This document shows, piece after piece, positions 1 to 64,000 of a stretch of DNA of 64,000 bases. The position numbers and the translations under genes were made by a program. Below the pieces are notes generated by a model, which saw only the letters and a program-made list of their open reading frames with translations, did not search any database and was not told the origin of the DNA. Source of the stretch: Chloroflexota bacterium (GTDB lineage: Bacteria; Chloroflexota; Anaerolineae; Aggregatilineales; Phototrophicaceae); NCBI GenBank assembly GCA_011523615.1, contig WTGJ01000027.1, positions 852,270 through 916,269 of the forward strand, in the 5' to 3' direction. Numbering within the stretch: the stretch's first letter is position 1; the number at the start of each line of letters is the position of its first letter.

Positions 1-1
1 A

Positions 2-772
2 GTCTTGCCATTTCTACCCGGCATCAGCCCATTGCAGCGCGATACCCACTGGCACAGTGTGACCATCAACCGCCTCAATGGCTATCTCGCCAGCGAAGCC
101 ACAGCGGAGGAACACAGCATCGAACAGACGATCTTCGCCCCACCAGAAGCGGCGCATGATTGGTGGCAGCAACAAGGCTTCGCTACCCTGCCCAGCCACG
201 AAGATACCGCCGCAACCGCCACTCAATCCATCACCCTGAAACCAATTGCCGACCAGCCCCTCCGTGGCCCCATCCCGATTCAGGGCGGATTCAATCCCGC
301 AGGACTCACAGACCTGACCATCGAATATGGTGCGGGCCTCCACCCCAGCGAGTGGCAACTGCTCGAGCTCGAGCAAAATGCGATCCAACTGAGCGGATCT
401 GCCTTCCCCATCACCCTGGCCGTATGGGATGCGCGGAATCTGAATGGGGATCATACGGTCCGTGTGCGCGCATTTTACGAGGACGGCCGCATGGAAACCC
501 TCACCAGCCACATCCGCCTGGATCACATCCCGCCGCATTTCCAGCTGAACGGTGAATGGAAGGAAAATGCGTTGCAGATTCACATCCAGGAAGCAGCAAA
601 CGACATCCAGCGAATCGAGTATTTCATCGATTCGGCGCCATTGGGCGTACAGATGACGCCGCCATTTGGCTTTGAGCTGGCTGCTTCGCTGAGGAAAGGC
701 GAGATTATGCTGGCGGTAGCGCATGATGCGGCCGGCAATTCAACTCAACAGACGCTTCCTCTGCAGCCTTAA
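2..772 (+). CDS. C-terminal part of a probable penicillin-binding protein (5' end outside window)
   Basis: The reading frame is open from the first bases of the window, so this is the 3' end of a longer gene. The stretch RLNGYLASEATAEE followed by FAPPEAAHDW resembles the segment after the transpeptidase domain of class A penicillin-binding proteins, where extracellular tails start. The rest looks like beta-rich Ig-like modules: two repeats end in motifs such as VDxxPLGxxxxPPFGFEL and AVAHDAAGN, which are common in cell-wall-associated tails. No catalytic motif lies in the visible part, so the PBP assignment rests on this tail only. It could be another exported protein with Ig-like domains. 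The stop at 770-772 lies inside the promoter of the next gene. Confidence 0.5.
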   Translation, partial: VLPFLPGISPLQRDTHWHSVTINRLNGYLASEATAEEHSIEQTIFAPPEAAHDWWQQQGFATLPSHEDTAATATQSITLKPIADQPLRGPIPIQGGFNPAGLTDLTIEYGAGLHPSEWQLLELEQNAIQLSGSAFPITLAVWDARNLNGDHTVRVRAFYEDGRMETLTSHIRLDHIPPHFQLNGEWKENALQIHIQEAANDIQRIEYFIDSAPLGVQMTPPFGFELAASLRKGEIMLAVAHDAAGNSTQQTLPLQP

Positions 773-797
773 ATGCAAGCTCGCCGGTGAATATGAT
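769..797 (+). promoter_or_regulatory. Sigma-70-type promoter of the DtxR/MntR-family gene
   Basis: TTAAAT at 769-774 and TATGAT at 792-797 are separated by exactly 17 bases. Transcription would start near 804, about 27 bases before the ATG at 831. The -35 box overlaps the stop codon of the upstream gene. Confidence 0.5.
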
Positions 798-830
798 AAC
801 ATCCGTATGGGAAGATAGCGGCAGCAGGGC

Positions 831-1520
831 ATGCAGCGACCACTGGAAGCGGGAACATCACGTTCTGTCGATGATTTTCTGAAGAAAGTCTACGCTTTGC
901 AGCAAGCTACCGAGCGGGTGTCGACCAACCAACTGGCGGAAGCCTTGCAGATTTCAGCCGCTTCGGTCACCGATATGGCTCAACGCCTGCACGAAGCTCA
1001 GCTCATCGATCATCGAAAGTACTATGGTGTTCGCCTCACTGAGAGCGGGGAAAGCATCGCCCTGCGGGTGCTGCGCCGCCATCGCATCATCGAGCTCTTC
1101 CTCGTACAAGAGCTGGGATACGCGATGCATGAAATCCATGAGGAAGCCGAGCGTCTGGAACATGCCGTTTCCGATCGTTTCATCGAATCCCTGGCGGCCA
1201 TCCTCGGCCAACCGCTGCTGGATCCACACGGCGATCCTATCCCGAGCGCAGCAGGGGAGATCCACGATATGGATCTGCAGCGATTGAGCGACTTGCCGCT
1301 CGCTCAACCGGCCACTGTCCGCGGCCTGAGTTCCACGGACCCGAGCGAATTGGCGTTGCAAAACCGGTTGGGATTCAACATCGGTGCCCTGGTCATCCCC
1401 ATCCACCATCACCCCGAGAGCGGAGAGATCATCGTGGAAGTGGGTGGCAAGGAGTGCCAGGTCGGGGAAGATATGGCCGCCACCATTTTGGTGGAAATTC
1501 GATCCAAAAAGCGCCTCTGA
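831..1520 (+). CDS. DtxR/MntR-family metal-dependent transcriptional repressor
   Basis: A 229-residue regulator with the standard three-part layout: N-terminal winged helix (residues 13-75, NQLAEALQISAASVT as the recognition region), dimerisation/metal domain (80-150) and a C-terminal FeoA/SH3-like domain (about 155-226). Metal-site positions are visible. H84, E88 and H103 match the ancillary site of DtxR, and E107, E110 and H111 match C102, E105 and H106. The Cys102 position is Glu and the Met10 position is Asp (D15), as in MntR, which favours Mn(II) over Fe(II) sensing. MntR Glu11 corresponds to K18 here, so the match is not perfect. It has its own promoter and ends in a hairpin terminator. 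The targets are not evident from neighbours. Confidence 0.88.
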   Translation: MQRPLEAGTSRSVDDFLKKVYALQQATERVSTNQLAEALQISAASVTDMAQRLHEAQLIDHRKYYGVRLTESGESIALRVLRRHRIIELFLVQELGYAMHEIHEEAERLEHAVSDRFIESLAAILGQPLLDPHGDPIPSAAGEIHDMDLQRLSDLPLAQPATVRGLSSTDPSELALQNRLGFNIGALVIPIHHHPESGEIIVEVGGKECQVGEDMAATILVEIRSKKRL

Positions 1521-1534
1521 GGAGAGACGCTTTT
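1507..1534. terminator. Bidirectional hairpin terminator between the DtxR-family gene and the SPFH gene
   Basis: AAAAGCGCCTCT and AGAGACGCTTTT form a 12-base-pair stem with one mismatch and a GAGG loop, followed by TTTTCTT on the plus strand and flanked by A residues for the minus strand. It overlaps the stop codon of the regulator and sits between two convergent genes. Confidence 0.7.
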
Positions 1535-1565
1535 CTTGAGCGAACCGTAGCCAATGAATCTTGGA

Positions 1566-2627
1566 TCAGTTCTCACCCTGGGTGAACGTGGTGATGCCTG
1601 AATCCTGCAGGCTTCGAAAATCAAACAGGAAAGGACTATTGGATGGCACGATGGCGATGCTGATGTTATCCGAGAGGTTCTGGACATACAGGTAATCGAC
1701 CAGCGATGGATTGTTGGCAATCTGTTCGCTCACCAGGCGCAAGGCTTCCGCTTCTGCTTCCGCGCGCAAGATGCGTGCTTGCTTTTCGCCTTCTGCTTTG
1801 GCAATTTCCGCATTGGCCAAACCGACTGCTTCCGTTTCCCGACGCTGCGCTTCCGTTTGTGCGCGCTCCAGTCTCTGTTGCTCAATTTCCTTCTCTTCGA
1901 TGGATTGGGCAAAATCGCTGCTGAAGTTGATGTTGCGCACGAGCAGATTGGTCAGTTGCAAACCTTCTTCAGCAAATTTCTCGAGCACGGCGTTTTCGAT
2001 ATCACGTTGCATTTCGGCACGCCCCCGGAAGACCTCTTCTCCTTCAGCATCCAATGAAGAGGTCTGCCCATAGATGCCTTCCGCAACGTATCGCGCGACC
2101 ACCGTCCTCACTTCACTGCGCAGCGTTGGCCGGACGAATTCACGCTCATAACGATTCTGCCAGCGCTGGTGAATTTGATTGACTGCTTCGGGATTCGCGT
2201 TGTAAATCACCGTGATATCCAACCGCACTTGCTGTCCATCTCGCGTGCGCGCTTCCACCGCGTCTGCACCACTGAGATCACCTTCGGAGGAGATATCGGA
2301 CATCGTGTACTCTTGCTGGCTGACATCATAAATCGTCGCGACTTGCAAGATGGGAATGATCACATGGGTGCCGGAACTCAAACTCGGTTCACTCAAATCA
2401 CCGCTGATGATGTTGAAAACTACGGCGCGTTCTTGTGGCTCTACCACGATGATGCCGCTGCTGATCACGCTGAATAGCAAACCGATCACCAAACCCACCA
2501 GGGACAACAAGACACCTGTTCGAATCGGCCGGCCCTGAGATGCGGAAACGACCGCCTGGCCGATGCCCACCAGGAATAACAAGAAACCGACCAGAGATAT
2601 GGCGCCAATCAGGGCGGAAATGCCCAT
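1566..2627 (-). CDS. SPFH/prohibitin-family membrane protein
   Basis: A 353-residue protein with two N-terminal hydrophobic segments (about 5-28 and 38-62), then an SPFH/band-7 domain starting at IVVEPQERAVVF (about 60-240) with the typical RDGQQVRLDITVIY strand. A charged coiled coil rich in Glu, Gln and Ala follows (about 225-290, EIEQQRLERAQTEAQRRETEA and LANAEIAKAEGEKQA). Such proteins oligomerise at the membrane and often act in membrane-domain organisation or regulate membrane proteases such as FtsH. No protease or NfeD partner is adjacent. The start is supported by GGAG eight bases upstream. Confidence 0.88.
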   Translation of the reverse strand: MGISALIGAISLVGFLLFLVGIGQAVVSASQGRPIRTGVLLSLVGLVIGLLFSVISSGIIVVEPQERAVVFNIISGDLSEPSLSSGTHVIIPILQVATIYDVSQQEYTMSDISSEGDLSGADAVEARTRDGQQVRLDITVIYNANPEAVNQIHQRWQNRYEREFVRPTLRSEVRTVVARYVAEGIYGQTSSLDAEGEEVFRGRAEMQRDIENAVLEKFAEEGLQLTNLLVRNINFSSDFAQSIEEKEIEQQRLERAQTEAQRRETEAVGLANAEIAKAEGEKQARILRAEAEAEALRLVSEQIANNPSLVDYLYVQNLSDNISIAIVPSNSPFLFDFRSLQDSGITTFTQGEN

Positions 2628-2684
2628 AGGTATTTCTCCTTTCTAGCTTCGCCAGTGAAACTGGCTGACCGCATTTTCCGTTCG

Positions 2685-2693
2685 ATTATAGCA
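2685..2693 (-). promoter_or_regulatory. Extended -10 promoter of the SPFH gene
   Basis: Read on the minus strand, TGC-TATAAT is an extended -10 (TGN plus perfect Pribnow box), with no convincing -35. The leader of about 50 bases carries a small perfect hairpin, GCCAGT-GAA-ACTGGC (2651-2665), before the GGAG ribosome site. Confidence 0.55.
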
Positions 2694-2784
2694 ACATTCA
2701 CGGGGGAATATAGCCTCCCTTTTGCGCTCCACCACTCCGGCCCCATTCCGTATGACCCGTCGGAAGAGGGTGGAAGGCTTCGGC

Positions 2785-2790
2785 TACAAT
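2785..2790 (+). promoter_or_regulatory. -10 box TACAAT placed for a leaderless start
   Basis: TACAAT lies six bases before the ATG at 2797. Initiation 7 bases after a -10 box would put the transcript start at the start codon itself, and no Shine-Dalgarno sequence precedes this ATG. The same spacing is seen at 30297-30309. Confidence 0.35.
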
Positions 2791-2796
2791 GGCCTC

Positions 2797-3639
2797 ATGC
2801 TGCCTGAGATCCCTTCACCCGTCACCTCGCTGGGCCCGTTGAGCATCCCCACATTCACGCTGTTCATCGCTCTGGCTGTGTTTTTCTACCTGGCGGTTTC
2901 CGTTACTCTCAACCGCAATCGAATCCTACCGGCAGTCATTTTCGAAACGGCCGTTTTCGTCTTACCGTTGGCTATCGTGGGTGCGCGTTTGGGGCACGTT
3001 GGTTTGCATTGGTCTTACTTCTCCGAGCATACCGCCGAGATATTCCCACTCCGGCAAGGCGGGCTGAATTGGCATGGCGCCTTATTTGGAGGCGGCGTCG
3101 GTCTACTTCTGGGAAGCAGAGTGCCTCGGTGGCGAGCTTACCTCCCGGATCATTCGCTGGTTGCCATCTCTTTGACGTTTCCACCATTCACCTTTGCGGT
3201 TTGGCGGGCCTGTCGCTTTGCCCTTTGCGCATATGGCAATGAGTTGGATACATTGCTGGGCCGTCCTGCCTGGCTGGCGGATTGGTCTGCCGATATCTAC
3301 ACTCGCATCTTGCCCCGTTACAACACCAGCTCCATGGGCTCGCTCCTGGCGGTGGTCATGTTCATGGTGGGTTTCATCCTCTATCGCAGGAAAGTGAAAC
3401 CCGGGCTGCTCCTGTACACCCAGATCATGCTGCTCTCGGCAGGGATGTGGATCATCGGGCATTTTCGTGGCGATCCGCTACCCATCCTGGTGGGGCAGCG
3501 CGCCGATCAATGGTTGGATTGGTTGATTTTCGCCATCGCTGCGCTCGCTTTGCTGCGTGATACAATGAGGCTTCGCAGGGCGGCGGATTTAGAGCAAGAA
3601 CTTGAGGAGAGCGCATGTCAGATTTCGACCTCATCTTGA
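2797..3639 (+). CDS. Lgt-like (prolipoprotein diacylglyceryl transferase family) membrane protein
   Basis: About 280 residues with several membrane segments. PLSIPTFTLFI at the N-terminus and GGLNWHGALFGGGVG (Lgt HG motif) place it in the Lgt family, which transfers diacylglycerol from phosphatidylglycerol to the lipobox Cys of lipoproteins. The second signature, usually R-x-G-N-F-x-N-G-E, reads RACRFALCAYGNE: the key Arg is kept but the Asn is replaced. It may therefore be a divergent Lgt or a paralogue. In-frame TTG (2722) and ATG (2752) lie upstream; 2797 is chosen because the family's usual N-terminus begins there and a -10 box directly precedes it. The next gene overlaps its end by 25 bases. 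Confidence 0.7.
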   Translation: MLPEIPSPVTSLGPLSIPTFTLFIALAVFFYLAVSVTLNRNRILPAVIFETAVFVLPLAIVGARLGHVGLHWSYFSEHTAEIFPLRQGGLNWHGALFGGGVGLLLGSRVPRWRAYLPDHSLVAISLTFPPFTFAVWRACRFALCAYGNELDTLLGRPAWLADWSADIYTRILPRYNTSSMGSLLAVVMFMVGFILYRRKVKPGLLLYTQIMLLSAGMWIIGHFRGDPLPILVGQRADQWLDWLIFAIAALALLRDTMRLRRAADLEQELEESACQISTSS

Positions 3640-5255
3640 AGAATGGCGTAATTTACGACGGTAGTGGTCAGCCCCCCATTCATGGTGATTTGGGCATCCA
3701 GGCTGACCGGATCGCGTATATCGGGCCATCTACCCATCACCGTGCAACGCGCGAAATCGATGTTTCTGGCCTCGCCGTTGCGCCCGGTTTCATCAATATG
3801 CTCAGTTGGGCCGTGGAGTCGCTGATTCATGATGGTAAATCACAAAGTGACATCCGTCAGGGTGTGACTCTGGAAGTCATGGGGGAAGGGTTCAGCTTCG
3901 GGCCGTTCAGCGAAAAGATGAAAGCCGAAAACACACGAGGCATTCTGGGCAACGAGGATCTGACCTACAAAATCGAATGGACGACGCTGGGAGAATACCT
4001 CGAGTTCCTGGAACGGCAGGGAGTCTCCTGCAATGTGGCCTCTTTCGTAGGCACTTCTACCCTGCGCATCCACCAGGTCGGTTTTGATGACCGGCCGCCC
4101 ACGGCATCAGAATTGGCAGGAATGCAGGCTTTGATCCGTCAAGCCATGGAAGAAGGAGCGGTCGGCCTGTCATCCGCCCTGATTTACCCACCCGCTTCCT
4201 ACGCCAAAACCGACGAACTGATCGCCCTCGCTCGCGTCGCCGCGGAGTATGACGGCTTGTACATCTGTCACCTGCGTAGCGAAGGCGCTTTCTTCTACGA
4301 AGCCTTGGAAGAGTTTTTTGCCACCCTGCGTGCAGCCAACATACGGGGTGAAATTTACCATCTGAAAGCCAAGGGACGGCAAAACTGGCACAAAATGTCA
4401 GAAGTCATCCAGCGGATCGAAACCGCGCGAGCCGAGGGCCTCTCCGTGACGGCGGATATGTATCCTTATCCAGCCAGTGGGACGGGCCTCAATTCGATCG
4501 TACCCCCTTGGGTGCATGATGGCGGGAACGAGCGACTGTTGGAACGAATCGCTGATCCGGAGTTGAGAAAACGCATCATCGCCGAAATGAATCAACCCAG
4601 CCAGGAATGGGAGAATTTTTGGTTGGGCGTCGGGCCCGAAAATACTCTCCTGGGTGGCTTCACCAGCGAAGCGCTCAAACCATACACCGGGAAACGCCTT
4701 TCTGAAGTGGCTGAGCTGCGCGGGACCTCAGCAGAAGATACGGCCCTCGATCTGCTCATTGAAGATGGCGGGCGGGTATTTGCGATGTATTTTGGCATTT
4801 CCGAGGAAAACATCCGCGAACAGATCCGCAGCCTTCCCTGGCTCAGTTTTTGTTCAGATGCCGAATCGCTCGCGCCAGAAGGGCATTTCCTGAAATCCAA
4901 CCCTCATCCCCGGGCCTATGGTAGCTTCGCCCGCGTCCTGGGTCGTTACGTTCGTGATGAAGGTTTGCTGCCGTTGGAAGAAGCGGTGCGCCGTCTCAGC
5001 CACCTCCCCGCACAAGTCCTCAAAATCAAAGATCGCGGCCAGTTATCGGCCGGCGCCTTTGCCGACGTGGTCGTCTTTGATCCGCAAAGCATCCAGGATC
5101 ACGCTACGTTTGAGAATCCCCATCAATTTGCCACCGGGATGCAATACGTCTTCGTCAACGGAGAAACCGTCCTCGCAGAAGGGGAACACACCGGAGCAAG
5201 GCCCGGCAGAGTGGTCCGCGGGCCGGGTTGGCGACCGAAGAGGAGCGCTCTTTGA
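3615..5255 (+). CDS. D-aminoacylase-like amidohydrolase lacking the N-terminal metal-binding HxH
   Basis: A 546-residue amidohydrolase-superfamily protein of the N-acyl-D-amino-acid deacylase/dihydroorotase branch. The N-terminal small beta domain (DLILKNGVIYDGSG) and C-terminal KDRGQLSAGAFADVVVFDP strand are typical. Later His motifs are present: ICHLRSEG, EIYHLKAKG and the SFCSDAES aspartate. At the place where family members have PGFIDxHxH, the protein reads PGFINMLSW, so both His of the HxH pair are missing, and the usual Cys-containing loop reads EVMGEGFSFGP. This is either a single-metal subfamily or an enzyme of altered activity. GAGGAGA precedes the ATG. The gene overlaps its neighbours on both sides, indicating an operon with the Lgt-like and nitrilase-like genes. 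Confidence 0.8.
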   Translation: MSDFDLILKNGVIYDGSGQPPIHGDLGIQADRIAYIGPSTHHRATREIDVSGLAVAPGFINMLSWAVESLIHDGKSQSDIRQGVTLEVMGEGFSFGPFSEKMKAENTRGILGNEDLTYKIEWTTLGEYLEFLERQGVSCNVASFVGTSTLRIHQVGFDDRPPTASELAGMQALIRQAMEEGAVGLSSALIYPPASYAKTDELIALARVAAEYDGLYICHLRSEGAFFYEALEEFFATLRAANIRGEIYHLKAKGRQNWHKMSEVIQRIETARAEGLSVTADMYPYPASGTGLNSIVPPWVHDGGNERLLERIADPELRKRIIAEMNQPSQEWENFWLGVGPENTLLGGFTSEALKPYTGKRLSEVAELRGTSAEDTALDLLIEDGGRVFAMYFGISEENIREQIRSLPWLSFCSDAESLAPEGHFLKSNPHPRAYGSFARVLGRYVRDEGLLPLEEAVRRLSHLPAQVLKIKDRGQLSAGAFADVVVFDPQSIQDHATFENPHQFATGMQYVFVNGETVLAEGEHTGARPGRVVRGPGWRPKRSAL

Positions 5256-6115
5256 AACTGACCCTCGGCCTCGCTCAGTTCTACCCGGAGTTGGGCAATG
5301 TACCCGCAAACCTCATTCGTCATGGCGAATGGTTGCAGCGCGCGGCAGCAGAAGCCATCGAAGTCGTCCTCTTCCCTGAACTATCGCTGTGTGGCTATCA
5401 AGTGCAAGACCTCGTCGCCGAGGTGGCTCTGCCGATCCAGGAGAGCGAACAACCCTTGCAACCCATGCTGGAATCCACCCACTCCACCGGCGTCGACGCT
5501 CTGGTCGGCTTCGTCCTGCGCGATCAGCGTCAGCGCTATTACCCCGCAGCCGCCTATTGCAGCGCTGGAAAGATGCTCCATATCCACCGCAAACTGTATC
5601 TGGCGACCTACTCGATGTTTGATGAAGCTCGCTTCTTCGCCGCCGGCGATCAGATCCGCGCTTTCGATACTCGCTTCGGTCGCTTTGGCGCCTTGATTTG
5701 CGAAGATTTCTGGCATGCTTCGCCACCCTACGCCCTCTGGTTGGATGGGGCAGACATCATCCTGCTCCAGAGCGCGAGCCCGAGCCGCGGCATTTCTGAA
5801 GACCCCCAGTTTGCCAATGCCCGCTGGATCGAACGAGTGGCCCAGGCCTACGCCAGTTTGTTCACCTGTTTCGTAGCCCATGTGAACCGCGTCGGTTACG
5901 AGGATGGCAAACACTTCGGCGGTGGCAGTTTCGTCGTCGATCCGGAAGGAAACGTGCTGGTCAGAGGCGGTGATTCAGCGGAAGAATTGCTCAAGGTCAC
6001 CATCGACCTGGATCAGATCCAAAGAACCAGGGCTCGCTTGCCCTTGCTGCGGGATGAACGGCCGGAGTTGCTGCTCGCTGAACTGAAACGCCTCCTCGCC
6101 CATGAAGGGGAATGA
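5252..6115 (+). CDS. Carbon-nitrogen hydrolase (nitrilase superfamily)
   Basis: About 287 residues with the nitrilase-fold Glu-Lys-Cys triad: Glu in LFPELSLCGY, Lys in HRKLYL and Cys in LICEDFWH. The sequence is closest in style to the glutaminase-like N-terminal domain of NAD+ synthetases and related amidases, but no synthetase domain follows, so the substrate is unknown. TTG at 5252 is taken as start because AGAGGAG lies just upstream and the codon overlaps the preceding stop (TTGA). An upstream TTG at 5228 has no ribosome site. It probably belongs to one transcription unit with the D-aminoacylase-like gene, suggesting joint processing of N-acylated or amide compounds. Confidence 0.85.
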   Translation: MKLTLGLAQFYPELGNVPANLIRHGEWLQRAAAEAIEVVLFPELSLCGYQVQDLVAEVALPIQESEQPLQPMLESTHSTGVDALVGFVLRDQRQRYYPAAAYCSAGKMLHIHRKLYLATYSMFDEARFFAAGDQIRAFDTRFGRFGALICEDFWHASPPYALWLDGADIILLQSASPSRGISEDPQFANARWIERVAQAYASLFTCFVAHVNRVGYEDGKHFGGGSFVVDPEGNVLVRGGDSAEELLKVTIDLDQIQRTRARLPLLRDERPELLLAELKRLLAHEGE

Positions 6116-6126
6116 AGCTGCGAGTT

Positions 6127-6155
6127 CTCTTCCTCCACCGAGCAACGGTGAAGAG
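6127..6155 (+). other. Hairpin after the nitrilase-family gene
   Basis: CTCTT-(4-base bulge)-CACCG-AGCAA-CGGTG-AAGAG can fold into a bulged stem 12 bases past the stop codon. There is no U-run, so it is not a canonical terminator. It may protect the 3' end. The remaining bases up to 6314 hold only a possible -10 box (TATACT, 6293-6298) for moaA. Confidence 0.3.
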
Positions 6156-6314
6156 GGTGAGCAACGGCGGTCGTTGAACCATTGAGAGATGGCGGATCCT
6201 GAGCCGCTTATCCATCATACCAAAGTCCCGCCATCACCCGAACGAGACCCACCCGGCAGACGCCAGGGACTGGAATTTCGCCCCTGCAGCGATATACTGA
6301 GCGGAAGAGACTCC

Positions 6315-7325
6315 ATGATGCTCACCGATCAGTTCCAGCGCCCATTGCATGACCTGCGCATATCCGTTACGGATCGCTGCAATTTTCGCTGCCCGTATTG
6401 CATGCCTGCCGAGATCTTCCATGAGCGATACGAATTCTTATCCCGGCACGAGCTGCTCAGTTTTGAAGAAATCGTGCGCCTGACTGCGATCATCGTCGGC
6501 TTCGGCGCTTTCAAAGTTCGGATCACCGGCGGCGAACCGCTGCTGAGGCGCGGGATTCACGAATTGATTCGGCAAGTCTCGCGGATTGCCGGGGTGGAAG
6601 ACCTGACGATGACGACCAATGCCTTCTTGTTGCCGCAACATGCCGAATCGTTGCGGGCGGCCGGCTTGCAGCGGATCACCATCAGCCTGGATTCACTGGA
6701 TGAAGCGGTTTTCCAGGCGATGAACGGGGTGGGCGCCCGCGTAGCACAAGTTATGGCCGGAATTGCTGCCGCTCAGGCTGCCGGTTTCCAGCCGATCAAA
6801 ATCAACTGCGTCGTTCAGCGCGGCGTCAACGACCACACGCTCGTCGACCTGGCGCGATATGGCATCGAGCAGGGCCTGATTGTGCGCTTCATCGAATACA
6901 TGGATGTGGGCACGATGAATGGCTGGCGCATGGATGATGTCGTGCCCGCACAGGAAATCGTCAGCCGAATTCACGAAGCACTGCCCTTGGAACCCATCAC
7001 GCGCAACTACACTGCGGAAACGGCACTGCGCTTCCGCTACCGGGATGGAGCGGGCGAAATCGGCGTCATCGCCTCTGTGACTCAACCCTTCTGTGGTGCG
7101 TGTTCACGCCTCCGCTTATCCGCCAAGGGGGAGCTCTTCACTTGTCTGTTTGCGAACACTGGAACGGACATTCGTTCACTGCTGCGCGACGGTTCAACCG
7201 ATGAAGAAATTCGTGGCTTTCTCGCAGATCTCTGGGGAGGCAGAGAGGATCGTTATTCAGAGATTCGCCACGAACTCACCGAACCCCTTGAAGACAAGGT
7301 GGAGATGTATCACATCGGCGGTTAG
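6315..7325 (+). CDS. moaA: GTP 3',8-cyclase MoaA
   Basis: A 336-residue radical SAM enzyme that makes the first intermediate of molybdenum cofactor synthesis from GTP. The N-terminal cluster motif is CNFRCPYC (C22, C26, C29), followed by ITGGEPLLR, the SAM-binding GGE region. The C-terminal GTP-binding [4Fe-4S] cluster is seen as FCGACSRLRLSAKG plus a later Cys in LFTCLF. The chain ends in the invariant Gly-Gly needed for MoaA activity. The start is the first of two adjacent ATGs with GGAAGAG upstream; a long in-frame extension to 6189 has no family counterpart. No other moa gene is nearby. The stop overlaps the convergent CitE-like gene by four bases. Confidence 0.95.
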   Translation: MMLTDQFQRPLHDLRISVTDRCNFRCPYCMPAEIFHERYEFLSRHELLSFEEIVRLTAIIVGFGAFKVRITGGEPLLRRGIHELIRQVSRIAGVEDLTMTTNAFLLPQHAESLRAAGLQRITISLDSLDEAVFQAMNGVGARVAQVMAGIAAAQAAGFQPIKINCVVQRGVNDHTLVDLARYGIEQGLIVRFIEYMDVGTMNGWRMDDVVPAQEIVSRIHEALPLEPITRNYTAETALRFRYRDGAGEIGVIASVTQPFCGACSRLRLSAKGELFTCLFANTGTDIRSLLRDGSTDEEIRGFLADLWGGREDRYSEIRHELTEPLEDKVEMYHIGG

Positions 7326-8203
7326 CTTTTCCCAAAACGAGCGCGCTCCAATAACGCCAGCGCTTCCTTGATCACCGGCATATCGATCATTTCACCATCC
7401 AAAGCAAAGGCGCCGACCCCCAACCGTTCCTGCTCTCGATGGGCGCGGACGATGCTCCTCGCCCGATCCAATTGCTCCGCCGTTGGTGAATGGGCATCCT
7501 GCACCGGCTGGGCTTGATCGGGATGGATGATCTGCTTACCGGTGTAGCCCATTTCAATGCCAGTTTGGGTGTCTTGCAACAATCCTTCCCGATCGCGAAA
7601 GGCGGGATAGACCGTATCAATCGCCTCCAGCCCGTGGGCCTTCGCATGCATCACCACGGTGCTGCGGGCGACAAAGGATTCATGGCCCTGTTTCGTGGTG
7701 TGCCCTCCCAAGCTGGCGATGTAATCCAAAGCACCAAAAATCAAGCCCTGCATGCGTTGCACCTGGGCGGCAAATGCGGCAATTTCTGCCAGGCGGACCA
7801 AGCCAAGCGCCGTCTCGATGATGGCAAAAACCGCCAAAGAGTCCCTGGGCAAGCCGGTCATGGATTCATGCAATGCCAATCGCTCGTGCATCGCCTGCAA
7901 CTGCTCGACGCTTTCCACTTTGGGCAAGACGATGCCATCCAGCCGATCGCAGAGCACGCCGCGCAGATCCGCTTCATGATCCACATGGCCGACGGGATTG
8001 ACGCGCACGAAGGCTTCACTCCGGCCAAAATCAAGTTCCTGCAACGCGCTGCGTATCGTTTCTCTTGCCACCGCTCTTTGCTTCGAGGCAACCCCGTCTT
8101 CCAGGTCCATCACCATCCCATCGACGCCCGAATTTGCCCCTCGGTTGATCTTGCGCGGGGAATCGCCCGGCATATACAACAGGGCACGTCGCCAGCGCTT
8201 CAT
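7322..8203 (-). CDS. CitE-like CoA-ester lyase (HpcH/HpaI aldolase family)
   Basis: A 293-residue TIM-barrel protein related to the citrate lyase beta subunit. Features include LLYMPGDSPRKI at the N-terminus, MDLEDGVA (acidic Mg-binding residues), AFVRVNP, DGIVLPKVES, IIETALGLV (metal-ligand Glu) and GALDYIASLG. Stand-alone CitE-like proteins cleave malyl-, citramalyl- or related CoA thioesters. No alpha or gamma citrate lyase subunit is adjacent, so a classical citrate lyase complex is unlikely. It follows the acetamidase gene on the same strand by 75 bases and could be co-transcribed. Confidence 0.87.
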   Translation of the reverse strand: MKRWRRALLYMPGDSPRKINRGANSGVDGMVMDLEDGVASKQRAVARETIRSALQELDFGRSEAFVRVNPVGHVDHEADLRGVLCDRLDGIVLPKVESVEQLQAMHERLALHESMTGLPRDSLAVFAIIETALGLVRLAEIAAFAAQVQRMQGLIFGALDYIASLGGHTTKQGHESFVARSTVVMHAKAHGLEAIDTVYPAFRDREGLLQDTQTGIEMGYTGKQIIHPDQAQPVQDAHSPTAEQLDRARSIVRAHREQERLGVGAFALDGEMIDMPVIKEALALLERARFGKS

Positions 8204-8278
8204 GTTCGGATATTCCTACCGGCTATTTGGCAACCCCACCCACGCGGGTTTTCGCCCAAGAAAGTGCTGCGCGGCGGT

Positions 8279-9208
8279 TCAGTTTCCAAAGATGGCCAAC
8301 GGCAAGCTCGCAGTAACCAACCAGTTCGGCGCATCCACAATCTCCGCAATTTTTAAATCCACCGCAGTGCTGCACAGGCAATAGGCCAGGCTGGGTTTCA
8401 GCCCATACTCCCGGCCCAGGTGGTCAATCATGTAGCGCACGGCATTCTTCGCGTTCTCGAATAGATCCGGCCCATGCGCGCTGGTGATGTAACTGCCCCG
8501 CTCGTAGCGATTCACCCGTGGAGCCAACCTTTGCAAGCGCATTTCCGGCAGGTTGGCCGCTTTCACCAGGCCCAGGCGCACGGTCATCGTCATCGGCGCC
8601 TCGATGGCCGTCCCACAGACTTCACCCTGTCCTTGATTGCCATGGCAATCCCCGCCGGCAAAGAGGGCGCCCGGAACGTTGACCGGCAACCAGACGGTGG
8701 AACCGATCGTCGCGTCTCGGCAATCGATGTTGCCGCCGTTCTGGCGCGGGGGGATGGTATTCAACCGGCCCTCTTCAGGACGAGGGGCGACCCCCAGACA
8801 GCCCGGGAAGGGTTCGTAGGGCAAAACGACACCCGCTTCGCCCAGGTGACATCGCTCGCCTTCCAAGCGCCAGTGATGGATGAACCCATGATCAAATTCC
8901 TCCGCGAGCAAGCCAAAGTTGGGGATATGCCCCGTCCAACCCCAGCCATGGTGCTCCAGATTCAGGATTTCGATCGCCAAAGCATCCCCCGGTTCGGCAC
9001 CATCGACATAAATGGAACCCGTTAAGGCATGAATCTTGCTGAAATCCAGTTGGGTGATCCTCTCTGCATCCCAATCCGAATTCACCTGCCCACAGGGTTC
9101 GGCACATTCCATGACGACAGTATCTCCCGGTTGAACGACCAGACGAGGTTCGATGTCCGCGTCCCAGTAGGGTTGAGTCTCGCTCGCATCCAAATAGTGT
9201 TCCGTCAT
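8279..9208 (-). CDS. Acetamidase/formamidase family protein
   Basis: A 309-residue protein of the FmdA_AmdA family, which hydrolyses short amides to ammonia and the carboxylate. Recognisable blocks are VVQPGDTVVMEC, TGSIYVDGAEPGDALAIEI, GWGWTGHIPNFGLL, NGGNIDCRD, LPVNVPGALFAGGDCHGNQGQGEVCGTAIE (metal-site GDxHxxQGxGExxG) and a C-terminal AVRYMIDHL/YCLCSTAVDLKI segment. Length is normal for the family. It is transcribed from its own -10/-35 pair and lies upstream of the CitE-like lyase. Confidence 0.92.
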   Translation of the reverse strand: MTEHYLDASETQPYWDADIEPRLVVQPGDTVVMECAEPCGQVNSDWDAERITQLDFSKIHALTGSIYVDGAEPGDALAIEILNLEHHGWGWTGHIPNFGLLAEEFDHGFIHHWRLEGERCHLGEAGVVLPYEPFPGCLGVAPRPEEGRLNTIPPRQNGGNIDCRDATIGSTVWLPVNVPGALFAGGDCHGNQGQGEVCGTAIEAPMTMTVRLGLVKAANLPEMRLQRLAPRVNRYERGSYITSAHGPDLFENAKNAVRYMIDHLGREYGLKPSLAYCLCSTAVDLKIAEIVDAPNWLVTASLPLAIFGN

Positions 9209-9238
9209 TTCTTTCCTTTTTCATCCCTGAAGGATTCC

Positions 9239-9267
9239 ATTATATCGGATGACCTGATCTCCCCCAA
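9239..9267 (-). promoter_or_regulatory. Promoter of the acetamidase gene
   Basis: On the minus strand, TTGGGG and a perfect TATAAT are separated by 17 bases. The TATAAT is about 30 bases upstream of the ATG at 9208. The rest of the 320-base gap (9268-9470) shows no gene or repeat I can support. Confidence 0.5.
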
Positions 9268-9474
9268 AGTTGGTGATTGCCCGCGAAAATGCGAATGAAT
9301 TCACTGGATGGGCTCGGCAAACCCGGACGCAAGAGAACCCACTCACGCAACCGGTGGCTACTGTATTGCGTACTTCACGGCAACGTAAGAGTCATGCATG
9401 AGCCGCGATCTAGCCCCATGGCCAAGCAGGAGAACAAGAATTGTCTTGCACCAACAGGAGGCACAAACCACTTT

Positions 9475-9502
9475 TTGATTCGCTTTCCCCATGTGGCATA
9501 AT
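9475..9502 (+). promoter_or_regulatory. Promoter of the two-gene membrane protein unit
   Basis: TTGATT and CATAAT are 16 bases apart. An ATG at 9507 directly after it opens a 13-codon reading frame (to 9548) that overlaps, in another frame, the ATG at 9529 of the next gene. That ATG itself has no ribosome site. Confidence 0.4.
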
Positions 9503-9528
9503 CCCAATGACAATGGCCGTTTCTTTCC

Positions 9529-10260
9529 ATGATTTCACCCAAGCCTGAAAATTTTCCCTGGTTGGCGCTCTTTGCTCTGTTGACGTTGGTGTCTCTCTTG
9601 ATCTTCCCGCCGACCGTTCAATTATTGGCGGCTCTGGGTTCATTGGCAGCCGCTTGGCTCACCTTTTTCGATTTCTCGCTGGCGAAACGGCGGCAGCGAA
9701 GGCAACATCATTCAGTGCTACGCGGTGACCCACCGGTGAAATCCCAGTCGGAAGAAGCCCGGCAGGCCATCGCGCGGGCCAAAGCGAGGGGCAATTACAT
9801 CGCAAGAGATCTACACGTACTGGACATCGGCTTGATCGCGGTAGGGGGCAACCCGAGCAACCCCATGTTGCGTCGTACCAATTCGCTGCATGATGACTTG
9901 CAAGCCGTGCGGCCCTACCTCAGGTTGAGATTACCCAAGAACTTCTATGAAAGGCACGGAACGTTTCGCTTTGCATTCAAAGACCCAACCCACGAAGAAA
10001 TCTACATCCATGAGCAAGAAACCTGGTTGACCGCTGGCGAGCAAGATATCATCCCCACCCATCAGATGCCCATCTCTGAAAATGAAAAACTCAGCCAACT
10101 GGGCGATTGGATCCTGGAAGTCTACCTGGATGAGCGATTGATGGCAGAACATAGCTTCCGCATTTCGCCATCATTTCAAACCAGAAGAGAACGGTTGCAA
10201 AAAAGGGCGAACCCCAGCTCAACTGTGGCAACTTTGGACGAGTTGATGCAGGATGAATGA
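9529..10260 (+). CDS. Membrane protein of unknown function (paralogue of the next gene)
   Basis: 243 residues; I do not recognise a family. Two hydrophobic segments (about 11-28 and 31-47) form an N-terminal hairpin, then a very basic stretch (AKRRQRRQHH and further Arg/Lys to about residue 85), then a soluble part starting DLHVLDIGLIAV with alternating beta-type segments (RPYLRLRLPKNF, FRFAFKDP, WILEVYLDERLMAEHSFRI). The architecture and the DIGL motif are repeated in the following gene, so the two are probably paralogues acting together. The short hairpin plus basic linker puts the C-terminal domain in the cytoplasm under the positive-inside rule. Confidence 0.7.
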   Translation: MISPKPENFPWLALFALLTLVSLLIFPPTVQLLAALGSLAAAWLTFFDFSLAKRRQRRQHHSVLRGDPPVKSQSEEARQAIARAKARGNYIARDLHVLDIGLIAVGGNPSNPMLRRTNSLHDDLQAVRPYLRLRLPKNFYERHGTFRFAFKDPTHEEIYIHEQETWLTAGEQDIIPTHQMPISENEKLSQLGDWILEVYLDERLMAEHSFRISPSFQTRRERLQKRANPSSTVATLDELMQDE

Positions 10261-11044
10261 GAGCCAGCTAGGTCCGATGCGCTGGGGCGCGATCCTGGTC
10301 GCCTGCCTCGGATTTTACCTGTATCTCTTCAGCGAAACCCAGATCTCCTTGGGTTTGTTTCTGTTGATCCAGCTCCTGGCTGGCTTTCTGTTCACGCGCA
10401 GCGGCACCAAGGCCTCATCAACGGAAGAGCATAAGACTGCGAAACCTGCGAGAAAACGGCGCGCCCGATCAGCCAGAAATACCCGGCGCAACAAAAAAGC
10501 AGCCAAGAAATCTGCCAGGCAAGCGATGGCGCAACACACCCGGCAAGCGGTGCAAAACGCCGGGCGCAATCCCGAAGAATCGCCCGTACGTTTGGTCGAT
10601 ATCGGCTTGTTCGTCTATTTCGAGGATGTGCGCGAACCGCGCGTTTTCCGTGAGCTGGATATCCCCAGTGATGCCCTAGCGATCCAACCCTTCGCCATTT
10701 TCCATCTCGATGAAAAAGCCTACGGCCCCATTTGCTTCGAGATTTACAATTCGGCAATGGACTTGCGTTTCCGCGAAGAGCAGGAGCAGCAACTTGAGGT
10801 GGGCAACAACTACATATTCACCCGGAATTACCTGAGTCAGCTGGCAGAGTTTTCACGAGAAGACCGCTGGTCCTTGCAGCTGCATGCTGGCGAACACACC
10901 ATCGCCATCCATTACTTTGACTGGTTCGAAGCGCCTGATTTCAAGATGGCTGCCGATGGAGAGATCAATACTGGCGATCTGAGAGATTTCATGGAAGCCG
11001 AAATGCCGGAAGAAATCAGTTTGGAACAACTGATCCGAACATAA
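10253..11044 (+). CDS. Membrane protein of unknown function (paralogue of the preceding gene)
   Basis: 263 residues with the same plan as the previous protein: two hydrophobic segments (about 10-24 and 29-45), a Lys/Arg-rich linker (KPARKRRARSARNTRRNKK, then more to about residue 90), and a C-terminal domain beginning VRLVDIGLFVYF. That domain ends with beta-like strands (WSLQLHAGEHTIAIHYFDW) and an acidic tail. It starts inside the end of the upstream gene (8-base overlap), so translation is likely coupled. The stop region overlaps the convergent dprA by 29 bases. No catalytic motif is seen; a scaffold or envelope role is only a guess. Confidence 0.7.
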   Translation: MNESQLGPMRWGAILVACLGFYLYLFSETQISLGLFLLIQLLAGFLFTRSGTKASSTEEHKTAKPARKRRARSARNTRRNKKAAKKSARQAMAQHTRQAVQNAGRNPEESPVRLVDIGLFVYFEDVREPRVFRELDIPSDALAIQPFAIFHLDEKAYGPICFEIYNSAMDLRFREEQEQQLEVGNNYIFTRNYLSQLAEFSREDRWSLQLHAGEHTIAIHYFDWFEAPDFKMAADGEINTGDLRDFMEAEMPEEISLEQLIRT

Positions 11045-11975
11045 TGCGCTGCTTGCGCGCGGGTTTCATCGCCGACTCGGCATCTTTTAATTGACCTACA
11101 GCGTGCATGACTTCCATCACCTCATGAGAAAGCAGGCGGCAGTTCTCTTGCAACAAACGCTGATTGCCCGCAGCCTCACTTTTGGCAACGAAGACCGGGC
11201 GGCGAAATTCGCGGGCGAACCTTGCTGCGTACATCGCGCCCCCCTGCTCCCCCGTTTCCATGACGATCAATGCCCCACACAGGGCAGCCAGGGTACGGTT
11301 GCGCGCGACCAATTGGTTGCGAGCGGGCGCTGCATCCGGCGCCCATTGACTGACGATCGTCCCGGCACCCAACATCAATGCGTCGGCGAGTGATTGGTTG
11401 GCCTGGGGATAAACCTGCAGGACGCCACTACCGAGCAATGCGATCTGATAACTCTCCGGGATCCGCAGCGCCGCCCAATGCGCTTCGGTATCGATCCCCA
11501 ATGCCAGACCGCTGATCAGGGTCGCGCCCAGCTCAACCAGCCTTTCTACGATCTCCTCGGTGTGATTCCTGGCTGCCCTGCTCGGCGTACGCGTACCGAC
11601 CACTCCCACCACTGTGTGCCGCTGGATCGGTTTCCACTGCCCGCGGGTGAAAAGCAATGGTGGGGCTTGAAAATGTTTCCACAAAGTAGCGGGATAATCT
11701 GCATCCGCTGGGTGCAAGATGCGAACCCCCAAAGCTTGCCAACGTTGCAGGCGACGCTGGAACGCAGCCAAATCGACACTGTGTATAGCCTGAGCGGTGA
11801 CCGGGCCAATGCCTGGGATGGCGGTCAACTGCGCCATGCTCGCGGAAAAAATTTCTTCCCGCCGGCCGGCAAAAGTTCGTTCCAGGTGGAATCTCGCCTC
11901 GGCGGTCAAATTAGGCAAGGTGGCCAGCGCTACTTCGCTGACCTCCGGGCCAGTTTGAGCCTCCGCTTCACTCAT
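11016..11975 (-). CDS. dprA: DNA-processing protein DprA/Smf
   Basis: 319 residues. An N-terminal helix-hairpin-helix-like segment (LTAIPGIGPVTAQAI, about 50-64) is followed by the Rossmann-type DprA core: HTVVGVVGTRTPS, ATLISGLALGIDTEAH, IALLGSGVLQVYP, AAPARNQLVARNRTLAALCGALIVMETGEQGGAMYAARFA. These are the hallmark residues of the protein that loads RecA on incoming single-stranded DNA during natural transformation. The usual C-terminal winged helix is not evident, so this is a short form. The ATG overlaps the stop of htrA by four bases, so it is co-transcribed downstream of the protease gene. Confidence 0.92.
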   Translation of the reverse strand: MSEAEAQTGPEVSEVALATLPNLTAEARFHLERTFAGRREEIFSASMAQLTAIPGIGPVTAQAIHSVDLAAFQRRLQRWQALGVRILHPADADYPATLWKHFQAPPLLFTRGQWKPIQRHTVVGVVGTRTPSRAARNHTEEIVERLVELGATLISGLALGIDTEAHWAALRIPESYQIALLGSGVLQVYPQANQSLADALMLGAGTIVSQWAPDAAPARNQLVARNRTLAALCGALIVMETGEQGGAMYAARFAREFRRPVFVAKSEAAGNQRLLQENCRLLSHEVMEVMHAVGQLKDAESAMKPARKQRIMFGSVVPN

Positions 11976-13123
11976 TGCCTCTCAGCCAGTGTCAAAGACA
12001 CATCCAACAAGCGATCCCCGCGCCGCACCTGCAAAACCACCTCATCCCCCGGCCGCGTTTGTATGGCGAGGTAAGACAATAGCTGACTGAAAGTCCGCAG
12101 CTCGTTACCATCGATGGCCAAGATCAGGTCCCCCCTCTGCAAGCCAGCTGCTTCTGCGGGGGTGCCATCATCCGTCCCGCTCACCAACACGCCATGGCTT
12201 GAGTTGGGCAAACCAAATTGCTGGATGCGTGCAAGATTGTCTTCCTCATAGAAAATCCCAATCAAACTGTAGGCGACGCGCTGGAATGCGATCAACTCTT
12301 GCGCCACCCGGCGAACCAGGTTGCTCGGGATGGCAAAGCCGACGCCACTGTTGGCTAGCGCCGGTGCCCCCGGTTGAGGCCGCGTTTCGCTGATATCCAA
12401 CTGGATGGAGTTGTTCACACCAATGACGTGGCCATTCATATTCAACAGGGGTCCACCGCTGTTGCCCGGGTTGATCGCGGCATCGGTTTGGATGAAACCA
12501 CCCGCCAGAAAATCGGTCATCTCGTTCGGCACCGCACGGTCCAAAGCGCTGATGATCCCGGTCGTCAAAGTCCATTCATTGCCATAGGGGTTGCCAATGG
12601 CCAAAACTTCTTGCCCGACCGTCAGGGCAGCGGAATCAGCAAAGGTGACCGGCCGCAATTCCGTCACCCGCGGGTCCACCCGCAACACCGCCAGATCGGA
12701 ATACACATCGCGGCCGATCAGTTCGGCTTCCGCCAGGGTGCCATTGTAAAACTCCACGATGTAAGTGATCGGGCCAGCGTCGCTTCTGGAAACATTGCGC
12801 TGCAGCATCGACACATCCACGACGTGATTGTTCGTGATGATGTGCCCTTTCTGATCCAGCACGAAGCCGCTGGCGCCGCTCAACGATTGCCGCCCGGTGT
12901 ACGCTTGAATCGCAACGACAGACGGAGCTACATTTTCATAAACTGCCGCAAATGCCGCCCCGGATGGGCTGAGTGGAGCGGATGGCGAACTTTGCTCGAG
13001 GAGGAGAGGCGGCGGCGTGGAAGCCCGTCCGGCTTGGATCATCGTGCCAATGACGAATCCCAACATCACCAGCGTTGCAGAACCCAAAAGCGCGGGAGTC
13101 CACCTCCAACCGCGCAGCTTCAT
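11972..13123 (-). CDS. HtrA/DegP-family serine protease with PDZ domain
   Basis: About 383 residues: an N-terminal membrane anchor (about 10-31), a Pro/Ser-rich linker, a trypsin-like domain and one PDZ domain (about 270-375). The catalytic triad is visible as His in TNNHVVD (H100), Asp in VYSDLAVL (D143) and Ser in NPGNSGGP (S222). The PDZ part carries GTPAEAAGLQRGDLILAIDG. Anchored HtrA proteases degrade misfolded envelope proteins on the outer side of the membrane. The ATG at 13123 is preceded by GGAGG at ideal spacing; a TTG at 13138 would overlap that site. It is co-transcribed with dprA. Confidence 0.92.
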   Translation of the reverse strand: MKLRGWRWTPALLGSATLVMLGFVIGTMIQAGRASTPPPLLLEQSSPSAPLSPSGAAFAAVYENVAPSVVAIQAYTGRQSLSGASGFVLDQKGHIITNNHVVDVSMLQRNVSRSDAGPITYIVEFYNGTLAEAELIGRDVYSDLAVLRVDPRVTELRPVTFADSAALTVGQEVLAIGNPYGNEWTLTTGIISALDRAVPNEMTDFLAGGFIQTDAAINPGNSGGPLLNMNGHVIGVNNSIQLDISETRPQPGAPALANSGVGFAIPSNLVRRVAQELIAFQRVAYSLIGIFYEEDNLARIQQFGLPNSSHGVLVSGTDDGTPAEAAGLQRGDLILAIDGNELRTFSQLLSYLAIQTRPGDEVVLQVRRGDRLLDVSLTLAERQ

Positions 13124-13219
13124 GAAAAACCTCCGCAAGGCAGTATTTCATTGAATGGTAGGCGATTAAAGGAAAATACGGGAACTCTATCCAGCAATAC
13201 CATGGTAAAGAAAGTGTAA

Positions 13220-13252
13220 AAGGCCAGCTGTCATATTCGGCTTGCTAGCCTT
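13220..13252 (-). terminator. Probable terminator after clpC
   Basis: On the minus strand AAGGCTAGC pairs with GCTGGCCTT (nine pairs, one U-G), with a 15-base loop and a following TTTT. It starts at the clpC stop codon and precedes htrA. Confidence 0.45.
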
Positions 13253-15759
13253 CAATTCGATTCTTCAGAGATCTCGATTTCGTCCTCTTCCATGCGCTCG
13301 AAATGCAACTCGCCATCTTCATCAACAGCCATTTGCACGACGCTCGCCAATGGGTATTTGCCGGAAAGGATCCCATCGGAGAGGATATCTTCAACACGAT
13401 CCTGAATGAGACGGCGCAACGGTCGAGCGCCATACTCTGCACTGTAACCATGCTCAGCCAACCAATCCAACGCTCCTTCGCTGGCATCCAGCGTGATGGC
13501 GTGTTCCAGCAAACGCTCCCGCACCTTGTTCAACTCCAGTTCGACGATGCTCTTGATCTGGGCCCGCGTCAATGAGCGGAAAATGACCGTCGCGTCCACC
13601 CGATTCAAGAATTCTGGCCGAAATGCCTGGCGCAGACGATCCATGACCTGCCTCGAGAGGGTCTTATAATCGACATCCTCAATATCATCTTCACCCCGCG
13701 GCGTTGTGAAGCCGAGTTGTTCTTCTCTTTTGATCACCGCCGCGCCGATGTTGCTCGTCATGACGACGATGGCATTCCTGAAATCCACCCGGCGCCCACG
13801 GGCATCGGCCAAGGTCCCTTCTTCCATGATCTGCAAAAGCATATTGAATACTTCCGGATGCGCTTTCTCCATTTCATCAAAGACGATGATGCTATATGGT
13901 CGCTGCCTCACCGCTTCAGTGAGCTGACCGGCATCTTCATAGCCGACATAACCGGGCGGTGCACCTACCAAACGGGATACGGAATGACGTTCCATGAATT
14001 CACTCATGTCCAACTGGATGAGCGCATCTTCACTGCCAAAGAGGAATTCTGCCAAAGCCTTGGTCACTTCCGTCTTGCCTACTCCGGTAGGCCCGAGGAA
14101 CATGAAGGAGCCGATCGGCCGCAGTGGGTTTTTCAAGCCGGCGCGCGCTCGGCGGACCGCTTTGCTGATCGATTGGATCGCTTCTTCCTGGCCGACGATG
14201 CGCTTGTGCAGCTCTTCTTCCATCTCCATCAAGCGCGTACTCTCTTCACCAGCAATGCGGGCTACGGGGATCCCGGTCCACATCGCCACCACTTCGGCGA
14301 TGTCTTCCGAAATCAAGCGCGCCTGTTGCGTATCGTTGTTCCAATTGGCACGGTACCGTTGCAAGGTCTCACTCAAACGGTTGATTTCCGTTTGGATGCG
14401 TTCTTGTTCAGTTGCATCGGTGTTTTCTGCTTCCCGATGCTGATCCAGTGCCGATTCCAAATCCTGGATTTCGATCTGCGTTTTGCGCACCGCACTGGCT
14501 TCCGGGCTCTTGTACATGCGCAGGCGCGCCGCCGCTTCATCGATCAAATCGATGGCTTTGTCCGGCAAGTAGCGATCGGTCACATAACGAGCGGATAAAT
14601 TCGCGGCCAGTTCAATCGCTTCATCCGTTATTTCCACATTGTGATGATCCTGATACGGCGAACGGATGCCGCGCAAAATCTCGATCGTTTCTTCTACGGT
14701 CGGCTCTTCCACCATGATCTGCTGGAAACGTCTTTCCAAAGCAGCATCACTTTCGATGTTCTTTCGGTATTCATCCATCGTGGTGGCGCCGATGCATTGC
14801 AGCTCTCCGCGCGCCAGGGCTGGTTTGAGGATGTTTGCGGCATCTACGCTACTGCCCGCCGAGCCCGCGCCCACCAACATATGTACTTCATCGATGAACA
14901 ATATGCTATTGACCGCCTTGAGCTCATCGATGACACGTTTCAAGCGCTCTTCAAACTGCCCGCGGTACATCGTACCGGCCACCAAAGAGCCGACATCCAA
15001 CTGCAACACACGTTTGTTCAGCAAGGGCCGCGGCACGTCGCCATCCACCACCCTTTGCGCCAGGCCTTCCACGATGGCCGTCTTGCCTACGCCAGGTTCA
15101 CCGATCAAAGCCGGGTTGTTTTTCCGTCGCCGACTCAGTACTTGAATGACACGCTCGATCTCCGTAACGCGCCCCACCACGGGGTCCAGTTTCTTCTCTC
15201 TGGCCAATAGTGTTAAATCGGTCGCCAGCTGGTCGATGGTGGGGGTTTTTTCGCCGCGGCGCGAACCACCCCGCGTGACTCGTTCTCCCTGCCGGGTGCC
15301 GGCTTGTTGGAGCGGACTGTCTTGCAGCACATTCCTCGTTTGGCGGCGCACTTCTTGTGGACTGATGCCCAGGCGGCGCAAAACTTCCAACGCAGGATTC
15401 TGCGCTTCGCGGATCAAGCCAAGCAGCAAGTGTTCGGTGCCGATGTAATGATGACCCATCCGCCGCGCCTCATCCACGGCATATTCCAGCACTTTCTTCG
15501 TTCCGGGCGATAAGCCCAACTCCACATTGGGATTGCGATTGCTTTCTTTGGCCAAGCGTTTGACCAACTCTTCGACCCGCGGGAGCTCCAGCCCCAGTTC
15601 ACGCAATACGCGGCCGGCCACGCCGCCTTCCTCACGTATCAAACCCAATAACAAGTGTTCCGTGCCGATGCTGGAATGTTGCAGGCGTTCCGCTTCTTCT
15701 TGAGCCAGGCTCAAAGCCCGCCGCGCTCTTTGGGTGAATCGCTCCATTTGATCCGGCAC
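13252..15759 (-). CDS. clpC: ClpC-type AAA+ unfoldase (first of two in the window)
   Basis: About 835 residues, a Hsp100 ATPase that unfolds substrates for ClpP. It has a double Clp-N repeat (residues 1-150), D1 with GEPGVGKT and the Walker B region [10 protein letters not shown], a short middle domain, and D2 with [20 protein letters not shown] and the ClpP-contacting LGF loop in [10 protein letters not shown]. The middle domain (about 405-455) is a plain coiled coil without the FExAAxLRD-like UVR motif found in the second copy at 57763. GTG at 15759 has GGAGGG six bases upstream; an ATG at 15765 directly abuts that site and is less likely. No clpP lies nearby. Confidence 0.93.
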
Positions 15760-15850
15760 GTTCATCCCTCCATCATGGCACCCAGGAAAAGCAAACCATT
15801 TTCCATAAGGTGCAGGCTATGTTCGTTTCGTACTTGCCTTCTGAAGCACC

Positions 15851-15879
15851 ATTGTAGGCCGCGCGGGTTGATTCCGTAA
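15851..15879 (-). promoter_or_regulatory. Promoter of clpC
   Basis: On the minus strand TTACGG and TACAAT are 17 bases apart, giving an 80-90 base leader. No CIRCE-like repeat or CtsR-type heptad repeat is seen around it. Confidence 0.4.
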
Positions 15880-15925
15880 ATGGTGGGTGCAGTACCAAAA
15901 CACATCGCAGACGAAGCGCTAAGAT

Positions 15926-17578
15926 TCACGGGCTTTCATGGGTAACCGAATCTGGTTTCACGGCAGCGGCAGTCTCATCTTCGGCAGCCACTTCGTCGGC
16001 AGTCGCTTCATCGGCGGCAATTTCGCTTTCTGCCACGATTTCCGCTGCATCATTCTTCTCGGTGGAGACCTCATATGAAGCGTCATCCTGGGGTGCCACT
16101 GCCTGAGTTTCATCTATTTTGGGTGGATCCACTTTCGGCTTCGTTTTCGCCGCCAGCAACCAATCCATATCCAAATACTCGGCAGAGTTCACTCGTTTCA
16201 AGCTGAGGCCCAAGCGACGATTCCGCAAGTCAATTTTCGTGATGCGCAAGGTCACTTTTTCACCCGCTTTGACGACTTCACGGGGGTGCTCAATGCGTCG
16301 GTCGGCCAACTCCGAAATGTGGATCAGACCTTCGGGGAAAGGGCTATCTTCCAACTGGGCGAAAGCGCCGAACTTCGCGATTTTGGTGATCGTGGCATGC
16401 ACCAACTGCCCGGTGCTGTAGTTCATGGCGACTTCATCCCAGGGGTCCAATTCCTGGCGTTTGATGCTCAATCCGATGCGGTGTTTTTCGCGGTCGATGC
16501 TGATGACTTCTACGCGCACTTCTTGGCCGGTGCGAAACGCATCCCGCGGATGCCGGATGTGTCGCCAGCTCAGCTCGCTGTTGTGCACCAAACCTTCGGC
16601 ACCGCCCAAATCGACGAACACGCCAAAATCCGCCAGGCTGACGATGGGACCGGTGCGGACATCGCCCACTTTCAATTCGGCGATCAGCTCTTCCTTGCGC
16701 TTTTCTCGCTGCTCTCGTAGCGAAGCTCTTTCGGAGAGTACCAGCCGGCTCCGTTTGCGATTCACTTCGATGACTTTGACTGAGATCGGCTGATTCACTT
16801 GTTTGCGCCAGGTTTCATCATCCGTTTGATCGCCCATCTCCCGGCGTCGCAGAGCGGCAATCTGACTCATCGGTACGAAGCCGCGCAAACGCCCGAACCT
16901 CACGATCAAGCCGCCTTTGTTGTATCCCGCGATGTAACCCTGAAAGACCCGTTGTTCCCGCTGGAATTCCTGCGCTTGCTGCCAATCCTGCTCCTCCAGA
17001 GCGCGATTCACAGACAGCAAGATGCGCCCTTTATGATCGCGTGGGTTGATGATGTAGACCTGCAGCTGGTTTCCTACCGTGAGCAATTCCTCAAAATGCT
17101 GCCGGTTCATCCGCTCCAGTTCCCGGTTGGGGATGATGCCTTCATGTCCTTCGGCCAAGGAACAAGTGACCTCAATGGGCGAGGTTTTCGTGACTACCCC
17201 TTCCACCAGTTGGCCACGGCGGAATGGGCTATCCGGCAGTTCTTCTTCTTGTTTTTGTTCTTGCTTCTCCGGCGCGGATTCTCCCACAGCAACCGTTTCC
17301 GCTGTGGTCGCTGCCTCGCCGTTGATTTCATTTTCATCCGCTGCAACGGACTCAGGGATTTTGTCCTCGGTTCCGTTTTGCACTGGCTCGGTGGCTTCGG
17401 CCTCTGCTTCCACTTTGGTGGAATGCTCACGTTCTTCAGCGGCCGTGCTGGCTGGTTGCACCGCGTGGATCTCTGCATCAGCAGGCTCAGCAGCAGAATC
17501 GACATCGCCCCCTGCCGGAACAGCTTCCACATGCTCGTTGAGCGCTTCTTCGTCTTTCTGTGGTTCGAAGGCCTGCAT
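15926..17578 (-). CDS. rpsA: S1-domain RNA-binding protein (ribosomal protein S1 type)
   Basis: 550 residues with four S1 OB-fold repeats between about 120 and 475. The repeats start at GQLVEGVV, VFQGYIAGYNKGGLIV, GDVRTGPIVSLADFGVFVDL and GQLVHATITKIAKFGAFAQL; the last two are the best conserved, with GLVHNSELSW and GLIHISEL. They are flanked by an acidic, Ala/Glu-rich N-terminal region of about 115 residues and a similar C-terminal tail of about 60 residues, both low-complexity and probably disordered. S1 binds mRNA leaders and helps place them on the 30S subunit. Long acidic tails are unusual for Proteobacterial S1. The gene is divergent from the CbpA-type gene. Confidence 0.9.
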   Translation of the reverse strand: MQAFEPQKDEEALNEHVEAVPAGGDVDSAAEPADAEIHAVQPASTAAEEREHSTKVEAEAEATEPVQNGTEDKIPESVAADENEINGEAATTAETVAVGESAPEKQEQKQEEELPDSPFRRGQLVEGVVTKTSPIEVTCSLAEGHEGIIPNRELERMNRQHFEELLTVGNQLQVYIINPRDHKGRILLSVNRALEEQDWQQAQEFQREQRVFQGYIAGYNKGGLIVRFGRLRGFVPMSQIAALRRREMGDQTDDETWRKQVNQPISVKVIEVNRKRSRLVLSERASLREQREKRKEELIAELKVGDVRTGPIVSLADFGVFVDLGGAEGLVHNSELSWRHIRHPRDAFRTGQEVRVEVISIDREKHRIGLSIKRQELDPWDEVAMNYSTGQLVHATITKIAKFGAFAQLEDSPFPEGLIHISELADRRIEHPREVVKAGEKVTLRITKIDLRNRRLGLSLKRVNSAEYLDMDWLLAAKTKPKVDPPKIDETQAVAPQDDASYEVSTEKNDAAEIVAESEIAADEATADEVAAEDETAAAVKPDSVTHESP

Positions 17579-17612
17579 TCAGGAAGCCCACCGTTCTCAG
17601 CCCTATATTCCT

Positions 17613-17642
17613 ATCATAACGCATCCCCACCACAATCTACAA
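17613..17642 (-). promoter_or_regulatory. Promoter of the S1-protein gene
   Basis: On the minus strand TTGTAG and TATGAT are separated by 18 bases, about 35 bases upstream of the ATG at 17578. Confidence 0.45.
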
Positions 17643-17695
17643 TAGGGAGCATCCAGACACAGCCATTAGGGTTTTCTAAGAAATTCTCCTTTTCA

Positions 17696-17724
17696 TTGAC
17701 CGCAGGGATCATTTTCCATACTAT
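17696..17724 (+). promoter_or_regulatory. Promoter of the CbpA/DnaJ-like gene
   Basis: TTGACC and TACTAT are exactly 17 bases apart, a near-consensus sigma-70 promoter about 30 bases before the ATG at 17754. No CIRCE-like operator is seen here, unlike groES. Confidence 0.65.
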
Positions 17725-17753
17725 GTGAGGGTAGTGCGACCCACAGAGAGCCC

Positions 17754-18665
17754 ATGGCCAGAGACTTTTACGACGTCCTGGGTGTGCAACGCAACGCCAG
17801 CGATGCCGAGATCAAGAAAGCCTACCGTCGCCTGGCAAAAGAGCATCACCCCGACGCCAATGATCAATCACCACAAGCGGAAGCTCGTTTCAAAGAGGTG
17901 AGCGAAGCGTACGCTACGCTTTCGGATCCTGAAAAAAGGCAGCAATATGACCTGCTGGGCCAGGTGGACGGTGGTTTTTCGGGATTTCAGAACATCCCGG
18001 TGGATTTCAGCCATTTCAATGTGGAAAACGCCGGCCCTTTCGGCGATTTCATCGAAGAGCTGTTTCAAGGACACACCCGCCAACGACGAGGGAGCGGCCG
18101 CCAAAGCACCTACCGAAAACCGAGACCCACTGCGGGCGCTGACCTCGAGCAAGCCATTGCCATCAGCCTGGCGGAAGCCTATCACGGTGCGAAGCGATCG
18201 TTTCAGATGGGTGATCAACAAATCAATGTGCGCATCCCTCGCGGGGTGGCGGATGGAAGCCGCATCCGCGTCAGTGGCAAAGGTGGACCGGGCATGAATG
18301 GCGGGCAAGTGGGCGATCTGTATCTCCGCGTGAGCGTTTTACCGGACCCAAATTACCAACGAAATGGCGATGATTTAGCGCGAGACATCACCCTCGATCT
18401 CTTCACCGCATTGCTGGGTGGCGTGATCGAAGTCCCGACGATGGAGCGCCCCGTCCGCCTCACCATCCCACCGGGCACCCCTTCTGGAAAGCGGTTCCGC
18501 ATCGCCGGAAAAGGAATGCCGCGCAGTGGAAAAACCGACCAACGCGGCGACCTTATCGTCCGCTCACAGATCCAGTTACCGGAGAAGTTGACGGCCGAAG
18601 AACGCAAATTGGTGAAGCAACTGCGGGCTTCCATTCAGCAACGAGACAGCACCGAACACAGGTAA
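17754..18665 (+). CDS. CbpA-type DnaJ co-chaperone (J domain, no zinc finger)
   Basis: 303 residues. The J domain (1-70) has the HPD motif in KEHHPDAND and the DVLGVQRNASDAEIKKAYRRLA helix. A Gly/Arg/Phe-containing linker leads directly to the two C-terminal beta-barrel substrate-binding domains (about 125-295) with VRIPRGVADGSRIRVSGKG and LTIPPGTPSGKRFRIAGKGMP. The four CxxCxGxG zinc repeats of DnaJ are absent, which makes it CbpA-like. It stimulates DnaK ATPase; no dnaK or grpE is in the window. It is transcribed from its own promoter, divergently from the S1 gene. Confidence 0.92.
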   Translation: MARDFYDVLGVQRNASDAEIKKAYRRLAKEHHPDANDQSPQAEARFKEVSEAYATLSDPEKRQQYDLLGQVDGGFSGFQNIPVDFSHFNVENAGPFGDFIEELFQGHTRQRRGSGRQSTYRKPRPTAGADLEQAIAISLAEAYHGAKRSFQMGDQQINVRIPRGVADGSRIRVSGKGGPGMNGGQVGDLYLRVSVLPDPNYQRNGDDLARDITLDLFTALLGGVIEVPTMERPVRLTIPPGTPSGKRFRIAGKGMPRSGKTDQRGDLIVRSQIQLPEKLTAEERKLVKQLRASIQQRDSTEHR

Positions 18666-18686
18666 GCGCAACCCTTAGCGGATCGG

Positions 18687-18692
18687 TATACT
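18687..18692 (+). promoter_or_regulatory. Possible -10 box of the oxidase-GGT operon
   Basis: TATACT lies about 25 bases before the ATG at 18718. A matching -35 is not clear. GAGGG five bases before the ATG serves as ribosome site. Confidence 0.3.
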
Positions 18693-18717
18693 TGCTTTCG
18701 TCGAGCCGAGGGTAAGT

Positions 18718-20127
18718 ATGGTAGACGCACATCGTGTTTTGGCGAGAGCCGCCGCGATCACCGCTCCCACCTGGGGGCTATTCGAGCATCTCTTCCCGGA
18801 ATCCTTACAGACCGACGAAAATCGTTCCGTATGGACCGAAGGTACGCCCTTTTACGAACCGTTGCCCCCTTTGCGAGGGGAAACGAGTGCCGATTTGGTC
18901 ATCATCGGCGGTGGCTTCACCGGCACTTCAACCGCCTATCACTTCAGCCGCCGGTATCCGGAAAAGCGCGTGATCCTCCTCGAAGCACGTACCATCGGCA
19001 ATGGTGCGAGCGGTCGCAATGGGGGGCACCTGCTCAATGGCCTGGCAGATCCCAGGAGCCACGCCACGCCAGAGATGACCCGGCGCGTTCACGAAACCAC
19101 CGCCCGGGGGATCCAAAACCTGATCGCCCTCATCCAGCGTCACAACTTGGCGGTCGATCATCAACTCGGGGGAGCGCTGCGGGTCTTCACCGACGCGGAA
19201 CGCGCTGAGAAAGCGCATCAATACAGCGAAGAAATTGCTCCCCTCGGCATCGCGGAGACTTTTCTCACCCCCGCAGAGTTGCAGCATAAACTGAATCTGC
19301 AGGGGGTGCATGGCGCGATCCTCGATCCTTTGGCCGGTCAGATCAATGGCGCGCAGCTGACTCGTTCTCTCCGCCCCATCCTGCTGGAAGCCGGCGTCGC
19401 CATCTACGAAAACACTCCCGTAATTCGGGTGGAAGAAGGCCGCAACATACAGTTGCACACTCCAGCAGCCACGGTGAAGACGCAGGCGATCGTCCTCGCC
19501 ACCAATGGCTATACGACCCAACTGGGTTATTTTCGCGATGCCATCTTCGCGCTGCATTCTCATGTCTTTGCCACCGCTCCTCAATCAGCCGCAGAACTGG
19601 CCGCGCTGGGTTGGCGGGAGCATGATGTCTATTCTGATGATCTGGATCGCATCTCTTACGTCGCCAGGACAAGCGATCGTCGGATCGTCTTCGGCGGCGG
19701 CAGCAACGCATCTTATGCCTACCGTTTCAACAATCAAAGCGTGTATCCCGGTTCGCCGGAACGGGCCAAGCCTGCTTTTGCTGCCATGAAACGCACCTTG
19801 CAACAATACCTGCCCGGTAGTGTCGGTTTGCCGATCACTCACCGCTGGACGGGTACCCTGGGTTATACGCTCGCCAGGAACACGCTGATGGGCGTTCGTG
19901 GAGCGCATCGGAATGTATTTTACGCGCTCGGTTACTGCGGCCACGGCGTGAACTTAGCGAACATCGCCGGCGAAGTGCTCACCGATTTGTACTCCGGTGA
20001 TGATGAGCGCTGGCGGGGATTGCCTTTCTACGATTCGCAGTATCTACGCATCCCCCCCGAACCCTTCCGCTGGCTGGGCTATCAACTGTTCACAGGCCTG
20101 ACGGGCAAAGCTCCTCGGACACAATGA
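18718..20127 (+). CDS. FAD-dependent amino-acid/amine oxidoreductase (DAO family)
   Basis: 469 residues. The ADP-binding beta-alpha-beta motif is DLVIIGGGFTGTSTAYHF (about 61-78), followed by ERxxxGNGASGRNGG-type residues (TIGNGASGRNGGHL), the flavin region of the glycine/D-amino-acid oxidase family, and a C-terminal GYCGHGVNLANIAGE segment. The overall pattern resembles gamma-glutamylputrescine oxidases (PuuB-like). The next gene, overlapping by four bases, encodes a gamma-glutamyltransferase, which makes a gamma-glutamyl amine or amino acid a plausible shared substrate. That link is inference from context. Confidence 0.85.
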   Translation: MVDAHRVLARAAAITAPTWGLFEHLFPESLQTDENRSVWTEGTPFYEPLPPLRGETSADLVIIGGGFTGTSTAYHFSRRYPEKRVILLEARTIGNGASGRNGGHLLNGLADPRSHATPEMTRRVHETTARGIQNLIALIQRHNLAVDHQLGGALRVFTDAERAEKAHQYSEEIAPLGIAETFLTPAELQHKLNLQGVHGAILDPLAGQINGAQLTRSLRPILLEAGVAIYENTPVIRVEEGRNIQLHTPAATVKTQAIVLATNGYTTQLGYFRDAIFALHSHVFATAPQSAAELAALGWREHDVYSDDLDRISYVARTSDRRIVFGGGSNASYAYRFNNQSVYPGSPERAKPAFAAMKRTLQQYLPGSVGLPITHRWTGTLGYTLARNTLMGVRGAHRNVFYALGYCGHGVNLANIAGEVLTDLYSGDDERWRGLPFYDSQYLRIPPEPFRWLGYQLFTGLTGKAPRTQ

Positions 20128-21770
20128 AAAAAGGCATGCTCATGAAAACGATGGATTTTGATTTTCGCTCGCGCCGCTCCATGGTCGCCGGGAAGCAAGG
20201 AATGGTTGCGGCGAGCAATCCCCTCGCGGCCCAGGCTGGTTTGCGCATCCTGCAGCAGGGTGGTACGGCGGCCGACGCAGCGATCGCCGCCGCTGCGGTG
20301 ATGAACGTCGTCGCCCCGTCCTCCACCGGGATCGGCGGGGATTGCTTCGCTCTGTATTATGACGCGAGCGCCCGTCAGGTCAGCGCCCTGAACGGCAGCG
20401 GCCGCGCAGCCAGAGCTCTCTCGCTGGAAACGGTGCGTGCCGCCGGCCACGAGCAAATGCCGCATCGAGACGCCGTCTCGGTCACCGTCCCCGGTGCAGT
20501 CCGTGGTTGGGCCGATCTGCTGGAACGATTCGGCCGGTTGTCTCTGAAAGAAACCTTGGCCGATGCCATTCAATACGCGTCCGAGGGTTATCCGCTCAGC
20601 CCGGTTTTTGGCCACAGTTGGCAACACAGTGAAGCGCTCTTGCAGAGCTGGCCGCATACCGCGGATTACCTGCCCAATGGCCAGGCGCCGGCGGTAGGGC
20701 AGATCGTCCGCTTGCCTCAATTGGCAGCATCTCTTCAACGAATCGCCGAGCAAGGTCCAGACGCTTTTTACGAAGGTGAAATGGCTGACCGCATCGCAAC
20801 CACATTGCGCGATCTTGGCTCACCCATGTCGGCAGCCGATTTGCGCGATCATCGGTCGGATTGGGCCGATTCCATCCACATCGACTATCGCGGAACGCGC
20901 ATCCACGAACACCCACCCAACGGGCAGGGGCTGGCCGCACTGATCGCGCTGCAAATTTGCAGTGGGTGGCCCATCGATTCTCTCCCTCCTTTGTCGCCGG
21001 AACGGCTGCACCTCCAGGTGGAAGCGATGCGAGTCGGTTTTGCCGATGCAGCCCAATATGTGGCGGATGCCGCAACCCACCCTGCACCCTTGGATTTTCT
21101 GCTGAGTGAAGGATATGCCGCCGAACGACGAGCGCAGATCTCTCCGCTGAAGGCGATGAGCCCACCCAGTTACGGCCGACCCGCTGGTTCTTCCGATACG
21201 ATTTACCTTTGCACCGTCGATGGAGAGGGAAACGGTTGCTCCTTCATCAACAGCCTATTTATGGGTTGGGGATCGGGCATTGTCGTACCGGGAACCGGCA
21301 TCTTTCTGCAAAACCGCGGTGCGGGTTTTCGGCTCGAACCCGGCCATCCCAACGCCTTAGCCGGTGGCAAACGACCCTATCACACCATCATTCCCGGCAT
21401 GATGACGCGCGACGGTGATTTGTGCGGTGTCTTCGGCGTCATGGGTGGCTACATGCAACCGCAGGGGCATCTGCAAGTCGTCAGCGCCATGCTCGATGAT
21501 GATCTCAATCCGCAGGAAGCGCTCGATCGGCCGCGTTGGTGCCTGGGCGCCGGCGTCTCTGTTGCCGGTGATAGTGAGCTGCTGCTCGAAGAAGGCATAT
21601 CGCTGAAAACCATGGCTGGTTTGGCGCGGCTGGGTCATCGCGTCCGCCCCATCAGCGGTGCCGATCGTGCGGTTTTCGGCAGCGGACAAATCATCCTGCG
21701 GGATGCAAGCAGTGGCGTTCTATTCGGTGGCAGCGACCCGCGCAAAGATGGTCTGGTAGCCGCCTATTGA
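20124..21770 (+). CDS. ggt: Gamma-glutamyltransferase
   Basis: 548 residues of the Ntn-hydrolase GGT family, which transfers or hydrolyses gamma-glutamyl groups and matures by self-cleavage before a Thr. N-terminal half: GKQGMVAASNPLAAQAGLRILQ, GGTAADAAIAAA and STGIGGDCFALYYD. The predicted nucleophile is T359 in SSDTIYLCTVD, aligned with E. coli Thr391, followed by SFINSLFMGWGSGIVVPGTGI and KRPYHTIIPGMM. No convincing signal peptide is seen, so a cytoplasmic place is possible. It overlaps the oxidase stop by four bases. Its own stop codon lies inside the promoter of the small RNA gene that follows. Confidence 0.92.
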   Translation: MKKGMLMKTMDFDFRSRRSMVAGKQGMVAASNPLAAQAGLRILQQGGTAADAAIAAAAVMNVVAPSSTGIGGDCFALYYDASARQVSALNGSGRAARALSLETVRAAGHEQMPHRDAVSVTVPGAVRGWADLLERFGRLSLKETLADAIQYASEGYPLSPVFGHSWQHSEALLQSWPHTADYLPNGQAPAVGQIVRLPQLAASLQRIAEQGPDAFYEGEMADRIATTLRDLGSPMSAADLRDHRSDWADSIHIDYRGTRIHEHPPNGQGLAALIALQICSGWPIDSLPPLSPERLHLQVEAMRVGFADAAQYVADAATHPAPLDFLLSEGYAAERRAQISPLKAMSPPSYGRPAGSSDTIYLCTVDGEGNGCSFINSLFMGWGSGIVVPGTGIFLQNRGAGFRLEPGHPNALAGGKRPYHTIIPGMMTRDGDLCGVFGVMGGYMQPQGHLQVVSAMLDDDLNPQEALDRPRWCLGAGVSVAGDSELLLEEGISLKTMAGLARLGHRVRPISGADRAVFGSGQIILRDASSGVLFGGSDPRKDGLVAAY

Positions 21771-21795
21771 ATTCATGCTGTGCTTTTGCTATGTT
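21767..21795 (+). promoter_or_regulatory. Promoter of the small structured RNA
   Basis: TTGAAT (21767-21772) and TATGTT (21790-21795) are exactly 17 bases apart. The -35 box overlaps the stop codon of ggt. Transcription would start near 21802. Confidence 0.55.
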
Positions 21796-21832
21796 TCGCG
21801 CATCGTCCAAACAAACGAAAGGAGGTGATTCA

Positions 21833-21868
21833 GTGAATGGCTGTATGGTGGGGGTGAATCCACGCTGA
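21833..21868 (+). CDS. 11-residue leader-type peptide ORF MNGCMVGVNPR
   Basis: GTG at 21833 lies seven bases after GGAGG of the extremely strong ribosome site, and the frame runs MNGCMVGVNPR then TGA. A second start, ATG at 21837 in another frame, gives MAVWWG then TGA. Codon 5 onward lies in the 5' arm of the long stem, so a translating ribosome would open that stem. Whether the peptide matters or only ribosome passage does is unknown. Confidence 0.4.
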   Translation: MNGCMVGVNPR

Positions 21869-21924
21869 ACATCACCTTCGGGGGATGAGCCACGTGCGGT
21901 TCACCTCCACCCGCTACAAGCGAA

Positions 21925-21952
21925 AAAGGCGGCCGATCGATCGGCCGCCTTT
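21925..21952. terminator. Perfect 28-bp palindromic bidirectional terminator
   Basis: AAAGGCGGCCGATC is followed directly by its reverse complement GATCGGCCGCCTTT, then TGCTTTT. It can end both the small RNA on the plus strand and the nine-gene operon arriving from the minus strand (stop at 21971). Confidence 0.75.
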
Positions 21953-21970
21953 GCTTTTCCGTCGCTCGCT

Positions 21971-23149
21971 TCAGTCGATCCCGTTGGCGATTTTTTGCAA
22001 AGCCTGCCGACAATCGGCGATCAAGTCATCGATCTCTTCCAGTCCCACCGAAATGCGAACCAGGCCGGGTGAAAGTCCCGCGGCCACCAACTGTTCCTCC
22101 GAAAAACGGGCGTGACTGGTCAAGGCAGGTAGGCAGACCATCGTCTCCGCCGCGCCCAGGTGCGGCACATTGCGCAGCAAGGCCAGGGACTCGCTGAACG
22201 TTTGTGCGGCTGATAGACTGCCGAGGTCGACGCAGAGCATCCCGCCGAAACCCTTCATTTGCTGCTTCGCGACTTCATGTTGGGAAGAGCTTTCCAATCC
22301 CGGATACAGCACTTCTTTCACGGGTGCTTCGTCTTCGAAAAAACGGGCCAACTGCAGCGCATTCTCGTTGTGAAGTTTCATCCGTAAGGGCAAGGATTTC
22401 AGGCTGCGATCGATGAGGAATGCATCCTGCGGACTGGGTATTCCGCCCAGCATTTTGCGCGCTTCATACAAAGGTACGATCAAGTCTTCATCCGTGATGA
22501 CCGCGCCGGCCGTCACATCGGCATGACCGCCAATGTATTTCGTCACACTATGGATGATGAGATCGACGCCAAATTCCCGGGGAGTCTGATTGATGGGCGT
22601 AGCGAAGGTGTTATCGATGATCGTGAGCGCCCCACAACGCCGGGCCGCCGCGACCACCTGCGGGATCGAGAGGCAATCGACTCGCGGGTTCACGGGCGTT
22701 TCAAAGAAGACGACTTTCGCTTCCGGGGCGATCTCGTCGCAGCGATACAACTCATCTTCAGACAGGATCACCGGTTGAATGCCATAATTGGGCAAGAAAT
22801 CCTCGATGTAATGCAGCGTGCTGCCATACACCGCCCGAGAAGCCACGATGGTGTCGCCGCTCTTCAGCAATTTCAGTAAAGTCATCGTGATGGCATTCAT
22901 CCCGGATGAGAAAAGCAGAGCCGCTTCTCCCCCTTCCAGGGCGGCCAGTTTTTTCTCGACATTGCGGATAGTAGGGTTACTATAGCGCGTGTAAAAATAG
23001 CGCTCAGCATCATATTCATTCAACTCGGTGTAGTCTTCATTCTCGTCCACGCTGAAGGCAACGGTTTGGTAGATCGGATGCACGAGCGAGCGTTCCGCAT
23101 CCTTTCTGCCATGGATCAAATTTGTAGCGAGGGATCGTTCGTCGTTCAT
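21971..23149 (-). CDS. PLP-dependent trans-sulfuration enzyme (cystathionine gamma-synthase/lyase family)
   Basis: About 392 residues of the Cys/Met-metabolism PLP family. Visible signatures are YTRYSNPTIRNVEKKLAALEG (Tyr and Arg phosphate-binding), FSSGMNAI, ETPVNP, DNTFATP and the PLP-lysine motif SVTKYIGGHADV. Members include cystathionine gamma-synthase, beta- and gamma-lyases, O-acetylhomoserine sulfhydrylase and methionine gamma-lyase; the exact reaction cannot be read from these motifs. ATG at 23149 is chosen: GAGAAGG precedes it and it follows the sixA stop by one base. It is the last gene of the long minus-strand operon that begins at 30174. Confidence 0.88.
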   Translation of the reverse strand: MNDERSLATNLIHGRKDAERSLVHPIYQTVAFSVDENEDYTELNEYDAERYFYTRYSNPTIRNVEKKLAALEGGEAALLFSSGMNAITMTLLKLLKSGDTIVASRAVYGSTLHYIEDFLPNYGIQPVILSEDELYRCDEIAPEAKVVFFETPVNPRVDCLSIPQVVAAARRCGALTIIDNTFATPINQTPREFGVDLIIHSVTKYIGGHADVTAGAVITDEDLIVPLYEARKMLGGIPSPQDAFLIDRSLKSLPLRMKLHNENALQLARFFEDEAPVKEVLYPGLESSSQHEVAKQQMKGFGGMLCVDLGSLSAAQTFSESLALLRNVPHLGAAETMVCLPALTSHARFSEEQLVAAGLSPGLVRISVGLEEIDDLIADCRQALQKIANGID

Positions 23150-23150
23150 A

Positions 23151-23636
23151 TCAAGGAACCTTCTCCACCAACAGATCAAAAACGCGCGGTGCGATCATCC
23201 ACACCAGTGAGCCACGAGTCGGTTCTCTCAGGTAGACATCCACTCTGGCCAAACCGCCCTTCTTCATCACCACCATCCCGCCGGTCAACGCTTCAATGGT
23301 TTCACTGAAGGTCGGCTCGTGCCCGACCAGCATCACCGAATCTCGCGGTTCATGCCCGGCCAACATGCCTTCGAGCGAAGCCAGCCCCCAATTGAAATCG
23401 CCCATTGCGGGATCGATTTTGACCGATGAACCCAACTGATGGGCGACGATATCGGCCGTTTGACGCGCACGGATGCGGGGGCTGCTGTAGATGGCTGCCA
23501 GATCCAGTTCCAAGCGGTGGATGACGCGGGCCGCATTCTGAGTGCGCCGTTTGCCACGTGCGGTCAATTCCCGGGCGAAATCTTCGACTCGGCCCCGTTC
23601 CTCTGCCTGTGCATGTCGCAGAAAATACAGCCGCAT
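23151..23636 (-). CDS. sixA: SixA-like phosphohistidine phosphatase
   Basis: About 161 residues. MRLYFLRHAQAE at the start holds the RHG-type catalytic His, here RHA as in SixA. Then come SSPRIRARQTADIV (second Arg) and VMLVGHEPTFSETIEALTGG with the second catalytic His, followed by KKGGLARVDV as in SixA. SixA removes phosphate from histidines of phosphotransfer domains such as ArcB or PTSNtr proteins. An in-frame ATG at 23651 would overlap the previous stop by 13 bases; 23636 fits the family's N-terminus. Confidence 0.88.
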   Translation of the reverse strand: MRLYFLRHAQAEERGRVEDFARELTARGKRRTQNAARVIHRLELDLAAIYSSPRIRARQTADIVAHQLGSSVKIDPAMGDFNWGLASLEGMLAGHEPRDSVMLVGHEPTFSETIEALTGGMVVMKKGGLARVDVYLREPTRGSLVWMIAPRVFDLLVEKVP

Positions 23637-23638
23637 TC

Positions 23639-24049
23639 CTAGATGCCCCATCCTGCCGGAAGGCGTTGCACACCGATGAACACCAACACGATGGCAGCCG
23701 TCAGGGCAATGATGCCATGGCGGTAGCGTTGCCGGTCGGTCTTACCCGGAAAGCGCGCTCGCTGCAGCTCCAATATGCCCAAGCCGATCGTCATCGTGAT
23801 GAGATGTTCCCAGCGATACAAGAAGGCAGCATCGAACCAATTGCCGATGATGATCAAATACAAGAGGCCGACCGCCCACTGGACGCGGAACAGCCAGTGA
23901 TACAACAACATGGCGAGCCGCTCCAACCTGCCGTACTTCTGCGATCCGCCGGAGATGACACCCTGACCCAAACGAACGAATAGAACCAGCGTCAGAACGA
24001 CGATCACCCAGCGGAGGCCGGAATGAACCTCAGCGATGGTTTCTGTCAT
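23639..24049 (-). CDS. Small four-helix membrane protein with conserved-looking histidines
   Basis: 136 residues with four hydrophobic segments (about 12-32, 45-68, 78-95 and 108-128). Histidines lie at segment borders: HSGLRW near residue 9, LYHWLFRVQW, YRWEHLITM and RYRHGIIAL. This pattern resembles small cytochrome-b-like or copper-resistance-type membrane proteins, so haem or metal binding is conceivable but not shown. I do not recognise a named family. It overlaps galE's stop by four bases and is followed at once by sixA, so it is in the same operon. Confidence 0.7.
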   Translation of the reverse strand: MTETIAEVHSGLRWVIVVLTLVLFVRLGQGVISGGSQKYGRLERLAMLLYHWLFRVQWAVGLLYLIIIGNWFDAAFLYRWEHLITMTIGLGILELQRARFPGKTDRQRYRHGIIALTAAIVLVFIGVQRLPAGWGI

Positions 24050-25050
24050 AGCCCGGCTCCTTCACTTCCCTGATAACCATGAGGATGATTGCGATGCCAA
24101 TGCCAGGCGGAAGCCACCATTTCCTCCAGCGAAGGATGACGCGGTCGCCAACCCAGTTCTGATCGAATCCGCGAACTATCTGCGACCAATCGGGCGACAT
24201 CGCCAAACCTTCGCGCTGCGATTTCCACCGAGATTTCGCATTCCGTCACCTGACGTGCTACTTCGATCACTTCCCGCACCGAATATCCCTGGCCACTCCC
24301 TATATTGTAGACACTACTGGCTTGATTGTCTTCCAGGGCGCGTAAGGCGCGCAGATGAGCATCAGCGAGATCCATGACGTGGACATAATCCCGAACGCAA
24401 GTTCCGTCCTCCGTATCATAATCATCACCATAGAGCAACAACCGTTCCCGTTGCCCCAGGGCGACTTGCAACACCAGGGGGATCAGGTGCGTTTCCGGAT
24501 CGTGCGCTTCTCCGATGTGTCCCTTTGGGTGTGCGCCGGAAGCATTGAAATAACGCAAGCTCACCGTACGCAATCCATAAATCTCTTCCAACCAACCGAG
24601 TTGCCGTTCCACGGCCCATTTGGTTTCGCCGTACACACTGCCCGGTGAAATCAGATCGTCTTCCCGGAGCGGCCGCTGTTGTACCGCATATACATTGGCG
24701 CTGGATGAAAACACAAAATTACCGATGCCAGCCACCGTCACGGCTTCCAACAAATTCATAGTGGCGAGCAGATTGCCGCGCAGATACTTGAATGGCTCGC
24801 GCATGCTCTCGCCCACCTGTATGTGAGAGGCAAAATGCAATGCGCCGTTGAATTCATGGGCCGCGAACAGTTCCCGCAAGGCGCGGCGATCCAGCAAATC
24901 TCCGCGATGGAATTCTGCCTTTGGGTGGATGGCCGGGCGAAAGCCACTGCTCAAATTATCAAATACCACCACCTCTTCGCCAGCCGCGATCAAAGCGTCG
25001 ACCACATGACTGCCGATGTAGCCCGCCCCTCCCGTTACGAGATATTTCAC
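24046..25050 (-). CDS. galE: UDP-glucose 4-epimerase
   Basis: About 334 residues of the extended SDR family. KYLVTGGAGYIGSHVVDALI is the NAD-binding Gly motif; FSSSANVY and SVYGETKWAVE supply the Ser and the catalytic Tyr-xxx-Lys; YFNASGAHPKGHIGEAHDPETHLIPL, DGTCVRDYVHVMDLADAH and VYNIGSGQGYSV are typical GalE blocks. It interconverts UDP-glucose and UDP-galactose for glycan synthesis. GTG at 25050 (GTGA overlap with the upstream stop) is taken as start because the fold begins there; an upstream extension to 25119 would run through the preceding gene. Confidence 0.93.
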   Translation of the reverse strand: MKYLVTGGAGYIGSHVVDALIAAGEEVVVFDNLSSGFRPAIHPKAEFHRGDLLDRRALRELFAAHEFNGALHFASHIQVGESMREPFKYLRGNLLATMNLLEAVTVAGIGNFVFSSSANVYAVQQRPLREDDLISPGSVYGETKWAVERQLGWLEEIYGLRTVSLRYFNASGAHPKGHIGEAHDPETHLIPLVLQVALGQRERLLLYGDDYDTEDGTCVRDYVHVMDLADAHLRALRALEDNQASSVYNIGSGQGYSVREVIEVARQVTECEISVEIAARRFGDVARLVADSSRIRSELGWRPRHPSLEEMVASAWHWHRNHPHGYQGSEGAGL

Positions 25051-25292
25051 AGCAATTCTTTCCCAAAATAGGCGACTAGGGCGCCACCGACACTGCCGAT
25101 GAAAACGAGCAGAAGACAAGCCAGCCCTTGAATCAGCCAGCGGAACGGGTGGGTCATCCCGAAAGGCAAGGATGCCTCTCCGCCCGTTTCGGCAGTTTGT
25201 TGGGCCAAGGCAGCCAACAGCTGCAGTTGACGTTCGCTTTCGGCGATCAATTCAGCAAATGCCTCGTGCTGTGTTCCGTCTGCTCGCTTCAT
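25047..25292 (-). CDS. Small single-span membrane protein of unknown function
   Basis: 81 residues. The first 45 residues are polar with helical character (AELIAESERQLQLLAALAQQ), and a C-terminal membrane helix follows (about 52-76, LIQGLACLLLVFIGSVGGALVAYFG). It overlaps cdsA by four bases upstream and galE by four bases downstream, so expression is coupled to both. I do not recognise a family. Tail-anchored topology is inferred from the position of the hydrophobic stretch. Confidence 0.65.
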   Translation of the reverse strand: MKRADGTQHEAFAELIAESERQLQLLAALAQQTAETGGEASLPFGMTHPFRWLIQGLACLLLVFIGSVGGALVAYFGKELL

Positions 25293-26128
25293 ATTCCAGG
25301 AACCAACACCGTGCGCGTCGCCATGAGGTAGAGCACGACCGTCGGCGCCACGAAGAGCAAAGCGTCGATGCGATCCAATACACCGCCATGACCGGGAAAC
25401 AGATTGAAGCCCGCCAAACGGGAATCTTTGCTTTGAAAATACCGTTTCATCGCCGATTCCCAGAGGTCACCGAAGACTGCCACCGGCGGCGCAAACAATA
25501 TGAGCGGCAGGTAAATGACGGCATATTGACCGCTCAACTGCAAGGCAACATAACCGGCAACGCTGCCACCCAACCAGCCGCCGAGCGCCCCTTCGATCGT
25601 TTTCTTCGGTGAGATGCGTGGTGCCAGCAAGCGATTGCCAAAGACCCGCCCAGCGAGATAGGAGAAACTATCAGTCGCCCAGGTCAAAACCAGGACCAGA
25701 ATCAGCCAAAAAGCGCCTGAATCGCCGTCCTCGCGCAAGTGCAACATCGCCAGGATGGGCAAACCCACATACACCACTCCTGCCAGCGACGACAATGTAC
25801 AGCGGCCCATGGTATGCCAGCCCTTTTCGCCACGCAACCAATGATGGAAGACATGACTGGCTGCTGCCAGCGCCACCCACCAGAGATACCATGACCAGGG
25901 AGCGCTCCATTGGGTCAACCCTAAGAGAATCAGGGTCAAGAGCGCCCCGAGGAAAGGGGGTTGTTTCGAGCAACGCCCACGGAGCAAAGCGGTGAACTCC
26001 ATGCTGGCCACCACCGCGACCACGGCCGCCAACGCAAATAAAGCCCAGCCCCCCAGAACGACCAGCAAGACTGTGACGGGAATGCCAATCAATGCCGTGA
26101 TGATGCGCAATTGGAGGTTCTGCCGCAT
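25289..26128 (-). CDS. cdsA: Phosphatidate cytidylyltransferase
   Basis: About 279 residues with some eight membrane helices. The C-terminal CDP-diglyceride synthetase signature is clear: SPKKTIEGALGG, then GDLWESAMKRYFQSKDSRLAGFNLFPGHGGVLDRID (shown here in two parts of the catalytic loop). The enzyme makes CDP-diacylglycerol from phosphatidate and CTP for all phospholipids. ATG at 26128 is chosen since GAGG stands six bases before it and the first membrane helix follows directly. The longer frame to 26314 overlaps the GNAT gene on the same strand and lacks homology to the family. Confidence 0.92.
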   Translation of the reverse strand: MRQNLQLRIITALIGIPVTVLLVVLGGWALFALAAVVAVVASMEFTALLRGRCSKQPPFLGALLTLILLGLTQWSAPWSWYLWWVALAAASHVFHHWLRGEKGWHTMGRCTLSSLAGVVYVGLPILAMLHLREDGDSGAFWLILVLVLTWATDSFSYLAGRVFGNRLLAPRISPKKTIEGALGGWLGGSVAGYVALQLSGQYAVIYLPLILFAPPVAVFGDLWESAMKRYFQSKDSRLAGFNLFPGHGGVLDRIDALLFVAPTVVLYLMATRTVLVPGI

Positions 26129-26171
26129 CCATGACCTCTCTCGGAAACACGCCTCCCTTTGAACCAGAGAG

Positions 26172-26720
26172 TCAACCGCCCTGCTGATGAGATACAGATT
26201 GTGACTTTGACCGATCGAGAACCAGTACGAAATATCGGCAACGGTTCTCTGGCTGCAAAAAGTAGAAACATTCTTGGAAACCAGCTGTCCTGCACATTCG
26301 CAGTGCCCGTTCATTAAAAGCCGCTATCGTTGCCCGAAAACGGCTGGCTTGATATTCACAGCAGGCGAATTCCATGGCAAGCGACAGGATTTGTTTCCCC
26401 CAGCCTCGTCCTATGGATCGGGGGTGTATGCTGATCCCTACATCCAAAGCATTCTCATCATATTTACCACCCAGGACTCTGGCATCTTCGCCGAAACAAC
26501 AGAAAGCCAAAATCCTGCCGTCTGCTGAACGAGTCACGTAATGGTATCGATGGGCCGGTTCACAGAAGGCAACCACCGTCGCCTCCATATCCTCGTTTCG
26601 AGTATTGTAAAATGCAGCATTGCCTTCGTATTGCCAGGAAGCGATCTCTTTGGCAGCGCTTTCATTCATCTTGTGCCAGACCAATCCAGAATTCCTGGGT
26701 TGCCAGGTTGCATCCGTCAT
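26172..26720 (-). CDS. GNAT-family N-acetyltransferase
   Basis: 182 residues. The acetyl-CoA binding motif reads VGISIHPRSIGRGWGKQIL (R/Q-x-x-G-x-G/A at IGRGWGK), preceded by ILAFCCFGED and followed by FRATIAAFNERALRMCRTAGFQE, the typical end of the GNAT core. The pattern recalls ribosomal-protein or aminoglycoside-type acetyltransferases, but the substrate is unknown. It shares a four-base overlap with mutS2 upstream and precedes cdsA in the operon. Three Cys residues near the core are a minor oddity. Confidence 0.82.
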   Translation of the reverse strand: MTDATWQPRNSGLVWHKMNESAAKEIASWQYEGNAAFYNTRNEDMEATVVAFCEPAHRYHYVTRSADGRILAFCCFGEDARVLGGKYDENALDVGISIHPRSIGRGWGKQILSLAMEFACCEYQASRFRATIAAFNERALRMCRTAGFQECFYFLQPENRCRYFVLVLDRSKSQSVSHQQGG

Positions 26721-29149
26721 GAAAGGGGCACCAATCTCGCAATCGTGACGCCATCCCCCCCTTCGGCCGGCGGAGCGGTTTGCGCGCGCTCGATCAGAGG
26801 ATGACCCGCCAGGCGTTCGCGAACGGCCCGCCGCAACGCACCCGTGCCTTTCCCATGGATGATCCTGCCAAAAGGCAAACCAGCCGCGCTCGCCGCATCC
26901 AGATAGCGCTCCAGATGTTCCACGGCTTCCTCCACCCGCTGACCGCGCAAATCCAATTCCAGGCCGGGCGATGCCGCATGACTCTTCCTATTTTCTGTTG
27001 GCGCTTGCACTTTGCCTGCTCGTTCTTGCGCTTCTGCCGCTAGGGGAGCCAGATCAGCGTTGCTGGCTCGGACGCGCATCGCACCGACTTGCAACAGCGC
27101 TTCATCCATTTCGAGTTCGATGATCAATCCTTTGGTGCCGAGCCTTTCCAACCAGACCACTTCACCCAATTGAGGGGCCCAATCCACAGCCGTATCCAAC
27201 ATCGCTGACTGGGTCTCGATTTCACGGACGAGGTATCGCTCTTCCAGGCCACGGATGGTTTCCTGCAGCTGTTCCAACGGGTCCAGTTCTACACCCACGC
27301 GTTGCATAGAAGCGCGCAATTTTCTCAGCTCTTCGCGCAGATCCGCCAATTGCGAATCCGCTTCTTGCCTCGCGGCCAGCAAGATCTCACGCCGCTCTTC
27401 ATCCAGGTTGTTCAAACGGGAGCGCAATTCGCTGAGCTGCCCTTCCGCTTCCTTGCGCATCGCCAACGCCTCTTCCTGCTGGCTCTGCGCGATTTCGCGT
27501 GACCGATGCAATTCATCCAACAAGTCATCGGCGACCAAATCCTGCATGGGCACCATGTGGCGCGCTTCCGCCAAGATATGAGCCGGCAAGCCAAGCCCTT
27601 CCGCGATGACCAGCGCGTTGGACCGACCCGGCAAACCGCTGATCAAGCGATACGTAGGCGATAGCGTTTCCAGATCAAATTCCATGCTCGCGTTGCGCAG
27701 ACCGCGGTGTTGGACGGCGAACACCTTCAGCTCTGGATGGTGCGTGGTCACCAAGGCGGTGACTTTTCTCCGCTGCAATTCGAAGAGCAAGGCCCGCGCC
27801 AGAGCGGCTCCCTCGGTGGGGTCCGTCCCCGCTCCCAATTCATCCCACAAGACCAGCGAGCGCTCATCACAATCTTGGATGATCTGGATGATGTTGGTCA
27901 TGTGCGAAGAAAAGGTACTCAGCGATTGCTCGATGCTCTGCTCGTCTCCGATATCCACATGCACGGCGCTGAAGACACTCAGCTCCGCCTCCTCCACTGG
28001 CAGGTGCATCCCGCTGTGCGCCATCAGGGTCAACAAACCTACTGTCTTCAGGGTCACAGTTTTGCCACCCGTATTGGGGCCCGTGATGACGAGAATCCAG
28101 CCATCCGCACCCAGCTCCACATCGATCGGTACCACTTCCTCACCCAGGAGAGGATGACGGGCGGAACGAAACCACAGCGTGCTGCCGGAATGGTTTCCGG
28201 GGTCTCCCTGGCCATTGCCCTTAGGCCAGGGGACGAAACGAGGGGCCACCGCCTCCATTTCCACGGCCAGCAAGGCCCGGGCGCGGATGAGATCCAGTTG
28301 CGCCAGCACTTCCACCGTCCGAATGATTGCCTCCGCTTGCTGAGCCGCCTGTTCACTCAGCGCCAATAAGATGCGGTGAATCTCTTTTTCTTCCTTCAAT
28401 TGCCATTCGCGCCAGGCGTTGTTCAATTCGACCGTGGCGAGCGGTTCGATCCAAAACGTCGCGCCACTCGCGGAAGAATCATGGACCACACCGGCAATTT
28501 TGCCTTTGTTTTCCGCTTTGATCGGGATCACGTAACGACCGCTGCGGATGCTGATCAACTTTTCTTGCAAGATGTCTCGATTGCGGTGGGAATGGATGAT
28601 GCGCTGGAGTTTCTGCTGCAGCCGTTCAAAGGAGTGCTTTAACTCCCGGCGGATGACGGCCAACTTAGGGCTTGCTGCATCCTGGATTTCGCCATTCTCG
28701 TGGATGCAACGGACGATGGCTTCTTGCAGCTCTGAGCAATCTTCCGCATCCAGGATCAAGCTTGCCAGCCGCGGGTACTGACCCGCCATGCGGCCGATGG
28801 TCCGGCGCAGCGTCGTGCTCCGCCGCAAGGTATCGCGCAGATCGAGCAAACCTTGTGGCTCGATGGCGATTCCCCGTTGGGCTTTGAAGATCAAATCGCG
28901 GACATCGTGGACGCCGCCGAGCGAGAGGCCGACTTTTTGATCCAGGGCGCGGATGGCTTCTGCCGTCTCTTCCTGCCAGATGCGCACCGTGCGCTCATCC
29001 CCACTTGGTATCAGCTCGGCGGCCAACTCAACCCCCGCCGAGAAGGCACAGTGTGCGGACAATCGTGCCAGCACCTTATGGAATTCCAGGCGTTCCCTAG
29101 CTTTGGCTTGCATCTCCATCCATTCGCTTCCCGTTTCGGTTGCGCTCAA
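26717..29149 (-). CDS. mutS2: MutS2 family protein (ribosome rescue/anti-recombination ATPase)
   Basis: 810 residues. Domains in order: N-terminal lever and clamp region without a mismatch-recognition domain, ATPase with Walker A VITGPNTGGKTVTLKTVG, then SLSTFSSHMTNI, WDELGAGTDPTEGAALA (Walker B and signature) and VTTHHPELK. A coiled coil (about 520-620) and a C-terminal Smr domain follow, with LDLRGQRVEEAVEHLERYL and IIHGKGTGALRRAV. MutS2 proteins act on collided ribosomes or branched DNA. The TTG start overlaps the stop of the channel gene (TTGA) with AAAGAGG upstream; ATGs 10 and 12 codons later are alternatives. Confidence 0.93.
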   Translation of the reverse strand: MSATETGSEWMEMQAKARERLEFHKVLARLSAHCAFSAGVELAAELIPSGDERTVRIWQEETAEAIRALDQKVGLSLGGVHDVRDLIFKAQRGIAIEPQGLLDLRDTLRRSTTLRRTIGRMAGQYPRLASLILDAEDCSELQEAIVRCIHENGEIQDAASPKLAVIRRELKHSFERLQQKLQRIIHSHRNRDILQEKLISIRSGRYVIPIKAENKGKIAGVVHDSSASGATFWIEPLATVELNNAWREWQLKEEKEIHRILLALSEQAAQQAEAIIRTVEVLAQLDLIRARALLAVEMEAVAPRFVPWPKGNGQGDPGNHSGSTLWFRSARHPLLGEEVVPIDVELGADGWILVITGPNTGGKTVTLKTVGLLTLMAHSGMHLPVEEAELSVFSAVHVDIGDEQSIEQSLSTFSSHMTNIIQIIQDCDERSLVLWDELGAGTDPTEGAALARALLFELQRRKVTALVTTHHPELKVFAVQHRGLRNASMEFDLETLSPTYRLISGLPGRSNALVIAEGLGLPAHILAEARHMVPMQDLVADDLLDELHRSREIAQSQQEEALAMRKEAEGQLSELRSRLNNLDEERREILLAARQEADSQLADLREELRKLRASMQRVGVELDPLEQLQETIRGLEERYLVREIETQSAMLDTAVDWAPQLGEVVWLERLGTKGLIIELEMDEALLQVGAMRVRASNADLAPLAAEAQERAGKVQAPTENRKSHAASPGLELDLRGQRVEEAVEHLERYLDAASAAGLPFGRIIHGKGTGALRRAVRERLAGHPLIERAQTAPPAEGGDGVTIARLVPLS

Positions 29150-30174
29150 ACCGCCTCTTTACTCTCGATTTGCAGAATCGAATTCGCGGGACCGAGCACC
29201 ACCAACGTATCGCCGCTGGAGAGCTCATATTGCACCGATGGATTCACGACCAGCTCACCGTCGGTACGCTGCACCGCCAGGATGGTGACCCCTGCGATGC
29301 GCCGCAAGTCGCATTTGCCGATGGACTGTCCGACCAGTGGCGAGGAAGCACCCACTTTCACCTGGCCGATCTCCGTTTCCGCCCCATCAGATAGATGGGC
29401 GACAAAATCATGTACCACTGGGGTCAGCAGTGCTCGGGCCATGCTGCGCCCTCCGACATAGTAGGGGCTGACCACTCGGTTCGCACCGGCTCGCATCAAC
29501 TTGCGTTCTGTCTCCAAGACGGCCGCCCGCGCGACGATGTACAATTGGGCGTTCAAGCCTCTGGCGGTCAAAACGGTGGCGATATTGGCCGCATCTGTGC
29601 TGAGTGCGGTAACCAGGCCAGTGGCCCGAGAGACACCGGCCATTTCCAGGGTTTCATCCATCGTGGCATCGCCGATCACATGAGGGATGCCCTGTTTGAG
29701 CAATTCCCCTTCTTCCTCCTCACCCGAATCCACGATCAGGAAGGGGGCCTGTCGCCGCTGCATTTCTTGAACGACTTGTTGGCCCATGCGCCCAACTCCA
29801 CAGATGATGTAGTGATCCTTGATCTCCATGACTTCCTTTCGTATGCGTTTGCGTTCCCGAGATTGCCACATCTCATCCGAGAATACGCTATCCAACAAGC
29901 CGCCAATGGCATAAAAAACGATGAAGACCCCCACAGTGATGAACACCACAGTGAACATCCGCCCTTCCATGGATAAGGTTTGCGGTTCGCCGAAACCGAC
30001 CGTCGTCAATCCGATCACCGTCATATAAACGGCATCGGCCAGCGTCATCCCCTCCCGATACCAGTAAAACAATGTGCCCCCCAACAGCAGGAGCACCAAC
30101 ATGGCCAGGGTCAGGCGAAATCGCCGGACCGTATCCGTGAAGAAGATGTTGCGTATCCATTGACCGATCCACAT
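29146..30174 (-). CDS. Two-helix potassium channel with RCK (TrkA-N/TrkA-C) domains
   Basis: About 342 residues. Two membrane helices flank the pore loop with selectivity filter TTVGFGE, followed by a RCK domain (about 108-225, HYIICGVGRMGQQVVQEM as the nucleotide-binding turn) and a TrkA-C-like domain (about 260-335, GQSIGKCDLRRIAGVTILAVQR, LSSGDTLVVLGP). The layout matches MthK-type channels gated by ligands on the RCK ring. ATG at 30174 is chosen because a likely -10 box lies at 30214-30219, which places all upstream in-frame starts before or at the transcript start. It is the first gene of the nine-gene operon. Confidence 0.9.
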   Translation of the reverse strand: MWIGQWIRNIFFTDTVRRFRLTLAMLVLLLLGGTLFYWYREGMTLADAVYMTVIGLTTVGFGEPQTLSMEGRMFTVVFITVGVFIVFYAIGGLLDSVFSDEMWQSRERKRIRKEVMEIKDHYIICGVGRMGQQVVQEMQRRQAPFLIVDSGEEEEGELLKQGIPHVIGDATMDETLEMAGVSRATGLVTALSTDAANIATVLTARGLNAQLYIVARAAVLETERKLMRAGANRVVSPYYVGGRSMARALLTPVVHDFVAHLSDGAETEIGQVKVGASSPLVGQSIGKCDLRRIAGVTILAVQRTDGELVVNPSVQYELSSGDTLVVLGPANSILQIESKEAV

Positions 30175-30213
30175 CGCAAGTCGACTCACTGTCTTAACGT
30201 TGATTCGCACTTC

Positions 30214-30236
30214 ATTGTAGCGAAAAGTAGCGAAAA
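30214..30236 (-). promoter_or_regulatory. Promoter region of the nine-gene operon with a tandem 10-base repeat
   Basis: On the minus strand the -10 box TACAAT (plus-strand ATTGTA, 30214-30219) is preceded by two perfect tandem copies of TTTTCGCTAC (plus strand GTAGCGAAAA at 30217-30226 and 30227-30236). The second copy overlaps the -10. A direct repeat of one helical turn is a plausible regulator site. Confidence 0.4.
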
Positions 30237-30274
30237 CCTCAGCCACCGGGTCACATGCTGCCCTTCATACTGCC

Positions 30275-30302
30275 TTCATACTGGATGCGGCTGGATTAGA
30301 AT
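30275..30302 (+). promoter_or_regulatory. Promoter of the helicase gene, placed for a leaderless transcript
   Basis: TTCATA (30275-30280) and TAGAAT (30297-30302) are 16 bases apart. The ATG at 30309 is six bases after the -10 box, and no Shine-Dalgarno sequence precedes it. Confidence 0.4.
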
Positions 30303-30308
30303 GGTGGC

Positions 30309-32750
30309 ATGGCGATTCATCCACTCCTGGAAGGCTTGAATGCGGAACAACAGCGGGCCGTGACGGCAAGCCCGGGGCCCATCATCGTGGTCGCCGGGCC
30401 GGGCAGCGGGAAAACACGCGTATTGACCCATCGCATCGCCTGGTACGTTCATGAAAGGGCGATCCCAGCCTCAAGAATCTTAGCCGTGACGTTCACCAAC
30501 AAGGCGGCCAAAGAGATGCAGGAACGGGTGCGGAATCTCCTGAGCAGTGCGACGCTGGAAGCAGAGGTGCGCACCTTCCACAGCCTCTGCGCTCGCATCC
30601 TTCGCCAGGAATTCGCGCATACCCAATTCAGCGCCAACTACCTCATCTACGATACGGTGGACCAAAGAGCGGCCATCAAACAGGCGATCACCGAAGCGAA
30701 CATCACCCAGGAACAGTATTCACCTAATTTTTATCTGAAAAGGATTTCGGCGGCGAAGAATCAGCTGCAGACTTCTCGCGAATTTTTCAGCAACGATTAT
30801 TTCGGTGAGTTGGTTTCTCGGGTGTACCCTCACTACGAACGATTGTTGGCTCGCAATGATGCGCGAGATTTTGACGATCTGTTGTTGCACACGGTGCACC
30901 TGTTCCAGCAAAACCCGACCATCCTGCAAAAATACCGCCGCTTCTTCCCACACATCCTCATCGATGAATTCCAGGATACCAACTTCGCCCAGTACCGATT
31001 GGTTCAGCTGCTCGCCCCTGCCGAACCCAGCCTATTCGTAGTCGGCGATCCCAATCAGGCGATCTATCGCTTCCGCGGTGCAGATTATCGCAACTTAATA
31101 CGCCTTCGCGCCGACCATCCCAGTGCGCTGGAAATCACCCTCTTTCGGAACTACCGCTCGCCCCAATTTGTGCTGGATCTCGCCAGTTCCCTCATCAACC
31201 ACAACCCCCAAACCAGCCCTTTGCGCCTCCTCGGGGAACGGCCCAAAGCCAAGACGAAACCGCAAGCGGCCACCCTGGTACGTACCCTCACGGATGAAGA
31301 GGAAGCCAATTTTGTTGCGGAAAAGGTATTGGATCACGTGCAAGGGGGAGGAAAGCTGCAGGATTGCGCCGTCATGTACCGCACCAATGCCCAATCGCGC
31401 GCCCTGGAAACGGCATTCACCCGGCAAGATATCCCCTATCAGCTGATCGGTGGCGTCTCCTTTTACCGCCGGCAGGAGGTGCGCGATATCCTCGCCTACT
31501 TGCGTTTCCTGGATAACCCGCGCGATACCGTCAGCCTGGAACGCATCATCAATATTCCCCGGCGCGGCATCGGTGAGAAAACCTTCCACGCCTTCCACCT
31601 TTGGACGGTGGAACATCGCCTGACATACGGTGCGGCGCTGGAACTGCTCAGCGAGTCCGAAGCCGAACCAACCGAAAGAGAACCTTCCCTACCAGAAAAA
31701 GAGAAGCTCCCCCCACATCCAAAAAATAAAATGCCGCCTCCTGATGCAGACCGAAATTCGATCTCTGAGGAAGGCAAATTGCCCGATCCGGATGCATACA
31801 ATGTGCAACAATTCCTAGCGCAGAGTCTCTCCCCCGTCGGGAAGAAAAATCTGCTCCGCTTTGCGCATCAAGTGAATGAATGGCGCGCGCTTGTCAATTC
31901 CGCTTCTGTCGGCAACCTGTTCCGGGCCATCGTGGATGACATCCACTATTGGGATCATCTCGCAAAGATCAGCGATACCGAAGCACAACGCCAGGACCGA
32001 GAAGAAAACCTGGAAGAATTGGAGCGCTATCTCTTCGACCATCCCGACCTGGCGCTGTCGGAATTCCTCTTGGAGACCACGCTGGTTTCGGATGTCGATG
32101 AACTCGATGATCGCCGGGAATGCGCCACTTTGCAAACGCTGCATACCGCCAAAGGCCTCGAATATCCCGTCGTCTTCATCATCGGTCTGGTCGACGGCAT
32201 CCTCCCCCATTCATTCAGCTTGCAGGAAAGAGATGGCGTAGAGGAAGAACGGCGCCTTTTCTACGTGGGCATCACGCGCAGCATGAACCAACTGTACCTT
32301 TGCTACTTCGGCCTTCGCGGTGCTCATTTCGCTACCCAGAGCCAATCCCCCTCACGATTTTTGGCAGAGTTGCCGGTCGAGTTCCTGATCAATGAAAAGG
32401 GTGAGCCGATCCAAAGCCTCGATGCAAAACACAGCACCGAGAGCAGCTCAGGAAAGAGTGCGCTTCCCGCTCCTACCCAGGGAAGGCATCAAAAGCGAAA
32501 TGAAACATCCCACCAAAAAGGAAAAAAGAGGAAATTCATCCATGAGGCAGCCCTAGCCACAAAGAAACCACCGTTGCCCGCCTTCTCCGCAGGAACGCGG
32601 GTACGTCACAAACGCTTCGGCAGCGGAATCATCATTGCAATGGAGCAACTGGGGGAGCTGGATCTCGTGCTGACCATCGATTTCGATGACCGACAATTTG
32701 GCGAAAAGCGCTTGATCGCCTCTCGTGCCCAGTTATCGCTGCTCCCTTGA
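30309..32750 (+). CDS. UvrD/PcrA-type superfamily 1A DNA helicase
   Basis: 813 residues with all SF1A motifs: VVAGPGSGKTRVL (I), VTFTNKAAKEMQERV (Ia), ILIDEFQDTN (II), VVGDPNQAIYRFRGAD (III), FRNYRSP (IV), TLHTAKGLEYPVVFIIGLVDGILPH (V) and EEERRLFYVGITRS (VI). It unwinds DNA 3' to 5' in repair and recombination control. Residues about 445-500 form a Pro/Glu/Lys-rich linker not usual in PcrA. The C-terminus has a Tudor-like domain (GTRVRHKRFGSGIIIAM), the PcrA RNA-polymerase contact module. The downstream maf start overlaps its stop or follows it closely. Confidence 0.93.
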   Translation: MAIHPLLEGLNAEQQRAVTASPGPIIVVAGPGSGKTRVLTHRIAWYVHERAIPASRILAVTFTNKAAKEMQERVRNLLSSATLEAEVRTFHSLCARILRQEFAHTQFSANYLIYDTVDQRAAIKQAITEANITQEQYSPNFYLKRISAAKNQLQTSREFFSNDYFGELVSRVYPHYERLLARNDARDFDDLLLHTVHLFQQNPTILQKYRRFFPHILIDEFQDTNFAQYRLVQLLAPAEPSLFVVGDPNQAIYRFRGADYRNLIRLRADHPSALEITLFRNYRSPQFVLDLASSLINHNPQTSPLRLLGERPKAKTKPQAATLVRTLTDEEEANFVAEKVLDHVQGGGKLQDCAVMYRTNAQSRALETAFTRQDIPYQLIGGVSFYRRQEVRDILAYLRFLDNPRDTVSLERIINIPRRGIGEKTFHAFHLWTVEHRLTYGAALELLSESEAEPTEREPSLPEKEKLPPHPKNKMPPPDADRNSISEEGKLPDPDAYNVQQFLAQSLSPVGKKNLLRFAHQVNEWRALVNSASVGNLFRAIVDDIHYWDHLAKISDTEAQRQDREENLEELERYLFDHPDLALSEFLLETTLVSDVDELDDRRECATLQTLHTAKGLEYPVVFIIGLVDGILPHSFSLQERDGVEEERRLFYVGITRSMNQLYLCYFGLRGAHFATQSQSPSRFLAELPVEFLINEKGEPIQSLDAKHSTESSSGKSALPAPTQGRHQKRNETSHQKGKKRKFIHEAALATKKPPLPAFSAGTRVRHKRFGSGIIIAMEQLGELDLVLTIDFDDRQFGEKRLIASRAQLSLLP

Positions 32751-32757
32751 AATGTGA

Positions 32758-32775
32758 AATGAATGTACATTCATT
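32758..32775. promoter_or_regulatory. Perfect 18-bp palindrome over the maf start codon
   Basis: AATGAATGT followed by ACATTCATT, a perfect inverted repeat without spacer, covers the ATG at 32759. Its form is like operators of TetR-type regulators. It could also be a chance result of coding and start-site bases. Confidence 0.3.
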
Positions 32776-33418
32776 GCCTCCCTCTCCGTTTTCCTTGCTC
32801 CTCGCCAGCAAATCACCACGGCGCCGCGAATTGCTCACTGCCCTCGGCATCCCCTTTGACGTGCTTGCCGCACCCATCGAAGAAGAGCCCTTGCCCGCAG
32901 AAAACCCACAGACCGCCGCCCTTCGCATCTGTTTGGAAAAGCACAGGGCAGCGCGTGCATTGCAGCCGAAACACAGCCTGATCCTCACGGCCGATACGGT
33001 GGTTTCCTTATGTGCGGCTGGGTCTTGGCGGATATTCGGCAAACCGGCAGACGAAGAGGAATTACGCTGCATGTTGCATTCCTTGGCGGGACGCGAACAT
33101 CTCGTTTGCACCGCTTTCACGCTGTCTTCATTGAGGATGATGCGCTCTCAGGTCGTGGCATCGCGGGTCTGGTTACGTGATTTTACCGAAGCCGAGATTC
33201 AGGCGTATTGCGCGAGTGATGTGCCTTATGACAAAGCGGGCGGTTACGCCATTCAAGACATGGATTTGCAACCCGTGGCGAAGCTGGTCGGTAGTTACAG
33301 CAACGTGATGGGTTTGCCCTTGGAGGCCTTGACGTTCGCCTTGCGTGCCTTTGGCTTCACCATTCCCTTGTTGCAGGAATTGCAGCATAATCTGAGCCCG
33401 CTGATGGATGGAACTTGA
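32759..33418 (+). CDS. maf: Maf-like nucleotide pyrophosphatase
   Basis: About 219 residues. LLLASKSPRRRELLTALGIPFDV is the family's N-terminal signature; LILTADTVVSL holds the conserved Asp; FGKPADEEELRCMLHSLAGREH and the C-terminal YDKAGGYAIQD complete the set. Maf proteins hydrolyse non-canonical or excess nucleoside triphosphates (dTTP, UTP, m5U/pseudo-UTP types) and affect septum formation. ATG at 32759 is used; an in-frame TTG at 32747 overlapping the helicase stop is an alternative that would make translation coupled. The GNAT gene follows without a gap. Confidence 0.9.
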   Translation: MNVHSLPPSPFSLLLASKSPRRRELLTALGIPFDVLAAPIEEEPLPAENPQTAALRICLEKHRAARALQPKHSLILTADTVVSLCAAGSWRIFGKPADEEELRCMLHSLAGREHLVCTAFTLSSLRMMRSQVVASRVWLRDFTEAEIQAYCASDVPYDKAGGYAIQDMDLQPVAKLVGSYSNVMGLPLEALTFALRAFGFTIPLLQELQHNLSPLMDGT

Positions 33419-34411
33419 ATGAGTAGCGCCATACAAATCCGCAAATATCGCCAGAAAACGCAGGATCTGGCTGAGATGGTCCGCATCAAAAACGAGCGCT
33501 CCATCGCCATGGATGAGCCCCCTTCCAGTACAGAAGAGCGCTTGCTGCGCAGTTTCGAACAATACATCTTCGGTATGGAAATCGAGCGGGATGTGTTCCT
33601 GGCCTGGCGCGAAACTCAATGCCTCGGCTTTGGGTTTTGCATGATGAATGGCGCTTACAATACCGGCTACATCGACACCAACATTGCTCCCGCCGCGGTA
33701 CTCTCTGAAGTGTTCCATCCCCTTTTCGCCACCGCAGAGCAACACATCCGACAAACTTTGGGGGGTGATCAACTGCCTCGCGAAAAACCATTTTTCATCG
33801 ATACCTTCGCCCAGGCCCATCCCGTGGATGAGCAAAAAATCAGCTTGCTCAAAGATTTGGGATATTTCGAGGTGCGTCGCTTCTACGACATGCTCATCCG
33901 ATTCGAGCCGCACATGAAACCGGCGACCTTCCCCGACGGCCTGGAATACCGCCCCTTTCAGCGGCAACACGAAGCGCACGCCTATCATATGGCCTACCTC
34001 GAATCCTTCCGAGACCACTGGGGGAACATCAGCATCGACGACTTCGATCAGTTCGCCAAACATTTCGACAACCCGGATTTCAACGAATCTTTGTGGTTCG
34101 GCGCCTGGGACGGAGAGGAAATCGCCGGTGTGTTGTTCGGTGAAATCAGTCCGGGCCATCCCCAGCGGGGGTCCGTGGATCTGTTGGGTGTGCGGCGTCC
34201 CTGGAGAAGACGGGGTTTAGGGACCGCGCTCCTACGACAGGCTTTTCATCTGTTTCAAAAACATGGCTTCACCGAAGCCGAGCTCAACGTGGATGCCGAA
34301 AGCCGCACGAATGCAGTCGCTCTTTACCAGCGCGCTGGCATGCACACCATCAAAGAAGAACTCGTGCTCAGAAAAATGATCTGGGGCCGGCCGGAAGATA
34401 TCGTTGAATGA
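33419..34411 (+). CDS. Double-GNAT N-acetyltransferase
   Basis: 330 residues forming two tandem GNAT-type domains. The C-terminal domain (about 175-325) has the acetyl-CoA motif VDLLGVRRPWRRRGLGTALLRQAFHLF and the end motif NVDAESRTNAVALYQRAGMHTIKEE. The N-terminal half (1-165) has the fold-like strand pattern but no clear R/QxxGxG/A motif, so it is likely the inactive half, as in mycothiol synthase-like proteins. The substrate is unknown. The start codon directly follows the maf stop, so the helicase, maf and this gene form one transcription unit. Confidence 0.82.
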   Translation: MSSAIQIRKYRQKTQDLAEMVRIKNERSIAMDEPPSSTEERLLRSFEQYIFGMEIERDVFLAWRETQCLGFGFCMMNGAYNTGYIDTNIAPAAVLSEVFHPLFATAEQHIRQTLGGDQLPREKPFFIDTFAQAHPVDEQKISLLKDLGYFEVRRFYDMLIRFEPHMKPATFPDGLEYRPFQRQHEAHAYHMAYLESFRDHWGNISIDDFDQFAKHFDNPDFNESLWFGAWDGEEIAGVLFGEISPGHPQRGSVDLLGVRRPWRRRGLGTALLRQAFHLFQKHGFTEAELNVDAESRTNAVALYQRAGMHTIKEELVLRKMIWGRPEDIVE

Positions 34412-34417
34412 AGCGCT

Positions 34418-35638
34418 CTACACTTCCATTTCTGCCATCGCCTCTTGCAACTGCTGAAAGGCCGATGTCTCCTGGTCCTGCAAGGCGAGCACCGCTTCAC
34501 GCATCCCGAGCCGCCAGCTTCGTTCCTCGCTCTCCGAAAAAGCCAACGTTTCATCAGCCTCCACGCGGAGCGCTTCGAGCTGTGCATTGATTTTCTTTCG
34601 TTCCTCGGTCGAAGCCGAGCCACGTTCACGAAACAGGCCTTCACGTTCATCCATCAACTGTCGTGCGCGGAAAAGAGGTGGCAGATCTGCCGAGAGCATC
34701 TCATCATACAACGCTTCCCAACGCCGCTCTGCCTGGCGGAATGCCGGCGCCACCGACCGCAAAGCATCCTGTTCCAGAATCGCCGCCGCTTCCACCAAGA
34801 AATCGGCATAACGACCCCGGGCGCCCTTACCCCCCGTGCCAAAATGATGGGTGTAGTGGTAAAAATTCGTGATCAAGGCAAACCTTTCACTGCCCTGAGT
34901 GAACTGCCGTTTCCAGCCAGTTTTGCTTCGCTCGTCTGCGAGGGCATCCGCCCAGCGAGTATATGCAGCCAGACCGTATTTGCCCCGCATGGGTTTCCTC
35001 GGTGGTTCACCCGTCGCGTGGTCCAGGCATTGCTGAATCCCGGCATGGATCGCCGCGGGCAATCGCTGCCACTGGATCTTACCCAGGGTCATGACTCGCT
35101 GGCGCTCCTTGCGGATCCGCTGGCGCGCTGCGTCCAATTGATGCGCGGGAATTTCTATCGGCACGTGCGCCCGATCGACGATGCTCGCTTCATCGGCGGC
35201 TTCATCGTAGCGGGTGACCAGGATGGGGATGACGAACCAGTTTTCCTCCCCCCACTGCGCGTCTCCATAACCCAGCGAGAAAGCATCCGCCCAAACCAGC
35301 GGCGCTTTCCCATTCGCCAGGGCTTGTGTCAAATTGAGGCGCGCTTTTTCCACCGAATGGGTCCGCTGATTCTTGGCTTCGATCTGGAGCCGTTCCAAGG
35401 CATTCGTCAAGGGATCGAAACTCTGGACGGTGAGGAAATTGAATAGCGGCGGATAACCCTGATACTGAAAGATGAAATATCCGGCGACGATGCCACCGGC
35501 GATCCCGAGCAAAAGCGCTTCACTGGGTGCTTCTCCGTTGTGTGGCAGGCGTTCCCCTTGATGGGCCAGGACGTTGCGCAACGCAGCCAATTCCCAGTGA
35601 TCCCCCCCGTATTCCGCGTAGTTCTTCAGTTCAACCAT
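34418..35638 (-). CDS. BtrH-like (BtrH_N/DUF4872) protein with altered catalytic positions
   Basis: 406 residues. The first part (about 10-190) matches the pattern of BtrH N-terminal domains: GGDHWELAALRNVLAHQG, SEALLLGIAGGIVAGYF, KAPLVWADAFSLGY and a VIPILVTRYDEAADEASIVDR block. The rest is helical (DUF4872-like, about 200-400) with a long Glu/Arg-rich end. BtrH transfers an acyl side chain in butirosin synthesis using a papain-like Cys/His pair. Here the Cys expected after the first His is Trp (HW), and the His expected before the VxVxGYD block appears to be Asn or Trp. It may be non-catalytic or work differently. The transcription direction is opposite to both neighbours. Confidence 0.65.
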   Translation of the reverse strand: MVELKNYAEYGGDHWELAALRNVLAHQGERLPHNGEAPSEALLLGIAGGIVAGYFIFQYQGYPPLFNFLTVQSFDPLTNALERLQIEAKNQRTHSVEKARLNLTQALANGKAPLVWADAFSLGYGDAQWGEENWFVIPILVTRYDEAADEASIVDRAHVPIEIPAHQLDAARQRIRKERQRVMTLGKIQWQRLPAAIHAGIQQCLDHATGEPPRKPMRGKYGLAAYTRWADALADERSKTGWKRQFTQGSERFALITNFYHYTHHFGTGGKGARGRYADFLVEAAAILEQDALRSVAPAFRQAERRWEALYDEMLSADLPPLFRARQLMDEREGLFRERGSASTEERKKINAQLEALRVEADETLAFSESEERSWRLGMREAVLALQDQETSAFQQLQEAMAEMEV

Positions 35639-35735
35639 GGTCAGCAGACCCTCCAGTTCAGCTTGGCGATGTTAGCACAAGGACGCCCTCCGTTCACTTG
35701 ACTTTGCTGCCTGTTTCGGGCATCATCTTCGTCGC

Positions 35736-35808
35736 GGGCCTATAGCTCAGCTGGGAGAGCGCTTCAATGGCATTGAAGAGGTCAAGGGTTCGAGTCCCTT
35801 TAGGTCCA
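35736..35808 (+). tRNA. tRNA-Ala (anticodon GGC)
   Basis: A complete cloverleaf of 73 bases: acceptor GGGCCTA/TAGGTCC including the alanine identity pair G3-U70, D arm GCTC/GAGC, anticodon stem CTTCA/TGAAG with loop ATGGCAT (anticodon GGC, reads GCC), T arm AAGGG-TTCGAGT-CCCTT and discriminator A. The 3' CCA is not encoded. It stands alone between the BtrH-like gene and the dipeptidase operon. Confidence 0.97.
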
Positions 35809-35845
35809 ACTTTGCGATCTCAACTTAACGCATTGCCCAACACGT

Positions 35846-35874
35846 TTTTACCATCCACAAACTTGGGTTATCAT
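35846..35874 (+). promoter_or_regulatory. Promoter of the dipeptidase-carbamoyltransferase operon
   Basis: TTTTAC and TATCAT are 17 bases apart, about 40 bases upstream of the GTG at 35916, which has GAGGAGAG in front of it. Confidence 0.5.
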
Positions 35875-35915
35875 CTGGTGTATCGATTTCACGCGGTTGG
35901 ATTGAGGAGAGAAAC

Positions 35916-36980
35916 GTGAACGACTTTCCCATCGTCTTCGATGGGCACAATGATACGCTATTGCGCTACCTGAGGGATGATGACGGTTTCGACTTTTTCG
36001 CACGAAACGAACTGGGGCATCTGGATTTGCCGCGAGCCCGTGAAGGTGGCTTGGGCGGTGGTTTTTTCGCCGTTTTTGTGCCCGCCAACCTGAAACCCCG
36101 CGCCACCGTAAATGAACCGTTCACCAGAGGCAATCCTCCCCCGCAGCGTAGAGGGGAACCGCTGAGCCTGGAATATTCCCAGCGCATGGCCTTTGCCATC
36201 TCCGCCCAACTGTTCCGCATGGAGCGACAATCGGCCGGTGCGTTGCGCATCGCCCGTTGCCTTCGTGATGTGGAGGAAGATCTGGCCAACGGCGTGTTTT
36301 CCGCGATTTTTCATTTGGAAGGGGCAGAACCTCTGGATCCAGAACTGCACGCGCTGGAAATCTACCATGCTGCCGGTTTGCGCTCGCTTGGGATCGTCTG
36401 GAGCCGCAGCAATTGCTTCGCCCATGGCGTTCCGATTGGGATGCACCCTACACCGGATATCGGACCCGGTCTCACCGAAGAAGGCTTTGCCCTGGTGCGT
36501 GCCTGCAACGAGCTGGGCGTCCTGATCGATCTTTCCCACTTGAACGAAGCGGGTTTTTGGGATGTCGCCCGTGTCAGCCAGGCGCCGCTCGTCGCCACTC
36601 ACTCCAATGTGCACGCCCTCTGCCCCAACGCCCGCAACCTGACCGATCGGCAATTGGACGCCATCGCCGCTTCGGATGGCATCGTAGGGCTCAATTTCGC
36701 GGTGAGTTTCCTGCATCCTGAAGGCAGTCACGATACCGCGGCGACTCACCTGGAAACCATGGTTCGCCACATCGACCATCTGGTGGAACGGATCGGGATC
36801 GATCGGGTCGCCTTGGGTTCAGATTATGACGGCACCGATATACCCGATGTGCTGGGTGATGTCAGCGGCTTGCCGAAATTGATGGCGGCTTTAAGAGCCA
36901 GTGGCTATGGTGATGAAGAATTGAAGAAAATTGCGCATGAGAATTGGCTCCGTGTATTGCGCTTGACCTGGAAAAACTAA
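35916..36980 (+). CDS. M19 (renal/membrane dipeptidase family) dipeptidase, copy 1
   Basis: 354 residues. Zinc-site motifs of the family are complete: DGHNDTLLRY (HxD), FHLEGAEPLD (bridging Glu), IDLSHLNEAGFWDV and VATHSNVHALC (His ligands), and GSDYDGTDIPD (catalytic-side Asp). The enzymes cleave dipeptides, including those with D or dehydro residues at the C-side. No signal peptide is seen. GTG is the start, with GAGGAGAG eight bases upstream. Two more M19 genes lie at 36998 and 39949, an unusual triplication. Confidence 0.9.
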   Translation: MNDFPIVFDGHNDTLLRYLRDDDGFDFFARNELGHLDLPRAREGGLGGGFFAVFVPANLKPRATVNEPFTRGNPPPQRRGEPLSLEYSQRMAFAISAQLFRMERQSAGALRIARCLRDVEEDLANGVFSAIFHLEGAEPLDPELHALEIYHAAGLRSLGIVWSRSNCFAHGVPIGMHPTPDIGPGLTEEGFALVRACNELGVLIDLSHLNEAGFWDVARVSQAPLVATHSNVHALCPNARNLTDRQLDAIAASDGIVGLNFAVSFLHPEGSHDTAATHLETMVRHIDHLVERIGIDRVALGSDYDGTDIPDVLGDVSGLPKLMAALRASGYGDEELKKIAHENWLRVLRLTWKN

Positions 36981-36997
36981 CCGTGAAAGGATCTCCT

Positions 36998-38068
36998 ATG
37001 AATGAAAGTCGATTCCGCATCTTTGATGGACACAACGATTCCCTGCTGGACTTTTTTCCACCCTTTGGCGATGGTCAACCCGAAGAATTCTTCGTCGGCA
37101 ACGACCGCTGGCAATTGGACTTACCCAAGGCACGCCGCGGCAACTTCGGCGGTGGCTATTTTGCCGTGTACATCCCCGGTGAAGACTTTGCCGAAATCGC
37201 CGAAGCCATCAAAAGAGGCGATAGTGACGCTCTGGCTGCGATCACTGTGCCCGTGCCCTATGCCGATGCTGCGTACCCGGCGCTGCAATTGATCGCCATC
37301 CTCTTTCGTTTGGAAGAAATCTCTGAAGGCCAATTCAAGATCGTCCGCACGGCGGCGGAAATGGCCCAGTGTTTTGAAAACAACCAGCTCGCTGCCCTAT
37401 TCCACTTCGAAGGTTGCGAAGCCATCGACCCGGACTTGAACGCCCTGGAAGTCTTCTACCAGGCAGGGCTGCGTTCCGTGGGCATCGTCCACAGCCGAAA
37501 CAACCATTTTGGCTATGGGGTGCCGATGGGTTTCGGTGAATCCCCCGACAACGGGCCCGGCCTCACCGATGCGGGCCTGCGGCTCGTCAAGCGTTGCAAT
37601 GAGCTGGGAATTGCCATCGATGTATCGCACTTGAACTACAAAGGCTTTTGGGATGTCGCCAATCATACCGATCATCCGCTGATCGCGACGCATTCCTGTG
37701 CGTACCAGCTTTGCAACTCACCGCGCAATTTGATGGATGACCAATTGGATGCCGTCGCTCAGACCGGTGGGATCGTCGGTGCCAATTTCTTCATCGGCTT
37801 CCTCAATGAAGAAGGCAGCTGGGAAAAGCCTACACCCATTTCCCGTTTGGTAGAACACATCGACTATATGGTCGAACGCATGGGCATCGACCATGTCGGT
37901 TTCGGCTCGGACTATGGCGTCATCCCCGCTCCCGTCGATATGCCGGATATCTCTACCTATCCGCTGCTCATGGCTGCGCTGCGTGAGCGTGGCTATGATG
38001 ATGAAGCGCTCCACAAACTGGCACACGGAAACTGGCTGCGCGTCCTCCGGGCTACCTGGGGCGAATGA
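36998..38068 (+). CDS. M19 dipeptidase, copy 2 (divergent active-site loop)
   Basis: 356 residues. Metal-site motifs are DGHNDSLLDF, FHFEGCEAID, IDVSHLNYKGFWDV and IATHSCAYQLCNSPRN. The last motif, GSDYDG or GSDFDG in the two sister proteins, reads GSDYGV here, so the residue after Tyr is Gly instead of Asp. It also lacks the 20-30 residue loop near residue 60-80 that copy 3 carries. These differences suggest a different substrate range. ATG at 36998 has AAAGGA upstream; it follows copy 1 by 17 bases in the same transcript. Confidence 0.88.
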   Translation: MNESRFRIFDGHNDSLLDFFPPFGDGQPEEFFVGNDRWQLDLPKARRGNFGGGYFAVYIPGEDFAEIAEAIKRGDSDALAAITVPVPYADAAYPALQLIAILFRLEEISEGQFKIVRTAAEMAQCFENNQLAALFHFEGCEAIDPDLNALEVFYQAGLRSVGIVHSRNNHFGYGVPMGFGESPDNGPGLTDAGLRLVKRCNELGIAIDVSHLNYKGFWDVANHTDHPLIATHSCAYQLCNSPRNLMDDQLDAVAQTGGIVGANFFIGFLNEEGSWEKPTPISRLVEHIDYMVERMGIDHVGFGSDYGVIPAPVDMPDISTYPLLMAALRERGYDDEALHKLAHGNWLRVLRATWGE

Positions 38069-38122
38069 GCTTCTCACCGAGTTGAACGCCTGTGTGACGC
38101 CGTCATTCCTGCGGTCGACGCC

Positions 38123-39877
38123 GTGACCGTAATTCTCGGCATCAACACCGATCATGCTTGCTCCGCCGCCGCCCTCGTCATCGACGGCGAAGTGGTGGGT
38201 GCCATCGCGGAAGAGCGACTGAATCGCATCAAGTATTACGCCCGCTTTCCGGCACAGTCGGTCGCCTGCCTGCTGGAGATGGCCCAGCTGAAACCGCAAG
38301 ACATCGACCATATCGCCATCCCACGGAACCGCAGAGCCAATTTCACCGCCAAACTCAGATACCTACTGTCCCACCCGCAACGGGCTCATTCTTTGCTGCA
38401 GACGGGCCGGAAACAATGGCAGCCTTTGGAACTCCGCAAGCAATTGGCCGCTGCCCTCGGGGTATCGTCAGACTCGTTTCGCTTTCGCCAGCACCACATC
38501 GAACACCACCTGGCTCATATCGCGAGCGCGTATTTCTGTTCTCCCTGGGATCATGCGGCGGGCTTCAGCGCGGATGGCGCCGGTGATTTCGTCAGTTGCA
38601 TGCTGGCAGAATGTCATGGGCCACACATCCACGTGAAGAGGCGCATCCATTTGCCTCATTCGCTGGGTTTTTTGTACACGATGATCTGTCAATTCATCGG
38701 CTATACCCAATTCGGTGATGAAGGAAAGGTCATGGGATTGGCCCCTTATGGCAGCGATGAATTCCAAGCGGTATTCGAAGAGTTGATCCAACCTACCGCC
38801 CATGGCTTTCGCCTCAACCCCCACTATCTGAAACCGTTGGGCTCGCAAGCCAACGTGTACATCAACGAAGTGGGGAGCATGGAAGTCGCTCGCTTGTGGT
38901 CTGAGCCATTGCGGGAAATCTTGGGCCCGCCGCGGCTGCCCAAGAGCGAGATCACGAAGCGGGAGAAAGATCTGGCTTACGGCGTCCAGCATGCTTTCGA
39001 AAGAACCTACCTGAAGTTACTCAACGACTTGCACCAACTCGTCCCCCTGGATCGGGTCGCCATCGCCGGTGGCGCCGCCTTAAACAGCGTGGCCAATGGC
39101 ATGATCTTCTCGCAAACGCCGTTCCAGGAGACCTGGATCCAGCCCGCAGCCGGAGATGAGGGATTGGCACTGGGGGCCGCCTTGTATGTGAGTCAATCGG
39201 TCTTGCACGAAGCCCATCGTTTTCAAATGAATGGCGCTTACTTGGGGCCAGAATTCTCCACCGCAGAAATCCGCGCCGCCTTAGAGGCAGCCCAGCTCGA
39301 TCATCGGCAGCTTGACGAAGGGCAACTCAGCGAAGAAACGGTGGATCACTTGGAACAGGGGAAGATCGTGGGTTGGTTCCAGGGGCGCATGGAATGGGGG
39401 CCGCGCGCCCTGGGCAATCGATCCATCCTGGCGCACCCTGGCATCGCCACGATGAAAGACACCCTGAACGCCAGAATCAAACGGAGAGAATGGTTCCGCC
39501 CCTTCGCGCCGGTCGTCCTGCAAGAGAGACAATCAGACATCTTTGAAGAATCGCATCCCTCACCTTACATGCTCCATGTATATCGAATCCGCCAAGAATG
39601 GCGCGAGCGACTGCGTGCCGTGAATCACGTGGATGACACCGGCCGCCTGCAGAGCATTTCGCGGGAGCAAAACCCGAGGTACTATGATCTCATCCAGGCT
39701 TTCGCCGAACGCAGCGGGATCCCCGTCCTCGTCAACACCAGCTTCAACGAGAATGAACCCATCGTCTGTTCACCGGCAGAAGCCATTGCCTGCTTTCAAC
39801 GTACCAAAATGGACGTCCTGGTGTTGGGGGATTGCCTTTGCGTGAAAGACCCAGCCGAGGTACCCGCTTCGACCTGA
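38123..39877 (+). CDS. NodU/TobZ-type O-carbamoyltransferase
   Basis: 584 residues. The N-terminal ASKHA-like part has VILGINTDHACSAAALVIDGEVV, the metal motif HHIEHHLAHIASAYFCSPWDHA and FSADGAGDFVSC. VAIAGGAALNSVANG and DEGLALGAALYV follow. The C-terminal domain has GWFQGRMEWGPRALGNRSILAHP and REWFRPFAPVVL, typical of Carbam_trans_C, and VNTSFNENEPIVCSPAEAI. Such enzymes carbamoylate hydroxyls of Nod factors, tobramycin, novobiocin and similar products. GTG at 38123 has no clear ribosome site. The gene lies between dipeptidase copies 2 and 3, which hints at a small secondary-metabolite or peptide-modification locus. Confidence 0.9.
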   Translation: MTVILGINTDHACSAAALVIDGEVVGAIAEERLNRIKYYARFPAQSVACLLEMAQLKPQDIDHIAIPRNRRANFTAKLRYLLSHPQRAHSLLQTGRKQWQPLELRKQLAAALGVSSDSFRFRQHHIEHHLAHIASAYFCSPWDHAAGFSADGAGDFVSCMLAECHGPHIHVKRRIHLPHSLGFLYTMICQFIGYTQFGDEGKVMGLAPYGSDEFQAVFEELIQPTAHGFRLNPHYLKPLGSQANVYINEVGSMEVARLWSEPLREILGPPRLPKSEITKREKDLAYGVQHAFERTYLKLLNDLHQLVPLDRVAIAGGAALNSVANGMIFSQTPFQETWIQPAAGDEGLALGAALYVSQSVLHEAHRFQMNGAYLGPEFSTAEIRAALEAAQLDHRQLDEGQLSEETVDHLEQGKIVGWFQGRMEWGPRALGNRSILAHPGIATMKDTLNARIKRREWFRPFAPVVLQERQSDIFEESHPSPYMLHVYRIRQEWRERLRAVNHVDDTGRLQSISREQNPRYYDLIQAFAERSGIPVLVNTSFNENEPIVCSPAEAIACFQRTKMDVLVLGDCLCVKDPAEVPAST

Positions 39878-39918
39878 AAGCGATGAACGAATGCTGGAAA
39901 GATGCTCAGTCTATTCGG

Positions 39919-39924
39919 TAAAAT
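39919..39924 (+). promoter_or_regulatory. -10 box before the third dipeptidase gene
   Basis: TAAAAT lies 24 bases before the ATG at 39949, with AGGAG as ribosome site in between. No good -35 is visible. Confidence 0.3.
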
Positions 39925-39948
39925 CAGCGGAATCAGGAGCAGAACGAC

Positions 39949-41076
39949 ATGACCCAAAAACCGTTACCCATCTACGACGGACACAACGACACCATCCTGC
40001 ATTACGCCATACCCCAGGTCGCACCACACTATTCGGAAGCTTTCTCTGAATTTTTCGGCTACCGCGAACTCGTCAACCGCGATTTCTTTCAGCGCAGCGA
40101 ACAGGGCCATATCGATTTGCCACGGGCGAAAGAAGGCGGCCTCGCCGGTGGTTTCTGGGCCATCTCTCCCATCCCCGAAAAAGGGGAGGACAAACAATCC
40201 GTCGCCAGCGTCGGCGCCGGGGAGGATGGTACATTTGATGTGCCTTTGCCCCCCGAAATCCCTCATACTTATGCGACGCGCTTCACCATCGCCGCAACCA
40301 GTGAACTTTTGCGGATGATCGCTGCCTCCGCCGGGCAGGCCCGCCTCGTGACCACGGCCGATGACATTGTGGCGTGCATCGATGAAGAAGTCTTCGCCAT
40401 CCAACTCCATTTCGAGGGTGCAGAAGCCATCGATGAAGACCTCTATGCCCTGGATGTCTGGTATGAAGTGGGCCTCCGTTCTCTGGGCATCGTATGGAGT
40501 CGTTCCAACATTTTCGGGCATGGCGTGCCCTTTCGCTTCCCCTCGTCGCCGGATACCGGGCCGGGCCTCACGGATGCGGGTGAGCGATTGGTCCGACGAT
40601 GCAACCAATTGGGGATTCTCATCGATCTCTCTCACTTGAATGAGAAGGGCTTCTGGGATGTCGCCCGCATCAGCGATGCCCCGCTCGTCGCCACGCATTC
40701 CAACGCCCACGCCATCAACGCCGCCACGCGCAACCTGACCGACAAACAACTCGCCGCGATCGCCGAAACCGATGGCATGGTGGGGGTGAATTTTCACGTC
40801 GGTTTCTTGCGAGAAGACGGCCAGACCGATCCGGATACCTCCCTGGATATCGTCATCCGTCATTTTGATCACTTGATCGAGAAACTGGGCGAAGATCGCG
40901 TCGGCTTCGGCTCCGATTTTGACGGCGCCGTCATGCCCAGGGATCTGGCCGATTGCGCCCATTTGCCCCGTCTTGTGGAAGCGATGCGCGCCGCCGGCTA
41001 TGGCGAGCCACTCCTGCAGAAACTCGCTCATCAAAATTGGCTGCGCGTCCTCCGTTCTTCCTGGAAAGCGACCTGA
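39949..41076 (+). CDS. M19 dipeptidase, copy 3
   Basis: 375 residues. Motifs are YDGHNDTILHY, LHFEGAEAID, IDLSHLNEKGFWDV, VATHSNAHAINAATRN and GSDFDGAVMP, the full zinc-enzyme set. It has an extra segment near residues 65-105 (EKGEDKQSVASVGAG and flanks) compared with copy 2. It is close to copy 1 in the central part (shared RSLGIVWSRSN and PDxGPGLT blocks), so the three copies come from duplication. It is set apart from the carbamoyltransferase by 71 bases and may have its own promoter. The family often acts on D-amino-acid dipeptides. Confidence 0.9.
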   Translation: MTQKPLPIYDGHNDTILHYAIPQVAPHYSEAFSEFFGYRELVNRDFFQRSEQGHIDLPRAKEGGLAGGFWAISPIPEKGEDKQSVASVGAGEDGTFDVPLPPEIPHTYATRFTIAATSELLRMIAASAGQARLVTTADDIVACIDEEVFAIQLHFEGAEAIDEDLYALDVWYEVGLRSLGIVWSRSNIFGHGVPFRFPSSPDTGPGLTDAGERLVRRCNQLGILIDLSHLNEKGFWDVARISDAPLVATHSNAHAINAATRNLTDKQLAAIAETDGMVGVNFHVGFLREDGQTDPDTSLDIVIRHFDHLIEKLGEDRVGFGSDFDGAVMPRDLADCAHLPRLVEAMRAAGYGEPLLQKLAHQNWLRVLRSSWKAT

Positions 41077-41116
41077 CCGCAGCGCTTTCTTCTTTGCACA
41101 ATTGCCCAATTGCAAC

Positions 41117-41145
41117 TTGATTCCGGAAAAGGTTTCGCTTATATT
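41117..41145 (+). promoter_or_regulatory. Promoter of leuS
   Basis: TTGATT and TATATT are exactly 17 bases apart. Transcription would start near 41152, giving a leader of about 217 bases before leuS. Confidence 0.6.
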
Positions 41146-41151
41146 TTCAGC

Positions 41152-41368
41152 GCAAGCGGAGCAAACGGGTCGCATGGATCGCCAAGGACAACATCCACAT
41201 CCACCATCCTCCCCGAGTCCAGGGGTGACTCGCTCTTTACTTGCGTACTCGGGCGGCTGATCACTCAGCGCCTGTCGAAGTTCTCCCTACGCCACAGTCA
41301 TTGCATCGATCCAGCATTCCACAGACCGCAGGCCTCTTCTGCCCATTCCGATACGGGAGCATCTCTTC
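41152..41368 (+). promoter_or_regulatory. Long leuS leader with mutually exclusive hairpins
   Basis: CGAGTC (41214-41219) can pair with GACTCG (41227-41232) around a CAGGGGT loop, or CCCGAGT (41212-41218) can pair with ACTCGGG (41247-41253); the two exclude each other. A further bulged hairpin lies at 41252-41272 (GCTGA-TCAC-TCAGC core). There is no U-run and no canonical T-box sequence. A short ORF at 41174-41260 ends in this region. Confidence 0.35.
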
Positions 41369-44158
41369 ATGAGTGAACGCTACGACCATGCAGCCATAGA
41401 ACGTCGCTGGCAAAAACGTTGGGAGGCGGATGGCATCTACCGCCAGAAGGTAGATTGGGCCAAACCCAAGCATTATGCGCTCACCATGTTGCCCTACCCG
41501 AGCGGCGACTTGCACATCGGCCACTGGTTCGCCATGACGCCTTCGGACGCCCGCGCCCGCTACAAGCGCATGACGGGTTTCAACGTGCTCTTCCCGATGG
41601 GTTTCGATGCCTTTGGCTTACCGGCAGAAAACGCCGCTGTTCAGAACAACATCCACCCCTGGGAATGGACGTACAGCAACATTGAGCGCATGCGGGAGCA
41701 GCTGCGCACCATGGGCACGATGTTCGATTGGGAACGGGAAGCCATCTCCTGCACACCGGAATATTACCGTTGGACGCAATGGTTTTTCGCTCGTTTTTAC
41801 GAAACCGGTCTGGCCTATCGTGACGAGGCTTTGGTCAATTGGTCGCCTACCTTGCAGACGGTGCTCGCCAACGAACAAGTCATCGATGGCAAAGATGAAC
41901 GCACCCAGCAGCCGGTCGTCCAAAAAATGATGACGCAGTGGTTCTTCCGCTATCGTCACTTCGTCGATGAGTTGCTCGATTTCAGCCAGCTGGATTGGCC
42001 CAACGCCATCGTACAAATGCAAACCAACTGGATCGGCCGCAGCGAAGGCGCCCGCGTCACGTTCCACAGTGAACTGGGTGATCCCATCGAAATCTTCACC
42101 ACCCGGCCGGATACCCTCTGGGGAGCCACCTTCATGGTGCTGGCCCCGGAACATCCCCTGGTCAGCAAGCTGACTGCCGAACGCCAACGAGAGACGGTTG
42201 AAGCATATGTAGCACAGGCCGCTCGTCGCTCGGAGTTGGAACGGATGGCCGAAGACCGGGAAAAAACCGGCGTGTACATCGGCGCATCCGCCATCAACCC
42301 GGTGAACGATGAACGCATCCCCATCTGGGTGGCCGACTATGTGATGATTGGCTACGGCAGTGGCGCCATCATGGCCGTCCCTGCCCATGACGAGAGAGAC
42401 TTTCAATTTGCTCGCCAACACCAGCTGGAAATTCGCCCCGTCATCCAACCGGAGGGTGAGCAGTTCACTGCCGAAACGATGAGCGAAGCCTGGGAAGGGG
42501 AAGGCCGCATGATCCACAGTGGCCGCTTCGATGGCACGGAAATCACGCGCGCCAAAGGACGGGCCAACCCGGGCATCGCCGCCGTGATCGATTGGCTGCA
42601 AGAGACGGGCATCGGCGAAGAATCCATCAATTATCGGCTGCGCGATTGGCTCATCAGCCGACAGCGCTACTGGGGCTGCCCCATTCCGATCATCCATGGC
42701 GAAGGTGATGCCATCGAGCGGGTGCCCGATGACGAGTTGCCAGTCCTCCTCCCCGAAGGTGTCGAATTCATGCCCACCGGCCGCAGCCCGCTGATCGATC
42801 ACGAGCCCTTCTACCGAACCACCGACTCTGCGGGCAAACCAGCGCGCCGGGAGACGGACACCATGGATACCTTCCTGTGCTCTTCCTGGTATCAATACCG
42901 ATACTTGAGTCCACACGATGACCGGGCGCCTTTTGACCCGGAAGAAGCGGCCTATTGGTTGCCCGTGGATACCTATACGGGCGGCGCAGAACACGCCACG
43001 ATGCACCTGCTCTATACCCGCTGGTTTGCTCGCGCGATGGATGAAGTCGGTGCTTTCGAAGAGACGAAGGAGATCATGCGCGCGCGCGGTCGGGAAGAGA
43101 CCGACATCCTGCGTGAGCCCATGCTGCAATTGCGCAATCAGGGTCAGGTGCTGGGTGCGGAACGCGAAGGGCACTACGTCCGTGTGGAAGGGCGAATGGA
43201 GGAAAGCCGCTTCCAGGCCCATCGCGTCACAGTCATCCCTCGAGAATCACCGGTCATCCCCGGCCAGCCTCAAGGCGAAATCAAGCGGCGCGTCGAAAAC
43301 ATCCTGCACCTGCAAGACGGCGCTGGCACCAGCACAGTCGTAGAAGTGTTGCGGGATGCTGAAATCACCATCCCGGGCTTGCCCGGAACCGCCCGCGTCG
43401 ACCAACTCTTGCCGCACCTGGATGTGCAACGGATGTCCAAGAGCCGCGGCAATGTCGTCAACCCTGACGAATTGGTCCAGGAATATGGCGCCGATACCGT
43501 GCGGGCTTACTTGATGTTTGCTTTCGATTTTGAGAAAGGCGGGCCCTGGGTGCCCGAGGGAATCAAGGGCGTCCAGCGTTGGTTGGCGGATGTTTGGGAA
43601 TTGGTGCAGGGGGATGTGCCCACCGGCGCAGGCCAAGCCGAAGAGGAAGCACAGCTTTTGCGGCGCACTCATCAAACCATCGCCCGTGTGAGCGAGAGTC
43701 TGGAGGATTTCAGCTTCAATACCGGCATCGCCGAAATGATGGCGCTACGGAATGACCTGCAAGCAGCTCGCCGAAGAGAGAAGGTATCCGCAGCTGCCTG
43801 GTTGAATGCGCTGCGCACTATGATTCTCTTGCTGGCGCCGTATGCCCCTCACATCGCGGAAGAATGCTGGGCGCAGTTGGGCGGGGAATACAGCGTACAC
43901 CAACAAGCCTGGCCGAAGTACGACCACGAGTTGGCGCAAGAACCGATGCTCACCCTGGTCATTCAGGGCGGCCGCCGCGTGATCGACCGCATTGAAGTGC
44001 CGGCTTCCATCGATGAAGAAGGGGCGAAAACGCTCGCGCTGGCGAGCAACGGCGTCCGCAAGTGGTTGGGAGAGCAAGAACCGCGCCGCGTCATCTACAT
44101 CGCCGGCCGCCGCAAGGCGGGAACCATCAGCGATCCGGTGGTGAACATTGTCGTGTAG
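41369..44158 (+). CDS. leuS: Leucyl-tRNA synthetase
   Basis: 929 residues, class Ia, longer than the usual 820-870 for bacterial LeuRS. The HIGH motif appears as LHIGHWFAM; the editing domain has TTRPDTLWGATFMVLAPEHPL and YGSGAIMAVPAHDERD; DTMDTFLCSSWYQYRY and GGAEHATMHLLYTRWF follow. The KMSKS loop reads RMSKS. Before it is a long leucine-specific insertion (about 575-690) with LRNQGQVLG and several charged repeats, explaining the extra length. The anticodon-binding domain closes the protein. It charges tRNA-Leu. ATG at 41369 has GGGAG upstream. The long leader suggests regulation at RNA level. Confidence 0.95.
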   Translation: MSERYDHAAIERRWQKRWEADGIYRQKVDWAKPKHYALTMLPYPSGDLHIGHWFAMTPSDARARYKRMTGFNVLFPMGFDAFGLPAENAAVQNNIHPWEWTYSNIERMREQLRTMGTMFDWEREAISCTPEYYRWTQWFFARFYETGLAYRDEALVNWSPTLQTVLANEQVIDGKDERTQQPVVQKMMTQWFFRYRHFVDELLDFSQLDWPNAIVQMQTNWIGRSEGARVTFHSELGDPIEIFTTRPDTLWGATFMVLAPEHPLVSKLTAERQRETVEAYVAQAARRSELERMAEDREKTGVYIGASAINPVNDERIPIWVADYVMIGYGSGAIMAVPAHDERDFQFARQHQLEIRPVIQPEGEQFTAETMSEAWEGEGRMIHSGRFDGTEITRAKGRANPGIAAVIDWLQETGIGEESINYRLRDWLISRQRYWGCPIPIIHGEGDAIERVPDDELPVLLPEGVEFMPTGRSPLIDHEPFYRTTDSAGKPARRETDTMDTFLCSSWYQYRYLSPHDDRAPFDPEEAAYWLPVDTYTGGAEHATMHLLYTRWFARAMDEVGAFEETKEIMRARGREETDILREPMLQLRNQGQVLGAEREGHYVRVEGRMEESRFQAHRVTVIPRESPVIPGQPQGEIKRRVENILHLQDGAGTSTVVEVLRDAEITIPGLPGTARVDQLLPHLDVQRMSKSRGNVVNPDELVQEYGADTVRAYLMFAFDFEKGGPWVPEGIKGVQRWLADVWELVQGDVPTGAGQAEEEAQLLRRTHQTIARVSESLEDFSFNTGIAEMMALRNDLQAARRREKVSAAAWLNALRTMILLLAPYAPHIAEECWAQLGGEYSVHQQAWPKYDHELAQEPMLTLVIQGGRRVIDRIEVPASIDEEGAKTLALASNGVRKWLGEQEPRRVIYIAGRRKAGTISDPVVNIVV

Positions 44159-44181
44159 CGCGCGCTCCTTCGGGCGACGAT

Positions 44182-44973
44182 TCAGGAATTGAGGCGGGCG
44201 CGCAACGCCAGAAACAACGGAATCTCTCTTTGTGCACGCTCTTCGGCCTTGGTCATCTTGCCTGCTGCTTTGCCTCGTTTGACCGGTCGTGCGGAAGCGG
44301 GCAACTCACGCAAGGCATCCAGGCTCAAACCATTCGCGGTGAGCTGCTCGATGTATTCCCCCAGGGAGCGGTGAAAACTGATGCTCACCCCCCGCCCTCC
44401 CGGATAGGCTTTCATCGGCACGGATAGGGGAGTCAGGTAATGATCCACCCGCCGGTAGCGCAGCTTGCGTCCTTCATCCCACCCCCAGCCGCTCTGCCGG
44501 GGGATGCGAAAACAGGGGTGCGTCATCAATACAATCATCCGCCCCCGCGGCGTCAATCGTGCCCTGACACTCTGAAGCACGTCAGCCAATGGATTCATGT
44601 CCTGGATGCTGAGCAGGAAAACGGCAGCAGCGAAGGTCATCTCTCTCAGTTGCCGATGTTCATCCAGGGCCACCGCATCCGCGAGGAAGAAGCGGCCCTG
44701 TTTCCCATGGAGCCGCTTGGCCTGCTGGACCATCCGCGGGCTGATGTCGATCCCCGTGTAGTCTGCCCCCAGGCGCTGGAGATGAGGCGACAACACGCCC
44801 TGCCCACAACCCACATCGAGGATTCTCTCGCCGGGCTGAGCAGCCAACAAATCCAGCGTCGCGGGGATGGCCGTCCGCTGGTGATGTACGCTGCCTTGCG
44901 GCCCCACCCAACCGTCATACCAGGCGGCGAGGGCATCCCAACCACGCACCTTCCTTTTCCGCCGTTCACTCAT
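44182..44973 (-). CDS. Class I SAM-dependent methyltransferase
   Basis: 263 residues. Motif I is ERILDVGCGQGVLSPHLQ, then DYTGIDISPRMVQQAK (motif II), FFLADAVAL (motif III), FAAAVFLLSIQDM and LTPRGRMIVLMTHPCFRIPRQSGWGWDE, typical of small-molecule or lipid methyltransferases of the Methyltransf_11/25 type. The C-terminus is basic (KRGKAAGKMTKAEERAQRE). The substrate is unknown. It lies nine bases downstream of the TPR/PPC gene on the same strand and may be co-transcribed; leuS converges on it. Confidence 0.87.
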   Translation of the reverse strand: MSERRKRKVRGWDALAAWYDGWVGPQGSVHHQRTAIPATLDLLAAQPGERILDVGCGQGVLSPHLQRLGADYTGIDISPRMVQQAKRLHGKQGRFFLADAVALDEHRQLREMTFAAAVFLLSIQDMNPLADVLQSVRARLTPRGRMIVLMTHPCFRIPRQSGWGWDEGRKLRYRRVDHYLTPLSVPMKAYPGGRGVSISFHRSLGEYIEQLTANGLSLDALRELPASARPVKRGKAAGKMTKAEERAQREIPLFLALRARLNS

Positions 44974-44981
44974 GAAGAGGA

Positions 44982-46001
44982 TCAGTGATTCCGCATGGAA
45001 ATGATGTACTTGCCTTCGCCCACGATGCCACCCACGCTGATCAGGTAGCGGCCATCTTCAGGCAGGACGATCTCCAGGCGCGAATCCAAGGTGCCATGAC
45101 CCAAAGAGAAATTGCCATTGTCGTTCCAGCGCAGCAAAGTTCCGTTCGGATCGTAGATCTCCACTACAGGATCCAGCAAAGGATCGAGACTGATCACATC
45201 GACCGAGAGCAACAAGCCACGCACCCCTGCGAAATGATACAAATCATACGCCTCGCCATCGATGTGATCCCGTCTCGGTTCATCCAGACCCAGTGCCTGT
45301 ATCTTCTCCGTGGGGTATTGAATGGTTGCCAGCGCGGGATGAGGGAGCTCTTCAGGCGAGGCGGGTAAGGCGATGGCAGAGAAAGAAGATGGCAGGGGCC
45401 GAAAGAAGACGGTTGCACCGACCAACAATATGCCCATCCCGATGACAACAGCGACGGTGCGCCAGGGAACTCTGCCGCTCAGCTTGCTCGCTGTGGACTG
45501 CCGAAATTGGATTCTAGGCCAGCGAAACGAGATGCCGGGCCAGCGAAATTGTGGCCTTCCTACGCCCTGCTGGGGTGGTGCTTGCGCCGCGGTGGAGAGA
45601 CTCCCCTGTGCCAAGGGTTGATTTTGGGTGGTTGCTGTCGGCAGCGGCATCCCCTGGCGTGCGCGAAAATCTGCGAGTTCGCCAAAGGGATCATCATCGT
45701 GACTCAATTCGCCAAAGGCCGGGATTCGCGCCCGACTGCCCGTACGAACTGGTCCGGGGTTGGGCAAAGGCAACACTGCCATCGCTTCCGGATCGCCCGG
45801 GGCCAGGCGCAAAATTTCTGCTGCGGCCCTTTGTTTGTGCTCACTCAGCTCCAATGAACGGAGCAACAAGCGCCATCCCGCCAGGTGATTGCGATCCTCA
45901 CGCAACAATTGGGCCAACAAACGGCGTGCCAGCAGCAAATCTCCACGCGAGTATGCTGCCTGCGCCGCGCTCAGTTCACCGGCGGTGGTTTGCATGTCCA
46001 A
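44982..46001 (-). CDS. Membrane protein with TPR-like N-terminus and PPC-type C-terminal domain
   Basis: About 339 residues. N-terminal helices resembling a TPR pair (AQAAYSRGDLLLARRLLAQLL, HLAGWRLLLRSLELSEHKQRAAAEILRLAPGD) are followed by a Pro/Gln-rich linker with a small repeat (FRWPGISFRWPRIQFR), a membrane helix (about 200-220) and a C-terminal domain. That last domain (FHFAGVRGLLLSVDVISL, DPVVEIYDPNGTLLRWNDNG, LPEDGRYLISVGG) looks like a bacterial pre-peptidase C-terminal domain and would be outside the cell. TTG at 46001 has AGGAGG seven bases upstream; ATG at 45995 is the alternative. The role is unknown. Confidence 0.65.
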   Translation of the reverse strand: MDMQTTAGELSAAQAAYSRGDLLLARRLLAQLLREDRNHLAGWRLLLRSLELSEHKQRAAAEILRLAPGDPEAMAVLPLPNPGPVRTGSRARIPAFGELSHDDDPFGELADFRARQGMPLPTATTQNQPLAQGSLSTAAQAPPQQGVGRPQFRWPGISFRWPRIQFRQSTASKLSGRVPWRTVAVVIGMGILLVGATVFFRPLPSSFSAIALPASPEELPHPALATIQYPTEKIQALGLDEPRRDHIDGEAYDLYHFAGVRGLLLSVDVISLDPLLDPVVEIYDPNGTLLRWNDNGNFSLGHGTLDSRLEIVLPEDGRYLISVGGIVGEGKYIISMRNH

Positions 46002-46021
46002 ACGGTTGCCTCCTGAACCCC

Positions 46022-46027
46022 AGTATA
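46022..46027 (-). promoter_or_regulatory. -10 box of the TPR/PPC gene
   Basis: TATACT on the minus strand lies about 21 bases upstream of the TTG at 46001. It supports the short form of that gene and overlaps the divergent ferredoxin promoter region. Confidence 0.35.
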
Positions 46028-46047
46028 TGGCAAGGAGCACAGCCTGC

Positions 46048-46076
46048 TTGAATTCGCGCTCACCTTGCGCGATAAT
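46048..46076 (+). promoter_or_regulatory. Promoter of the ferredoxin operon
   Basis: TTGAAT and GATAAT are exactly 17 bases apart, 25 bases before the ATG at 46101. Confidence 0.5.
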
Positions 46077-46100
46077 CGCCTCGATCAAAGAGCGGAATTC

Positions 46101-46352
46101 ATGTTCAATCTAAGGAAAACCACCCGGGCCAGGAATTCCAATGCCCTGTTGCATCATGTAGCGATCGATCAAGACTTGTGCAACTGGTGTGGTGCCTGCG
46201 TTTCGGTGTGCCCGCCCGATTCCCTTTTTTTGTACGAGGAATGGTTGGCGATCGATCACGAAACCTGCACCCGTTGTGAACGCTGCGTCAAAATGTGTCC
46301 CGTTCACGCCTTGCACATGGCCGCGGGTTCGCCCGAATCGACCCCTTCATGA
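46101..46352 (+). CDS. Small 2[4Fe-4S] ferredoxin
   Basis: 83 residues. Two cluster-binding motifs are clear: CNWCGACVSVCPPDSL and CTRCERCVKMCPVHAL, each CxxCxxCxxxCP. It is an electron carrier of low potential. ATG at 46101 has AGAGCGGA upstream. The stop overlaps the start of the flavoprotein gene by four bases (ATGA), so the ferredoxin is the likely electron donor for that reductase. Confidence 0.93.
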   Translation: MFNLRKTTRARNSNALLHHVAIDQDLCNWCGACVSVCPPDSLFLYEEWLAIDHETCTRCERCVKMCPVHALHMAAGSPESTPS

Positions 46353-47557
46353 TTCAAGCCGCATATGATGTGATCGTCGTGGGTGCCGGACCCGCCGGCG
46401 CCATTGCCGCGCGCAAAGCCGCTGAATCTGGCATGGATACCCTGCTGATCGAAAAACGCCTGGAAATCGGGACACCCGTACGTTGTGGCGAATCGTTTGA
46501 GCTACATACCGCATCGCAATATCTGGAAGACATCCCGAATCAACCCTGGGTGAATACGATCACCCGTTATTTCTCCATTCACAATACGAAGGGGGACTGC
46601 GTGGTCGTGCCGCCGATCAGCCCTTCGATCATCTGTGATCGCAAGATATTCGACCGCGAAGTCGCTTATACCGCTGCCAACGCCGGGGTGCAAGTCCTGG
46701 TCAACGCACGCGCCGAATCTCTCCTGCAGGACCAAGATGGCGCCGTCGTCGGTTTGAAAATCAACTGCATGGGCAGCCCATTGGATGTGTACAGCAAGGT
46801 CGTCATCGCGGCGGATGGCACCGAATCCCAGCTCGCGCGCTGGGCGGGCCTCAAGAGCATCCCCGCTCTCAGCGACCTCTATGTCGGCACCCAATTCCTC
46901 GTCAGTGGCTTGTCGGGGCAGATCCGCACCGATACTTCGCATTACTACGTCGGCGAAGCCATCGCTCCGGGTGGCTATGTCTGGGTCTTCCCGAAGAGTG
47001 CGGATACGGCCAACATCGGCATCGTGATCAGCGGTGACCGCGCCGAGGGAACCAGTGCGCAAGGGCATCTCGAAGGATTCCTCCAGGAAGTTTTCCCCCG
47101 CGCTCGCAGCGTGCTCGGTCAAGTCACCGGCGGGATTCCCGTCACTGGTGGCTTGAAACGTCTCGTGACGGATGGCCTCATGGTGGTGGGTGACGCGGCA
47201 CACCAGGCGGACCCCCTCACGGCGGGCGGAATCGTGCTCGGCATGGTTGCGGGAGATTATGCCGGAACGACCGCGGCGCAATGCATTCGCGAAGGCGACG
47301 TCCGAGCACAAAGCTTATCCCGCTATGAGAAACGCTGGCGAGAGCGCTTTGGGAAACAACAACGTTCCCTGCGCACCGTCCGCCGCATGTTGACCAAAAT
47401 GGACTCCGATTTATTGGATGGGCTCATTCGGACGGCGGCGGGCTACGATATGACGCGCATCTCACCGGCCAAGGCGATGATCCACATGCTCACCAAACAC
47501 CCACGCCTGCTGATCGAAGCCAGAGTCTTGATCAACAGCGGCTTGATCATGAAGTAA
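46349..47557 (+). CDS. Geranylgeranyl-reductase-family flavoprotein
   Basis: About 402 residues. An N-terminal FAD-binding motif DVIVVGAGPAGAIAARKAAESG, then RCGESF (the Cys-Gly-E loop typical of archaeal and plant-type geranylgeranyl reductases), VIAADGTESQLARWAG, PGGYVWVFPKS and GLMVVGDAAHQADPLTAGGIVLGM. Family members saturate prenyl chains of chlorophylls, menaquinone or archaeal-type lipids. The coupled upstream ferredoxin fits the ferredoxin-dependent type. Whether the substrate is a quinone tail, a lipid or something else cannot be decided here; no chlorophyll genes are nearby. Confidence 0.87.
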   Translation: MIQAAYDVIVVGAGPAGAIAARKAAESGMDTLLIEKRLEIGTPVRCGESFELHTASQYLEDIPNQPWVNTITRYFSIHNTKGDCVVVPPISPSIICDRKIFDREVAYTAANAGVQVLVNARAESLLQDQDGAVVGLKINCMGSPLDVYSKVVIAADGTESQLARWAGLKSIPALSDLYVGTQFLVSGLSGQIRTDTSHYYVGEAIAPGGYVWVFPKSADTANIGIVISGDRAEGTSAQGHLEGFLQEVFPRARSVLGQVTGGIPVTGGLKRLVTDGLMVVGDAAHQADPLTAGGIVLGMVAGDYAGTTAAQCIREGDVRAQSLSRYEKRWRERFGKQQRSLRTVRRMLTKMDSDLLDGLIRTAAGYDMTRISPAKAMIHMLTKHPRLLIEARVLINSGLIMK

Positions 47558-47580
47558 CGGATTGAACGAGGAGAAAAGGG

Positions 47581-48711
47581 ATGTCCCCGGAAAATCTACC
47601 CATTCTTGAAACCCTTCCTGAAGAGCTTCGCAACATCGTTTGGCCGATTCTGTTGGGCATCGTCTTCTTTTTGATCATCGTCTTGCTGCGCAGGATCGTG
47701 CTGCGCCTGGTCATGTCCCCTCTGCGAATGGTGACGCGCAGAACGAAAACCGCATACGACGATCTCATCCTCGACTTGTTGGAAACGCCGCTGAATATGG
47801 GCATCATCGCCCTGGGTTTGATGATCGGCGTGCAGATCGCCGAATTGAGCGCCGACCTCAACGATTTCTTCGGCCACCTGGCGCGCTCGCTGATCATCAT
47901 CGGCTTCACCGTTTCGCTCAATCGCCTGGCCAAGGACATCGCAATTGGTGAAGGTCAGCTGGGACAAATGATCGGCATCGATGTGGATGAACAGTTGATC
48001 CCTTTCCTGCGCACGGGTTTGCGGGTCTTCGTCTTCGCCATCAGCGCCATCATCCTCTTGCAAGAATGGGGCTACGACGCCAGCGGCGTCATCGCTGGGC
48101 TCGGCATCGGCGGCCTGGCTTTGTCGCTGGCGGCGAAAGACACGGTGGAAAACTTATTCGGCTTCTCTTCCATCATTTCCGATAAGCCCTTCAACGTCGG
48201 TGATTTCATCGTGACGCCCGAAGCGACCGGAGTGGTCGAATACGTGGGCATCCGCTCCACGCACATCCGACAATTGGACCAAGCGCAGGTCGTGGTGCCC
48301 AATAGCAAGCTGGCGAGCCAACGGGTATTGAACTGGTCTCGCGCCGAAAAACGTCGTTTTGACATCACGCTGGGCATCAGTTACGAAGCACACAGCACCG
48401 ATCTGCGCGAACTCATGGCACGAATCCGCTCGCTGCTGGAAGAAAACGAGGATGTCGATACCGATACCATCGTCGTCCACTTCGTCAATTTCGGTGACAG
48501 CACGCTGGATATCCGCATCATCAGCACCATCCTGCACGCGGGTTGGGCAGACTTCACCCGCGTCGGTGAAAGCATTCGCCTGAGCATCATGGACCTCATC
48601 GAGGAGCTGGGCCTGGAGATTGCCCTACCCAGCCGCACGGTATATTTGGCCGGCGAACCCAACGAAGCGCTCATACCCGCTGCCGAAGCACCGGCGAGCG
48701 AAACCTCCTGA
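47581..48711 (+). CDS. MscS-family mechanosensitive channel
   Basis: 376 residues. Several N-terminal membrane helices (about 18-35, 70-90, 98-115, 140-160), then the pore-lining TM3 region with Gly/Ala pattern VIAGLGIGGLALSLAAKDTVENLFG, followed by the beta domain (DKPFNVGDFIVTPEATGVVEYVGIRST and VVVPNSKLASQRVLNWSR) and a C-terminal alpha-beta domain. It releases solutes when turgor is too high. ATG is preceded by GAGGAGAAAAGGG. It follows the flavoprotein gene by 23 bases. Confidence 0.93.
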   Translation: MSPENLPILETLPEELRNIVWPILLGIVFFLIIVLLRRIVLRLVMSPLRMVTRRTKTAYDDLILDLLETPLNMGIIALGLMIGVQIAELSADLNDFFGHLARSLIIIGFTVSLNRLAKDIAIGEGQLGQMIGIDVDEQLIPFLRTGLRVFVFAISAIILLQEWGYDASGVIAGLGIGGLALSLAAKDTVENLFGFSSIISDKPFNVGDFIVTPEATGVVEYVGIRSTHIRQLDQAQVVVPNSKLASQRVLNWSRAEKRRFDITLGISYEAHSTDLRELMARIRSLLEENEDVDTDTIVVHFVNFGDSTLDIRIISTILHAGWADFTRVGESIRLSIMDLIEELGLEIALPSRTVYLAGEPNEALIPAAEAPASETS

Positions 48712-48747
48712 CGATGTGCAGCAAGCGGAGAAATTTCGAGGTTGCCC

Positions 48748-49761
48748 ATGACTGAATCCGTCATCCTGGTCAGCGGCGCCAATGGCGAAATCGGCCATGG
48801 TTTGATTCAGGCACTTGCCACCCTGTCCGGAACGCCGCCCATTCTCGCCCTCGACCTCAACGAACTCTCTTCCACCTTGCAACCATTGGTGAAGTATTCC
48901 GTTCAGGGCGATATCCTGGATGCCCGTTTGTTGGCACGCCTGAACGAGCAATACCGCTTCGATTCCGTATTTCATTTGGCGGCCATCCTCTCCAGTCAGG
49001 CCGAGCGCATTCCCGAAGCCGCCCATCGGATCAATGTCGAAGGCACTTTGAATCTCTTACAGTTGGCCAGTGAGCAAGCACAGCGCTATGGCCGCAACGT
49101 GCCCTTCCTCTTCCCCAGTTCGATCGCGGTGTATGGCATACCGGATCTGCAAACCAAACGCTCATTGCCACCGCTGCAAGAAGATCAACACAATCTGCCC
49201 GGCACGATGTACGGCTGCAACAAACTCTACGGTGAATTGCTCGGTCGTTTCTACAGCCATCCCGCGGTACCGGAACCCAAACTGGATTTTCGCGTGATCC
49301 GTTTCCCCGGTATCATCAGCGCTCAAACCGAGCCAGTGGGGGGGAGTACCGACTACTTGCCGCAGATGCTGCATGCAGCTCACGCGGGGAAACCCTACAC
49401 CGCCTTCGTCCGTGCCGATACGCAACTCCCTTTCATCACCATGCCGGATGCCACCCGCGCTCTCATCCGTCTCTGGCAAGCCGAAAAATCGCTGCTGCAA
49501 AAACAGGTCTACAACATCAACGGCTGGAACTGTAGCGCTGCCGAGTTTGCTGCAAAGGTGCGTGAGCATTACGCGAATGCCCAGATCGATTTCCAGGCCG
49601 ACCCCCTTCGGCAACGAATCGTCGATAGTTGGCCGACGAGCCTGGATGACCGCGTTGCTCGCGAAGAATGGGGCTGGCGCGCAGAACACGATCTGGATGC
49701 GGCGTTCGCAGCGTACTTTCTGCCCTCGCTGCGGGGCGCATCTCAACCCACATCCACATGA
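48748..49761 (+). CDS. L-threonine 3-dehydrogenase-like extended SDR (epimerase type)
   Basis: About 337 residues. The NAD motif is VILVSGANGEIGHGLI. Catalytic region: LFPSSIAVYGIP and GTMYGCNKLYGEL (Tyr-xxx-Lys). Specific to the epimerase-type threonine dehydrogenases are VIRFPGIISAQTEPVGGSTDYL, LPFITMPDATRALI and RQRIVDSWPTSLDDRVAREEWGW near the C-terminus. This type oxidises L-threonine to 2-amino-3-ketobutyrate, usually together with a Kbl ligase, which is not in the window. Start ATG at 48748 has GAGG upstream. The next gene overlaps by four bases. Confidence 0.82.
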   Translation: MTESVILVSGANGEIGHGLIQALATLSGTPPILALDLNELSSTLQPLVKYSVQGDILDARLLARLNEQYRFDSVFHLAAILSSQAERIPEAAHRINVEGTLNLLQLASEQAQRYGRNVPFLFPSSIAVYGIPDLQTKRSLPPLQEDQHNLPGTMYGCNKLYGELLGRFYSHPAVPEPKLDFRVIRFPGIISAQTEPVGGSTDYLPQMLHAAHAGKPYTAFVRADTQLPFITMPDATRALIRLWQAEKSLLQKQVYNINGWNCSAAEFAAKVREHYANAQIDFQADPLRQRIVDSWPTSLDDRVAREEWGWRAEHDLDAAFAAYFLPSLRGASQPTST

Positions 49762-50075
49762 GTGATGAGTTTTCCCTCTATGACCTGCGCGTTACGGTCA
49801 CGGAAATTCGGGGGCGTTCGGTATGTGGCCTGGAAATTGGCGATTACTTTGAGTTGACGGAGAGCAGTCGGCTGCGCATCCCCGCCGGAAAACACTTTTG
49901 CATCTTTGCCCTGGCCAGCGTCTTGCCCTTGCTGGCGGCCAAGCAAAGAGACTTGCCAGAAAATGATTGGCTTGCTACCGATTCCACCGTTCACTGCCCG
50001 GATCCAGAGGAAGGTCTGGTCATGCGCATCGAGCGCATTGCCTGCCGCCAACTGAACCGTGACGACCTCACCTGA
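49758..50075 (+). CDS. TIGR04076-family small protein
   Basis: 105 residues. The opening YDLRVTVTEIRGRSVCGLEIGDYFELTES follows the TIGR04076 pattern (strand, EIRG, Cys, GDxFEL), with further Cys residues at HFCIFAL, TVHCPDPEEG and IACRQ. The function of the family is unknown; the Cys residues could bind metal or be redox active. It is translationally coupled on both sides: ATGA overlap with the threonine-dehydrogenase-like gene and a one-base overlap with the LLM flavoprotein gene. Confidence 0.7.
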   Translation: MSDEFSLYDLRVTVTEIRGRSVCGLEIGDYFELTESSRLRIPAGKHFCIFALASVLPLLAAKQRDLPENDWLATDSTVHCPDPEEGLVMRIERIACRQLNRDDLT

Positions 50076-51079
50076 TGCCGAAATTGCGCCAAATCAGCAT
50101 CGCCTGCCAAACCAATCTGCTGCCCTCCGAATACATCGAATTCGCACAAGTCGCCAATCGCTATGATTTCGATGTCGTCAGTGTGTACAGCGATTTACCG
50201 TATCACCCCGCTTATGGCCCCTTGGTGCTGATGGCGCCACACCTCCAGCGCGCGCGCGTTGGCCCCGCTGGCGTGACCCCGGCACGGCTGGCGCCGATCG
50301 ACATGGCGGCCCAGGCGGCATTGTTGCATTCCTGCGCTCCCGCTGGCTCCTACCTGGGCTTGGTGCGCGGTGCCTGGAACGAAGAGTTTGGCATCCCTCC
50401 CTTGCCCCGACCGCTCACCGCGTTGCCGGAATGTGCGCGCATCGTCCGGCAATTGTGGCGCGGGGAAGCGATCGACCCCGTGCCACAAATTTTTCCCGTG
50501 CCAAAAAAGGCGCGCCTTGCCGTCCCTTTGCCCCAAGCGGAGATTCCCATCCTCGTCGGCACCTGGGGGCCGAAGCTGGCGCGGCGAGCCTGTGATTTCG
50601 CTGCCGAAGTTAAGGTGGGCGGTTCGGCAAACCCAACGCTCGCTGCGCACATGGCAGACATCCTGCGCGCCGGTGAAACGCACTATCAACGAAATCCCTC
50701 TGCTGTGAAGCTCGTCCTGGGTTGCGTCACTGTCGTGGATCAAGACCACAGCCAGGCCCGAGCGTTCGCCCGCCAATGCGTCGCCCGTTACCTTTCAGTT
50801 GTCTATCCACTGGACGCCACGATCGATTGCGATCCGGAATGGTTCAACCGCTTGTTGGTTTGCCTGCAGCAAGACGATCTGAAGCGGGCAACGGAGCTGA
50901 TATCCGATGAAATCCTGGACGCGTTTGCCCTGGCCGGTCGCCCCGGTGAAATCATCCATCGTTGCGAAGAGCTGTATGCTGCCGGGGTCGACCGCATTGA
51001 GTTCGGTACGCCGCATGGATTATCCCGTAACAGCGGGATATCCCTGCTAGGCAAAGAAGTGTTGCCTTCGCTACAATGA
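50075..51079 (+). CDS. LLM-class flavin-dependent oxidoreductase
   Basis: 334 residues with the luciferase-like TIM-barrel pattern: QISIACQTNLLPSEYIEFAQVANRYDFDVVSVYSDLPYHP, GPAGVTPARLAPIDMAAQAALL, SYLGLVRGAWNEEFGI, PILVGTWGPKLARRACDFAAEVKVGGSANP and a C-terminal GVDRIEFGTPHGLSRNSGISLL. Family members use FMN or coenzyme F420; the form resembles F420-dependent methylene-H4MPT-reductase-like enzymes. The substrate is unknown. Its coupling to the TIGR04076 and SDR genes suggests a shared, undefined pathway. Confidence 0.85.
   Translation: MPKLRQISIACQTNLLPSEYIEFAQVANRYDFDVVSVYSDLPYHPAYGPLVLMAPHLQRARVGPAGVTPARLAPIDMAAQAALLHSCAPAGSYLGLVRGAWNEEFGIPPLPRPLTALPECARIVRQLWRGEAIDPVPQIFPVPKKARLAVPLPQAEIPILVGTWGPKLARRACDFAAEVKVGGSANPTLAAHMADILRAGETHYQRNPSAVKLVLGCVTVVDQDHSQARAFARQCVARYLSVVYPLDATIDCDPEWFNRLLVCLQQDDLKRATELISDEILDAFALAGRPGEIIHRCEELYAAGVDRIEFGTPHGLSRNSGISLLGKEVLPSLQ
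51072..51077 (+). promoter_or_regulatory. -10 box before the antiporter gene
   Basis: TACAAT overlaps the stop codon of the LLM gene. Transcription from it would give a short leader carrying the 8-codon ORF at 51103. Confidence 0.3.
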
Positions 51080-51102
51080 GTCGCATTCGGAAGGAATCTC
51101 CC

Positions 51103-51129
51103 ATGAGAACACCCATCGATGATGGATAA
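51103..51129 (+). CDS. Eight-codon upstream ORF (MRTPIDDG) overlapping the antiporter start
   Basis: The only good ribosome site here, AAGGAA, is spaced for the ATG at 51103. That frame reads MRTPIDDG and stops at TAA 51127-51129, which overlaps the two antiporter ATGs at 51119 and 51122. The antiporter has no ribosome site of its own, so it may depend on termination-reinitiation from this mini-ORF. Confidence 0.35.
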   Translation: MRTPIDDG

Positions 51130-52381
51130 TCCTTTCTTCAGCTTTTTGCTCGCAATCGCCATCGTGCTCTTTGCCGCACGCATCGGCGGCGCCATTGCGC
51201 GACGCTTCGATCAATCCAGAGTGCTGGGTGAGCTGCTCGTCGGCATCCTCCTGGGCCCCACAGTATTGGATTTATTGCACAGCTCGATCTTCACGGGTCA
51301 GACCGAACACATCACTCTGGCCATCAAAGACCTGGCGGAATTGGGTGTTCTCTTGCTGATGTTTAAAGTCGGCCTGGAAGTGCACATCAACGAATTGTTT
51401 CGGGTCGGCAAAGCGGCGATCATTGCCGGTGTCTTGGGCGCGCTTGTCCCTGTTGCGATGGTGATGCTCCTCGCCGACACGTTCAAAATCAGCCAGGAAG
51501 TGGCCCTCTTCGCAGGCGTGACCATGGCGGCGACATCAGTGAGCATTTCCGCACAGGTGCTGCTCGAATTGGGCGTCCTGCAAACCCTGGAAGGCAACGC
51601 GTTGCTGGCCACTGCCCTCATCGACGACGTGTTTGCCATTTTGCTCGTGTCGTTGGCGGTAGCCATCACCGCGACCGGCAGCGCTGTTAACGCAGCTGTC
51701 CTGGGTGAGATCGCCTTGCGGATGTTGATCTTTTTGGTCGTGGCAGGTCTGATATCCTGGTTCATCCTGCCGAAACTGTTCACCTGGATTGCCAAGAAAA
51801 GACGATTTGATTTCAGCGGCGCCTTTGGTCTGGCGAGCTTTGCCTTCATCGCGGCCGTCATTTTTGGTTGGGCAGCGGAAGAATATGGCGGTGTGGCCTT
51901 CATCACCGGTTCTTTCATCGCCGGCGTCGGTCTCAGTCGTCTTTCGCCGGAAACCAAACGAGAAATCGACGATGCGGTGAACAATCTTTGTTATGTGCTC
52001 CTGGTGCCCATTTTCTTCGTCAGCATTGGTCTGGAAGCGGACTTGAGCAGTTTCGGTGCGGCTCTCCTTCCCAGTGCCGGATTGCTCTTGATCGTCGCTG
52101 TCTTCTCCAAAGTCATCGGTTGCGGCGGTGGAGCGCTTTTGGGCGGCTTCACGCGATTGCAATCCCTTCGCCTGGGTGTATGCATGATCTCTCGCGGGGA
52201 GGTGGGGATCATCATCGCATCCATCAGCCTCTCCACCGGAGTCATTGCACCGGATGATCCCTTCTTTGCCACCCTCTTCCTCGTCATCATCCTGACCACT
52301 GTCGTTACGCCGCCCGCGGTAAGGACCGTATTCAACCTGGGTGACGATACCCCTCGCGTTCCACAACCGGCTCAAACATAG
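51119..52381 (+). CDS. CPA2-type cation/proton antiporter (KefB/NhaS-like membrane domain)
   Basis: 420 residues and about twelve membrane helices. Signatures include RRFDQSRVLGELLVGILLGPTVL, AELGVLLLMFKVGLEV, TSVSISAQVLLELG with the ion-site region ATALIDDVFAILLVSL (paired Asp), GVAFITGSFIAGVGLS and CMISRGEVGIIIAS. The RCK/TrkA-N regulatory domain found in KefB/C is missing; the protein ends after the last helix. A small PII-like gene 10 bases downstream could take over control. Start is at the first of two tandem ATGs, apparently coupled to a mini-ORF. Confidence 0.9.
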   Translation: MMDNPFFSFLLAIAIVLFAARIGGAIARRFDQSRVLGELLVGILLGPTVLDLLHSSIFTGQTEHITLAIKDLAELGVLLLMFKVGLEVHINELFRVGKAAIIAGVLGALVPVAMVMLLADTFKISQEVALFAGVTMAATSVSISAQVLLELGVLQTLEGNALLATALIDDVFAILLVSLAVAITATGSAVNAAVLGEIALRMLIFLVVAGLISWFILPKLFTWIAKKRRFDFSGAFGLASFAFIAAVIFGWAAEEYGGVAFITGSFIAGVGLSRLSPETKREIDDAVNNLCYVLLVPIFFVSIGLEADLSSFGAALLPSAGLLLIVAVFSKVIGCGGGALLGGFTRLQSLRLGVCMISRGEVGIIIASISLSTGVIAPDDPFFATLFLVIILTTVVTPPAVRTVFNLGDDTPRVPQPAQT

Positions 52382-52391
52382 GAGCGCCAAT

Positions 52392-52754
52392 ATGGCAAAA
52401 TTGGTTGTCTTGATCACCCGACAATTGGAACAAGTGGATGATGTGGCCACCGCGTGGGAAAAGATCGGCGTAGAAGGGGCGACCATCCTGGATGGCTTTG
52501 GTGTACGCAATTACCAGGAACGTGCATCCTCCGTCGAATTTCTGCCTGGGATGCGTTCCGCCATCAACCTGCTCCGCGAAAACCAGGAACATTCCATTCT
52601 GTTGCTTTCGGTCGTGTATGTAGAATCCCGAATCCAACCCATCATCCAAGCTACCCAAGACATCCTGGGTGATTTGGAAGCACCTGATACCGGTTTTCTC
52701 TTTGTGCTCGATATCGAATGGGTGACCCGAAAAGTAATTACTTCAGAACGGTAG
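52392..52754 (+). CDS. Small PII/CutA-like (ferredoxin-fold) protein next to the antiporter
   Basis: 120 residues with an apparent beta-alpha-beta repeat: KLVVLITRQLEQVDDVATAWEKIGVEGATILDGFG resembles the first half of PII-family proteins, and SILLLSVVYVESRIQPIIQATQDILGDL with FLFVLDIEWVTR resembles the second. The usual PII T-loop Tyr/nucleotide motifs are not obvious. AGGAG precedes the ATG. Its place directly behind an antiporter that lacks a regulatory domain suggests it senses a ligand and controls transport, as PII-like proteins do for several transporters. That role is inference. Confidence 0.55.
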   Translation: MAKLVVLITRQLEQVDDVATAWEKIGVEGATILDGFGVRNYQERASSVEFLPGMRSAINLLRENQEHSILLLSVVYVESRIQPIIQATQDILGDLEAPDTGFLFVLDIEWVTRKVITSER

Positions 52755-52756
52755 TT

Positions 52757-53170
52757 ATGCCCACCGCTGCTTCCCAACCCCACAACTTCCACATCCAGCA
52801 AATCGGACAGCTGGCCATTAACGTCACCCAGTTGAAAGAGACCGTCGCTTTTTACCGGGACGTCTTGCAGCTACCCCTGATCGCCGAAATCGACCCTCCC
52901 GGTTTGGCCTTTTTCCAATGTGGGGAGGTACGCCTGATGCTGAGCGTACCGACTTCAGCCGAGCTGCGTCACCCGAGTTCCATCGTCTATTTCCAGGTGG
53001 AGGATCTGGATGCTGCTTTTGCGCATCTCGTGTCTGCGGGGGCCAAAATCGTGCGCGAACCCAGCCTCATGGGAGTCCTGGGTTCACGGGAGACGTGGAT
53101 GGCTTTTTTTCGCGATCCCTCGGATAACCTGCTCGCATTGATGACAGAAAAAGACATTCCATCCTCATGA
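52757..53170 (+). CDS. VOC-superfamily (glyoxalase/dioxygenase fold) protein
   Basis: 137 residues, a single glyoxalase-like domain: QIGQLAINVTQLKETVAFYRDVLQLPLIAE, LAFFQCGEVRLMLSV, SSIVYFQVEDLDAAFAHLVSAGA and WMAFFRDPSDNLLALM. Metal ligands common in the family are only partly present: the usual first His is Ala (LAIN), and no Glu-containing metal strand is clear, so it may bind a ligand rather than act as a lyase. It overlaps the HisD-family gene by four bases. Confidence 0.8.
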   Translation: MPTAASQPHNFHIQQIGQLAINVTQLKETVAFYRDVLQLPLIAEIDPPGLAFFQCGEVRLMLSVPTSAELRHPSSIVYFQVEDLDAAFAHLVSAGAKIVREPSLMGVLGSRETWMAFFRDPSDNLLALMTEKDIPSS

Positions 53171-54495
53171 GTCCGATCCAAATCTTGGTTTGGTCTGAGC
53201 TGAGCCCGTCAGCCAGGCAACGCATCTTGCGTCGTACCGAAACGGACATTGACTCGTTGCTGCCCCTGGCGCATGAAATCATCGCGGAAGTTCGCGCGGG
53301 TGGCGACGAAGCCATCCTGGAACTCAATCGTCGCTTTGACGCGCCGAAGATGTCCTTACAGGAACTTCAGGCAGAACCGGCTGATTTCCAACAGGCCCGT
53401 TCTGAAATTTCAGCGGATCTCTTGGCAGCGCTGGAACTGGCTCAGGAAAACATCCGCCGCTTCCACGAAAAGCAACTGCCAGAGCCGCTGTGGTTTTGCG
53501 AAATCCAACCCGGCATCCTGGCAGGTGAGAAAATCACCGCCATCGATCGGGTAGGTCTGTATGTACCTCGTGGCAAAGGCTCGTTTCCTTCGGTCATGCT
53601 CATGCTTGCCATACCGGCGCTCGTCGCCGGTGTGGAGCGCATCGTCGTCACGACGCCACCCTCCCCCGCTGGAAAAATCGACGCCGCGACGCTGGTGGCT
53701 GCTGAAATCTGTGGCCTCACGGAAATCTATGCCGTCGGTGGGATCCAGGCAATGGCGGCGCTGGCATATGGCACAGAAACAATCCCGCGCGTGGCGAAAG
53801 TCGTCGGTCCGGGGAGTGGTTATGTCGCTGCAGCCAAGCGCGCTTTGCATGGCATCCTGGATGTCGGTGCGCCTGCCGGGCCGAGTGAGGCGATCATCCT
53901 CTGCGATGAACGCGCCGACCCATTCCTGGCCGCTCTGGATCTGCTCGTCGAGGCAGAGCACGGGCCGGATTCCGCCGCCTTCCTGGTCACGCATGACCGG
54001 TCATTGGCCGAAGCAGTAGTGGCAGAATTACCGGCGCAAATCGAAAAACTGCCCCATTGGCGACGGGATTATGTGGAAAGCGTATTCGCCACCTTTGGGG
54101 GAATTCTCTTGACTGATGATCTGGACGGTTCGATCGAGCTGGTGAATGAATTTGCCCCGGAACACTTGCTCGTCCTGACGGAAGAGCCATTTTCTGTCTT
54201 GCAGCGTCTGAAACACGCCGGTGAAATCCTCATCGGACCTCGGACGCCGATCCCTTTCGCCAACTATTGCCTGGGCCTCAATGCGATCTTGCCCACGGGT
54301 GGTTTCGCCCGCAGCTACTCTTCGGTCAGCGTTTGGGATTTCCTCAAACGGAGTGGTGTGGGTTACGTGAACGAAGCCGGCTTCGCGCATCTGGCTGCCG
54401 CCACCACCGTGCTGGCGGATTATGAGGGATTCCCCGCCCATGCCGAAGCGATCCGCGCTCGCATCCAGCACTGGAAGCAACACGATCGTGGTTGA
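53167..54495 (+). CDS. Histidinol-dehydrogenase-family protein with changed zinc ligands
   Basis: 442 residues, full-length HisD fold: DRVGLYVPRGKGSFPSVMLM, AGVERIVVTTPP, YAVGGIQAMAALAYGTETIP, KVVGPGSGYVAAAKR, GPSEAIILCDE. Against E. coli HisD, the catalytic Glu-His pair is kept (FAPEHL) and so are H262 (EAEHGPDS) and H419 (FPAH). Gln259 is Glu, Asp360 is Asn (FANYCLGLN) and His367 is Ala (LNAILPT). No other his gene is near. It is therefore doubtful that this is the histidine-pathway enzyme; related NAD-dependent alcohol oxidations, such as that of sulfopropanediol by HpsN, are known in the family. Confidence 0.85.
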   Translation: MSPIQILVWSELSPSARQRILRRTETDIDSLLPLAHEIIAEVRAGGDEAILELNRRFDAPKMSLQELQAEPADFQQARSEISADLLAALELAQENIRRFHEKQLPEPLWFCEIQPGILAGEKITAIDRVGLYVPRGKGSFPSVMLMLAIPALVAGVERIVVTTPPSPAGKIDAATLVAAEICGLTEIYAVGGIQAMAALAYGTETIPRVAKVVGPGSGYVAAAKRALHGILDVGAPAGPSEAIILCDERADPFLAALDLLVEAEHGPDSAAFLVTHDRSLAEAVVAELPAQIEKLPHWRRDYVESVFATFGGILLTDDLDGSIELVNEFAPEHLLVLTEEPFSVLQRLKHAGEILIGPRTPIPFANYCLGLNAILPTGGFARSYSSVSVWDFLKRSGVGYVNEAGFAHLAAATTVLADYEGFPAHAEAIRARIQHWKQHDRG

Positions 54496-55765
54496 TGGAA
54501 AGCCAGACGACGGACGACTGCAGCGGATCCAACATCTCCAATTCAGTGATCGCCCTACCGCCGAAACTTTGATGCGGCAACTGGTGCAGGAAGTCTACGC
54601 CAGCGACGTGCAAACTGTCGAACTGCGCCCTTCGCCGGTTTCCTTGAATTCCATCCATGGCTTTTTGAATCACGCGGATGGCCGCCGTTATTTTTTCAAG
54701 ACGCACACCGAAACAGACACCCTGATCGGCGAATACTACCGCGCCCAACTCATCGCAGATGCGGGTTTTCCGGTCATTCAACCCATTTTTCAAAGCGGTG
54801 AGGTGGGCAAGCAACTCCTGGTCTACGAAAGCATCGCCGATCCATCTGTTTTTGAAGTGGCCTGGGAAATCGAAACGGAGCCAGCTCAGTCACATAGCCG
54901 GTGGAAACCCCTGCTTCAGGCACAGGCCCGGGAAGATGCTGCATTGTTCCAGCGCCAGCTACAGAGTCTGCAATGGCAAGATGCCACAGCGGCGGCCAAG
55001 GCTCCGATCCACCAACTCTTCCATCATCGCCTCACCGGCCGGCGCTACCAACGCTTCTATGCGGACCACACGGAACTGAATTTGGTCATGGATTCCGAAA
55101 CCGTAACGATGCCGTATGCGGAGCTGCGGGAACTTCACTGGCAGATCAACGGACAAGAATATGCTGAGACTCTCACCGATATCGTCTCTCGGTGCTGCAG
55201 AATACTGCAGCCTGCCCAGCCTGGGCCCGCCATCATCGGTCACGGCGATGCACACAATGGCAATGTATTCTTGCAATCCGCACCCATGCCCCAATTATCG
55301 TATTTCGACCCAGCCTTCGCCGGTTGGCATCACCCCCTGCTGGACTTGGCGAAACCTCTCTTCCATAACGCATTCGCGATGTGGATGTATTTCCCGAGGG
55401 AAATGAGTGAACACCTCCAGCTACGGTCTCAGAGGAAGAATCGCCGCTGGCACATCCGCTATCAGAATGCGCTTCCTGCGGTCAGGAAAATGTTCCTGGA
55501 AAGCAAACTGAAGCGCGTGTTGGTGCCGATCCTGTGTGAGCTGGCACGCAGGAATTGGCTGCGGGATGATTGGCGCGCCTATCTGAAAGCGGCGCTCGCT
55601 TGTTGCCCACTGCTCACGCTCAACCTTGCCGATCCGACCCGCTTCCCGCCAGATATAGCCCTGTTGGGTTTTGCCATGACCGTCGAGATGGGAGCAGAGT
55701 CACACTCACAACGAAGCACCATCGATCGGTTGCTGGATGAAGTGGAAAATGACATATCCCAGTGA
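54488..55765 (+). CDS. APH/choline-kinase-like phosphotransferase family protein
   Basis: About 425 residues. After an N-terminal kinase-like lobe (YFFKTHTETDTLIGEYYRAQLIADAGFPV, with a candidate ATP-binding Lys) comes the catalytic loop IGHGDAHNGNVFL (HGDxHxxN of aminoglycoside phosphotransferases) and YFDPAFAGWHHPLLDLAK in place of the metal-binding D-x-D segment. The substrate is unknown. GTG at 54488 is taken as start, with GGAAG upstream and an eight-base overlap with the HisD-family gene; the longer frame to 54422 would run 74 bases inside that gene. Confidence 0.72.
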   Translation: MVDGKPDDGRLQRIQHLQFSDRPTAETLMRQLVQEVYASDVQTVELRPSPVSLNSIHGFLNHADGRRYFFKTHTETDTLIGEYYRAQLIADAGFPVIQPIFQSGEVGKQLLVYESIADPSVFEVAWEIETEPAQSHSRWKPLLQAQAREDAALFQRQLQSLQWQDATAAAKAPIHQLFHHRLTGRRYQRFYADHTELNLVMDSETVTMPYAELRELHWQINGQEYAETLTDIVSRCCRILQPAQPGPAIIGHGDAHNGNVFLQSAPMPQLSYFDPAFAGWHHPLLDLAKPLFHNAFAMWMYFPREMSEHLQLRSQRKNRRWHIRYQNALPAVRKMFLESKLKRVLVPILCELARRNWLRDDWRAYLKAALACCPLLTLNLADPTRFPPDIALLGFAMTVEMGAESHSQRSTIDRLLDEVENDISQ

Positions 55766-55788
55766 AACTGGCGCACCTGGTTGCCCAT

Positions 55789-56166
55789 TCATGCCTCCCA
55801 CTTGCCAGCGACAGGAAATGCTTCTCCTTCCCCCGGCCAAGGTGGCATCGTACAAATCAAAAATTGAAGGGGTTCGGCGCCGCAATTCCGGAACTGAAAT
55901 GACACACCCAGTGGGATATCCACCGCGACTCCCGGTCGCAATTCCGTGATGATTTCACGTTCCTCATCTTTGCGCCAAAGCTCGCCTGTACCGTACAATA
56001 TGAACCAGAGTTCTTCGACGGTACGATGGCGAACCGCGGCGGTGGTTTGCCCGGCCGGTAAGGTACAATGCACCATACTCCCGCCCGGCCGCGCCAACAA
56101 CGTGCGGATTTCAGAACCGTCTGGGGCGAGGGTGGTCACATCGTCCGCTAATGTTGCCGTTTCCAT
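55789..56166 (-). CDS. Cupin-domain protein
   Basis: 125 residues, one conserved beta-barrel: GSMVHCTLPAGQTTAAVRHRTVEELWFILYGTGELW is cupin motif 1 (with His and Glu ligands in RHRTVEE), and GVAVDIPLGVSFQFRNCGAEPLQFLICTMPPW is motif 2, where the ligand His is Ser/Gln (IPLGVSFQF). This may weaken metal binding. It lies 30 bases from the divergent glycosyltransferase-like gene. Its reaction, if any, is unknown. Confidence 0.85.
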   Translation of the reverse strand: METATLADDVTTLAPDGSEIRTLLARPGGSMVHCTLPAGQTTAAVRHRTVEELWFILYGTGELWRKDEEREIITELRPGVAVDIPLGVSFQFRNCGAEPLQFLICTMPPWPGEGEAFPVAGKWEA

Positions 56167-56196
56167 GAACCGATCCCCCTACTGAGTGCCACATCA

Positions 56197-57672
56197 ATGT
56201 ACCACGAGAAAAGGCGTCTTCCTCACCCCAGATTGTATCGTGCTCTCCTCTGTGCTGGTTTGATATTGTTGTTTTTCGCCATCCGCACACATCGCATTTC
56301 TGCCGCACCCTTATTCATCGATGAGGCAATCCTCATCCATATCGCCGAGAAGATCAATGACAACAGCCCCTTTGTAGATGCCTGGGACGGGAGGTTGTTC
56401 TCGGTTTGGTCCTTTTACGCGTTTCAACCTTTCCTTCGGGCACCCACGATGCTCAGCCGGGCAGTGGTCGTCATGTTGCAACTGATCGCCATGACCGCTT
56501 TGATCCAATGTGTCAGGAGAGAAGCGGGCACCCTTGCCGCGCTCCTGTCCTACTTGCTGATCACTTTCAGCCCCTATCATCACTTTTTCCAGCGGCTGGG
56601 TCTGGCCGATTCCGTCGCATCGGCCTTTCAGATTTTGGCCATCGCCCTGACCTGGTATGGGTGGAAACAGCGCAAACTGCATCATGCCGTGATCATCGGC
56701 CTGACTTCATTCATCGCTTTTGGCGCCAAAATCAACAGCATCATCTTTTACCCGGTGCCCTTCGCTGCCTGGCTCACTCTGGAACAACATCCGACCTTGC
56801 GACGCAGCTCATTCCGTTGGCTGGCCGCAGCAACCATCACGGCGAGTGCTCTGGCCATCGCCTTGGTCCTGGCTCTCTCCTGGATCGGACAAGATTTCCT
56901 CTCCACTTTCTGGGTACACAGTGGCTCCGCTTCCAGCTTCCGACTGCCTCAGATCATCCACCATGCGGAGAGCACCTTTCATTCGCTTCGGTCTTATTTG
57001 GGCACACCCCTATTGTTTTTCGCCTTGCTTGCGGCAGTCATTCTATTGGCCCAACGAAGATATTTTCTCCCTTTGATCACGTTTGCTCCGCTGTTGGCCA
57101 TCTGGAGCGTCCAAACTCAACAGTCGCGTTTTTGGATCACGCCAACTACCCTCTTGTTGATCATCAGCGCCCTGGTGATGGCCGAGGCACTGAAGCGGCG
57201 GCAGACCGCATTGACCATTCTCATCATCCTGTTGTTGGCATCATGGGGGAGTACCGTCGCCTTACCTTTCCTGGCCAAGTCATATTGGCGCCCGAAGCAA
57301 CTCGCCCTGCCACCAGCAGATCAATACCAATACATCGAAGGTGAAAGCGCGGGCCCGACGATCCGCGATCTGCATGAAGCCCTCCTTCCCCTGCAGCCCA
57401 AGCTCGTCCTGGGCATCATCAATAATTGCCTCAGCCTGCGCTACCTCGCACTCAGGGATTACGCCGTTCAATGCCCCCGCGTGAATTACACCGGTGAAGA
57501 TATACCCGCTCATCTGGCATTAATGGATGATCACCGTACAGAAGGTGTCTACGCTGTGCTGGATAGCACTCCGTTCACTCCTTCGGCTGCTCCCGGCACT
57601 TTACTCCACGTAATTCCTTCTCCGGGGGCCAAGATTCTGTACTCCTTATATGATCTTGCCAGACCGCATTAA
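56197..57672 (+). CDS. GT-C-type (family 39-like) integral membrane glycosyltransferase
   Basis: 491 residues with about ten membrane helices. After the first helix the loop reads RISAAPLFIDEAILI, the acidic D/E motif typical of dolichyl/polyprenyl-phosphate sugar transferases of the GT39/ArnT class. A C-terminal extracytoplasmic part (about 370-490) follows the helices. Such enzymes use polyprenyl-linked sugars outside the membrane. No ribosome site is seen before the ATG at 56197. The acceptor is unknown. Confidence 0.72.
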   Translation: MYHEKRRLPHPRLYRALLCAGLILLFFAIRTHRISAAPLFIDEAILIHIAEKINDNSPFVDAWDGRLFSVWSFYAFQPFLRAPTMLSRAVVVMLQLIAMTALIQCVRREAGTLAALLSYLLITFSPYHHFFQRLGLADSVASAFQILAIALTWYGWKQRKLHHAVIIGLTSFIAFGAKINSIIFYPVPFAAWLTLEQHPTLRRSSFRWLAAATITASALAIALVLALSWIGQDFLSTFWVHSGSASSFRLPQIIHHAESTFHSLRSYLGTPLLFFALLAAVILLAQRRYFLPLITFAPLLAIWSVQTQQSRFWITPTTLLLIISALVMAEALKRRQTALTILIILLLASWGSTVALPFLAKSYWRPKQLALPPADQYQYIEGESAGPTIRDLHEALLPLQPKLVLGIINNCLSLRYLALRDYAVQCPRVNYTGEDIPAHLALMDDHRTEGVYAVLDSTPFTPSAAPGTLLHVIPSPGAKILYSLYDLARPH

Positions 57673-57726
57673 CGAGAATTTAATATCTGTACCCTATCCT
57701 GGAAGATGAGTGCCCATTCATTTCTG

Positions 57727-57735
57727 TGGTACACT
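57727..57735 (+). promoter_or_regulatory. Extended -10 promoter of the second clpC-type gene
   Basis: TGG-TACACT gives an extended -10 box 27 bases before the ATG at 57763. A good -35 and CIRCE-like repeats are absent. Confidence 0.35.
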
Positions 57736-57762
57736 GATTCTGCCTGAAACGACGGATGCGCG

Positions 57763-60315
57763 ATGATTCGATTTGAACGATTTACCGAGCGCGCTCAAGA
57801 TGCAGCCGCTCGTGCATATGAAATCCTACAGCGATACAGTCACAATCAGGTGGATACGGAACACATCCTCCTGGCTTTGTTGGAACAAAATGACGGCGCC
57901 GTTCCACAGCTGCTCGAGAACCTATCTGTGGATGTCAACTCGATGCGGACACGGCTGGATGAAGTCCTCCGCGCCAGCCCGAAAGTGGCCATCTACGGCC
58001 AGGGCACGGGCAACATTTTCATGACGCCGCGCGTCAAAAACATCATCGATCAAGCCAGTGAAGAAGCCAAACGGCGGCGCGATGAATACATCTCGACAGA
58101 ACACATCCTCCTGGCCATCTTGAATGAGCGGAATACGCCTGCCAGCAAAATCATCGCAGAACACGACATCACCCGAGAACGCTTATCCGATGCCATCCAG
58201 GATCTGCGCAGTGGGCAGCGCGTTACTGACCCCAACGCAGAGAGCCGTTACCGAACCCTGGAAAAGTACAGCCGTGATCTCACCGGCATGGCGCTGGAAG
58301 GAAAACTCGATCCGGTCATCGGTCGCGATGCAGAAATCTTACGCCTGACGCAAATTTTGGCCCGCCGCACAAAAAATAACCCGGTCTTGATCGGAGAGGC
58401 TGGCGTGGGCAAAACTGCCATCGTAGAAGGCTTGGCACAAAAGATCGCCGCCAGTGATGTGCCCGAAATCCTGCTCAACAAACAGGTCATCAGCCTGGAT
58501 TTAAGCGCGATGTTGGCGGGCAGTCGTTTCCGTGGTGAATTTGAAGAACGATTGAAAGCGACCATTGAAGAAGTGCAGCGTTCGAATGGCGCCATCATCT
58601 TGTTCATCGATGAGCTCCATCAGGTCGTTGGCGCCGGGGCTGCACCGGGTTCCATCGATGCTGGCAATATGATGAAACCGGCACTATCGCGCGGAGAATT
58701 GCAGTGCATCGGTGCGACCACGAGCGATGAATACCGCAGCCACATCGAGCGAGATAGCGCGCTGGATCGTCGTTTCGCGCCAGTATTTGTGGAAGAACCT
58801 TCAGTAGAGCAGACGATCACGATGCTGCGCGGCCTCCGTGAGCGCTACGAACAACATCACAAAGTCTCGATTCGGGATGGGGCGCTGGAAGCCGCCGCCC
58901 AGCTGGCCGATCGCTACGTTTCCGACCGCCAGTTACCGGACAAAGCGATCGATTTGCTGGATGAAGCCGCCGCAAAATTGCGCGTCGCCCTCTTTTTGTT
59001 GCCCCCACAACTGAAGAAACTCAAGGGCGAACTCGACCAGCTCTTTGCGGAAGAAGAAGCAGCGGGTTTTGCTCGAGAATATGAACGTGCTGCCGAACTC
59101 AAGACGCAACGGCTGCAACTGGAAAGCGAATACAACGAAAAACTAGCCAGCTGGCACCAGGAAAACACGCTCGATGAAGTGGTGGATGTCCAGGACATCG
59201 CGCAGATCGTCGCCCAATGGACGGGGATTCCCGTCAGTCAAATGTTGGAAACGGAAAGCGCCCGTCTATTGCGCATGGAAGATGCGCTGCATGAACGCAT
59301 CATCGGCCAAGAACATGCGGTGAAGGCCATTGCGGATGCGATCCGCCGCGCGCGCAGCGGGCTCAAAGACCCGAAACGACCGATCGGTTCCTTCATCTTC
59401 CTGGGTGGCAGCGGCATCGGCAAAACAGAATTGGCCAAGGCGCTGGCGGAATTCCTCTTCGACAACGAAGAAGCGCTCATCCGCGTGGACATGAGCGAAT
59501 TTCAAGAACAGCACACCGTGAGTCGCCTGTTTGGCGCCCCACCAGGTTATGTTGGTTATGAATCCGGCGGGCAGCTCACCGAACAAGTGCGTCGCCGCCC
59601 TTATCGCGTCATCCTGTTTGACGAAATCGAAAAAGCCCACCCCGATGTTTGGAATTCCTTGCTCCAAATCCTAGATGATGGCCGCCTCACCGATGGCCAA
59701 GGACGCACCGTGGACTTTTTGAATACCGTCATCATCATGACCAGTAACGTCGGCACCGAATTCACGGGGGATGGCGGAGTCCTGGGCTTCGTTCCAGCGG
59801 GTGATGATCAGCGAGAAGCCGATCAAGCTTCCATCCAGCGGGCGTTAACCCAGACTTTCCGACCTGAATTCTTGAACCGCATCGATGAAACCATCATTTT
59901 TGCACCCCTATCGCTGACTGAGATGGAACAAATCGTGGATCTTCAAATGGCAGCCATCCGCGCCAGGGTTGCCGATATGGGCATCGAGCTGGAACTTTCT
60001 GCTGCCGCCCGTTCCTGGCTCGCTCGCAATGGCTACAACCCGCAATATGGTGCAAGACCCCTGCTCCGCGCTTTGCAACGCCACCTGGAAAACCCACTTT
60101 CCATGCGCATGTTGAGTGGCGAATGGAAAACGCCATGCCGTTTGCGGGTCGATGTTGCGGAGGATTCCCTCAGCTTCATCCCGCAAAACCAAGCCCTGAA
60201 GGCCGAAAATGATCCGGATCCGCCCGTCGAATTCAGCGCTGCCATTCCAACCTATGCATCTACGGAAGAGCTGTCCGCGGACGAAAGCAACCGGCCTCCA
60301 GAAACTGGCCATTGA
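57763..60315 (+). CDS. ClpC-type AAA+ unfoldase, second copy, with UVR-like motif
   Basis: 850 residues. Double Clp-N repeat (1-145), D1 with GEAGVGKT and [14 protein letters not shown], middle domain with [16 protein letters not shown], which fits the UVR motif (FExAAxLRD), then D2 with Walker A GGSGIGKT instead of the usual [22 protein letters not shown] and the LGF loop ([10 protein letters not shown]) in the position that docks on ClpP. A UVR motif is typical of ClpC proteins controlled by adaptors such as McsB or MecA. A Glu/Asp-rich C-tail follows D2. The first copy at 13252 lacks the UVR motif, so the two probably have different partners. Confidence 0.92.
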
Positions 60316-60318
60316 TCC

Positions 60319-60819
60319 ATGTCCCGCCGTGAGCGCCAGCAGCAGGAAACACCCATTCGCCGTGTGCGGGCCATCCTGCTCACGAAACGCCAGACTTTGC
60401 TCTTCATCGTGCGCCAAAAAGAGCACAAAGCGGTCTACTGGGTGGCGCCGGGCGGTGGCTTACATCCGGGCGAGGAATTCGAGCAGGCGCTCTACCGTGA
60501 ACTGCGGGAAGAGCTGGGGGCAGAGATCGAGATCTTGCAGCGAGCGTTCATCTTGCGACATGAAGTCGCCGAAAAAGACCTGGAAGAACATTTCTACATT
60601 TGCCGTTTGCTGCAAATTGACTTGAATCTCCGCCACGGTCCCGAATTCCAGGACCCTTCCCGAGGCAGGTATGATCCAGTGGAAGTTTCATTGGATGAGG
60701 AAATCATCGCGACGCTGCCGCTGAGGACTCATCAACTGCAAGAATGGCTGATGGAGCAAATGCCCCTCATGCGAGGGTTGGCATTCCAACAAGAAAACAG
60801 GCTACCTGAAATAAGGTAG
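60319..60819 (+). CDS. Nudix hydrolase
   Basis: 166 residues. The Nudix box is GGGLHPGEEFEQALYRELREELGA (given here as the start GGGLHPGE and the end REELGA; the form is Gx5Ex7REUxEExGU). Strands before it read AILLTKRQTLLFIVRQ. The family splits nucleoside diphosphates linked to other groups; the substrate is unknown. It follows the ClpC-type gene by three bases and shares its transcript. The stop codon lies inside the terminator hairpin. Confidence 0.9.
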   Translation: MSRRERQQQETPIRRVRAILLTKRQTLLFIVRQKEHKAVYWVAPGGGLHPGEEFEQALYRELREELGAEIEILQRAFILRHEVAEKDLEEHFYICRLLQIDLNLRHGPEFQDPSRGRYDPVEVSLDEEIIATLPLRTHQLQEWLMEQMPLMRGLAFQQENRLPEIR

Positions 60820-60823
60820 CCTG
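60798..60823. terminator. Bidirectional terminator between the Nudix gene and groEL
   Basis: CAGGCTACCT and AGGTAGCCTG form a perfect 10-base-pair stem with a six-base loop. On the minus strand it is followed by TTTTCTT (end of groESL), on the plus strand by CTTCGTTTT. Confidence 0.75.
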
Positions 60824-60860
60824 CTTCGTTTTGTATTGAGCGTGTTGTCGGCTCTGCCGC

Positions 60861-62504
60861 CTACATCATGCCATCCATACCACCCGGTGGGCCCGCCGGC
60901 ATGGGTGCTTTTTCTTCCGGAATATCGGTGATGAGCGCTTCTGTCGTCAAGATCATGCTGGCGATGGAAGCAGCGTTGGCAACAGCACCACGAGTCACTT
61001 TGGCCGGATCGGGAATGCCCGCTTCCAACATATCCACATATTCATTGGTCATCACATCGTAGCCGATGCGAGTACTCTCTCTTTCGGCTTGCAGCCGACG
61101 GACGTTCTCGATGATCACCGCGCCATCCTGGCCGGCATTCGCGGCAATTTTGCGCATCGGAACTTCCAGAGATTTACGGACAATCCCGACACCCGTATCT
61201 TCATCTTCGTATTCCAGCCGGACTTTTTCCAGCGATTCGATGGCGTTGATCAAGGCGACACCGCCACCCGGCACGATGCCTTCTTCCTGGGCGGCACGGG
61301 TCGCGCTCAGCGCATCCTCCACCCGATGTTTCTTCTCTTTGAGTTCGGTTTCGGTTGCGGCCCCAACTTTGATGATGGCCACACCACCGGAGAGTTTCGC
61401 CACGCGTTCCTGCAGCTTCTCCCGATCGTAATCGCTGGTGGAGTTTTCGATCTCCCGGCGAATCTCTTCGATCCGGCCGGCGATGGCGGATTCATCGCCT
61501 GCACCATCGACGACGGTCGTATCTTCTTTGGTGCTGATGATGCGCGATGCCCGGCCGAGATCCTGCAATTGGACTGATTCCAATTTGCGACCGATCTCCT
61601 CAGAGATGACCGTGCCACCGGTCAGGATGGCGATATCCGAAAGCATCGCTTTGCGTCGGTCGCCGAAGCCCGGCGCCTTGACCGCCAACACATTCAACAT
61701 GCCACGCAGCTTGTTCAAGACCAGCGTAGCCAGCGCTTCGCCATCGACATCCTCGGCGATGATCACCAGGTCTCGCTTACCGATCTGGACCAATTTTTCC
61801 AGCAAAGGCACGATATCCTGCGCCGCGCTGATTTTCTTATCGTGGATGAGGATATAAGCATCTTCGATGTTCGCTTCCATCTCTTCCGGATTGGTGATGA
61901 AATAAGGGCTGATGTACCCGCGGTCGAATTGCATACCCTCGACGTATTCCGTCTCAAATTCGAGGCCACGTCCATCTTCCACCGTGATGATGCCGTCTTT
62001 CCCGACCTTGTCCATCACATCCGCAAGCAACTCGCCGATCTCACGATCCTGTGCGGATACGCTGGCCACGCTGGCGATCTCCTCCTTGGTTTCAATCGGC
62101 GTGGCATTTTTCAGGATGTAAGAACTGACCGCTTCTGCGCCGGCTAAAATGCCACGCTTGAGCAGCATCGGGTTCGCGCCAGCAGCGACGTTCTTCAAAC
62201 CCTCATTCACAATGGAATGGGCCAAAACGGTGGCTGTCGTCGTGCCATCCCCCGCGATATCATTGGTCTTGGTCGCCGCCTCTTTCAAAAGCTGTGCGCC
62301 CATATTCTCATAAGGATCTTCCAGCTCAATCTCGCGCGCCACCGTCACGCCATCGTGAGTCACAGTCGGTGCGCCAAACTTTTTGTCCAAGGCAACATTG
62401 CGCCCCTTTGGCCCGAGCGTGGTACTGACTGCATTCGCCACCACCTCGACTCCCGATTGCAGTTGACGACGGGCGTCGTCTTGGAAGACCAGTTGCTTTG
62501 CCAT
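60861..62504 (-). CDS. groEL: 60-kDa chaperonin GroEL
   Basis: 547 residues, the usual length. [39 protein letters not shown] (ATP site with the catalytic Asp region), [63 protein letters not shown] and the Gly/Met-rich tail PPGGMDGMM are all present. It folds proteins in the double-ring chamber with GroES. GGAGAGA precedes the ATG. It is expressed with groES from the CIRCE-flanked promoter, 75 bases downstream of that gene. Confidence 0.98.
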
Positions 62505-62543
62505 TTCTTCTCTCCTATCGTTCTCGTTTCGTTCTGTTGCGTC

Positions 62544-62560
62544 GTAAGTGCTTCACTTAC
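62544..62560 (-). other. Intercistronic hairpin between groES and groEL
   Basis: GTAAGTG-CTT-CACTTAC is a perfect seven-base-pair hairpin in the groES-groEL gap. On the transcribed strand the T-run lies before it, so it is not a terminator. It may be a processing or stability element. Confidence 0.35.
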
Positions 62561-62579
62561 AAAAAATCCTGGGTTTGGA

Positions 62580-62885
62580 TCAGTCTTCGTCTGCCAAAAT
62601 GCCCAGGATGTCGGATTCCTTCATGATCAACAGTTTCTTGTTGTCCAACTTGATTTCTGTCCCGGCGTACTTGGCGAAAAGAACCCGATTGCCCACTTCT
62701 ACATCCATCGGAATGCGGTTACCCTGATCGTCTTTTGCGCCAGCACCCACCGCCAAGATGGCACCATGTTGTGGCTTTTCTTTTGCCGTTTCTGGCAAAA
62801 CCAACGCGCCACCGGCAATGGTCTCTTCCTGTTCTATGGGTTCTACCACGACTCGATCACCCAGCGGACGGACGTTAATTGACAT
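62580..62885 (-). CDS. groES: 10-kDa co-chaperonin GroES
   Basis: 101 residues. [18 protein letters not shown] at the start, the mobile loop [22 protein letters not shown] and the ends [32 protein letters not shown] are canonical. It caps the GroEL chamber. CAGGAGG precedes the ATG. It is the first gene of groESL, controlled by two inverted repeats with CIRCE geometry. Confidence 0.98.
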
Positions 62886-62924
62886 GGAAATCCTCCTGTG
62901 ATTTCTTTCCCATTCAGCGAATGA

Positions 62925-62951
62925 TTAGCAGAAGATGGCGATGACTGCTAA
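62925..62951. promoter_or_regulatory. CIRCE-like operator 1 (HrcA site) at the groES transcript start
   Basis: TTAGCAGAA-N9-GACTGCTAA keeps the exact 9-9-9 layout of CIRCE (TTAGCACTC-N9-GAGTGCTAA) and its outer TTAGCA/TGCTAA. ATTAGCAG and CTGCTAAT pair perfectly. It lies just downstream of the -10 box, where HrcA binding would block the polymerase. Confidence 0.7.
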
Positions 62952-62961
62952 TTCAGTGGCA

Positions 62962-62990
62962 ATCTTAATCAGCTTGGCTTCGAACGTCAA
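62962..62990 (-). promoter_or_regulatory. Promoter of groESL
   Basis: On the minus strand TTGACG and TAAGAT are exactly 17 bases apart. The two CIRCE-like repeats stand directly on either side. Confidence 0.7.
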
Positions 62991-62996
62991 TCATTT

Positions 62997-63023
62997 CTAG
63001 CAAACTTCTAACACTATTGCTAA
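62997..63023. promoter_or_regulatory. CIRCE-like operator 2, upstream of the groESL -35 box
   Basis: CTAGCAAAC-N9-TATTGCTAA again has 9-9-9 geometry, with TAGCAA/TTGCTA as the paired core; one outer base deviates. It begins seven bases upstream of the -35 box. It is weaker than operator 1. Confidence 0.5.
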
Positions 63024-63032
63024 ACGCAGCCT

Positions 63033-64000
63033 TCAATTGTCCCACAGGCTTTCACGGATCATTTCACTGAAGAAGGGTTCATAGAAGAATTTCGCACGTT
63101 CCAGCCAATGCTGTTCATTACCCGAGACGTTTTCTTCTCGAAGATAACTCGCTTCTATCCGGATCAATGCCCGGCCATAGCGGTACATCATCCAAGAGCG
63201 TTCGGTCAATCCATCTTCACACAAATCATGTTCGCCGAAATACACCGCGCCTGTCGAGGGATTTCTCTCCATCTGGCCTGGTGCCACTTGCAATCCCGCT
63301 GCTTCTTTCTGGCGCCAGTAACCCTGCTCCAAGGCGGCTTGTGCGCTTGCTTCATCGGGAAACGTCATCAAAGCGCCCTCGTACGAACGGAGCGGCGCAT
63401 AATTGGCCTCGCAAGTCTCGAAGCCCAGGGTCAGCCGTTGCTCCAGACCACTCTCCAACACATGATCCTGCAGCGCTTCATCAGCCATATCACGGGCTGA
63501 GGCCAACAGCTCTTCTCTCGTCCAGTATCCTGTTTCATAGGGCACGTCGGTGATGTTGCGTTCGGCGAAGAAATTCGCAAAAGCACTCAATATGATCGCC
63601 GGATCCGCTGCTGCCCGCGGCGCCATCTCTGCGGCCACAGCATGGGCGTCCGTGATGACGATGGCCTGATGCAGGGCATCGCCTTCACTACAGGTAGCTG
63701 GATCACACAAGCGCAACGACCGCAAAGCCTCCATCCCGGCCAACACTTCGCCAAAAATCGTATGTCGATGATCCAGCCAGCGGGTTTCCGTGAATGTGAT
63801 GAAGAACTGGCTGCCGTTGGTACCCGTGATGCCACGTTCCGGTTGATTGGCGTTGGCCATCGCCAGCAGGCCCGCACGATCAAAGATCAAGAAACCCACA
63901 AACTCATCCGCAAATTGATAGCCGGGCCCACCCCGCCCCGTGCCCGTGGGATCACCTCCCTGAGCCATGAAATCGGCCAACACTCGGTGGAACGTGGTCC
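63033..64000 (-). CDS. Cyclophilin-type peptidyl-prolyl isomerase (N-terminus outside window)
   Basis: The frame is open to the window edge, so the N-terminal part is missing. The visible start reads [24 protein letters not shown], the cyclophilin catalytic Arg and Phe-Met-Gln-Gly block (FHRV...FMAQGGD), then NGSQFFITF and [15 protein letters not shown]. After the domain (about 125 visible residues) there is a C-terminal extension of roughly 190 residues with no family I recognise (for example [17 protein letters not shown] and YQYGRA-like helices), probably extracytoplasmic if the unseen N-terminus has a signal peptide. It ends just upstream of the groESL operators. Confidence 0.88.

Follow-up and report, generated by a model that had tools for sequence, protein, structure and literature searches.

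The gap between ggt and a convergent gene, within a 64,000-nucleotide stretch of an Anaerolineae (Chloroflexota) genome (hereafter the window), raises the question of whether it holds a gene of its own and what such a gene would do. The first-pass annotation had read a self-standing transcription unit here, with a promoter TTGAAT-N17-TATGTT, and this agrees with our direct reading of the sequence (Table 1). The palindromic terminator that it described is also present, with the figure of 28 applying to the nucleotides of the palindrome and not to base pairs, as the stem has 12 bp and the loop 4 nt. In most relatives, a −10 element of the form TAtnnT lies at a constant 6 nt ahead of the A in ATCGT, and a transcript of about 150 nt is predicted from this conserved promoter. 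At gathering thresholds, Rfam returned no family at this segment, and a group II intron or an rRNA remnant as its identity had no Rfam support. As judged from the sequence, the segment is a complete, free-standing, single-copy small RNA (sRNA) gene, comprising a promoter, a Shine-Dalgarno (SD) element, a mini-ORF, a hairpin and a terminator.

Table 1. Features of the predicted sRNA gene, with positions in the window.
Feature	Position	Strand	Basis and remarks
−35 hexamer TTGAAT	21767..21772	+	Read from sequence; overlaps ggt stop codon
−10 hexamer TATGTT	21790..21795	+	17-nt spacer after −35; 6 nt ahead of inferred start
Transcript 5' end AUCGUC	21802..21807	+	Start (A21802) inferred from −10 spacing; kept in relatives
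Extended SD GAAAGGAGGUGAU = GAAAGGAGGTGAT	21817..21829	+	Pairs without mismatch over 13 nt with the 3' tail of this genome's 16S rRNA
Mini-ORF of 11 codons (MNGCMVGVNPR), GTG start and TGA stop	21833..21868	+	Sequence; relatives
P1 hairpin, 5' arm	21847..21864	+	Within ORF codons 5-11; folding, covariation
P2, post-stop apical hairpin (anti-SD-like ATCACCTTC, UUCG loop)	21869..21886	+	Folding; covariation weaker than for P1
Anti-SD-like ATCACCTTC	21871..21879	+	Sequence; directly after mini-ORF stop
P1 hairpin, 3' arm	21893..21911	+	Folding, covariation
TCACCTCC, able to pair with SD	about 21902..21909	+	Sequence; within P1 3' arm
Palindromic intrinsic terminator	21925..21952	+	Sequence, folding; 12-bp stem, 4-nt loop, then GCTTTT

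The most conserved element of the Chloroflexota RNA is its SD. We located the genome's own 16S rRNA gene with Rfam and found that it ends in GGATCACCTCCTTTCT, of which GAAAGGAGGTGAT is the exact 13-nt complement (predicted duplex −27.0 kcal/mol); the complementarity, first noted against the usual 16S tail, is hence a perfect match to the 16S of this genome. The site was also said to be stronger than any other in the window, and indeed GAAAGGAGGTGAT occurs there just once without a mismatch, with the next-best site showing two. Two explanations draw directly on this element. First, the RNA might be a ribosome sponge, wherein the over-long SD pairing holds the 30S subunit and titrates initiation capacity, with the mini-ORF merely letting the ribosome run off. 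This is the main rival to the reading that we develop below, and it would account for both the strength of the match to the exposed 16S tail and the conservation of the SD; titration would, however, demand a very high abundance. Second, as a perfect complement of the mature 16S tail, the RNA might act as a guide or antisense RNA in the maturation or quality control of the 16S rRNA 3' end and not in translation, but this leaves a conserved start codon, frame and stop unexplained, and we regard it as very improbable.

To define the phyletic spread, we used a covariance model, R1, built from nine sequences, including that of the window, and no alphaproteobacterial ones. Within the order, 92 of 154 genomes gave R1 matches at E ≤ 0.05, almost always a single one. 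In 298 genomes across the class, the matches at E ≤ 0.001 came from members of this order only, with none outside it. The loci in relatives share the promoter, start, SD, mini-ORF and hairpin, and the named records in which these sequences recur bear the label of Anaerolineae or Chloroflexi bacteria. The window locus itself shows the combination that characterizes the family, namely a covarying P1 and an in-frame mini-ORF ending on it. By these comparisons, the RNA is the window's representative of an order-wide Anaerolineae family, a larger finding than the single locus described earlier. Other searches were set aside: searching relatives by DNA similarity gave too much noise past a few members, a phylum-wide pattern search mainly recovered the strong SDs of ordinary genes, the matches in phage records were only partial and weak, and a weak match of 26 nt at C5:96620 appears to be fortuitous.

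We also observed further RNAs with an SD and a short ORF in the phylum. Four of them, of a different type, lie near position 1500 of loci from the same order (L039, L041, L043 and L045, from genomes G066, G087, G001 and G068); they read MFQADMPSALGFLHSDN, MFESVKTSALGYLRSIN, MFQDLNTQIALVVSF and MIFNQSINIDTNQRALRESASN, and GCGCTCTGGGTT/AACCCAGAGCGC is an example of their stems. In other Chloroflexota families, L319 (G222) and L320 (G425) have an SD with ORFs of 12 and 11 codons (MIRIWTREVPVL and VSSNQPRGALT, respectively), followed by stems; MIRIWTREVPVL from L319 resembles the ORF of the actinobacterial RNA Ms_IGR-5 (TREV).

We then investigated the predicted structure. The stem of 18 pairs with one bulge around a C-UUCG-G hairpin, which the first-pass annotation had drawn, is recovered as P1 in both the minimum free energy (MFE) and centroid folds, and the segment folds with z = −5.3, none of 200 shuffles being equally stable. 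RNAalifold on a plain MAFFT alignment recovered only a helix between the SD and the post-stop element, with no compensatory change. Since indels misalign P1 in such an alignment, we used a covariance model with a hand-given structure, which yielded a structure-fitted alignment of 97 members, 86 of them distinct. Across these 86 related sequences, standard pairs make up 81% of P1/P2 positions versus 65% in shuffled controls, and the covariation is 0.426 versus 0.171 ± 0.009 (0/500 shuffles), with slid-partner controls reaching only 0.08-0.12. All seven of the inner P1 pairs have changed on both sides, which provides the compensatory changes that had been anticipated for this stem; the support for P2 is weaker (68.5% paired). 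Because this alignment was itself fitted to the structure, we added an alignment-free test on 19 members, in which the ORF arm pairs with its own downstream region at −31.7 kcal/mol versus −23.4 ± 0.9 with those of the others (0/20000 permutations). Together, the comparative evidence makes a strong case that P1, which overlaps the ORF, is a true RNA helix whose pairing has been kept by compensatory changes.

The mini-ORF behind the SD, likewise claimed earlier as real, keeps its frame and length in relatives. Of the 86 distinct sequences, 85 have an ORF behind the SD, with 9-13 codons in 82, though these counts, as those for the structure, cover related sequences and so are not independent events. 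The start codon and the stem anchor are nearly always 14, 17, 20 or 23 nt apart, with one frame in 80/85; the indels are, therefore, whole codons. Moreover, 78/85 have their stop at position +13 or +16 relative to the stem anchor, compared to 6-7% with a stop in this region for the other two frames. The peptide behaves differently: pN/pS is 0.9-2.4 in the pre-stem and stem codons, a rough guide given the small groups and the structural constraint. Thus, the frame and length of the mini-ORF appear to be kept and its peptide sequence not, which suggests that the function of the RNA may lie in being translated and not in the peptide product. A role as a small mRNA that encodes a functional micro-peptide (9-13 residues) would fit the strong SD, the frame kept in most members, and the recurring motifs KGV, MVGV and SRSHMGV. 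Against it, pN/pS is about 1 or above, the recurring residues result from the RNA-conserved GGGGGT, and the ORF lengths and sequences differ between phyla, so that we consider it improbable. The conserved frame favours a translation-linked or ribosome-titrating role, as far as sequence conservation can indicate one. Between these two, a sponge needs no conserved ORF length or frame and no stop position on a covarying hairpin; hence, we hold it to be unlikely.

The 3' arm of P1 had been proposed to compete as an anti-SD. Such pairing is possible: in the free RNA, the predicted energies are −38.6 kcal/mol for the P1 hairpin, −17.0 for the SD with TCACCTCC and −13.6 for the SD with the post-stop element, so P1 is predicted to be favoured and the SD mostly open. 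As a conserved switch, the arm does not stand, as in relatives it usually reads CGCTCCC or similar, TCACCTCC is not kept, and the pairing loses to P1 in the free RNA. Its resemblance to the 3' end of 16S rRNA is specific to this sequence. The post-stop element ATCACCTTC does have counterparts, with a CACCT-like motif in 68/82 sequences, and its pairing with the SD is possible in most members, at −11.9 versus −9.0 for shuffled sequences (a median of 11% of the shuffles being equally good). As a covarying switch, it showed no covariation among the members tested (p = 0.58, alignment-free permutation). A closed state with a sequestered SD is possible in these folding models.

A mini-ORF, hairpins and a terminator form the layout typical of leader-peptide attenuators, and the RNA recalls these closely enough for a role in cis, as attenuator or leader of the gene that follows, to be weighed. 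At the window locus, ggt lies upstream and the downstream gene is convergent, so the RNA does not precede a gene on its own strand as a leader would. In 12/18 Chloroflexota loci, the following gene lies on the opposite strand, and the neighbours and their strands vary (ORFs called by a simple script). As the flanking genes vary, the sRNA is not a leader, and an attenuator is disfavoured to the point of being barely credible.

The reading that we prefer, to which we give about an even chance, is of a free-standing, ribosome-engaging small RNA in which translation of the mini-ORF would open P1. A 30S subunit would dock on the SD while P1 is still folded just downstream; this can be envisaged because P1 begins about 14-20 nt past the start codon, roughly at the edge of the initiating ribosome. 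Translation of the mini-ORF, whose predicted stop sits at the loop side of the P1 5' arm, would then draw this arm into the ribosome and free the 3' part until termination. The RNA would, accordingly, have two states, an open one occupied by a ribosome and a closed, free one, and might report or respond to the supply of initiating ribosomes. Candidate objects of the open or closed form are a target mRNA, the decay of the RNA itself, or the 30S pool. It counts against this reading that ribosomes commonly unwind hairpins, so that P1 need not be an obstacle to them.

The first-pass annotation knew of no RNA family with this layout, a statement that our searches lead us to revise on two counts. 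First, at E-value thresholds the best Rfam match is CC2171 (RF01867), an sRNA of Caulobacter and other Alphaproteobacteria, which aligns end to end with 38.7 bits (E = 5.7e-7); this score lies below the gathering cut-off of 75, and the RNA is not a member by score. Over the 2.6-Mb genome, this locus is the sole match of the CC2171 model at E ≤ 1 (E 1.2e-6). Both RNAs begin with AUCGUC, followed by GAAAGGAGGUGAUC, a start codon, a short ORF of conserved length over a stem, and a terminator; the CC2171 5' segment CGAAAGGAGGUGAUYCAGUG in the Rfam alignment is present in the window. They differ in that the CC2171 ORF mostly has 22-25 codons versus 9-13, and in the extra helix CAUUGUC/GACAAUG of the alphaproteobacterial members, which is absent from 21802-21952 of the window; there is otherwise little sequence identity. 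Conversely, R1 matches a Hyphomonadaceae locus (L145) at E = 5.3e-8, P1 included, with 16S-antisense controls at about 0.02 or worse. Thus, it is plausible from the sequences that the Chloroflexota RNA is a divergent relative of CC2171, with homology across the phyla.

A pattern scan of named genomes listed among its matches Anaerolineae, a large number of Alphaproteobacteria and, from the actinobacteria, at least Cellulosimicrobium; the pattern fixes the start and the SD, so neither counts as evidence. Two of the alphaproteobacterial loci score above the cut-off of CC2171, and the one from Cellulosimicrobium above that of Ms_IGR-5. Among the alphaproteobacterial members of the MSHC type (n = 36), the ORF mostly has 22-25 codons, with a standard deviation of 2.5, the other frames giving 39 and 46; the frame-0 spread is narrowed by construction, as the ORF choice was limited to 12-32 codons. 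These ORFs pair better with their own than with others' downstream regions (0/5000). In the smaller MSS group (n = 11), the frame is seen but the preference for the own partner is not (p = 0.15).

A second alphaproteobacterial type, with MSSE ORFs of 20-26 codons, was seen at L109, L117, L123, L132, L133, L148, L150, L161, L163 and L173, several of which have a GGAGCAGCCT segment; an Rfam scan of five of these (L117, L123, L148, L163 and L173) gave no sRNA family above the cut-off. Additionally, CC2171-like segments, mostly without an annotated gene, occur on large plasmids of Azospirillum, Methylobacterium, Skermanella and Sphingobium (records H1-H21), and two IMG/VR contigs (L321 and L322), which could be prophage-borne or host DNA, have the exact CC2171-type start GAAAGGAGGTGATCCAGTGTCTCATTG.

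Second, the same layout recurs in the actinobacterial Ms_IGR-5, which in Streptomyces is transcribed as a unit of its own (PMC8079986, PMC8780764) and for which ribosome profiling of M. abscessus and M. smegmatis gave significant reads (PMC4974804). It shares with the Chloroflexota RNA an extended SD, identical in the Rfam consensus, a short ORF whose end can pair with a distal arm, and a terminator; its ORF has 12 codons (LIDLWTCEVAAR in our own translation of the consensus, VKTLRTREVVAR in L135). The window RNA has each of the defining layout elements, namely the extended SD, the short ORF and the ORF-overlapping stem. Ms_IGR-5 is the longer RNA and the likeness is one of layout: its model (RF02471) had no match in the window even at E up to 5. 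Since the SD itself accounts for much of the resemblance, cross-phylum homology is less certain here than for CC2171.

Other systems offer partial parallels. 6S RNA mimics the natural substrate of RNA polymerase; it is unrelated to the Chloroflexota RNA in sequence and structure and serves as an analogy only, the central machine being RNA polymerase in the one case and possibly the 30S subunit in the other. Closer in form is rnTrpL/peTrpL of Sinorhizobium, a dual-function attenuator sRNA (PMC10117765), which is likewise a short RNA with a mini-ORF and is both translated and active as an sRNA; unlike the Chloroflexota RNA, it is leaderless, derives from the trp attenuator upstream of trpE and makes a functional peptide.

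We found no function for CC2171 or Ms_IGR-5, and they are catalogued as separate non-coding sRNAs; what they have in common with the Chloroflexota RNA is the perfect 16S-tail complement and the mini-ORF. We tentatively suggest, at somewhat less than even chances, that the three form one class spanning at least three phyla, whose conserved function would be to present a full-length complement of the 16S tail and to translate a peptide-neutral mini-ORF through a hairpin, as a general sensor or regulator of ribosome supply. The orphan RNAs then become a single question, namely what a cell might gain from translating a seemingly meaningless message of 10-25 codons through a hairpin. That the frame and length are kept but not the peptide was tested in the Chloroflexota, and Caulobacter, M. 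smegmatis and Streptomyces are model organisms that would allow direct tests of this question.
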